A stretch of DNA of 64,000 nucleotides from the NCBI RefSeq assembly GCF_035083965.1, contig NC_089738.1, positions 15,650,734-15,714,733 of the forward strand. Reading direction: 5' to 3'. This DNA is from Branchiostoma lanceolatum. Its lineage: Eukaryota; Chordata; Leptocardii; Amphioxiformes; Branchiostomatidae. The notes under the pieces are model-generated. The model worked only from the letters and a program-made list of their open reading frames with translations, had not been told where the DNA came from and made no database searches. Shown piece by piece: positions 1-64,000 of the stretch (position 1 is its first letter; each line of letters begins with the position of its first letter). A program made the translations under genes and the position numbers.

Positions 1-537
1 AACGGTGCCGTCCCTCAGGTCAGCTCTCTGAACTAGCACATAATATAGTCTTAAGTGGTGTATGACATTGTATGTTTTACATAACAGACCCATGGTCTTC
101 TGCAACATGCCTATAAACAATATAGACTCTGAGTCACTTTACAGTATCATATTTATTTAAAGTGATGTAGAGTTCGCAAGAAAAAAAGAAAGAGTTAGAG
201 TCCTTCCCACACCATAATTATGTTGTGCATTTATATGGTTGCATCCATCTACGTCTCTATAGCCCTTGGGCCACACAGTTGTGCTATCACTACCGAAGGG
301 CGCTAGTCCACTAGTGGTGTGTGGTCACCTATCATGCTCTTTCTGCTGAGCGCTAAGCAAAGAAAGCAGTATGTTCCAAAGTCTTTGGTATGATCCACTG
401 CGGGATTTAAAATGTTCATATAGTCAGTGAGACTATCATTACCTGCTGAACAGTTGCATTGTAAGACTTACAGTAAGTCTTGTAACAAACAAGAATCAAA
501 TTTACAACCAGTATCTTTAAAATTTACTACCCAGCAG

Positions 538-1943
538 GAAACATTACCGCCTGGTGCCACACCCCCAAAAGGCAGACCTCCAAGCGGGCGCAAGCGTACG
601 GGATCCATCGGAGGCGTGCTCGCTGACAACACGATACCCCCCAGTCTGAGGAGGGGCATGGCGATCACGGGACACAGCATCGGGATCACGTCGCCCAGGA
701 CACTGACCAGTGGATCAGCCAGCCGGCCGGGGACACAGACCCCTCGCACTAACCCTGCCAGTAGAATGTCTGTACACACAGGTGGGTGGAGGGCCAGTAC
801 GTACAACTTTGCAGCACTCGCTTAGTACTCGTGTCTCCCTCTCACAAATATGAAATAGTACTGTACTAACAGTACTATAGGTTGATTGTTGTAATTTGAA
901 GCAGGATAAAGCTTTGTTAGACCCCTTGCACCAACCTTGCCAGTAGAATGTCTGTTCATGCAGGTGGGTGGAGGGGCCGGGGTGGTACATTTGTCTGAAA
1001 ACTCTGAATGTTATGAAATTTTATGAAATTATTTCTTTGGCATGCAGTTTCAATAGATGATAGCAAAGTATATAATGAATGCTTCTTTCCCATGCATACA
1101 AGCTCAGTATTATGATATGGAAAGATGCTTGAAACTTGAGTTTTGCCACACTTTTGAAAGCCACTAGAATTTAGAAAGCCTTAAAGTTTACATATTCTGT
1201 TTTGTCGACACCTTAGTAAATGCTCATACCAAATTTCATAACAAATCCAACCCTAGCTTAAAGCTTCTTGAGTTACGCTGTTAAAGCACAAAACCCTAGG
1301 CTACACAAAGACCACACAATACAGAAAACATTGCCCTCTTTGCAAAGGTAAAGACTGATTCAGAAGTGTATCTCTTGAACTCTGAAGTTGGGTTCATTCT
1401 ACATTCATGAGTAAAGAAAGCATACAGCTCTGAAATTCTGTTATGTTGATTGCTACCTATATATAACGTTGTTCTTTGAAGCAGGTTCCAGCTTTGTCTG
1501 ACTCCATACCATTGTTTCCTGCAGGAAAGAGTGGATACACCCACGCAGCCACATGCCCCCAGTCTGGCACTATGAAGACCACCGACCCTCTTACCTCCTC
1601 ACCAAACGGACCTATGGCCAGGCCGACCAACATCTCCTTCTCTGCTAATGGCCACAAGGCCCTCCCAAGCCCGGAAAGCCAACGGCAGATGGAAATTCCC
1701 GCTCCGACTCCCGAGCCCGAGCTTCCCGACCAACAGGTCCCCCGAAACTCCGCACCGTCCGTTCGCGTGCCCCTGCCGACCGCGAGAACTGTCAGCTCGG
1801 GAAAGAAATGCGACTCCAGTACCCAGTACTCCGTCGTTCACAGCGAGACCGTGGATTTGGAGAGCCTGGCGCAGGGTCGGGAGAGTAACATGGATGTTTA
1901 TCCCAGCGTGGCGGAGGAAGTGGAGGAAATGGACACTGGGTAG
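538..1943 (+). CDS. Unidentified protein, last two coding exons (partial)
   Basis: Exons 538..781 and 1525..1943 (TAG stop). The first follows a CAG acceptor and ends at a GTGGGT donor; the second follows the pyrimidine tract and CAG at 1522-1524. One base carried over completes a Gly codon, so the frame runs on (SVHTG|KSGYTH). The visible C-terminus is about 220 residues, low complexity and probably disordered: rich in Pro, Ser, Thr, Arg and Gly, basic at first (GRKRTGSIGG), then Pro/Ser rich, and acidic at the end (AEEVEEMDTG). No membrane segment or known domain is visible. Upstream exons lie outside the window or were not recognised, and the 5' edge of the first exon is uncertain. I do not recognise the family; a cytoplasmic regulatory tail of a larger protein is one guess. 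An AATAAA follows the stop by 77 bases. Confidence 0.6.
735..985 (+). repeat. Duplicated exon end with splice donor
   Basis: The last ~45 bases of the exon ending at 781, plus its donor and ~20 intron bases (about 735-800), recur at about 915-985 with scattered changes. The second copy keeps the segment CCAGTAGAATGTCTG and the donor-like AGGTGGGTGGAGGG. It could act as an alternative or decoy donor. Its coding value is unknown. Confidence 0.6.
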
Positions 1944-2560
1944 TGCTGCTACAGTAACTGCACAATGTACTTATCCCAAATGTACATTTGTAAGAATATA
2001 ACTAGGATGATTAAACATAAATAAACCTTTTTTTCATCAAGTGGAGGAGATGGACACTGGATAGTGCTGCTACAGTAACTGCACAATGTACTTACTTATC
2101 CAAAATGTACATTTGTAAGAATATAACTAGGATGATTAAACATAAAGAAAACCTTTTCTTTCATCAAGTGAAGGAAACGAACACTGAATAGTGCTGCTAC
2201 AGTAACTGCACAATGTACTTACTTACTGAAAATGTACATTTGTAAGAATATGACTGGCATTGGAGGATAAAATATAAAGAAAACCTTTTGCTTTCATCAA
2301 GTGGAGGAAGTGAAGGACATGGACACTGGATAGTGCTACTGCACAATGTACATACATTTTGTTTTGTACTTAATCCAAAATGTCAGAATATAACTAGGAA
2401 GAGATGAAACATAAAGAAAACCTTTTTCTTTCATCAAGTTGAGGAAATGGACACTGGATAGTGCTGCTACTGCACAATGTACATATTACTTATCCAAAAT
2501 GTCAGAATATTGCTGGGAGGATAAAAAATTATAAAAGGAAACCCTTTGCTTTCATTAAAG
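1918..2560 (+). repeat. Five-copy tandem repeat made from a gene's 3' end
   Basis: Units of about 120-138 bases start near 1918, 2039, 2166, 2299 and 2437. Each opens with AAGTGGAGGA-like sequence, continues ATGGACACTGGATAGTGCTGCTAC, and ends with an AACC(T)n..TTTCATCA tract. Unit 1 holds the real last codons, the TAG stop and the only intact AATAAA (2020..2025); later units read CATAAAGAAA there. The array is therefore a duplicated coding terminus plus 3' UTR. Confidence 0.85.
2020..2025 (+). promoter_or_regulatory. Polyadenylation signal AATAAA
   Basis: AATAAA lies 77 bases after the TAG at 1941-1943, in the first unit of the tandem array. It probably marks the 3' end of the upstream gene. 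Confidence 0.5.
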
Positions 2561-4394
2561 TATCAAGATGTGATGAAACATGGAAAAAAAGACAATGGTG
2601 AGACCAACAGACTGCTGTTGCTGCTAAGACTTGGTCATGCATTAAGTCACCTCACTTTCATACAGGACTGGTGCCAAGTAGAATGAATGCCTCCACCCCT
2701 GAGGCGTCGCCAAAAATGTACTAAAAAATATGCTTTTGGAAACTGTAGAACTAGATGCATTGTAAAAATGAGTGGACAAATGAGGTTGATTTGCACAAGA
2801 GCACTCATTTGCATTTGATGCTTGTCAAAATGTTGATGACAGCATATGAAAGTTTCTGATTTATAGTAGTCAAAAGTGGTGTGGCAGTGCATTTCACAAT
2901 TATGGTGTCAAACGGTATATAAGTCATAAATATTGTTCTCTTTGCAACTGAAGTTTTTGGTCAGGCTTAGCCTGAAATTTCCTTTCACTATTCAAACTTG
3001 TTTTATATGTCATGAGTTAGAGCTCGAGGAATTGGGTACACTATTGTGGGGTGGATTGAGGATGGGTGAATACCCTTTTGTGCTGCTTAGTAACCCTAGG
3101 AGTCAAGCCATATATTGTATACTATAAGCCACAAGGCAAATGCTGCTAGAACTTACATTTGTATTGGGAAGTCAGGCAGAAAAATGTTGTACTTAAATGT
3201 GAGACTTTGCCAAAAGTATGTGTACAAGGAAGATTTTCAGTCCTGCTTTGAATTATTATTGACTTTCACTCACAGCAACATTTGCGTATGTCTTACTAAT
3301 AATCATTGTCAAGATATGAATCATTATTGGCAATGCAATACAATACAGCACATGTATTCGTACTTTTTATTTGAAAGCCAGCTGAGATTTTAAGAGTTTG
3401 TTAGTCTATCTAAGATCTTATGCAAGACAATTAACTTGGGACGACCCTACTAGTACACATTTCCACACAAACTGTCAAGTGTCAACAATGTGCTAGAGCT
3501 TATTGTTTTGTAAACACGTACAAGCCTTTGTTATTCTTTCTCAGTTGTTTTAGTGACGCATGACGTCTGTAAGGAAGTATTTCTTAAATGGAGAATATAT
3601 CATGCCTACATGTTTGAATGCAGCACAACACATGTTTACTAGATGTTAGAACAGTGTGGATGTCTTTTAAAAAGTTCAGAATAAACTTAAAGGTTCTGTC
3701 AATGATTACCTTCGCAAGGTTATGTTTTCTGTTGTGCCATGTTGGAGTGCCACTGGCTGTGTTCTGAGTTTGCCATGGTTGAGTGGCTGTGTTCTTGGTT
3801 TGCCATGGTTGAGTGACTGTGGTCTGGGTGTGCCATGGTTGAGTGACTGGTCTGGGTGTGCATGGATGTCAACGGCGTAACTCGTGAAGCTGTCAATGGA
3901 TCTTTAAGATATTTGGTGGGTGAGTAGGGGTTGTACAAATGTAGAAAGGAAGGTCAAGTTTAAAGTGGGTCACCTGGCATTTTCCTACGTATGGTAGCGG
4001 GCTGTATGTGACGTGTCTTTGTATGTGCCTGGACAAGTTGGTGGATAGGTAGGGATCGAAAAAAGGAAGGTCAAGTTTGATAATGTCTTGGGGCATTTGT
4101 GCTTGAGTCAGATGCACATAAAAAGTCTAGTATCCTGCAAAATCAAACTACACTTAGTACATAACACCTTAAAGGAAAGCACCACAGGATCTTGAAACCA
4201 TTATTTTCCAGTAGATTTTAATATGAACAGGTAACACATAGCCACCCCTATATCCAAGTGGGCAACACCCACCCACATTAACAAGTGTATTCAACCAAGG
4301 AGGGTAAATACACAATGTACACAAGGCCTTGTGTATCTAACCTCTTTGGCTAGACATAAGTGTTTGAAGACATGCCTGAGAATGAGCCCTTCAA
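2561..4394. other. No gene recognised; short GTTGAGTG minisatellite
   Basis: Open frames here are short and compositionally unremarkable, and none joins through splice sites to a recognisable protein. About 3735-3865 holds an imperfect tandem repeat of 30-39 bases with core TGCCATGGTTGAGTG (three to four copies). Confidence 0.5.
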
Positions 4395-4567
4395 CCTGTA
4401 CGCACTGTACACACCATGACATGGCAATTTACAACCTACCTGCAGTACATACAGAAACTTCTGGGTGATGACAGTGGCCTGCTTGTACCAGGGCAGGTTG
4501 CAAACCTGGCTGGCAACAGGAAGAACTGGAAGCTTCTTACAGTCGCCTGCGTTGCAGCCGACCAATG
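4395..4567 (+). mobile_element. Retroelement-like C-terminal coding fragment
   Basis: One frame reads TYLQYIQKLLGDDSGLLVPG and then NRKNWKLLTVACVAADQ before a TGA at 4565-4567, followed by a (GAT)n run. A hydrophobic or basic WKxLTVAC-type ending on a uORF-less fragment resembles the C-termini of LINE-type polyproteins I have seen in lancelet DNA. No reverse transcriptase core is present. An exon of an unknown host gene is the alternative. Confidence 0.3.
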
Positions 4568-4569
4568 AT

Positions 4570-5640
4570 GATGATGATCTCTTTGAAAAAGCATCAATAA
4601 ACAGTGTCTCTGTTGACCTATATGTTTCGAGGAAGTCCAAGGTACGTGTAGGACAACTAAAGTCTCAGGTAAGGACTTAACAATGGGTACTAGCAGTCAG
4701 TCTATCTTTCACATTGATGCTGGAATTTCCATTTGATAGGATGAAGATATAAAAGTATTGACCTTGCTTTCTTGTGGACTTTTGGGCAATGTTTCTAATG
4801 GTGTCTTAGAGTTAGAAAAGTGAAATGGCCTGACACCGAAATTTGATAATTTCCTGGGTTCGCCATGACATACTCGACATCCTTTTGTTTGTTAGCGGTT
4901 TGTGGAATGTAGTTAAATTGATAGAAGGACAAAAACAATAGGAAAGGGTCAGGTTTTGACGTACATATCATTAAGTGGAACATGAGAATAGATAGATTAT
5001 ATGACAAGGCAGACATATACTCAGAACATGCGGTCAGATTGTCTAAAGTATGTTAACCCAAACGGTTCCCAGATTATTACACACGACACTCTCTGTCTAT
5101 TCATGTTGTGACATAAAGTAAATCTTCTCCTTATTAGGAAATGCTGTATCTTTGAAGGTGTAGAGCATGCAGGTAGGTACTTTAACAACATGTGTTGTAG
5201 AGTGTCGTGGGAATGTTTAGATTAAACAAGAGTTCGGAGACCTCATACCTCTATGAAATGAGCCTTTGTAGATTTATTGTTTTATCTTGTCTCAGCAAAC
5301 TTATCGTAGGTGGTAAGCATTCTGTTCTTCTTGGATAGACACAGATAGATAGAATATGTTTGCCATCACATTCGAGCTATTTAAACATGGCCTAAAGAAA
5401 TCTTTGGGTTCAAATTTGGGGACAGTATCACAGCGCCCCCTATCATATCATGAATATATTGCAAGCTTTCAGCTGTATATATGATTTAATATTTGAGAGA
5501 TCCAAAAATGTTCACTGATCATGAATACAAATTGGGACACCAACATGGCAGAAAAGTAATAACTTTTAATAAGCATGAGAGTTCATCTCAGTTCATCAAT
5601 CAAAATTCCAGTGAGTCAAATTCTTTGAGTTGGAGAATAG
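4570..5640. other. No gene recognised
   Basis: No spliceable coding sequence or clear repeat was found. The stretch lies between the upstream gene and the 3' end of the minus-strand TMEM256 gene. Confidence 0.4.
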
Positions 5641-5646
5641 TTTATT
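5641..5646 (-). promoter_or_regulatory. Candidate polyadenylation signal of TMEM256 gene
   Basis: The plus strand reads TTTATT, so the minus strand reads AATAAA, about 210 bases past the stop at 5857. The interval is rich in GTACAGGT-like short repeats (about 5665-5815). Confidence 0.4.
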
Positions 5647-5856
5647 TTTTCATTCCAGCAATGTAAAGTTGTACATGTGTACCTGTACACCTGTACAGCA
5701 CCAGTAAAATCAACTATGTACAGGCCCAAAATACCTGAACCTGTAGTTTAGGTACAGATCCAGACCTGTTTATACCTGTACCTTCACCTAAAATTTGTTT
5801 AGGTACAGCTCTACACTACAGCAATGTGAAACTGTGAAAGCGCTGTCAAACATTTG

Positions 5857-8261
5857 TTAGAGAGCCACACAGAGCCAGCCGGCTATGAGCATCATCCCTC
5901 CGATGGGAGTTATCTTCGCAGCGGACTGCATCTCGAACAGCGAGCTCAGGTAACACCCTCCACTGAACAGGAGCATCCCACCGCCCAGCAGGGAGCCCAC
6001 CTGGAGAAGCAGGGTTGATGAAAAGAAAAAAATTGTAACCTTCTTATCATATACCCTGTTTCTATCGGCCGTTGGTTGGGCCTGTGGTCGGAAAAAGGGA
6101 CATAAAAGAACTTTATTGCACGGCAATTGTACACGGTACAATACTACAATGTATGGCAACGACTATCAAAATATGATACAAAATAGAGGTATGGAATAAA
6201 ACTTGCCATCCTAATCACTATTACAATAAGGGCTAGCATAAGTGATGTATGGTTTCAGTTGGTGTGAATTAACCTTTACTAGTAACACACTGAAGTAGCT
6301 GTTTGGCACCCTATTCTCTGTTTAGTTTACAGAGTTAAGCAGCAGGGAGAAGGTTTATGAAAAGAAATGTAATGATGTGACTGAATCAGATTCTGTCTGT
6401 CGGTGATCAACACTTGATGAAGACCTTACTGAATATTTGTTTTGCATAAGTTGATGAGATCTGCAGTTAAGTACCAACTTTGAAACAACTTTCAACATAA
6501 GTCAGGATCATGCAAGGATCAAGCAAAACTACACAAGAACATAAGTTACAAGTAAGTGCATAAATGCCCATTTAAAACCCTTAAGCTGCCAGTCCCGCCG
6601 GGTGTTTCACGGGTTTCATGAGGGAGGTCAGGGGTCGAACATTTTTGATTTTTACTTGGCTAAAAAACCTGGCAGCTTAAGGGTTAAGTCAGCAAGTATT
6701 CAGAAAGTGTCAAGCGATGTATGAGTATTACATTTACATCAAGTTACATCTTAAGACTAGTTAAGTACGGTATGAAGCACACAATTTGTTTAGGGGGAGA
6801 TACGCATAAGTTTTCAAGAAAGAAGTACATCCACTAAAAATGACTGACCAGCAGTGGCCTGCGTGTGAGAGGGACCGCCAACAGGGCCACGCTGTGCAGG
6901 AGGTGGTATCTGTTGCCTGTGTCAAATGTCTGGAAGAGAAGAGAACTTAAAGATTTTTTTTTCAATCAACGATTTTTACAATTTTTACCAATTTCTTTCC
7001 CATATTAGGCTTAGTGAGTGAAAGCAGTCTTGGTTCAGTGTCTGTCACCATATATGATATACATGTAAATTGTGTCATTGGCATTTGGTAATGATGATTG
7101 GCATGAATTGCCCAAGCCAGTTGGTCACATAGGATTTACCCAAGATCTTACTCTGCCCCAGGTATGCCTTTGGGCCTGTCAGTTGAGAGCAAGATAATAA
7201 TGAAAAGTATCCACCAAAAATGACAAAATCTGAGTTCGAACGTATCGTAGTAAACCTAGACATAAAACAAAGCAGCGTAGCTTTAGGTACTCACATTCTT
7301 CTCCCCAAGGTCTCCCCGGAATGCTGGAAAACATTGATTAACAATTTTTCACTCTTCGTGATAATCAGACCTAACTCCGCAGAAGTAATTTTTCTAATTA
7401 AAGGGAAACCTGACTCCTCGGTACTAAGGTAGTAGGTCTAAACTTAAGTCATGTGAGTAGAAATGAGGGCCTGCGTGGGGGGGTCCTGACAACGCTCTAC
7501 GCTAAATTCGGAGGGCTGGCTACGTAATACGCTAAATTCAGAAAGCCTCCCTACGCTCTTCACTAAATTCACAAAAGCCTCCCTACGCTCTACGCTAAAT
7601 TATGGAGTGGTCGGCAACGCTCTATGTTAAATTAAAACGGCCGATTACGCTCTACGTAAAAGGGGCATGCAGGCCCTCAGAAATGAGTATTTCAGCGATT
7701 CCAGGACTGACTTATCTTTACTTCCTTTAAATTTTTAGCCGGGACCTTTATGATAAGTAAAGTACAGTAGAGTTTTCGGCAAGGTAGGACTAGCTAATGT
7801 ATAAGACTGCAAGTAAAAGAAGCCCTCCAACAGTCGCCGCGGCTATCACCACAGTATCTATTGTGCGGATTGCGGAGTCTAACTCGCTATATCGGTATCG
7901 GGGGGTTGTTGTAGAATTTCTCTGGGGACATGTTCGCCTTATAGCCGACGAGTTTGCCTGTGTAGGCCATGGAAACAGTCTGGCATCTAGCCTATTAGAT
8001 TTAGGGCTCTTTCAGTTGGTTTCTGTCGTGGTTTCGCTCGGTTATGAGGGAGGGGGGTCGGCCGGAGAGACGGGCGGAATTTCCGGACAAGTTTCCGACT
8101 TTACACGAAAATAACATTCCATGGTTTGACTTCATATCGTATAACCTATATCATAGGTATAATCTGCACGAACCATGGGCCCCATAGGCGCCTAACGCCA
8201 CGGCTAGGGCACCAGAAACACCGGCGATCCGGACAAACAATTCGGGAACAGCGGCAGCCAT
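5857..8261 (-). CDS. TMEM256: TMEM256 homologue (DUF423 family small membrane protein)
   Basis: Four exons: 8261..8174, 7323..7295, 6929..6849 and 6000..5857, all with GT/AG borders. Total 342 bases, 113 residues, the same length as human TMEM256. Exon 1 encodes the first hydrophobic stretch ending in the family signature GAYGAH. The 29-base exon 2 encodes AFRGDLGEKN. Exon 3 encodes TFDTGNRYHLLHSVALLAVP, matching the conserved F-D-x-x-N-x-x-H-x-L-H-S block. Exon 4 encodes two Gly-rich membrane segments ending in MLIAGWLCVAL. The family consists of small multi-pass membrane proteins from bacteria to animals with no firmly assigned activity. The start is the first ATG of a good hydrophobic N-terminus. 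Introns 1 and 3 each carry a small inverted-repeat transposon. The family assignment is secure; function is unknown. Confidence 0.93.
6586..6685. mobile_element. 100-bp MITE with perfect 17-bp inverted ends
   Basis: The left end AACCCTTAAGCTGCCAG is repeated exactly, inverted, as CTGGCAGCTTAAGGGTT at the right end, enclosing 66 bases of unrelated sequence. The element lies in TMEM256 intron 3. Flanks are T/A rich; a TTAA-type target site is possible but not clear. Confidence 0.75.
7465..7678. mobile_element. 214-bp MITE, GAGGGCCTGC ends, 6-bp target duplication
   Basis: The element begins GAGGGCCTGCGTG and ends GCATGCAGGCCCTC (inverted), flanked on both sides by AGAAAT (7459-7464 and 7679-7684). 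Inside, a CTACGCTCTACGCTAAATT-type unit is repeated several times. A second member of the same family is at 13168..13386. Confidence 0.85.
7791..8011 (-). other. Open frame ending in a hydrophobic segment (doubtful exon)
   Basis: On the minus strand, inside TMEM256 intron 1, about 73 codons are open between TGA and TAG with no ATG. They read a Ser/Thr/Arg-rich part, then DSAIRTIDTVVIAAATVGG and LLLLAVLYIS, which looks like a single membrane-spanning tail. An acceptor-like GAAAG precedes it. It could be the last exon of a small nested membrane protein or chance. A 105-codon plus-strand frame overlaps it, and neither is convincing. Confidence 0.2.
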
Positions 8262-9931
8262 CTTTGAATCTCGTACTCAGAGCCCCGTGGGAAGGATACA
8301 AACATGATGAGATGTTTTAGTCACTTAGCTTTTTCCGCTAAGGCGCTAAGGTTCTTTATATCATTAAAGAAGGAAAGAAAAAATAATCGATGAATTGGTA
8401 ATCGTTTTTACTAGACATCATTTTATTTTCAACAAGCTGTTCTGGGACCGAGATTATCAATATTTGACCCCTCTTTATCCTTGACCCCGAAGTTTTTATT
8501 CCTCTACGGGGATGGGCGAAAAAAATTGCAAAAATAAAATCATTCTGTAATTTTCCATTATTTGTTAAGCACTAAGAGGGAATACAATTAAACTAAACAA
8601 CCTGTGATTTAGTCATCGTGACAATAAGTGCTCTTTCCTTTATGGTTTAGTATTTAAGGAAAACTACCTTTGGAGAGAATGGTAGATTCCATTGCGGCAA
8701 TGTCTTTCTGTGCGAGATGCAAGCTGTTCATGTTCTGGTCATAAAAGTTCATGATCTTTGTCGATATGTGACGTAATTTGCAGACGTGTCCAGTGGGAGA
8801 TGGCACAGGGTGTCTTTACCACCTTGCCAGTGATAGGTAACGTTGGATAGAATCATTTTTTCTCATTACATAGCAGCATTATTATAAGCATATTAAATGT
8901 GGTCATATAGGTCAAGTGCATCACTTTTTGTGAGAATATGTTTGTCTGATGATGATGATGATGTGTGTGTGTGTGGGGGGGGGGGGGTATGGGTGACCTC
9001 TGGATGTAAAAATAATTGTGATAATATCTGGTATGTTGATAGGTGTTTAATACGGGCGTGGTGGTCAATGTTGCTTTATCCTTTATATATAATACTTAAG
9101 TAGTGACTCATAAGGTAGAGATCGTAGATGCTGCAATAACCTTGTGTTCTAAGCTTGTGTTAGTAAGGTAAACAACGGTGTGTGCTCAGCTCCAGTTCAG
9201 GTAGAGAAGAGATCGTATTACTTCAAGCTGTCTTTTTTAGAGTACTCCTTATTCCATATTCATGGTGGGCTATTCTAAGTGGTTACATAAGTGGAGGGGG
9301 TGCTAACAGCTATCTTACTTGTTGTAACAGTCAAGGGCGATTTTTGGCCTCCTGGTGACTGAATATGGTACTGCAGCAGAACTTCCTGTTTTTGTCTTTG
9401 GTCCTGGTCATACTACATTTGTAGATATTGCCTAGATGTCGGTCACGGTACAATCCTACATCACATCAGCCCTTCAGCATATTAGCTCTCATGGCAATTG
9501 GGCGTTCTGTGGTCTTGTTTAATAGCTATACAAATGAGCTGCGTTTTACTTTCCTCTTGCCGTGATTGGTTGCTAAAATCAGCTGCTAGCTTTAGATTAA
9601 TAGACGTGGTAGCTATAGCAGTTTGGCACTAGCCAGCCTCTTGTTCTTTCAAACCAACACATGGCTGCATAACCGCTGCTTCTCCTACTGAAATGGGTCA
9701 GTCCAACTATCTTTCTGCTCACCATGAATGAATTTATGTCACAGTACAGCTTTTGAATGAAGTGTAGAGTTATTGTAAGAATTGTACAGTTATTGAATGA
9801 ATTTTAATGAATTGTAAGGAATGCTCTGTCTCATTCCCCAATTCAGCCAGGAAAGGCTGCAATGGTATATGTCTGTTGTAAATAAATCAGTCATCATCAT
9901 CATTGATATTCTTTTGTTTTCCTCATGCTAG
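8262..9931. other. Divergent intergenic region with (GAT)n(GT)n(G)n microsatellite
   Basis: This separates the start of the minus-strand TMEM256 gene from the plus-strand sialyltransferase. It presumably contains both promoters, but I see no convincing TATA box or CpG-rich block. A compound microsatellite lies at about 8949-8989. The last ~90 bases (about 9841-9931) recur before the second sialyltransferase gene. Confidence 0.4.
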
Positions 9932-9932
9932 G

Positions 9933-12632
9933 ATGGCGACAAAATGGCTGTTTGTCCTTGTCACCATGGTTACCATCACTGCCGTGTTCTGCTTCTACGT
10001 AACGCGTCATGTCTTCCACATCGAGACGGTCAGAACGGAGGCCAGGGCGAAATGGAGACCAGCGTACGCTAGACATCGGGAAAAGCAAGATGGCTTGGGA
10101 GACAAAAAAACAACAGTAACAAAGAAATCACAAACAACAACAACAAATGGGAAGACAACAGATGTACCAGTACGTATCCCAACTAGTTAAAGTACATATA
10201 CTGATTAGTGATAGTAGTCTCTACCAGACTATAGTAAATATGCTGACATGAATATTACCTTTAACATATCTACTTTTCTAACGTCAGGTAATATTTTGAA
10301 AGTTCCTCAGTAGCGAAGCCAGACGTCTTCTCTGCAGTCTCCAGTCCGCGGCCAGGTTCCGTACACTGCCGACAGACGAGCCTCCGTGGAAACAGCTGGG
10401 GTACCGCGACATCGAGGCTCGGCCGGGACTGCTGCAGCTGTATGCAGGTGGTTTTCGCACCTGCGCGGCTGTCATGAACTCTGGAGCAATGCTGGGTTCA
10501 CAGCTAGGGAAGGACATAGGTTAGCTTTGCACAAATTTTACACAACAGTCAAACCTTTCTGAATTTAACCCTCTGCTGCCCAAGTGCTATTGGCTGCTGC
10601 CATGTCCTAACAGTGTAGCTTAGCAGTAGAAAGTTAACAGCCCAACCATTCCTATTCCATTAGAGGAAATTTGATAAAAACTTTGCTAGTAGTCCACTGT
10701 GTTCTGCTGCTGCAGTAGTCTGAACACCCTGCAGCTGCAATCAGTCTTTCTTCAACTCTCTCTGCTTTGTCTGGTTCGCCGCAAGCTCCCTTGCTGCAAG
10801 AAATTATATCATTATCAGCCCTCTTCTGCAGTAGACTTATGTAACTCATGGTGTATGGAGAAAAGAATATATATTTTGTACTTTTAATAGCTTAATATAA
10901 AGAGCTGTGAGGTTTTCTTCATTCCAGAAATAAAAGGATTTTGTTATTCTTAAACCTTAGATTACCACGATGTAGTGCTGAGGTACAACAATGCACCCAC
11001 AAAAGACTACAAGTCCGACGTTGGGAGCAAGACCACCATGCGGCTCATGAACTCACAGATAGTCGTTAAGCATTCTGAGTACCACTGGTTCACCGATCCC
11101 CGGTACCGTAATGTCACCATGGCACTGTGGGACCCCATGGTGTATAATGGTACCATGGTGGAGGTTAGTACCGTCTGTTTTGTAGGTGGGTGGCTCAGCA
11201 TGCTTAAATGGCACCACTTGTAGTCTCTTATCTCTCTCTCTATCCCTCTATCCAATTTAATGTCTTTTTTATCCCCCATCATATGGGGGTTGGACGTGCT
11301 TGCACATGGATGGGGGAGCCCCTAGACTCCTCATCAAGTGCAAGTCTTTTTTTGGCTGGATGCCCTTCCTAACGCCAACCCAAACCCTACTTAGGACATG
11401 GGAAATATGTGTTAAGTGCCTTTCCCAAGGGCACAACGTCTGGGTGCATGTCCAGACATGTCTGGGTACACCCTGGGGATTGAACCAATCTCATTGCTTC
11501 ATATCTGGACGCTCTGCCACTATGCCACACAGACACCACATACAAATGCACACAATCTCTTATGCACTGTGTCTAAAACAGCGTCAAAGTGTGCTGCGCC
11601 ACTATACACTTGATCTTCTCATTTTGCATGATATGCAACTTATTGTGATTACAGTATGTATAATTTTTTTCAACTTAGACTCTGTATTACCCAATGTCAT
11701 TTGACATGAAAAAAGATTGTGTTTGTCAATACGCCATAGTTTGTTGAATAATTTTTCTGTGCCCTACAGTGGTACAAGAGGCCAGATTACGACCTATTTC
11801 CCGCCTACGAAAAGCGTAGACGTGCGTCTCCAAGGGAACACCTGTACATCATCGACCCACGCTACCTGTGGGAACTGTGGGAAGTTTTACACCGGAACAC
11901 GAGAGAGAAGATTGTCAGGAATGTACCATCTTCAGGCTTCATGGGTAGGTTGTGACTGATGTTTGTTGTATCAGCTGGTGTGTCTGCTTTCTCTTAAAAG
12001 AATGTTGTGTGAAGTGTTGGATTACATTGACATTGATACTGCATTGATGCTGAACTGGTGCTGCATTGATGCTCAACTGGTCTGGCATTTTTGCATCAAT
12101 GCTGCCCTAATGCATCAACCATTTAATCATAATTTATCATTCATTCTCCCTTTAGACTGAAGAAAAGTATGATGAGTGTTACTGTGAAATTACAATATGG
12201 CAGTCAGCACGATTGTCAGACTACATGTCCAGACAGTATCAGAACTGAGCATATTAGGGCAACACTACAGACCACTTTGGGAAGGGACGTTGTTAAAGAA
12301 TAGAACTTAGTACCTCCTCATATCACCAAATATCAGCCTTCCTAAATCAGCATGATATTATACTGAAATCATTCCATGCACCATATCCAGGTATCCACCT
12401 CCTACTGTCCCTGTGTGACACAGTAGATGTGTATGAGTACATCCCTTCTGTGAGAGAGACCCGGAGATGCCACTACTATGAGAAGTACGCGGACATTGCC
12501 TGTACCTACGGGGCATATCACCCCCTCAGAGCAGAGAAGGAACTTATTCAGAAGTTAAACATCGGTCCAGAGGAAGATGTGAAGAAGAAGGGAAAAATAA
12601 CTTTGCCTGGTTTTAGAAGTGTTCAGTGCTAG
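9933..12632 (+). CDS. ST6GAL: Beta-galactoside alpha-2,6-sialyltransferase-like, copy A
   Basis: Five exons: 9933..10169, 10303..10519, 10961..11163, 11770..11944 and 12391..12632. Total 1074 bases, 357 residues (human ST6GAL1 has 406). Predicted Golgi type II protein: short basic start, membrane anchor about residues 5-23, then a Thr/Lys-rich stem. Sialylmotif L runs about 132-178 (TCAAVMNSGAMLGSQLGKDI, LRYNNAP, DVGSKTTMRLMNS). Sialylmotif S is about 272-294 (PSSGFMG, LCDTVDVYEY). The late motif has His321 and Glu326 in the conserved H-x4-E spacing, and the protein ends LPGFRSVQC as ST6GAL enzymes do. Expected reaction: sialic acid from CMP-sialic acid to galactose O6 of glycans. A polypyrimidine tract and AG just before the ATG imply an upstream 5' UTR exon. 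The exon 2 acceptor (GAAAG) is unusual but is the only one that keeps phase; the TCAG 15 bases upstream would give a stop. The stem is short, so a missed exon is possible. Confidence 0.93.
11285..11560 (-). mobile_element. tRNA-derived SINE in sialyltransferase A intron 3
   Basis: The minus strand reads a pol III A-box-like TGGCATAGTGGCAGAGCG and a B-box-like GGTTCAATCC at tRNA-like spacing, followed by the CCCTTGGGAAAGGCACTT tail shared with other SINE pieces in the window. Exact ends were not determined. Confidence 0.65.
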
Positions 12633-13064
12633 GAATAATGTCATGTTGTCAACACAGAAATTTCTGTCATAGATGTCGTATATGTATACATTTGCATATA
12701 AGTACTACTTAAAATATGTATATTTAGAAATATAACTGTAAAAACAATAGGCCTGCTGTATACAGTGTTCATTTTTATATTTAATTTATTATTTAGTTCT
12801 ATTTGATGTACAGGTTGCAATCATTAGAGAAATTGTGACAAGACTGTGCTGCAATATACATGTATTGTGTACATTTTCATGTTAGTAGATCTACTGTTTG
12901 AAGTATATGTAAAAATATGGAGAAATTGTAACAATAAGCATTCTGGTTATGCATAAATGTCGAACATCTTTTTCAATTTGATGCATGTAGGCATTCAACA
13001 ATAATGGCAATAGTATGATGTATAGTATGAGACTTTTACATGACATTCTCATTATAAAGTCAAG

Positions 13065-13070
13065 AATAAA
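13065..13070 (+). promoter_or_regulatory. Polyadenylation signal AATAAA for sialyltransferase A
   Basis: AATAAA lies 433 bases after the TAG at 12632, near where similarity to the downstream paralogue stops. The A/T-rich span 12633-13064 is probably the 3' UTR. Confidence 0.5.
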
Positions 13071-13167
13071 ACAAATATAATTTAGGACTCGGCGATGTCG
13101 CTACGTACCGCAGTCTAGTGAAGGATAATACGTCAGTGGTGATCATGACACGGCAATAGACTAGTTA

Positions 13168-13386
13168 GAGGGCTTGCATGGGGGGGGGGGGGGGTACCGA
13201 CAACGCTCTACGCTAAATTCGGAGGGCCGGCTATATACGTAATACGCAATATTCAGAAAGCCTCCCTACGCTTTACGCTAAATTCAGAAAGCCTCCCCTA
13301 CGCTCTACGCTAAATTATGGAGTGGTCGGCAACGCTCTACGTAAAATTAAAACGGCCGATTACGTAAAAGGGGCATGTAAGCCCTC
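13168..13386. mobile_element. 219-bp MITE, same family as 7465..7678
   Basis: It begins GAGGGCTTGCATG and ends GCATGTAAGCCCTC, flanked by the 6-base duplication TAGTTA (13162-13167 and 13387-13392). Internal sequence matches the first copy, including the repeated CTACGCTAAATT units, and it carries an expanded G run. Confidence 0.88.
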
Positions 13387-13429
13387 TAGTTACAGTGACT
13401 ACTCCAAGTTTGTCTGGGACTTGTACTGT

Positions 13430-13580
13430 GTCCTCTTTCAAGTTTAAGTCACATGTAAAAACCCAAAGGGGCGAGTACGCCACTCCGATCCCGGGATTAG
13501 AACCCACGCCATTCCCGATCCGCACGGCTTGGGAAATCAACGCGCTAACCACTAGGCTAAAAGGTCCGGACCAGTTAGAC
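13430..13580 (-). mobile_element. tRNA-derived SINE
   Basis: The minus strand reads TAGCCTAGTGGTTAGCGCG (A box) and GGGTTCTAATCCCGGGATC (B box) with tRNA-like spacing. The fold does not close into a normal acceptor stem, and a unique tail follows, so this is a SINE and not a tRNA gene. Confidence 0.75.
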
Positions 13581-13791
13581 TGGTCAGTTAGTGGAGGTTG
13601 ATCCCCACTGTTACACACGTACAGGACGCATTTTACCATAGCTTTATTCATAACGCATTGATAGTACAACACATTTGCATGGGCTTTTTGCAATCCTGTC
13701 GTCCAGTCAAGTAAACACATGTGGCAGAGATCAGATCAGCTGACATGCAGTACGCACCAACTTACACTGACACGTAACAACCATAGCAGAG

Positions 13792-14400
13792 GGCCTGCAT
13801 GCATAATGCAGCCTTTTTCGTCTTCGTAATCCGTAGGCAGTCGCCCCAAATCAACGTAATTCGTAATCAGTACATTAGCCGTAACACGTAATTGGTCGCT
13901 TGCTTTCTAGTACGTAAACTGTAACAGTTACCTTTGTAATGCAACGCAAAGCGTAATCCATAAATTGCTAGTAAAGCGCCTCTCATCATCATGTCCGCAT
14001 GTCACTCTGTCAGACGTGACTATCACAATAAGCTCCAGAGGGACCAGGCAGGTTCTTCTTCATTTCATGCAAGAGTAATACCGTGGCGGATCATCGATAA
14101 GATATCTCTAACATTGTCGCCCGACTTGTCCCTCACAGGTGGGAATACATTTACTGTACAAATTCTAGATCTTTAAGGAATGTTTTCATTGCTACTGTAG
14201 AATGGAAGGCGTGTAATGGTTGATCCTAGTTCCAGCCAGACACCTAATAGGTTTGTTTCGCATCGGGGAAACTGGAGAAATGTTGTCAGAGGCTAGCCTG
14301 TAACTAGCCCCACTGTACTGTATGAGTTGGAACTTTCTGTGAGGTGTTTTATGAGGGCCTGCATGCCCTTTTGCGTAAGACGTAAGGCTGATTTCAAAAT
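13792..14400. mobile_element. Decayed relatives of the GAGGGCCTGC MITE
   Basis: GAGGGCCTGCATGC occurs at about 13793, and again at about 14354 followed by CCCTTTTGCGTAAGACGTAA. The latter matches the inverted right end of the MITEs at 7465 and 13168. The internal TACGTAATTCGTAATC-type sequence differs, so this looks like another, rearranged subfamily. Confidence 0.45.
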
Positions 14401-14951
14401 GGTCCAATCCACAAGCGAGTGCCTCCCGACATCATGTCCACGATGAATTCTCCTATTAAAGTTCCCCAAAGTATACTGTGGTACTACCAGAGCACTGTGC
14501 TGAAAGGCAACGCAAGCAAAGGGCTCAGCAAAGATCACCAGAGTACCCTGGGTGCGATAATAATAATAACCTCTCCCGAGACCTTACGATGGTCCCTCTA
14601 TGATGCACGTACTTCAAGTATTTGTTTACCCAATGCACACAAAACAAATCAGTTGCACCATCGAAAACCACATCACACTGTCTACTTCGCTCAACGGCAA
14701 GCTGAACGGTTTATCCATTGTCACTCTGATATGTCAGAGGTGAAACTCTCATAATCCCGGATTTACTCACAATAAGCTCCAAAGCGATCAGACAGGTTCG
14801 ACTTCATTTTGCTTGCAGAAGTAATACGTGGCGGATCAGCACTTAGATATCTCTATCAGTGTCGTCCGATTTGTACCTCACAGGTGGGAATTTCTTTAAT
14901 GTACAAATTCTAGATCTTTGAGGAATGTTTGTATTGCGACGTAGAAAGTTA
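14022..14951. repeat. Pair of ~180-bp direct repeats
   Basis: About 14022-14202 and about 14766-14951 are similar: both hold CACAATAAGCTCCA, AGTAATACCGTGGCGGATCA-like, CCTCACAGGTGGGAAT and GTACAAATTCTAGATCTTT. They enclose about 560 bases. They may be the ends of a non-autonomous element or a local duplication. No coding domain lies between them. Confidence 0.6.
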
Positions 14952-15575
14952 TATGTAATTAGTTACACTTTTTTCATATTAGAAGGCATGTGCTACCATA
15001 GCTGCTAACTCCGTTTGAATAGAGCAGAACAGGTTTCTACGCTTCCCGACAGGCTTTCTCGCACTGGATGCTTATTCGGGTTTTCAATTGCCACACGTTA
15101 TGCTGAAAAGTTAGGAAAAAAGTGTTCCGAAAGTTGTTTATTCGGGTTGAAAAATACATATAACGGGGGGCGCCCTAACATCGCACGCGCCCTTACATCG
15201 CACTGATACTTTATTGATCTAATCATATGCATAATTACGCCGTGTTTGTGACCACTGACTATGCTAATAAGGAAGGTTCATGATAGACATGTACATATTC
15301 ATTTCTTCTTTGGCGAAGAACAGAATTTGGACAATAGTGATGGAAACGCTGAATAGAAGGTCACTGCGTAGAGACGGCACGCGCCTCCAAATATACGATC
15401 TGTACCAAGCAGACACACAACTATCAGACACATAAGAAATATAACTTCATAAAACACTACAAATTTGGGCCGTTAAATGTTGAATTTGGGCCTTTAAATT
15501 CAGCCAGGAAAGTCTGTTGCAAATAAACGAGTTATCATCATCATTGATAATTCTTTTGTTTTCCCTCATGCTAGG

Positions 15576-18500
15576 ATGGCGACAAAATGGCTGTTCGTCC
15601 TTGTCACCATGGTTACCATCACTGCCGTGTTCTGCTTCTATGTAACGCGTCATGTCTTCCACATCGAGACGGTCAGAACGGAGGCCAGGGCAAAATGGAC
15701 ACCAGCGTACGCTAGACATATGGAAAAACAAGATGGCTTGGGAGACAACAAAACAACAGTAACAACGAAATCAAAAACAACAACAACGAATGGGAAGACA
15801 ACAAATGTACCGGCATGTATCCCAACCAGTTGAGGCACATGTTCTGTTTAGTCTATACCAGACTTAATGATATGCTGGCTGTAGAGTCTGGGAGAACAAG
15901 TCAAATCTAAAAACAATGATACAATGTCATGTAACGTCATCCCAGTGTAAAATCAAATCAAAGGGGCTTCCATGGTTTTCTGTGTGTCCATTACAGCTAA
16001 ATGGCATCAATGGCCAAGGCATGCACAGGATTGAGAGGTTTAATTCCTAGCATTGATGGCCAGATGTTGTGTCCTTGGGAAAGGCCCTCACTCCACCAAG
16101 GTGTAAATGGTCACATGAGTTTCGTTGAGGAGGTACACGTATAATGTGGTGGAAGGAGATGGTTGGGGTCCAACTTCCAATACCATGCCGTAGACACAGT
16201 TGATTAATTGTACAACAGCCCACTGCCTCTAGTCTCAAAAAGGCTATGGGACTTTACTAGTACCTTTTTTTACCACCTTATCATATCTACTTTTCTAACG
16301 CCAGGTAATATTTTGAAAGTTCCTCAGTAGCGAAGCCAGACGTCTTCTCTGCAGTCTCCAGTCCGCGGCCAGGTTCCGTACACTGCCGACCAATGAGCCT
16401 CCGTGGAAACAGCTGGGGTACCGCGACATCGAGGCTCGGCCGGGACTGCTGCAACTGTATGCAGGTGGTTTTCGCACCTGCGCGGCTGTCATGAGCTCTG
16501 GAGCAATGCTGGGTTCACAGCTAGGGAAGGACATAGGTGAGCGGTGTATCTGTATCTGATATAGTCGGTATGACCACCCAACGGCGTAACACACCAGCTT
16601 GGTGCAGCTGCAGCTGGTTGCATTACAACTAACGACCTGTCACACTTAATAACCTTTTCATATCTAACTGTGGGCGCTGTTTAAAGATGGAGGATGCTCC
16701 TACAGTGATTGGTGGCAACATGTTCTTATAGTTCTAGAGAAAAACAAAATTTTAAACACCTCAATTCTGGATTGATAACTCTGGTACTATGGCATAAATA
16801 TGTCTTTTTTCTGAGCTGGTACATTTGTACTAGATACTTAGTAGTCCATATGCCCACCAGTATAATAGTCGTTTTGTACATCATTTTGTACACGGTGCTT
16901 TTTACATTTTAAACTTTCTAAATTTGACACTTTGCTGCTCAAGTGCTATTGGCTGCTGTCATGTCCTAACAGTGTAGCTTAGCTAACCCTCCTCCAGCAG
17001 TAGAAAGTTAACAGCCCAACCATTCCTATGCCATTACAAGAGGTTCAATTGATTAAAAAAAGACTTTGCTACTAGAACACTAGATCAGCCCTCTTCTGCA
17101 ATAGACAGACGTCACTCATGGTATATGGAGAAAAAACTTTTCATTTTGTACCATCACTTTTCAAATTCAACATAGTTTAAGTGGTCAGTCATACCTCAGA
17201 GCTATAAGATATACTCTCCAAGCAGAGGATGGGTTCCAGCAGGTTTTTGACGTGTTTTTAGGCGTTTTTGTCGGCCTTTCTACTTTTTCATTTTTTTTGT
17301 CTCTATAAACCCATAAACCTTGTTGGGTTTATAGAGAAAAAAAAATGAAAAAGTAGAAAGGCCGACAAAAACGCCTAAAAACACGTCAAAAACCTGCCGG
17401 AACCCATCCTCTGCTTTGAGAGTAATAAGATACACAAACATATATGTGTAAAAACACTACTCTGAGCAATGAGATTTTCTTACTTCCAGAAATAAAAGGA
17501 TTTTGATATTCTTATACCTTAGATTGCCACGATGCAGTGCTGAGGTACAACAATGCACCCTCAATAGACTACAAGTCTGACGTTGGGAGCAAGACCACCA
17601 TGCGTCTCATGAACTCACAGATAGTCGTTAAGCATTCTAGGTACCATTGGTTCACCGATCCTCGGTACCGTAATGTCACCATGGTACTGTGGGACCCCAT
17701 GTTGTATAATGAGACAATGGTGGAGGTTAGTACTGTCTATTTTCTTTGAGCTATTGTAAGCATATAGCTTTTAACCCACTTTGACTCGGTTTGAGTCTCT
17801 TGTGAAAAAAAGCAGAGCCACTTGTCTTCTCAGTCTGAACTGTATTGTCTACTTCCAGGGCTACCTCTGTAGCACATTATCAAATTGAATTTTTTTTCTA
17901 ATTGTAACTCTGTATTACTCAACGTCATTTGACATGAAAGAAGATTTGTGTCTTAGTAAAAGTAAAAGTCAACAAGAAGCAGCAATATGAAAATCCAGCA
18001 AGAGTTAGAAATCACAGCACATTGACTAAGGTTTTACATGTCTTAAGTGGCACATTTAATGAAGCAGTTTCAAGACATATTGAAGTACATGACATTGTAA
18101 TTATTTTACTCTTGGTGAATCTGGATGTTTGTGTGTTCTACAGTGGCATAAGAAGCCAGATTTCGACCTATTTCCCGCCTACGAGAAGCGTAGACGTGCG
18201 TCTCCCTGGGAATATCTGTACATCATCGACCCACGGTACCTGTGGGAACTGTGGGAGGTTCTACACAAGAACACGAGAGAGAAGATCATCAGACATGTAC
18301 CATCTTCAGGCTTCATTGGTAGGTTGTGACTGAAGTTTGTTGTATCAGCTGGTGGGTCTAATTTCTTTTAAAAAATGTGTCTATTTTGGATTACTTTCAC
18401 ATTGATACTGTATTGATACTGAACTGGTGCTGCATTGATGCTGGACTGGTCTGGCATTTTTGCATCAATGCCACCTCAGTCAAGGTCAATTACCATCAAT

Positions 18501-19026
18501 ACTGCCCTCATATGCATCAACCATTTAATCATGATTTATCATTCATTCTCCCTTTAGACTGAAGCAAAGTTACTGTGACATTACAATGTCAGTCAGCACC
18601 ATTGTCAGACTACAGCAGCATCAGAACTGAGCATGTGAACAGACCACCTTTACAAGGGAGGGTAAAGAGTAGAGCCTGTGTCTACACGTTGTACTTGTTT
18701 GTCCACAACGAATCAGTGTTCCCAAAGCAACATACTTTTTTTACATGTAGTATCATACTGATTCATTCCATGCACCATATCCAGGTATCCACCTCCTACT
18801 GTCCCTGTGTGACACAGTAGATGTGTACGAGTACATCCCCTCCGTCAGAGAAACCCGGAGATGCCACTACTATGAGAAGTACGTAAACATGGCCTGTACC
18901 AACGGGGCATATCACCCACTAAGAGCAGAAAAGGAACTGATTCAGAAGTTAAACATCGGTCCAGAGGAAGATGTGAAGAAGAAGGGGAAAATAACTTTGC
19001 CTGGTTTTAGAAGTGTTCAGTGCTAG
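15576..19026 (+). CDS. ST6GAL: Beta-galactoside alpha-2,6-sialyltransferase-like, copy B
   Basis: Tandem paralogue of copy A with identical exon lengths: 15576..15812, 16320..16536, 17523..17725, 18144..18318 and 18785..19026; 1074 bases, 357 residues. The membrane anchor, sialylmotif L (TCAAVMSSGAMLGSQLGKDI), sialylmotif S (PSSGFIG) and His321/Glu326 are all kept, so the protein looks active. Changes cluster at neutral-looking sites (for example YNNAPSIDY against YNNAPTKDY). The exon 1 donor at 15813-15814 reads GC (GCATGT) where copy A has GTACGT, so the first intron must be GC-AG or use another donor. Intron 1 and intron 2 have gained a short repeat and a 209-bp fold-back element. Coding sequence is otherwise undamaged; the duplication begins about 15490 and ends about 19399. 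Confidence 0.9.
16544..16622 (-). mobile_element. Short dispersed repeat, member 1 of 3
   Basis: The minus strand reads AAGCTGGTGTGTTACGCC, then TATACCG/CATACCG and AGATACAGATAC. Two other members lie on the plus strand at about 32038..32117 and 33522..33602. It sits eight bases beyond the exon 2 donor of sialyltransferase B. Confidence 0.65.
17214..17422. mobile_element. Long fold-back element, ~95-bp arms
   Basis: The sequence beginning CTCTCCAAGCAGAGGATGGG is repeated inverted, nearly perfectly, ending CCCATCCTCTGCTTTGAGAG, with about ten unpaired bases at the centre. Transcribed in sialyltransferase B intron 2, it would form a long hairpin. A diverged relative is at 45352..45528. Confidence 0.88.
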
Positions 19027-19730
19027 GGATAATGTCATGTTGTCAACACAGACAATATTTCTGTCATAGATGTCGTATATGTACACATTTGCACATAAGT
19101 ACTACTTAATATTTATATTTAGAAATATTGTAGAAATGATAGGCATGCTGTAACGTTATATATTGTTCATTTTTATATCTAGTACTATTTGATGTGTATG
19201 TTGCAATCATTGGAGAAATTGTGACAAGATTGTGCTCCATATATTGTGTACATTTTCATGTTAGTACTGTTTGATGTACATCTATATGTAAAAATATGGA
19301 GAAATTGTAACAAAAAGCATTCTAGTTATGCATAGATTTTGCAATTTGATGCATATAGGCAATCAACAATAATGGCAATAGTATGATGTATAGTATGAGA
19401 CTTCGTCATTTGGGGCCTGTGGCCCTGTGTATGGAGGACCTTCAGGCGTTAAACCTCCATCTGCACATGAAAGTACCCAACATGTTTGGCTATGCAAGCG
19501 AGTTGTAGTAAAGCTGCATTTCAATATCAGTACTAATTGTCAAAAATGTTGCTTTTTGTCTCAAGCATCTTAGGAGACACACAATAATCAAGTACATATA
19601 CTTTCGTATTGGTTTCAGCTACATTACATGACATGTAAGTGCAAAGCACATGTTGGAGCTCTTCAGTGTTTATGAAAGATAATTGTATACAGTTGTATAT
19701 CATATTCCTGTTCTGGCAATGTTACTAGTA

Positions 19731-22700
19731 TCAGATGAGGAAGGGGATGACTGCTTTTCTGCTCTTCGGGTAGTTGTCAAACTTCTGCAGGTACCATCTG
19801 TAAATAGAAGAAGTAACAAAATGTAACAATTTTTCTGTAGGCTGGACACAGGCTAGACGTAGGTCACAGATTCTATTCCTGGCTTCATCTTGCGATCTTG
19901 AGAATGTACCAGACTTTCGGCGGGGAGGCAAAAATCTTGGGGAGGATCCCAATACAGCGACCAGGACTGGATCAAGAACCCACTGCCTCTATAGACTGTG
20001 ATCTTTACCTTTTTTTTCAGACTCTTTGTAACAGACAGGTCCTATGAGAAAAGGGCGGGCAATGGAAAACTGCAGCAAAAAGTTTTGAATGAAATATTTG
20101 ATTGAAATGTTAACTGAAAAATTACAGAAAAAATGGGGAGAAATTAATGTAAGTACGTCCTGTTGACCACTTTTGACCATGATCACCTTCCTTCCCTACC
20201 CAATATATTGGGTAGGGGCTATAAGGGCCGCTAAGCCCGAAGAGTTTGATGTGTGCCAACTAGTTTTATTTTTCTAAGACCATTGCCAAAAATGTGCATG
20301 TGTCAAGGTAATCAAGTATGTAAATGCAGTTTTAGAACTATACCTGAAGTTGATATTGTATTTATTGTATATAGCTATTGTATCTTTTTACTGTATGTAT
20401 TTATTCATTGTGCACATCAAGAAATATAAGAGAATATGTTAAGCATTTAGGAACAAACTAGAAAATCTAGGTGCAATATTTTGCACACTTCACTCTGTAA
20501 CTTGTATATAACTTATTTGCAATATCTATTTTATCATGTAAGGTTTTGATTATATATGATTTCCCATCATGCAATGAATAGTACTTTTTTAAAAGAAAAA
20601 TTCAATTATAGTTATTAAATCTGCCAAAAGCAAAACTCATTGTGTAAATGTTCAAGTTGCCTAGTACTTGCAGCGATGATAGACTGCGTATTCAAGGTAG
20701 CAACATGCCGAAATTGTAACATTAAGTAAAACAGAAACATCTTTGTCAATTGTAATCATTTACACCACATAACAAAGTACTAAAAGTACTAAAGGCACAT
20801 TGTATTGATAAGTTGGTTCTCGAATTTTGTAACATGATGCTGAACTGCCTATCAACTGTGAAAGCAGTGTAAATGGGAAAGTCTGTATGGATGGCTAATA
20901 CAAATAAAGACTTAGAAAACACCAGGGCTTTACAAACGCCCCTTATGATAGAGACGGGGGACGTTATAGACTTTCTGCAACCTCGAATCAAATGAGTCAC
21001 GTGTTTATCTGCATAGAATGACGTCATAGAAGCTGTGCTGTTTGCGTTGGAAATGACAGTAACATCCTGCTACAAACAAATACGTGAATTAAGATTGTAC
21101 GTACTTGTGATGGCGGTAGGCTCTAGGGCCGATGTTTGACGCGGTGAAGACCGCGAAGGCTGCCGCCGGGAGAGACCAACAGGCGATGGCGAAACCTGTC
21201 CACTCAACAATCTCACCGAAGAAGTTGGCACCGGAAACGTAGGTGAACATTCCGCCTGTGATATGGTTAAGAAAAAAAGGATAAGCACTTTTATTTTTGC
21301 GGAAAACAGACTCTCAACTTCTTTCCAAATCTTTTCATGTGTTGTAGAAATACTCCAGTCATGTAATGTGGTGAGCGAGGGAATATACAACATCAGTCAA
21401 GTTTGGGACAACAGTCTTCTTCTCACACCGCCAACTAGCTAGCAGTGTAAAGTAGATCTAGTCATGATCAGTGAAGGTAGCAAAAAGAATACCGAAACGG
21501 TTGTAGGCACTCATTGTCATTATCTGTGTACAATTTTAGAGAACCTTAAGACCCGTAGTCACAAATAGAAGTTTAATTGTTAGTCTTCCTACTGATATAA
21601 TCGTTACTAAATGCATTATCACTGATTATATCATTCTCTTTGTTTTATCTTAGTAAAGCAGTCTACCTTGTGGGATCTTGTAGCCTGTCTCTCCAGGCTT
21701 CCGAAGGTTCCTCAGAACGTGGTCCGCGTGAAGATTGATGCCCATCCCCACCAGGAACATGCCGATGCCTGGAGCGAGGTATGTAATACACAAGTTCGCT
21801 AATCTCCAAACAGATCTCCCGTGACAAGACCGTATCCATTAGCCTGGAGTCCAACAACTGTTGGCGGCTAGCGGATCTTGGGCAGCGGGCCAAAGCTAAC
21901 AAGGCAGGACTCCAGGCTAAGTATCCATGGGCCGAAACAATATGTAAAATCACCGGTGGCCAGTTGGATATTGTTTTGGTCAACTGGCGACCGGTGGCCA
22001 GTCGGACGGACACTGCAGTTTCGGCCCATGGACACTGTCTTACCACCGGTAGATATGCCTGGAGATTACAAGTTCATAACTATAGCTACAAGTCCATTGG
22101 CAACCAAATATTTGTCCTGTAATCTACAGAATAGAACTTGACGCGGATCTGATGGAAAGGTGGGAAGGAATGTTGGAATGTCCAGAAAAGTCCCAAAATC
22201 AATAAATAAAACAAATAATGCTGCATTTCTTTTTAATGCGATGATAAATTTGTTATTTCTTAAACTTGTGTACGATATTTTTCGTTATTTCCTAAGTGAG
22301 TTGATGTATTTCCCAATGCAATATATTCACCAAAAAGTAGTAGCACATGTAGATGTAATACAGCGATGTTCTTCCTTATTCTAAGGTGAAATTCTTTTTC
22401 CGGAGCGTGATTTGTGACAAAGTGTGGCTCAGATCACATACAAGTTTATTGCAAACACTTTCTAAATCGCGTTTCCCTGGAAGGCCAAGGTCGGATTTTG
22501 TAGAATGTTTACTTACCCACGATGCACCGCGTGTCGGCCAGCCATGTATCGGGGTAGTGCGCAAACTCGGCGAGGTATCTGCCCTGCATGTATCCGTTAT
22601 ACGTACAGAACATGAACGCGTCACGGAAGATATGGAACGGCGTTTTCTTCCCGCCGCGGATCAGAAGCGAAAAGATGAATGTCCTGAAAGTCAAGTGTTA

Positions 22701-23721
22701 TGGACATGATTTTATGCTGTTAGTTGTATAATGCACATCGGGGAAGTCTTTTATTTATATGCCTTTTAGAAATTTATTTACAATTATTGCCGAGGTTTAC
22801 AGAAATCTCACCGTCTTCTATAGATACATGTTTGATACATTCTGTCCCTATATAATGAGGGCATTTCATAATTTAGATGCCGTGGTAGTAATATCAGTAG
22901 CTGTAATCTTTACCAGCAATCGTTGCTTAGAGCTCCACGAGTATTTTGTTGTTGCAATTCAAACAGTTAACGTTAGTTAAATTTGGTACTAGCAGGGCAA
23001 CATTTTTTGTACGCAGTCAATAACAATTCCCTGCCAGCGTGTCGGTCTGCTACCTTCCCAAGGACAATAATACAGGTCTGCATGTGTTTGTTTTTCGTTG
23101 TATACACAGAACTTTCCTACCCAGTGATTGACCAGCCTGATAAAAGAATTTCCAAACTAGCACTTCAGACTCTTATGATGTGACCGAGAAAATGCCCCCA
23201 TAGAAATATTTTCGTCATATCTAGTCGGTCATTGGTATCCTCTGAAAGAGGTTGAAGGCACAGCAACCGACAGAACTACTTATGCATGGAAACTTGTTGC
23301 CAAATGTGCAGGCACAGGAGGAACTAGCTAAGGTTTACACGAGGCACTTTGCACGACGTACGACGATCGTCTTAGGACAGTGGCCTATGACTTACCTCTG
23401 GAAGTAGTGTGCCACAAACATGGCCATTAGCACCTGATTAGGCAGCTGTGTCATCCTGGCAGCACGGCCGGACAGCACAAGTATCACTGGAACAGCAAAC
23501 GAGGGCAGCTCCTGGAACAGCCACGCCACCCGGGCTGGCAGCTCCCACGATGATTTCACGGCGTAGCGGCCATACTCGGCCACCTTGACGAATGTGGTGA
23601 TAAAGAACACGGGCACAGACAGCCCTAGCATAACGTAGGCGAGCGTGTGCACAAGAGCCTCTTCGTTACTCGGCAACATGTTGTAGAGATAGTCAGTAAC
23701 CCTCTCCAGCATTTCAGACAT
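19731..23721 (-). CDS. SRD5A: Steroid 5-alpha-reductase (SRD5A1/2-like)
   Basis: Five exons: 23721..23396, 22683..22517, 21768..21667, 21255..21105 and 19797..19731. Total 813 bases, 270 residues (human SRD5A1 259). Expected activity: NADPH-dependent reduction of the delta-4,5 bond of 3-oxo steroids at the ER membrane; the natural substrate here is unknown. The multi-pass N-terminal half contains FQELPSF (Glu71, matching catalytic Glu57 of human SRD5A2) and AHYFQR (Tyr106, matching Tyr91). The C-terminal half has the conserved NADPH-binding core: RKPGETGYKIPQGG, FTYVSGANFFGEIVEWTGFA, and the ending YPKSRKAVIPFLI. All junction phases close. Intron 2 contains nested short inverted repeats. It is convergent with sialyltransferase B, about 700 bases away. 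Confidence 0.95.
19985..21104 (-). other. Last intron of the 5-alpha-reductase gene, no feature seen
   Basis: A/T-rich intron sequence with no recognisable repeat family, apart from a short ACCCAATATATTGGGT palindrome near 20198. Confidence 0.4.
21839..22036. mobile_element. Two adjacent small inverted-repeat elements
   Basis: About 21839-21921 has ends TTAGCCTGGAGTCC and GGACTCCAGGCTAA. About 21926-22034 has ends ATCCATGGGCCGAAAC and GTTTCGGCCCATGGA, with an internally repeated ACCGGTGGCCAGT. Both lie in SRD5A intron 2, directly upstream of exon 3. Confidence 0.6.
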
Positions 23722-23868
23722 CGTACTATCCTCGTTACAAGCAGTATATAACTAGTAGCTGTGTGGTGAATACCAGCGCAAATAAGGATCGCCCGAGAAA
23801 GTTAAATAGTAACTTTAGTTAATGGTTGACTATAAGAAAGCAAATATTTGCTGGCAACTTATTCTTAC

Positions 23869-24099
23869 TTAGCCTCTGCCAGGCTCCACATGTCGCTGGA
23901 AAAATCGTAGAAATTGGCCAAATAGACGTACATCATGCCAGAGAAGTTAGTCCGCTATAGAAGTTACAGTTTGGGACCTCTAGATGTGGATGGCATATTG
24001 GACCCTCTCTCCGTAGCCGACTCCCTTAGCATACTATTCACTCTATCTGGCCAATTTCTACTATTTATCCATCCATCCGCGGGGCCTGGTAGAGGCTAA
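23869..24099. mobile_element. 231-bp MITE with imperfect inverted ends
   Basis: Ends read TTAGCCTCTGCCAGGC and GCCTGGTAGAGGCTAA. Further in, GTAGAAATTGGCCAAATAG pairs with ATCTGGCCAATTTCTAC. It lies just upstream of the SRD5A start and could affect that promoter. Confidence 0.7.
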
Positions 24100-24542
24100 T
24101 TCTTAGTAGCAGAAGAAATCGATCTAAATACAATAGACTTTTTTACACATATGCATGAACACTTAGCTACACTTTTCCATTTCATTACAGGAACGTTTCT
24201 GGAATTCGTACTGAGTGTGAAAAAAATATATATTAGCTAGCTTATTAGGCATACATGCTATCAATCTTATCCATACTGTTTTTGTCATCGTTTTAAGACG
24301 TATTTTGTTAAAAATACATAACCCCACTGCAAAATATTTCGCTTAAATGTCATCACTATTAAAAGCGCATGAGATGTTTCTGTCAGTATGCCTACTTCGC
24401 AAGTATAGAAGTCGTGGCAGATGTGTTTGTATCGCTGGCACTGATCTGATCGAAAGGCCATGAATATTCCGAAGAAACTTATAAGTAAACTGATAGGAAA
24501 AGAACAGTACAAACAACAAGACAACAGAGGTGTGAGGAAGAC

Positions 24543-24546
<4 letters not shown>

Positions 24547-24594
<48 letters not shown>
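24547..24594. repeat. (AG)n microsatellite
   Basis: About 24 uninterrupted GA/AG units. Confidence 0.95.
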
Positions 24595-24689
24595 ATACAG
24601 CACTAAGCCTCTTATATAATGCAAAATTAAAATACGTGATCTTTTAACAAAGAAAGGTGAGAGGGTTGGATTAATATTGTCTAGGCGTC

Positions 24690-25600
24690 CTTCAGTTTCT
24701 ACCGACCAAAGCTATTACTAGTAGTTATTCCAAGGACATGAATTATATATAATGTCCTCGGAATATGAGGCGATATGGGATAATTCATGCCATTATCTTC
24801 ACCACATGTGATGTCCCTGGTTATTCAAATGAATTGTCTCGTCTTGGATACAAATTATCAATGTTTCGCATTGTTATTGTGCTTCTTAATTTCGTTCAGT
24901 AAAGGACAATAATACTTGGGTCTCGTGTTTGAAGTCACAACTTTTCCGTCGTTTTAACACGCAGGACAGACAATGAAAAACGAATAATAATTGCAGCAAA
25001 AAAGTTGTGAGAATTGGTTGTTTATGCGGCTTTCAATTTCTGCCGACCAAAGCTGTTAGCTATTCCAAGGACATCATGCTATATATAATGTCCTTGGAAT
25101 ATGATACGATACTAGACAATTCATTTGAGTAACCAAGGACATTACATTATATGTAATGTCCCTAGTTATTAGCATAAAGCGTCTCGTCTTGTGGATATTG
25201 ATTCACAATGGTTCTCTTTGATCTCTACTTCTTACATAATTTCGTTCAGTAAAGGGCAAAATACTTTGGTCTGGGACCTCAAGTCACACCTTTTGCGTAA
25301 ATTACACAAGAAAGACAGACAATGGAAAAATGAATGACATAGTGCAGCCCAAAAGTTGTTGCAATAGATATTGTTTAGGCGGCCTTTAATTTTTACCGAC
25401 CAAAGCTATTAGCTATCCCAAGGACATTATGTTATGTAATAGTGTCCTTGAGGTACGAGACGATACGAGACAATTCATCCGAATAATTAAGGACATTATA
25501 TTTTCTTGTGTCATTTTGAATATATTTTGGTCTTATTCATAATGGTTATCATTAATATCTTTCAGTAAAGGGATAAATTGCTTGGGTCTCCGGATTTGCG
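24690..25600. repeat. Three-unit tandem repeat (~350 and ~316 bp) with internal palindromes
   Basis: The landmark CAGTAAAGG recurs at 24897, 25247 and 25563, and TACCGACCAAAGCTATTA-like sequence heads each unit. Each unit holds a hyphenated palindrome of the type CCAAGGACAT..ATGTCCTTGG. The last unit runs into the first recognisable lectin exon, so that exon's border (TTTCAG|TAAAGGG) comes from repeat sequence. Confidence 0.75.
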
Positions 25601-25670
25601 TAAACAACTTGAGCTCCTGGCTGAGGTAGGACGTGCTCGTGTGGCTCTTAGAAACTTGACAAGCGGCATC

Positions 25671-26947
25671 ATGTCGGCTTTAGGAGGACCGCAGCCCCAG
25701 ACTGTTGACACAACAGGTAGGATGTTCTTTGTGACTCCTAAATATTTTGACAAGATTTATTCAGATAGACATTTCACCTTGTCGATACTTGAATCGTTGT
25801 TGGTTAAGTAGATAGTAAAAATAGATGGGTGGACGAGTCTGCGAGTGTTCGGGGCGGAGGCCCGATCAGCCCCTGCAGCTGACAGCGAGAGATTGTGTAA
25901 CACATACTACTTGCTTGGACATAAGCTACTGCTGATTTCGACATTTTCTTGTAGGGACCGCACGCAAGCCGCAGCCCACACAGCAACCCCAAGCCGATTG
26001 GCGGGCACGTGCGCACGCTGCTGCGAACGTACCCAACCCGCTGTACTCCTCCACAGAAGGTAAACGTTTTTCAGTCTCAGTGATTGGTAACCCCGGCTGA
26101 CTTTTTGTATGTATTTATTGGTTCAGCATGTACATGCCAGGGTTGCCCAACTAGCCGGAGGCTATCACTATGGCCGAACCCATGTGCGGCCATAGGACTG
26201 TAGGTTTTGAACCATTCACACCGGGAAGGACCCGTGTCTCCACAAACACGGGACCTCCATTTAACGTCCTATCCGAGGGATGTCCCTAACCGAAGCTAGG
26301 TACTCATTTACACCTGAGAGGTCACCACAAAAAAACACGGAAAAACACTGCGAATGTTTAATTCGGCTCATCCCACATATCAATAACTGTGTTCTTCTTC
26401 TACCGACAGACGTTAACGGTGGTAACGTTAAGAGGACAAAGTGTTGCCACCTACGCAAGCTGTTGCCAATTAGGCCAATCACAGGCTTTGTGTTCGCTCT
26501 GATCATCACCATACTGCTGCCTTATTTGGCAGGTATGGCACATTTTATTACTTCTATTTAATATGTTAGTTTAATCTGCCCGCGGTAATGTTTTGAAAAG
26601 CAAGTTGACATTTTGCATGATAATTGTTTAGTTTCAACAATGAGGTTCAACTCATACGCATTGTTTTCAGCGATGGCCATGTTCTTTCTTTGTAAATATA
26701 GCTAAGGTGGACATACTGTCTGACGAGGTGGGGGCGGTTGCAGCGCGGAGCAGTATCAACGACCAACGATTAACCAAGCTGGAACGTAAGTAGAGTCAGA
26801 AAGTAGAATTGATTCACCATCATGAGATTTTATCATATGGCTAGTGACGGAGCCACCTAGACGTCCAGGGGAAAGTGGTCCTGTGGGCCTATCGAGTGCT
26901 TCCTAAGTTATGCTGACCACAAATATGCGGGAACACACGCGCACACG

Positions 26948-27019
<72 letters not shown>

Positions 27020-27765
27020 CAGACGGACAGACGGACAGACATGCAGACACACCCAAATAATATCTCCAAACGTGATATATCGCACTGCTCAGCTCAATGA
27101 ATGACATGTTATAGCTCATGGAATTTAGTTAATACAAATGTCAATAACAATTTATTACGCCTGTTGCAAAATGTTCTTACACAGGTTGCATCAAAGGCTT
27201 TAAAATGTGGCGCGGAATCTGCTACAAAGTGTTTACCGCACGTAAGAGCTTCACGGATTCTGCTGCGATCTGTCGTCAATTGGGTGGCACCCTGGCCATG
27301 CCCCGAGATGCTGATACCAACGCCTTCCTGATCTCTCTACACGAGGCCGCAGCGTTCACAAGCCGGGTGTATGTGAGGTTCGGCCTGCACGATTGGCGTG
27401 AAGAAGGAAGCTTTGAGTGGATGGACGGTACTGCACTCGGGAACTACACCTCTTGGGGTCCGGGACAACCACAGACCGGCAGCAGGAGAAGGGAATGCGT
27501 CTTCTACGACCCCACCAAGAAATACAAATGGTACAGTGCATATTGTGAACAACGTGTGCCATTCATCTGTCAAGTCACTCCAGGTACGTACTATTAATTC
27601 CTACCGTATGATCGCCATAACTTTCTGTGTGTCTTCATTCACTGGATTATTCACGTTAAATCATTATTGGCACTAACATACAACTTTTCCAAGACACTCC
27701 ACATTCTAAACATGGTCATGGGGATTTAAAATGTGTTGGGTCATTCTTTTACAGGACGTACATAG
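25671..27765 (+). CDS. Type II transmembrane C-type lectin-like protein
   Basis: Six exons: 25671..25716, 25955..26059, 26410..26532, 26702..26785, 27185..27583 and 27755..27765; 768 bases, 255 residues, all phases closing. Domains: cytoplasmic Pro/Gln-rich tail (1-73); membrane anchor about 74-91 (ITGFVFALIITILLPYLA) preceded by a basic KRTKCCHLRK run; short helical stalk 92-119; C-type lectin domain 121-249 (GICYKVF, AAICRQLGGTLAMP, FGLHDWREEGSFEWMDGT, CEQRVPFIC). The cysteine framework is present. The usual calcium/sugar triplet (EPN or QPD) reads QPQ, and WND reads WYS, so classical calcium-dependent sugar binding is doubtful. ATG 25671 is the first in-frame ATG; the frame stays open upstream to about 25578. 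If the exon 5 donor is not used, the end becomes GTYY instead of GRT. Family reliable, ligand unknown. Confidence 0.88.
26937..27020. repeat. (CA)n microsatellite
   Basis: More than 30 CA units with a few interruptions, in lectin intron 4. Confidence 0.95.
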
Positions 27766-29708
27766 GCGACATGCCAACTCCTCGCCAACACTGTGGACGG
27801 GGTTTTTCATCAGTTTCCGAAAATAGGCAATAAGAACAAGATGTAGGCAAAGTGTAAAATCTATATTTAAGTTATTGAACCTGCATATTAAAGCAACCTG
27901 TAATCGTGATGTTTTTAAGGTATTTTCTGGTTAAAATTCAAGACAGAAAAATAACTAATTCCGTAGGTGTTCTTACCATGATCAAGCAATAGGAAAACAT
28001 AATTGTAAACTGTAGTGATATATGTTGAAGGCATTGTGGAGATTGTGACGTAGTATCTTATGAGATGGTCTGTTCAAACCTGTGAGAGATTATGGGATGC
28101 TGTTATTATTGAGGTCAGGCTGTTCAGAATCTGTATAATTCACTTACAGCTGTATATACTACCGAGAACCATTCATTCACCATAGCACTTCTATCGAATA
28201 GAAATCTGATGATGATGGCTGTTTGGAAATAGAAAGCTACGTCTGTTACATAAACATATGGATATGTGGGTACAATTTAGAATTTTCCAGTTTGTAAGTG
28301 AAATGAATTTGTGCAAGACATGATCGTGTGTTTTGTAATCATTGTAATCTATATCGATGCTGTATATTGAACAGTCCTACAAGAAGATTTATCCATATTT
28401 CATAACGTATGGAAGTTTTGTTTGTATACTGTACCAGATTGTTTCCTGTGATACATTCAGCCCTAAGTTACCACCATGATTATCCCTTTATCAGTCAGGT
28501 AATTCTGATGCGATACAACGTCAACTGATCTTACGTCAGGTCACGTCACTCTACATTGTAATTCAATCTTAATGTTACCTAACGCATGTGTATCTATGTA
28601 ATCAATGTAATGGAAACCAATAAAGAGATGTTGTTTTGGTGTAACTTGTAGTCTGAACCATTATTTCCAAAGAACTCGAAAGGACTTGTTGTACAGTATT
28701 TGGAACCCAGAGTTTCATGACCTTTTACTTTCACCGAAACAAACATAACAATCTACTTTCTATCTAGCAGTAATAGGGATATGAATGCTGATACGTATCG
28801 CACTGTATTATAATGAATATTTTGTAAATATTATATAACTAATCATATATAGTAATAGTTTTCATTTCTACACAATGTTCTAAAAAGGCGTCCTACGTGT
28901 AGTGATGCTAAAATCCTATTCTGTTTCACCTATCGCTAAATGGCGCCGCCAGATTGACTTGTGGCGTCATGGGTCGACAATCTTGGAAAAGCCGACCCAC
29001 CTTGACCAATCACAAGTCAGATACGTACCACGTCAGATATGCCCTAACATAAGTATTACGCATAATGACATTGCGTCACATTAGAACTATGTCAGTTTAG
29101 TGCTAGTCCCTTTCATACCAGCATTAATCACGTTCCTTGATACATATTTATCTATTCCTTGATACATATTTACCTAACTTTTAGTTCGGTTACAAGTACT
29201 CTTACTGTTTTCATTGAAGCTGTCGATGGTTAAGGCTATACATTGCTTATGATCGCAAAATTATTTTAAAGCTGCGTGACAAAAAAGAAAAATTAAAAGG
29301 AACGTTTTTCTCTATAACTTTGAAATTGATTTTGATATTGTTACAACCCTTTTCCTCCACGATATCGCACTTATGATTACAGAAATTCGAGAAATTGTAC
29401 ATGCTTAGAACTAAATTTTTCATGTAGATTGACTATGGTTACATATGAATTTACCTATGTCTAACAACCGATGTTCTGTCGTTTGCAATAACAAAATCAA
29501 AGATTAGCACAAGAAATTATCTTAACGAATTTTACAATCATTTTCTTCTTTGCCATACGTTCAGACTTGTAAACATGCACACAATGCACCATACTAGTAT
29601 TTGGCTTGTACTGTTATTGGCATGAACATTTTTAGGCTCCAAAATGGTTTTAATGTCGGCCTTTGAACATAACAGTTGTGTCTGTTTGTTCGTTTGTCTG
29701 ACTGCTTG
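27766..29708. other. 3' UTR of lectin and convergent intergenic DNA
   Basis: AATAAA at 28619..28624 is the likely lectin polyadenylation signal, giving a 3' UTR of about 870 bases. The rest is A/T rich with no gene recognised. Confidence 0.45.
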
Positions 29709-29714
29709 TTTATT
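29709..29714 (-). promoter_or_regulatory. Polyadenylation signal of amylase A
   Basis: The minus strand reads AATAAA 15 bases past the TGA at 29729. A very short 3' UTR is implied. Confidence 0.5.
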
Positions 29715-29728
29715 GATTGCGCATCGTG

Positions 29729-37896
<8,168 letters not shown>

Positions 37897-38437
37897 ACCT
37901 GGGGGGGAGGGCAGTTATGAGTACAAGTATCATACTACCATCCTTGTTGACAAATGGAACAAGTCTACCATGGCCGACAAGCTTATATATCCCTATTCTA
38001 CATTCCACGCAGCTCTATTTTACCTTACATACACCCATATTCCATCTTCCGTGCATTAACTTTATCAGCTGCCATACGTTACTGTCTTTAGATGTAGCTC
38101 TGTACTGTAATCACCGTACAGATTAAATCAGCAAATTCCCACGTTCTTCTTGTTTTTATAATGGTCATATAGACAGTGAATAGAGCTTAAAACTCCAGTA
38201 GGTAATGATTCACCTTCTTATAATGTAAGTAAGTTATGTAACATGTTAAAACTTTATTTATCCACCAACATGAAAGTCATTTAATCAGTTTACAATTAAG
38301 AACTTTGAATTGTACAAGACTGTCCATAATAGTTGCTATTCCGTTGGTGTATATGTAATTGTGACACTGTCTCTTTTACAAGCTCAACTGCAGTTGATAA
38401 GATAATACCGAAAGGCCAAAACATAGCACGAGTTTAC

Positions 38438-38680
38438 CTCTTCGCATCCAGTGAATGGGACGCAGCAAGTGGTTTAGCGTGTTTGATCCAAGAAGAATCG
38501 GACTGCCCCTGAAGAAGTGTTGTTGCCTCTAGAGGACAGTGTTTGTGCTGTGTGGGAATCTCAGCAATCGATCCGCACAGGCGGACAGACACATCTTTGG
38601 TGTGTGTGTTTGTGTGGGGGTGATGTCACAGATCACCAGTTTTACTCCGGGGAATTACTGCGGTTGATATAATGCATTCT
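38438..38680 (-). promoter_or_regulatory. Probable 5' exon and promoter of amylase A
   Basis: A good donor (minus GAAGAG|GTAAAC) ends an upstream exon at 38438; the acceptor two bases before ATG 37896 would receive it. This exon carries an in-frame ATG (38447-38445) that would add four residues (MRRG). A TATA-like TTATATCA lies on the minus strand at about 38667-38674, at a position matching the TATATAA of copy B. Confidence 0.5.
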
Positions 38681-40916
38681 TGAATGTTTCATGCCTTAGT
38701 ACAAACCAGTATAAACGTACGCGGGTTCAACTTCGTCACTTTAGGGGTTGACCAGTAGTAAATCCAACCGGGATCCTTTGATGGTGCAACTGTCCCTCCA
38801 TGACAAGTAGTACATGCTGGTTGTGATCTTGCATAACTAGCTATAGAGCCCCACGCCCCACAGCGGCACCACTTCTTTCTTTTTTAGGTTTAAATTCTAT
38901 GCAAATTCCGTGTGTAAATTGTATGTGTAACTGTGTTGTAACTTGTATATAGTTACATAATTGTTGTAAAAGCCACTCATTTCATATTCATAAGGAGGAA
39001 TAAAGTACAAGAATTAAAGAATAAAAGAAAAAGAAAGACAGTCACTATAATATACACTATTTGTTTGGGGATCAATATAATATACATATACAAATTATGC
39101 GACTTAAATCGCCGTTAGCATAATGGTAGGTGACAGGAAGACAATTGCAAGCGTGGGAGTGGATCCGGAACTCTTATAATTAGGTATACAGAAGATCGCA
39201 ACTAGCACATACCACTTCTCACCAAGGGGCAGGTAAAACATTTTGAGAAGGACTCTTCTGTACCAAAATCAAATGTGTGAAATTCCGTGTTTTTTTTGTA
39301 GAACCATCACGCTAGCGTATCTAAAGAAACACATAAACATAACAAATGAAGACACCGAAAAAAGTATTCGTGCACTGTTATGTTTATGTGTGTCTGTAGT
39401 TATTTGAGTACATTGTCAATAGAATGGTAAGAAGTGAGTGGCAGGACGAACACGAAGACACTCTGAATACTTCACGAAGGCGTGAGGCTTGCTTTATTAT
39501 CCTTGATTGGTCACTTGCCTAGAATGTTCACAAAAACTTAAACGTGACTTAACTCTTGTCAGTGAAACAGTTGAGTATTAAACCTACCTATTACTTATGT
39601 TAACAAAATTGTGTTACAGCTAATTAACAGAATATAAAAAGGAACGTTCTGATGTTTATCTTAGATATTGTTACAAGCACTGGATTCCTCTACGATTACA
39701 TATCCTATGTTTACATCAATTTTACAGGATTACGTACAAGATTACTTGGATTACATTCAATAGATTCAATATCACTTGGATTACATTCTATAAAATTATG
39801 ATTATACAGTCTAATAATCGCTGTCCTGTCATTTACGATAATGTAACCAAAGAGTAGAACAAGAAAATGACTAAAACAACTTCTGGTTAAATTAGAGACA
39901 ACCACCCTGATTAAAATATCTTACTTGAAATACTTGCTCAACCTCAAACCGAAATCACACGAGTAAAGTAAACACTTAGCTCCCATTGATGACCCCCAAG
40001 AGATTAGTGATTTTTTTCATAATTATGCATAAAGTTGCTTACAAGTTCTAAACGTTATGCATACGGATCCGTAGGGTTATGCATAACTATGCATAAGGCC
40101 CAAGAGTTATGCATAATCATAATGGCTCATACAGTTATCATAATTACGCATAATGATACAGTTATGCATACTTACGCCTAGGGATAATGTATAAGTCCTC
40201 ATATGAGTTCCTTCATATATAATCATCGTAACCGTAGGGGCCATTAAGCATAACCTGTAAACCTTATGCATAATTATGCATATCCTTCAAAGCTCTACGC
40301 ATAAATATCCATATTTATGCATGATTATGCATACTTGATCTAATCCCCAGAGGATCGTCAGTTGGTGCTACTTATTCTTAATTCCCATATTAAACCGGAA
40401 TGTGTTTTAATGTGTTTTAATACAACAACTGAACTATGAATATCAACGGTTACCTCGTTATCTTTAAGGTATCATTAACCAATAAATAATAATAATTTAC
40501 CTACGTTTAAAATCTCTCACCTATGTTCTTTCGTTCACCAGATCATAGTTCGTTTGAAATTGTATCATACTTACAGCAGGCTTGGACAGAAAACGTAAAT
40601 ACTACATTAATTCATAAGAGGATGAAAAAGAAGAAATCTGGAAGATCGATATTATAATTCATTTCGGTTGGTTTCATTCATTCACTCATTAGAACAGGAA
40701 ATTATTTCACCAATAACTTTTTCAAGCTGCTTTGTTGCGAGTACACCGTGCGTTTTCTTGCATTAAAGGCCACACGGATCGCATTGTTAATAACATGAAA
40801 AATTTTAGGCTACAAAATGGTATTGTAATGGTATGGTAAAATGGTCGGCATTCTAGCACAGCCATTTGACCGATCGTTCTATTGTTTGCTCCTTTGTTTG
40901 TTTGTTTGTTTAAGTG
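38681..40916. other. Spacer between the amylases with ATGCATAA cluster
   Basis: No gene recognised. About 40020-40345 holds about a dozen TATGCATAA or TTATGCATAA motifs in roughly 325 bases, separated by unrelated sequence. Otherwise A/T-rich DNA. Confidence 0.55.
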
Positions 40917-50036
<9,120 letters not shown>

Positions 50037-50542
50037 CGCTGGAAGGAATAAGACAGCTATAATCATCATCCTATACTACTACTACGAACGAGGTCAATTC
50101 ACTTTTTGAGAACCACGTTTCTTGTCACATGTAGCCGCCACATGTAATTGTTTTAGCGGCTACTAGCCACTATTTCTGGCCTCAGAAAGCCACTGTTTTC
50201 AGGTACTTGTCGGCCACGGTACAGCTACAGATTGAAAAATCACATTCCCACGTTCTATTTTCTGTTGTGGTGGCAGGCCGAGAAAAGTGCTTGTAAAATT
50301 CACCAGGTTTTGATTTAGTGTCTTACAATGATTCATTTTTCACCATCAGAAATTCTTTAACAGCTTAGGGATTTTGGAATTGTACAAGTCTTAAACAAGG
50401 CAGTTGATATTTCGGTACGGTGTTTGCAGTTAATTATGTCATGTAAATGTAGTGCATATGCTGTTTGTTTTTTTAAATTCCCTAACCATTACAGTTCCAA
50501 GAATACTAAAACACACAAAAAAAACGTAAACACAGCTCTCAC

Positions 50543-50746
50543 CTCTTTGTATCCACCGTATAGGAAGCAGCGAGTGATTTAGATTGTTCGATAAAAAATA
50601 GACGGACTGCCTGTGAAGAAAATGTAGCCTCTGGAGGCTGGTGTTTGCGCTGTGTGAGAATCTCGCTTGTGCGGATGGATACACCTTTGGTCGGTGGGGG
50701 TATGACAGGTCCTTGCTTTTATTATAGGGACGCATTGGGTTATATA
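50543..50746 (-). promoter_or_regulatory. Probable 5' UTR exon and TATA box of amylase B
   Basis: A donor (minus AAAGAG|GTGAGAG) ends an upstream exon at 50543, spliced to the acceptor at 50039-50041. Unlike copy A, the triplet before the donor reads ATA where A has ATG, so translation must start in the next exon. The minus strand has TATATAA at 50746-50740, about 200 bases upstream of the donor. Confidence 0.5.
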
Positions 50747-51059
50747 ATCAATTTCTGAGTGTTTCATTTCAAATTAAAAATCAGTCTAAAAGTACTTAAT
50801 TCAACTTTTTAAAGTTTTGTCGTCTATCAGCTCAATCCTGTCCTTTGTATGCTTTAACTGCCCCCCTTGGTGACAAGTTGCATGTGCTGGTTGTGATTTT
50901 ATATAACCACTACGGTGAGAGCTTCACTCCCACGCTTAAAGCGCCTTCCTAGAGTACCTACCATTATGCAAACGGCAACCTAATTCGTATAACTCGTACA
51001 TGCATATGGTCACCACCCAAATAACGTTTATCATAGGGACACACTTTCTTTCTCCTTTT

Positions 51060-51112
51060 TCTTCCTTTCCTTCCTTCCTTCCTTCCTTCCTTCTTTCCTT
51101 CCTTCTTTTCTA
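51060..51112. repeat. (TTCC)n microsatellite
   Basis: About ten CTTC/TTCC units with some drift, within a longer pyrimidine-rich tract. Confidence 0.9.
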
Positions 51113-51182
51113 TCTGTCTTTCTTTCGTTTCTTTTTTCTTTCGTAAAATCAGTTGCCTCACACGGTAACTCAAGAGCGACAT

Positions 51183-51566
51183 CTAGCGAGAACGCTGCAA
51201 ACTGTCCAAATGACTTGTCACCTCTGACCCTATCCCATCATGCACAATCGATACCTGCAACACCTTTTCGTTCACAGAGTCCGTCAAGAGTTCTAAAATT
51301 CGAAGAACAGTCTTGATTTCATTCATCTTCACTGTATCTTCAACTGAACATTGCTGGAGGATCCATGTCGGCGTTTTGGAGGCCAAACAGATCATGACAG
51401 ATGCACCTGAACGGTAAGGATATGAACGAACTTCATGTCCCTGCTGAACCCGGAAGTAACGGTCAGTTAAGCGTACGCTACAATGTACCTGTATTAGAAT
51501 ATACTTCTGCCTGAGAGTTTTGCTTTCAACGACACACTTGGATAAGACTGTTTTTGTCCAGCACAT
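51183..51566 (-). other. 127-codon open frame, doubtful
   Basis: An uninterrupted ATG-to-stop frame with ordinary residue composition (one stretch reads NEIKTVLRILELLTDSVNEK, predicted helical). It matches no family I know. No adjoining exon was found on the minus strand. It could be a small gene or an exon of one, or chance, in the spacer between amylase B and the dsRBD gene. Confidence 0.25.
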
Positions 51567-52103
51567 TTCAGATTACAGCCTAGAATATTATGGTGGCTGC
51601 CACAATGATGGTTTAATACATGACGGGGAATTAAATATCATAATTGGGTTATGATAACCACTGTCATTTAGAAAATAAACTTTCTGTAACACTATGCAGC
51701 GTTTGCATGAGTTTTCTGTCTCCATAGATTTGATAACCATTTTAACATACAGAAGATTGCTGTTTTTAGTGTAAAACAAGTTAAATTGTTTCTGCTCCGG
51801 CAGAAATATGTTCAAGTTGATCTCTTGATTATTGATATCTTGTGTGTGTGTGTGTCTCTGTGTGTGTGTGTATGTGCAAGGAGGTTTTATATAAAACCTC
51901 ATTCGTATGTGTGTGTCTGTGTGTCTGTGCGTGTGTGTGTCTGTGAGTGAGTGTGTGGCGTTCCGTAAATTCTCTTCTGTTGCGTTTCTCTCATATTCAT
52001 TCGGCAACATTGATTATTAATCTGATGTCCAACTATAGCTTACGGTACGTTGAACAAAAACATGACCATTATGGTTGATGACAGGTGACCACCGGCAGCG
52101 AAC

Positions 52104-55100
52104 ATGAGCTTGAAAGACCGACGTAACAGCGATGGCTACAAGAACTGGCTGCGGGTGGGGTTAGCCCTGTTAGCCACCCGGGATGGTCTGACTGACGTCA
52201 CCCTGCGAGCGGCGAGGGAACTGCATGCCGAGCTCAAAGACAAGCTTGGGGACAGCGTAGAAAGCTGCAAATGTAACCCGAAGAAAAAACAAGAATGTGA
52301 TGTAAGTAAGAATGACACAGCAGATCTCAATTGAATACAGATCTATCTGGTCTGGAATACATAAAGAACTAAAATATTAAAAAAAATACAATTTTCCATA
52401 TGTCGTCGTTAAATGGTATACAGTATGGCCCCTTATTCCAGCGCCCATATGTATTTTGCTGGCTTTGTCAATGTCTACATTTGCCATTTCTGTGGCTATT
52501 GTGGTGGCTCATATGTGCGTGGCTGTTACGGTTCGACGTAACGTTACATTCGGTTGGAGGGCTACAGGTAGTCTCTAAGCAGAGGTCAATCGGGAAGATT
52601 GTAACGTTCCTCCCATATACCAAAAAAAACCCGGGGCATATGAGAAGGTTACCATCTTCCCAATCAACCTCTGCTAGGAGACCAGACAACAAGGACAAAT
52701 TTCATGACCAGGCACTGACAAACGGTGTTGTATTCATGTTCCTAGGACTGTAAACCATGGCGGCAGGAGTTGGAATCGTACTACAAAGGCGCCAAGAGTC
52801 AGATCTACTGGACCAACTGCACCCCCAACAAGTGGAGCAAGGAACCATGGGAGGTCGCAAAGGTCAGTGGCCCATATTTTGTGTAATTTTTGTGAGGAAT
52901 CCTTAGCCGTTCTTTTGTCACATACAATGTTCCATATCCGTTTAGAGGCCGTAGGGGCAGTGGGTTGTTATCCTCTGCTGTGCACGTGTCTAGGACACAG
53001 TATTGGAAGGCGGAGACCATCCCTCTTCAATTCGCTCACTGCCTTTACCTCCCAAGCCAAAGTCAGATACTAGGAGGAATGAGGAAAGTCATGTTAAGTT
53101 CCTTTCTCAAGAACGCAACATCTAGCCAGTATTGCCAAGAATCGAACCCGTGCCCTCTGGCTCGATCTCGTGTGTACTAGCCAAGCCACTCGACGCCACA
53201 CGCAGTGCCAGAAGCAATGTGACCCGCTCCTGACGTCACCTTTACGTATGGTTGACGCTTGTCAGATTTGAGTGGTGTAGAACACCGAAGTCGGTCGACA
53301 ATTCATATTTTTATTTGTGTTTGATCAAGCAATTAAGAAGCCAAGGTTTTTAGGATATGTTTCCTGCCAAGACAGATGACCTTTCAGTCTAAACTTGACA
53401 AATACATTTTGATCTTTAACCCAGTACAGGTGTTCATGCCCAGAGGTCAAAGCACGGACAACACAGGGCCGCAGACGTCAGATACTTCAGCGCTGTTGAA
53501 CTTCATTGTACACTGCAAATTTTGCTTTAAGTTCGTCAGCGCTAATTCCTCGCAGAAGGTAGGTCATTTTCCAGCACTCAATTCAAGAGACGATGTAAAA
53601 TTTTGTATACAAAGCAGTGACAGAAATGCTGAGCTTGGATGACAGACAAAAAGTGGTGCAGAAGATAGACTGTTCTTTACCCGTCAGTTGCTTAAGATAT
53701 CATTCATAGACTATAGAGGTATTTGAACGTATTCAATGAGAATATTATTAGTGTCATGGTTTGCATATTCCCTTTTACAAAATACTAGTATGTGTCTATA
53801 ATATCTATTGCATTATGGATTCATCGTTGTGTTCACTGCGAAATTTTCCATATAGTTTTATTGTAGACACCCACATACAAGTGTATAAACATTTAGCACA
53901 CTTAACTTGCTGTTTGGCAGATTACCTGTTGGTCACAGAGTTAGGCAGCAGGGATGAGGTTAAGGAGAGTCTCACCAGTAATGTCCAGCCATGCTGACAA
54001 CTCGACATTATGGAATTGACAGACGTTATGCTAATGATGTATCTATCTCCAACTATTGATCAGACATTTGAGCAGAAATGCTTTCCTTTGTACCTACAAG
54101 GTTATAGCAGTGCGGAATCGCGCCATGCACTCCGCGGACCTGACTTTCAGCCAGAAGGAATTCCAAGATCACATGGCTGCACTCCTGAACCTGATGCATG
54201 ATCCAAAACTGGGCTCAGACCCGGCTGCACAGAAGGCTGCGGACGAGATCAGTAAGGTAGGCTGATAAAATGACTGCAAAATGTGATGGTATATTTATTA
54301 ACTTGTGCATCTAATTCTTTTACGGTTGTTCTTGTCTCATCAATTGCTGGTCACTACCGTCTCTCTCAAGCTGAGATATCTGAACTTTATGACATGAAAT
54401 TGATGAAAATGCATTTTTGTAAGTTTCAGTTGAAATATTTAACAACGAAAATTAACAATATGGGGTCCCAAACAGTGAGCGGGGCGGAAAAATGTAAAGC
54501 TGGAGTAAGCATCAGACATTTAGTTAATTGTGTTCTCATTTCGCCTTATGATGCGAAATGATTACAAAGGCATTGCTTTCACTAATAGATTATATGATAC
54601 AAAACAATTAAGATAACATAAAAATGGTTTGAATTCGTCACAGATCCAGACGGAAGACTTTCAGATCGGTGCCGACCAAGCTTGCCACGATGCAGAGGTA
54701 CGCGTTCTCACGGACATGATGGAGGACTACAGGAAATCGCTGGCGCTTCATGAGAAGGAGTTGGGGGATCACGCGACCCGCCTGGAGGCCCTGGAGCAGG
54801 GGAGGACGTCAGAAGAAGAGGTACACAATAGCTGCAACATCTTCTATACTTACGGTGCTGGAAAATGATACGTCTTTTCTTTCACAAATTTGTATGTACA
54901 TGTACAGACGAATAGAAACAAGGTAAAGAAACGTGCCCAATTTTTGTTGGTTTTAGTTGTTTTGATAAATTGTTAGGTTTAAGATCCATACATGAATTAT
55001 TGTACAACGATTTTGAAATCTTTGGTATGATATGTTTTGATAAAGGTAAAATACACACATCCATGCTTACATATGATATTTGTGTGTGTATGATTTTGTT

Positions 55101-57506
55101 GAAAATTGACATTTTTATTTGATTTTGGGCATGTGGCACAGATGCTTATTTTTTTGTACCCAACGCAGGTTCCATCACAGGCCGTGAACTCTATCTTAGA
55201 CATAGTAAACGGCAACGACGACCTACAGAGCGTCCTGAAAGACAAGGCTTCGGAGCTGTCGACCATGTTACAGCAGTACCAGAGCAGGTTAGGTAAGGTG
55301 GAGGGGGACGTGGCAGACATCAAAGATGAGGTGAGTCAACTGGATAAAACGATGACTAAACAACAGGCACAACTGGATGACGTCACCGCACGTGTCGATG
55401 ACGAAATCAGTGATGTGAAGGCTGACATTGGTGACGTCAAGACTTCCGTTGATGACGTCAAGGAAGACTTGACGAAAGTCAAACAGAAGCTACTAGAGGC
55501 GCCACCGGGGAGTCCCAAGCCAACAGCAGGTAGGTCAACTACATGTACTTTGCCATAGATTCTTTCCAACCATGCACCCACTGATCATGAAGATGACATG
55601 TTATCTCTTGTAGATTAAAGAAAAAGAAATACAATACCTTGTTAGCCTCACATAAAGACACTTTATGTTATTTGTACCTGTGAACACAGTTGAAAACATG
55701 AACTCTTGGAGAGAAAGTGTGGACTTAATCCGGGTGAGTCTCCCGATAAAATGATGATGCACAAACATCTAAATATTACCTACGTTATACCACAGGCGCC
55801 AGTATTAGCTGCAAGAACACACTGCAAGAGTACCTGGACAAGGAAAAGCTGCCCAAAGCAAAGTACGTGAGGGTAGAGGGTGACGGATCGAACACAGGGC
55901 AACCTCCCTTCACATTTAAGATCGTACTGCAATACAAGAACGCCCTCTTTCGGCCGGATGGTGGATTTGCATCCAAGAAAGTCGCCACTCAAAAGGCGTG
56001 TGAGTTAGCCCTGCAGAGGTTGGGACAATCACACTTAACCAAAGGTAAGAGCTATATTTTGCTACGTTGAGCGGTTGCAGAAAGCTTATGACGTCCCCTG
56101 TCTACGTGTTTTCAAAAATGTCTCAATGAAAGACCATGCTATTCAGGCTCTTCTGAATCCTGGATATATATTTGTATATATTTATTTACATTTACAAAAT
56201 ATTGTTTACAGATCCGACACACTTCAGGGCAGAACTTCAAGAGTTCCTGAAAAAACAAGGTCAAGAACCAGAAATCGAAGTTACTCAGGGCGAACAAGGT
56301 TTCTGCGCTGAAGTTAGAATGACTGGTAGAGGAGAATTTCCTCAAGGTAAGATAACATCTAATGCAGTTTATATGGCCTCAGAAAACCTTGTCTGCCACA
56401 CTTAAATTGTATATATATATTTATATATGATAAATTATAAAAAAAGCACTGGGAAAATCTATTTTCTATATTCTACTTGGCGAAGTTGAAGGTCAAACTA
56501 AGGGGGAAAAGGGAAAAGAAGAAACTAGCTCCAAAACATGCAGTTGTTATAATATTACAGTTATAAAGTCATTTGATTAAAACTGTGTTCCAGGAGACAC
56601 CAGCAGCAATAAGAAAGAAGCAGAACAAAGCGCTGCAGAGAAAGCCCTACTTGCCTTAGGTGTGCCGCTGCCAGTATTATCCGTGCGTCCCACTAAACAG
56701 GCCAGTCCCGTACATGGAGCGAAGGCGTCCAACAAAGACGGCATTAAAGCAACAGGTAAGGAAAAAATCCTTGAATTTAAGTTTTCTAAATTCTTTATCC
56801 AACACAAAAAGAAATGTCTCACCGAATTGTCAGTCGTTTCGTCAAGAATTTGACCTACGTTTCTGATGCGCACTGAACTTCGGGATGACATCAGGAGTGC
56901 ATGGGTCAAAATGAAACTTTCACGTAAAAGATTTCTCTGCTATGGTATATGTATTACTAATAGAAATTGGATGTGCTTGTTGTGTATGAATATCATAATC
57001 GACCTTAAACATCAGATTCTTGTTTTTGTTTCAGGTGGAAGTAGGGCAGTGGCCATGGTGACTAAAGACGACACAGACTACAAGGCTGTTCTGAAAGAAC
57101 ACGTAAAGAAACAGAAGCTTCAAGCTCCGCTCTACAAAACCAATCCTGACATTGTAACCTTCCTGTCAACCGTCACCTTCAAGACAGCGGGCGCCTACCA
57201 AACGACCGAACCTGCAAAGGGCAAGAAAGAAGCCGAACAGAATGCTGCAAATGCGGTGGTTCGCATGTTAAGCATCCCTTTCAGGGACGCTAATTACAAA
57301 GGTGCTTTACAGGAGTTCACCTCCAAGGTTGACTCGTCCAACGTCCCAACCTACCACACGTACAAGTCTCAGGGTGGTTATGTCAGCGTCGTACGCTGTA
57401 AGGCCATCACTGAAGCCTGCAGCTTCAAAGTCTCCATACCTGAGGAGCCCCCAAACGTCCCGGATGAGCTCCAAGCACAGCTTCTTTCAGGTCAGAGATG
57501 TTTTGA

Positions 57507-57563
<57 letters not shown>

Positions 57564-60063
57564 ACATGTATATATAACTGAAATCATTCTTATCATTGGT
57601 GCAACTGGCAGAGCGAAAAAACAATGTTTTCCTTAAAGTCATGGTTATGATATTTTTTCAGGGAACACAATGAACGAAGTGAAAGCAGCGGAGCAGAAAG
57701 TCGCCAAATTCGCCTTAGATATTTTGGGAGTACCATATGAAGCACCCAAACAAGTGACAACGAAAGACACTAGTGTACCAGAGATGAAGGGGACAGAAGT
57801 CAACGGTCTAAAGGCAAAGACAGCGACGGAAGATGTAAACGTACATTCCACTACTGTGGCCTTGGCTCCGGAAACGAAGGAAACCATCTCAAATCCGGCT
57901 GCTGCAAATCCTGCGCCTTACACGGAAGCCAAACAGACTAGAAATGATCGACCCTCATCACAAGAGGAAGGTAGGTTCCCAACTATGTCTTTTCTTCCCT
58001 GTCGTAGGGAGCATTCGATGGTCATCAAGGCTAAAGCCTCAAAGGCGTAACAAATTCCACAATGGTGACCTCAACCCAACATAATAGCACAGGTGCGGCC
58101 TACAGAGGAGAACTTGTTCGCACTAGCAGATAATATCCTGTTGATCCCTATTGTTGGAACTCATGATCGACCATTTAAGGATCTCCTTTCTTCTTTTCAG
58201 TTTGGAGGGTGGCAACCGTTAGCAAAGCCAGTGCATCCTATAAGGATATACTGCAAAAATACGTGCAAGATCAGAAGCTCCCATCACCGAGATACAAAGA
58301 TGTCGAAGGAGGAGAAACTACCCTGCCCGCTGTCAGCTTCAAGACAAGAGGCGCCTACCAAACCACCGAACCTGCCAAGAGCAAGAAGGAAGCCGAACAA
58401 AATGCGGCAAAAGCGGTGACTGAAATGTTGAAAGTTACCGCAAAAAATAACAACTACAAAGGCGCTTTGCAGGAATATGCCAGCAAGGACAGTTCATCCG
58501 ACATCCCCAAGTACTACACGTACAAGCTAAAAGATGGCTATATTAGTGTAGTACGCTGCCAGGCCATCACTGAGCCGTGTAGCTTCAATCTTGTGGCACC
58601 TGACGGAGAAACAGATGAACTTCAGGCAGTAGCAACAACAACATCGCTTTCACAAGGTTAGTTGTACATATATATATCAAACTTTTTTCTCCTTGCCACA
58701 CAGAACTATTCACGCTCCCATTGTATGTTTGGAGAAGCGGGGCACTATGGGTAGCTCAGAGAGCAAACAACGTCATTACCATGACAACGTGGACCTCGCC
58801 GGACACATGCCTCCTGAGCTACCCATAGTGCCCTGCGTTTCCCAGCATGCAAGGGACTTTGTGAACATGTTTAAGAGCTATCACATCTCGTCCACTACGG
58901 GAAAATATGTAAGCAACTGCCCTAACTCCTTCCAGGACACCTGCGTGAAAAAGCGAAAGAGAATGTTGCGAAGTTTGCAGTGGATGTCTTGGAGATCCTC
59001 AAGCAGTCGCCAAACCAAACAGCAGATATCGCGCCAGAAGCCAAGGGGCCAGGCAAGGATGAGAAAGATATAAGTGCACGTGCTAGAGTGGAAAATGCAA
59101 AAGGCCTTAAGTCAGCCACAACAACAACAGCAGCACCAGGGACAGAGGCAAGCGGTGCATCTGCTGGGAAGGTCACCGCTGCTACCGCACCCGACGTCGC
59201 AAACAGGGCTGCTTCTCGACTACAAGACGACGGTAAGAGTTTATGAAGACCTGTTAAAGACAACTGGTTCACCAAGCCTTTTGCACACATGCTTGCAACC
59301 AAGAGATATCTACCTCCCGACGTTTCGGTAATCCTTCTGCAACCTTCCTTGGCCAGGTTAACCGTGATGAGGGGGATGGAATTTTAGTCGCGTTGGGGAC
59401 TGCATCATGCTTTTATACTGCGTACAGCCCCTCTGCAATACCAGTCGAAATTGCCATAGCTGATGAAGGTAGTAGGAGTACCAAAACGTCGTAAATTGCT
59501 CATGTAGAGGGATTGTTCCCCTTTGCGCATCAAGTATGTCTTGGACTGTTTCTGATCAAACTCTCGTTTATTTTGTAGATAAACCCGCAGCAGCGGTTGA
59601 CAACGCCGACAGAAACTACAAGGACATCCTACAACAACACGTGCAGAAACAGGGCCTGCAGTTGCCTCTGCCCAAATACCAAGAGTCCATCACCGACGAG
59701 AAAGCCTTCCTGCCAACGGTGAGCTTCAAGACAGCAGGCGCCCTTCAGACCCCCGAAGCTGCTCCAAGTAAGAAAGATTCGGAGCAAAACGCTGCAAAAT
59801 CGGTGATTGACCTGTTGGAAATTACATCGGGAAATAATAGCAACTACAAGGGCGCTCTACAGCAATATGCAACGAAGTTAGATAGCACGGATATTCCTAA
59901 GTATACGACATATAGCTGCGAGGGAGGATTTAAAACCGTTGTAACCTGCCGCGCTATTACTGAAGCGACAGGTTTTGAGGTTCCGTCAGAAGCATGTACC
60001 AGCAAGAAAGAAGCGCAACAGCGTGCCGCTCGCAGAGCAGTAGAATTGCTCGACATACTGTAA
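52104..60063 (+). CDS. CXorf38-like HEPN protein fused to coiled coil and eight dsRBD-like domains
   Basis: Fourteen exons: 52104..52301, 52746..52862, 53430..53558, 54101..54256, 54644..54820, 55169..55529, 55796..56044, 56212..56346, 56594..56755, 57035..57490, 57662..57970, 58201..58656, 58936..59232 and 59579..60063. Total 3687 bases, 1228 residues, every phase closing. Residues 1-200 resemble human CXorf38 (GYKNWLRVGLALL, WTNCTPNKWSKEPWEVAK, FMPRG, VRNRAMHS), a family I recall being placed with the DZIP3-type HEPN domain. Arg153-His158 (RNRAMH) fits the HEPN ribonuclease R-x4-H motif. Residues 205-375 are helical with heptads (VDDEISDVKADIGDVKTSVD). dsRBD-like modules lie near 386-455, 466-525, 576-642, 647-735, 829-897, 903-990, 1080-1147 and 1152-1228, most with KKEAEQNAA-type C-terminal helices. 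Likely a cytosolic dsRNA-binding protein; RNA cleavage is inference. Confidence 0.9.
52572..52684. mobile_element. Fold-back element, ~46-bp arms
   Basis: The arm starting GTCTCTAAGCAGAGGTCAAT is repeated inverted, ending AACCTCTGCTAGGAGAC, in intron 1 of the dsRBD gene. The arms differ at several positions. Confidence 0.75.
53080..53215 (-). mobile_element. tRNA-derived SINE
   Basis: The minus strand reads TGTGGCGTCGAGTGGCTTGG, then GGGTTCGATTCTTGG (B box) and the AAGGAACTTAAC tail of the same SINE family. It lies in intron 2 of the dsRBD gene. Confidence 0.65.
57511..57560. repeat. (TC)n microsatellite
   Basis: About 25 CT units just after exon 10 of the dsRBD gene. Confidence 0.95.
58723..58850. 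mobile_element. MITE with GGGCACTATGGGTAGC ends, copy 1
   Basis: The left part GGGGCACTATGGGTAGCTCA is repeated inverted as GAGCTACCCATAGTGCCC, followed by TTTCCCAGCATGC. It sits in the intron between exons 12 and 13 of the dsRBD gene. A second copy is at 61033..61174. Confidence 0.85.
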
Positions 60064-61233
60064 ATGCTTTGAAGTTCGCGGTAGAGGAAAAATGGAGTGT
60101 TAACAGTGGTTTTAAGTTTGAAACAATACTGGCGCTACAGTCACGTGGTGGAAACATCGGCGGCTTGAAGAGTTCACCGCGAAAACTGCGAACATAAAAC
60201 GAACATTTCTGCATTTACTGTACCATTGCAATGAACAAATGATTATAGTCGCCTCGGCAGGCTGTACAAGTCGGAATCTGTTGGCCTCCCTATGGAGGTG
60301 GCCTACAAGGGACCGAGTGCAATAGAACTGATTTGCCATCAGAGAAAAAAACAAACATATCATACGCCCCCAAAATCCAGACTCGTATAGCTTGTTAAGG
60401 CGGCTAATATGCCTTGTGCAGCACTGCAATGCATACATTCCAAGTACCTGTAGTTTTGAGCGCGTTTATAATGATTTTCTGAACACGCGTCTCATGTGGA
60501 AAGTGCTAACATACAGTTGCCTTCAAAAGTCTCTATCTCCCTTAAGGACATAGGCCTTGAATGAACCTTGAAGGAAACTCAATATTTTCTATCGGCAACT
60601 GTACCCCAAAATGGTGCAGAGAAAACTTGTACTGCCTTAATGTGGAATGATTGTCTCTTTTAGGAATCCCAAGTGCTTTTAGACAATTATCTTACTCAAG
60701 AGAATGATTGAACAGCAGTTTCGTATCTTTCAATCACGGATATTCAGGAAATATTTTACTCGGGAAATGCTTGTAATGTTACAATCTTTAAAACGAGTTT
60801 TTACAATTTATCAATCTAGATTTGCATACTGTAGGAATACTGCAGTCAGTGCAGTGTAATTTGGACCCGTCCTTTTTGATGATGAGTACTTTAACTTAGA
60901 TATTCTAGTCGAGATACCAATTTACTCATCTATTGATAAGTCACTGTACTTATCACCCAGTGCAAAGAAATGAAGCTGCATGAATCTCGCTGCATGTTGT
61001 TATTTTCTAAGGACATTTTCACAGATCCTGTGGCATGCTGGGAGACGTAGGGCACTATGGGTAGTGCAGGGAGCAAACAACATAACCATGACAACAGACC
61101 ATGCCATGACTTACCATGGTAATGACATTGCTTGCCCCCTGGGTTACCCATAGTGCTCTGTGTCTCCCAGCATACAATTAGATCTGTGACAATATGTGTT
61201 GTATGTCTCCATGTTATGAGATATCATAATAAA
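60064..61233 (+). other. Probable 3' UTR of the dsRBD gene
   Basis: No coding sequence is seen. AATAAA at 61228..61233 is a candidate polyadenylation signal, and a MITE at 61033..61174 would lie inside the UTR. Confidence 0.35.
61033..61174. mobile_element. MITE with GGGCACTATGGGTAG ends, copy 2
   Basis: GCATGCTGGGAGACGTAGGG at the left is matched, inverted, by CCCATAGTGCTCTGTGTCTC and CCAGCATA at the right. Both ends and the GAGCAAACAACRTNATTACCATGACAAC-like interior are shared with 58723..58850. Confidence 0.85.
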
Positions 61234-63860
61234 AATCAGCCCATACTGATTCTGTTATCCAACCATTTATTGCACGAATACATCATACGTTACTGTTCTA
61301 CATGTTACATGTACGCTGACGGTCCAATCACAAACGTTTAGAGCAGCACAAACTTCAGATTCAGATCCAACGTTAGAAACTTCTCAACAAACAACAATCA
61401 TTACCCTTTTCAACATCTTCAAGTTTTTCAATAATTATCTGACTCTGTGTGACTCTCTTTGGATATCTTTATTATTCATAATTTGTACAGCTGGACTTCT
61501 CATGGTTTTTAGTAGGTACCATCTCCAAAATGTATCATACCAACAGAACACAAATCTAACCACCTTTCATCAAGGTACACACAGTACTATACTCTATAGT
61601 CGACACAATGTACTATAGTTGACATAATGTGCTATAGTAGAGTTGCTATGTATGTATACACAGCACGGTTTTCTCAATGTCTAGAAGACAAGTGTATTTT
61701 TCAACGACAGGTCTTGCAGATGGTACCTCTATCAACCTTTAAATACTATATTCAATGAGCTGAACGGGATTGTCTATTTCTTCTCCCCTAATGACTACTA
61801 GTAATTCTAAGGTCTACATCATCCAGTAGGTGTATCAAGACATTTACCAGACCATGCATGCAAATACGACTTACACCAAAGCCCCTTTATCGACAGTTCG
61901 TGCTTGTTTGTTTCCTCAGTTATATACTTGTTCTTTAATGTCTTTAGACGTAACAGAATTGACAGTTGTTTGTCCATATCGAAACTACATTAAATTTGAT
62001 TTTAGACGTTTATTTTCTTCTGTGTTTAACATCTCGACATCTCTAATTGTATTGGCTACAATGTACGACTTTCTTTTCTTCAAAGACCAGGATCTTTAAC
62101 TGTTTTAGGCATCTATCTTAATCCCTACACCGAACATTGTGTCTCAGTATTGTTCTATTTACAGATTACTTCTTTAAAGGAGAAATGTTTACATCCTTAA
62201 CTAATGTCACAGTGGTTTACAGTACAAATTTCTCACAAGCAGGGCTCGAAATACCTTTTTGCCACAACTACACCAGTACACTCAGGTAACATTGGAATTT
62301 ACCTGCACCAGGCAAGTTTACCTGCACCACTAGTTTGTGGGAACTGTGGTCACACTGGCTACTGCTTAGAAATAATCTTGTTTTTTTGTATAACATTTTA
62401 TAAGTGGTAACATCAAGAACCACAAATACCCACATTCGGTTATATACCCAGTACATGAGCCAGTGCAGGTTAGGCGTAGGTAGACATCAGAAATACCTGC
62501 ACAGCTCCAATTTTACTGATACACAGGTGGTATTTCAAGCCCTGCAAAGGAAATCAAAATGGATTACATCAAACTATTTTCTCAATGTAACAGACAGAAC
62601 TTAAATATGTTTCTATGCTGTTTGCTGCTATGTTTTCACTGTGAATGCCACAAAGGAGACAAGAAGTGATCAGAAATCATTGTTCAAAAGTTTTCTAGGA
62701 TGTTAACGTTGATGTAGGCAATATTTATGATTTAGCTCATATCTATTTCAAAGTATCCTTATACATGATAACCTTTGAGTGATAGGCAAGAACGGAATGA
62801 TACAGAAGAATAGTAGAGTAGGAACATGAGAACGTTGCAAGTTAGAAATTCACATACAGGACAATGACATGAAGTGTGTTGACGTGGGACGTATCACAGG
62901 ACTCTGGCGGTTCGGGAAAATGTTACACACATGTAAATAGTACATAGGGTAGTCAAGTATTGACATTCAGTATTTTCAACCTGTACCTAAAAGATTTTTG
63001 CAGTATCACACTAGTGCCCATACCGGTATGCAGCCCTGGAGTGATAGCTACTCTTCCATTTGGTACACTTCCATCTTTCTACTAAGTTACAAACATGCTT
63101 GACTACAGCCACTACTAGCAGCCCCCCCACAAACCGATTTTCACAAAGTCGTCATTTGTAACAAAAGGACAATGCAGGAAGGGCCATTAGGCGCCATTCG
63201 TAAGACTAAGTATTGCATACGATAGTGTATAGTTTGTATTTTTCTTCAAACCATTTCCTGCTTAAAATTCAAGAATGAAAATCCTAACACCCTGTAAGAA
63301 TGATGCCTTTTCAAGTTGCTGTTTTGAAAAATCTGGTTTAGTTCCTTTGTTCACACATAGGCCTAAACTTCATGAGACTTAAAGAAAGACAAAGACAACA
63401 GAAAACAGAAGCTACCATTTTCAGTAGGGAAAAGAAGAGACAGAAATTAGGAAGTCACACTAGACTCAATGTTAGTTCTCAACCACAACAATTTTCAACA
63501 GAAATATTTACAAATCAATTTGAACCAATAAACATAATACACATTTAACCCTGGTGTTAACAACTATAACCCATATCACAGTTCCAGCATCACAAGGCAT
63601 TGTGGGTAAGGTCAGAGGTTAAGGTCTCTTAGAAGTAAACAGACATCCATGTGAAAACGTCGCAAAATGTTTTCCAGACAAAGAATTGTTTCCAACTGAG
63701 TGACTTCAAACTTGGCCATTGTGACTGCACATGCACACTAGGAACTGGGAGATGGCTTATTAGTACTGCACAATTACATTAACGGAAAACTATGATCAAA
63801 AGTATGGAGTAAAAAAACAGAAAGGATTGGTAAATACAAACGGAAATGCTTGTAGAATGA
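61234..63860 (-). other. Possible long 3' UTR of a minus-strand gene
   Basis: No coding sequence is seen on either strand. The minus strand has an AATAAA near 61265-61270 (plus TTTATT), so the span may be the 3' UTR of the gene whose last exon is at 63861..63918. Confidence 0.3.
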
Positions 63861-63918
63861 TCAGTCCCATTTCTGTACAGGCCTGTGTGCACCCTGCCCA
63901 AACCGAGTGTAGTCATCC
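63861..63918 (-). CDS. Candidate terminal exon of an unidentified gene (partial)
   Basis: The minus strand has a good acceptor (CTTTCTTTTGACAG) followed by a frame reading DDYTRFGQGAHRPVQKWD and a TGA at 63863-63861. The rest of the gene would lie beyond the right edge. Other frames are also open over so short a piece, so both the frame and the gene are tentative. Confidence 0.35.
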
Positions 63919-64000
63919 CTGTCAAAAGAAAGCACGAAGCTTAGCATATGCAGAAATGGGTAAGCAGTATAGGCATCCTTTCCGGACAGGAAGGAGAAAC

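What the first reader, a model, noticed from the sequence alone, without database searches (positions are those of the whole stretch)
52104..60063. HEPN-like, coiled-coil and eightfold dsRBD domains in one protein
Seen: a 14-exon model with perfect phase closure joins a CXorf38-like N-terminus, a heptad coiled coil and eight dsRBD-like modules. Known: HEPN domains with R-x4-6-H are ribonucleases in RNase L and many defence systems, and tandem dsRBDs sense dsRNA in PKR and ADAR-type proteins. Human CXorf38, as I recall it, has no dsRBDs. Inference: a single-chain dsRNA-triggered RNA-cleaving or antiviral sensor, with the coiled coil driving the dimerisation HEPN nucleases need. I know of no described protein with this layout.
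Basis: partly seen in the sequence, partly recalled or inferred. Interest (0 to 1): 0.92.

Follow-up and report, generated by a model that had tools for sequence, protein, structure and literature searches.

The report
CXorf38-type HEPN protein with eight dsRBDs
A probable lancelet gene joins a predicted RNA-cutting domain, a coiled coil and eight double-stranded-RNA-binding-type modules; it looks real and suits an antiviral role, but this kind of fusion was already described in 2013, for lancelets among others.

Summary
Residues 8-317 match Pfam DUF4559, the CXorf38 family, at 1.2e-55. Six of eight C-terminal modules match Pfam dsrm (five above its cut-off); modules 4 and 6 are recognised only through their sister modules. 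The heptad signal lies in exon 6, not exon 5. The R-x4-H motif is RNRAMH, residues 153-158.

The novelty claim fails. Anantharaman et al. 2013 (PMC3710099, passages) define CXorf38 as a HEPN family, rate it active, list Branchiostoma, and report fusions to dsRBDs in vertebrates, cephalochordates and hemichordates, with an antiviral proposal. Particular here may be the number of dsRBDs, grown by duplication of a two-dsRBD unit.

The 'eightfold sensor' reading is weakened: seven of eight modules lack the third lysine of KKxAK, and four of eight are net negative.

Untested: the HEPN fold (structure prediction closed), the exon 6-7 join by cDNA, all biochemistry. Most likely: a dsRNA-triggered or dsRNA-directed HEPN RNase.

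The parts
52104..54256 (+). Exons 1-4 (52104-52301, 52746-52862, 53430-53558, 54101-54256): CXorf38/DUF4559 HEPN-type domain, residues 1-200; R-x4-H motif RNRAMH at residues 153-158 in exon 4; cysteines 55, 57, 65, 68 as a possible zinc ribbon
   Evidence: Pfam PF15112 E 1.5e-51 on residues 1-200; exon model; motif and cysteines; HEPN assignment of the family from PMC3710099
54644..54820 (+). Exon 5: residues 201-259, within the DUF4559 match, no heptad signal over 205-258
55169..55529 (+). Exon 6: heptad coiled coil, residues about 270-372; ends in phase 1
   Evidence: heptad periodicity 160.7 against shuffle mean 19.0, sd 12.2, 0 of 2000; DUF4559 match runs to residue 317
55796..56044 (+). 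Exon 7: dsRBD M1, net charge +6
   Evidence: PF00035 E 1.8e-8; nearest solved chains HYL1 E 0.0014 and F21M12.9 protein E 0.002, then TARBP2 E 0.14; charge
56212..56755 (+). Exons 8-9 (56212-56346, 56594-56755): dsRBD M2, net charge -5
   Evidence: PF00035 E 2.5e-10 across the exon 8-9 join; nearest solved chain PKR E 9.5e-4; charge
57035..57970 (+). Exons 10-11 (57035-57490, 57662-57970): dsRBDs M3 and M4 and a linker; first copy of the two-dsRBD unit
   Evidence: M3 PF00035 E 7.9e-4, below cut-off; M4 no Pfam match; M4 recovered by HMM of other modules; exon 10 is 456 nt
58201..59232 (+). Exons 12-13 (58201-58656, 58936-59232): dsRBDs M5 and M6 and a linker; second copy of the unit
   Evidence: M5 PF00035 E 6.4e-7; M6 no Pfam match; M6 recovered by HMM; exon 12 also 456 nt
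59579..60063 (+). Exon 14: dsRBDs M7 and M8 with the stop codon; third copy of the unit, in one exon
   Evidence: PF00035 E 1.9e-6 and 8.1e-10; identity 50% to exon 12 and 46% to exon 10; match over both modules to solved 'Double-stranded RNA-binding protein 4' E 1.1e-4

Best explanation
It is a CXorf38-family HEPN protein with a C-terminal array of eight dsRBD-family modules. Shown here: the open gene model, the family matches, the R-x4-H motif, the exon-6 heptads and the copies of a two-dsRBD unit. Inferred: the HEPN domain is a metal-independent RNase; the coiled coil pairs two chains; the dsRBDs, perhaps mainly M1 and some others, bring the protein to dsRNA or collect several chains on long dsRNA, so that RNA is cut when dsRNA, for example from a virus, is present. 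In outline it would do in one chain what the OAS-RNase L pair does in two (that comparison is recalled).
For: DUF4559 E 1.2e-55; dsrm matches in six of eight modules and all eight related to each other; R-x4-H with N after R, as PMC3710099 says is typical where the motif is kept, 0.02 RNx3H expected by chance in residues 1-200; exon-6 heptads, 0 of 2000 shuffles; dN/dS 0.25 and 0.12 for two of three exon pairs over all codons, the third saturated; the published family description and proposal.
Against: No experiment and no structure model (not accepted). No other Pfam family, hence no other HEPN model, matches residues 1-200 up to E 10, so the HEPN assignment rests on the 2013 profile work and the motif. 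Seven of eight modules lack the third lysine of KKxAK, and none has the whole motif. Net charge is negative in four of eight modules (M2 -5, M4 -2, M6 -1, M7 -1). The paper search finds CXorf38 with dsRNA only in PMC3710099, and neither human CXorf38 paper that I searched holds 'HEPN'.
Confidence: 0.5

Rival explanations
1. Same gene and architecture, but most dsRBD modules are protein-protein interaction domains and only M1 and perhaps a few others touch RNA; the array is a scaffold or oligomeriser for the HEPN domain rather than an eightfold sensor.
For: Third lysine of KKxAK missing in seven of eight modules; net charges from -5 to +6, negative in four of eight; M4 and M6 have long inserts before helix 2 (alignment). 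KKxAK contacts the RNA backbone in TRBP (PMC5852647, passages).
Against: First two lysines are kept in six of eight modules; the nearest solved relatives of M1 (HYL1) and of the M7-M8 pair (DRB4) are dsRNA binders (recalled).
Confidence: 0.3
2. Two neighbouring genes: a CXorf38 gene (exons 1-6) and a separate multi-dsRBD gene (exons 7-14), wrongly joined.
For: The 6-7 join lies between domains, so no domain continuity proves it; the exon 6 frame read past its donor stops after 9 codons, and intron 6 holds one polyA-like hexamer at 55614.
Against: Intron 6 is 266 nt; exon 6 donor and exon 7 acceptor agree in phase; exon 7 has no in-frame ATG, nor has its frame upstream to the stop at 55747; of five open ATG-to-donor stretches found between about 55230 and 55760 (five donor patterns only), neither of the two inside intron 6 ends in phase 1, while one of the three that start in exon 6 does. 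CXorf38-dsRBD fusions in cephalochordates are published.
Confidence: 0.07
3. The HEPN domain is not an active RNase here; the protein sequesters or localises dsRNA.
For: I saw no report of activity for a CXorf38 protein in the passages read (in one search the terms gave no passages); 'RNase' was not a search term for the human CXorf38 papers. R-x4-6-H alone is common by chance (0.72 expected in residues 1-200).
Against: R153-N154...H158 has the form that PMC3710099 calls typical; that paper rates the family active.
Confidence: 0.13

Closest known systems
CXorf38 family of HEPN domains with dsRBD fusions (Anantharaman et al. 2013, PMC3710099; Pfam PF15112 DUF4559)
   Same: N-terminal domain, R-x4-6-H, possibly the inserted cysteine cluster, fusion to dsRBDs; cephalochordates named among the carriers
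   Different: The passages I read give no dsRBD count and no gene identity, and figures are not held, so I cannot say whether this very gene is the one drawn; eight modules and the copied two-dsRBD unit are not mentioned in them
Human CXorf38
   Same: Family of the N-terminal domain; the family model reaches into the coiled coil
   Different: By recall about 319 residues and without dsRBDs
RNase L with OAS
   Same: Would couple dsRNA sensing to HEPN-type (KEN) RNase action
   Different: Two proteins and a 2-5A messenger, KEN-type HEPN, ankyrin repeats (recalled); here sensing and cutting would lie in one chain
Plant DRB proteins HYL1 and DRB4
   Same: Closest solved sequences to M1 (E 0.0014) and to the M7-M8 pair (E 1.1e-4); modules M3-M6 were not searched
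   Different: No HEPN domain (recalled)
Cyanobacterial HEPN-RNase III-dsRBD proteins (PMC3710099, passages)
   Same: HEPN and dsRBD in one chain
   Different: Have an RNase III domain; bacterial

Membership tests
CXorf38 / DUF4559 | Whole-domain profile match above the curated cut-off | tested here: met
   PF15112, 189.6 bits against cut-off 27, profile 3-305 of 305
HEPN superfamily | R-x4-6-H motif with a polar residue after R | tested here: met
   RNRAMH at 153-158; rule from PMC3710099
HEPN superfamily | HEPN helical fold | not tested
HEPN superfamily | RNase activity needing the H of the motif | not testable with these tools
   Needs purified protein
CXorf38 HEPN subfamily | Zinc ribbon inserted in the HEPN domain | tested here: inconclusive
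   C-x-C at 55/57 and C-x2-C at 65/68, further cysteines at 91, 134, 137; ligands not established
dsRBD (PF00035) | Profile match in each module | tested here: inconclusive
   Six of eight at E <= 1e-3, five of eight above cut-off, M4 and M6 none up to E 10; M4 and M6 related to the rest by HMM
dsRNA-binding dsRBD | KKxAK motif | tested here: not met
   First two K in six of eight; third K only in M6, whose first two are R and E; none of eight has the whole motif
Coiled coil | Heptad periodicity | tested here: met
   Residues 270-372, 0 of 2000 shuffles; 205-258 fails, 1609 of 2000

The most novel reading that the evidence does not exclude
An RNase L without OAS: a single-chain, length-gauging antiviral nuclease in which a repeated dsRBD pair, grown by exon duplication, measures long dsRNA, lines up several chains and thereby pairs HEPN domains that then cut RNA, in an animal lineage often said to lack interferon (recalled).
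Probability: 0.15. Interest if true: 0.75.

Novelty: new member of a known kind. Interest (0 to 1): 0.36.

Why it matters
If it works as proposed, it is a natural single-chain link between dsRNA and a HEPN RNase and would suggest a testable function for human CXorf38. The kind of protein and the main proposal are already in print, so the gain is a well-defined, expanded member to test rather than a new class.

Tried and rejected
Relatives: viral-contig scans with the N-terminal domain, exon 14 and exon 7 gave 1, 8 and 8 candidate stretches and no confirmed relative. The genome-contig scan confirmed one of 13 candidate stretches, L001; rejected, because the matched stretch holds three internal stops and lies antisense within a 221-aa ORF. 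Given single proteins, these scans reach close relatives only.

Paralogues: tblastn of the model against the window up to E 10 gives hits only inside the gene itself: its own exons and sister modules.

Solved structures and families: residues 1-200 have one unrelated match, E 2.3. NCBIfam and PADLOC gave nothing for residues 1-200, PADLOC nothing for exon 14. NCBIfam matches of exons 14 and 7 to RNase III, and of exon 14 to a seadornavirus protein, are far below cut-off; I put them down to the shared dsRBD. The many coiled-coil-type Pfam matches to exons 5-6 are below cut-off among the rows shown (25 of 95, of 141 and of 46 families) and are taken as composition.

A separate start for exons 7-14 was looked for around intron 6; none that joins exon 7 in phase starts in intron 6.

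Papers: CXorf38 occurs in 26 papers of the library (listing), with HEPN in 1, with dsRNA in 1; DUF4559 in 2 (listing); two or more of amphioxus, dsRBD and HEPN in 16, 15 listed; Branchiostoma with HEPN in 7, 6 listed; amphioxus with RNase L, antiviral and dsRNA in 3, 2 listed. Passages were seen of PMC3710099, PMC12196990 (one passage), PMC5852647 and PMC8195603; PMC9623088 was searched for six terms with none found. All other papers were seen as listings only. Searches were listings.
Full report
What was claimed.

Gene model. The exons add up to 3687 nt, one frame of 1228 codons and a stop. All 13 introns are GT-AG; introns 1-5 are in phase 0 and introns 6-13 in phase 1. Joins inside a recognised domain are supported by domain continuity: exons 1-6 by DUF4559, exons 8-9 by dsRBD M2, exons 10-11 and 12-13 by the recovery of M4 and M6. 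The joins 6-7, 7-8, 9-10, 11-12 and 13-14 lie between domains and rest on phase, splice sites and order. For 6-7 I looked for a separate gene start: intron 6 is 266 nt, exon 7 and its upstream frame to the stop at 55747 hold no ATG, and neither of two open ATG-to-donor stretches within intron 6 ends in the phase exon 7 needs (five donor patterns tried; one of three stretches that start inside exon 6 does end in phase 1). Against the join, the exon 6 frame stops nine codons after the donor and one polyA-like hexamer lies at 55614. Polyadenylation-type hexamers follow the stop codon at 61228 and 61989. No cDNA was available.

N-terminal part. Pfam DUF4559 (PF15112) matches residues 8-317 at 1.2e-55 over nearly the whole profile, and residues 1-200 alone at 1.5e-51 with no other family up to E 10. 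The model thus reaches into the coiled coil, which is therefore at least partly a feature of the family. The motif RNRAMH lies at residues 153-158. R-x4-6-H by itself is uninformative (0.72 expected in shuffles of residues 1-200, 2 seen); RNx3H is more telling (0.02 expected, 1 seen), though I chose that form after seeing it, guided by the paper's remark that N, D or H mostly follows the R. Cysteines 55, 57, 65 and 68 could be the zinc ribbon that the 2013 paper describes in this family. The fold was not modelled, and the search of solved structures gives no relative.

Coiled coil. Of four stretches tested, residues 270-372 (exon 6) show strong heptad periodicity (160.7; shuffles 19.0, sd 12.2; 0 of 2000), 205-372 likewise (0 of 2000), 205-258 (exon 5) none (1609 of 2000), and 1-200 a weak one (23 of 2000).

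dsRBD array. Six of eight modules match dsrm, five above the curated cut-off; M3 falls just short and M4 and M6 have no match. In leave-one-out HMM tests every module beats all of its scored shuffles (982 to 1000 scored of 1000); M1 is the weakest, 16.2 bits against a best shuffle of 12.9. Exons 10, 12 and 14 are copies of one two-dsRBD unit: 50% and 46% amino-acid identity of exon 14 to exons 12 and 10, and exons 10 and 12 are both 456 nt. DNA identity is 0.56-0.64 over all codons; dN/dS is 0.25 (10-12) and 0.12 (12-14), and cannot be computed for 10-14, where synonymous sites are saturated. For the first modules alone (M3, M5, M7) it is 0.38, 0.31 and 0.30 (10-12, 10-14, 12-14); for the starts of the second modules 0.16 (10-12), the other two saturated. 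With dS near or above 1 these ratios are rough, but they speak for old duplications kept under constraint. Uniform phase-1 introns would make such exon duplication easy (inference).

RNA-binding signs. In TRBP the KKxAK lysines touch the RNA backbone (PMC5852647, passages). Here six of eight modules keep the first two lysines; the third is E in M2, M3, M4, M5 and M7, T in M1, Q in M8, and K only in M6, whose first positions are R and E. Net charges are +6, -5, +4, -2, +4, -1, -1, +1 for M1-M8. The array is therefore not obviously eight strong dsRNA binders. The nearest solved sequences are HYL1 for M1 (E 0.0014), PKR for M2 (E 9.5e-4) and DRB4 for the M7-M8 pair (E 1.1e-4); M3-M6 were not searched there.

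Prior knowledge. PMC3710099 (passages) names CXorf38 as a new HEPN family in its Abi2/Swt1 group with a zinc ribbon insert, rates it active, lists vertebrates, Saccoglossus, Branchiostoma, Ciona and Nematostella, and says that family members are fused to dsRBDs in vertebrates, cephalochordates and hemichordates, which it takes to suggest action on dsRNA such as viral replication intermediates. Two later papers on human CXorf38 were searched for terms: neither holds HEPN. A 2021 paper describes expansions of TRADD-N immune proteins in Branchiostoma and HEPN RNases in such proteins of other animals (PMC8195603, passages), which fits the setting.

Verdict. A real gene by the sequence tests available, a member of the CXorf38-HEPN-dsRBD kind already described for cephalochordates, with a dsRBD array made by duplication of a two-dsRBD unit. 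I found no mention of the eight-module count in the passages read, but did not see the figure. The most likely function is a dsRNA-triggered or dsRNA-directed RNase (0.5), with a mainly structural role of the dsRBDs as the main rival (0.3).

Noticed in passing
58718-58855 and 61015-61193: Two related inverted-repeat elements, MITE-like, one in intron 12 and one downstream of the gene.
   Followed up: partly
about 34748-36941 and 46853-50075, minus strand: At least two alpha-amylase gene copies, extents by eye from the ORFs; the start of the ORF at 49497-50075 matches pancreatic alpha-amylases at 4.6e-14, and the ORFs at 36060-36356 and 47668-47964 match PF00128.
   Followed up: partly
27148-27594, plus strand: C-type lectin domain exon, PF00059 E 1.8e-15.
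   Followed up: partly
29809-30695, plus strand: Open frame (29904-30695) over a 33-base tandem array of 22.9 copies at 29809-30569, giving 11-residue [14 protein letters not shown] repeats that match the apolipoprotein A1/A4/E model at 3e-13, below its cut-off.
   Followed up: partly
55698-55733: Open ATG-to-donor stretch in intron 6 that ends in phase 0, not the phase 1 that exon 7 needs; possibly an unused or alternative small exon.
   Followed up: partly
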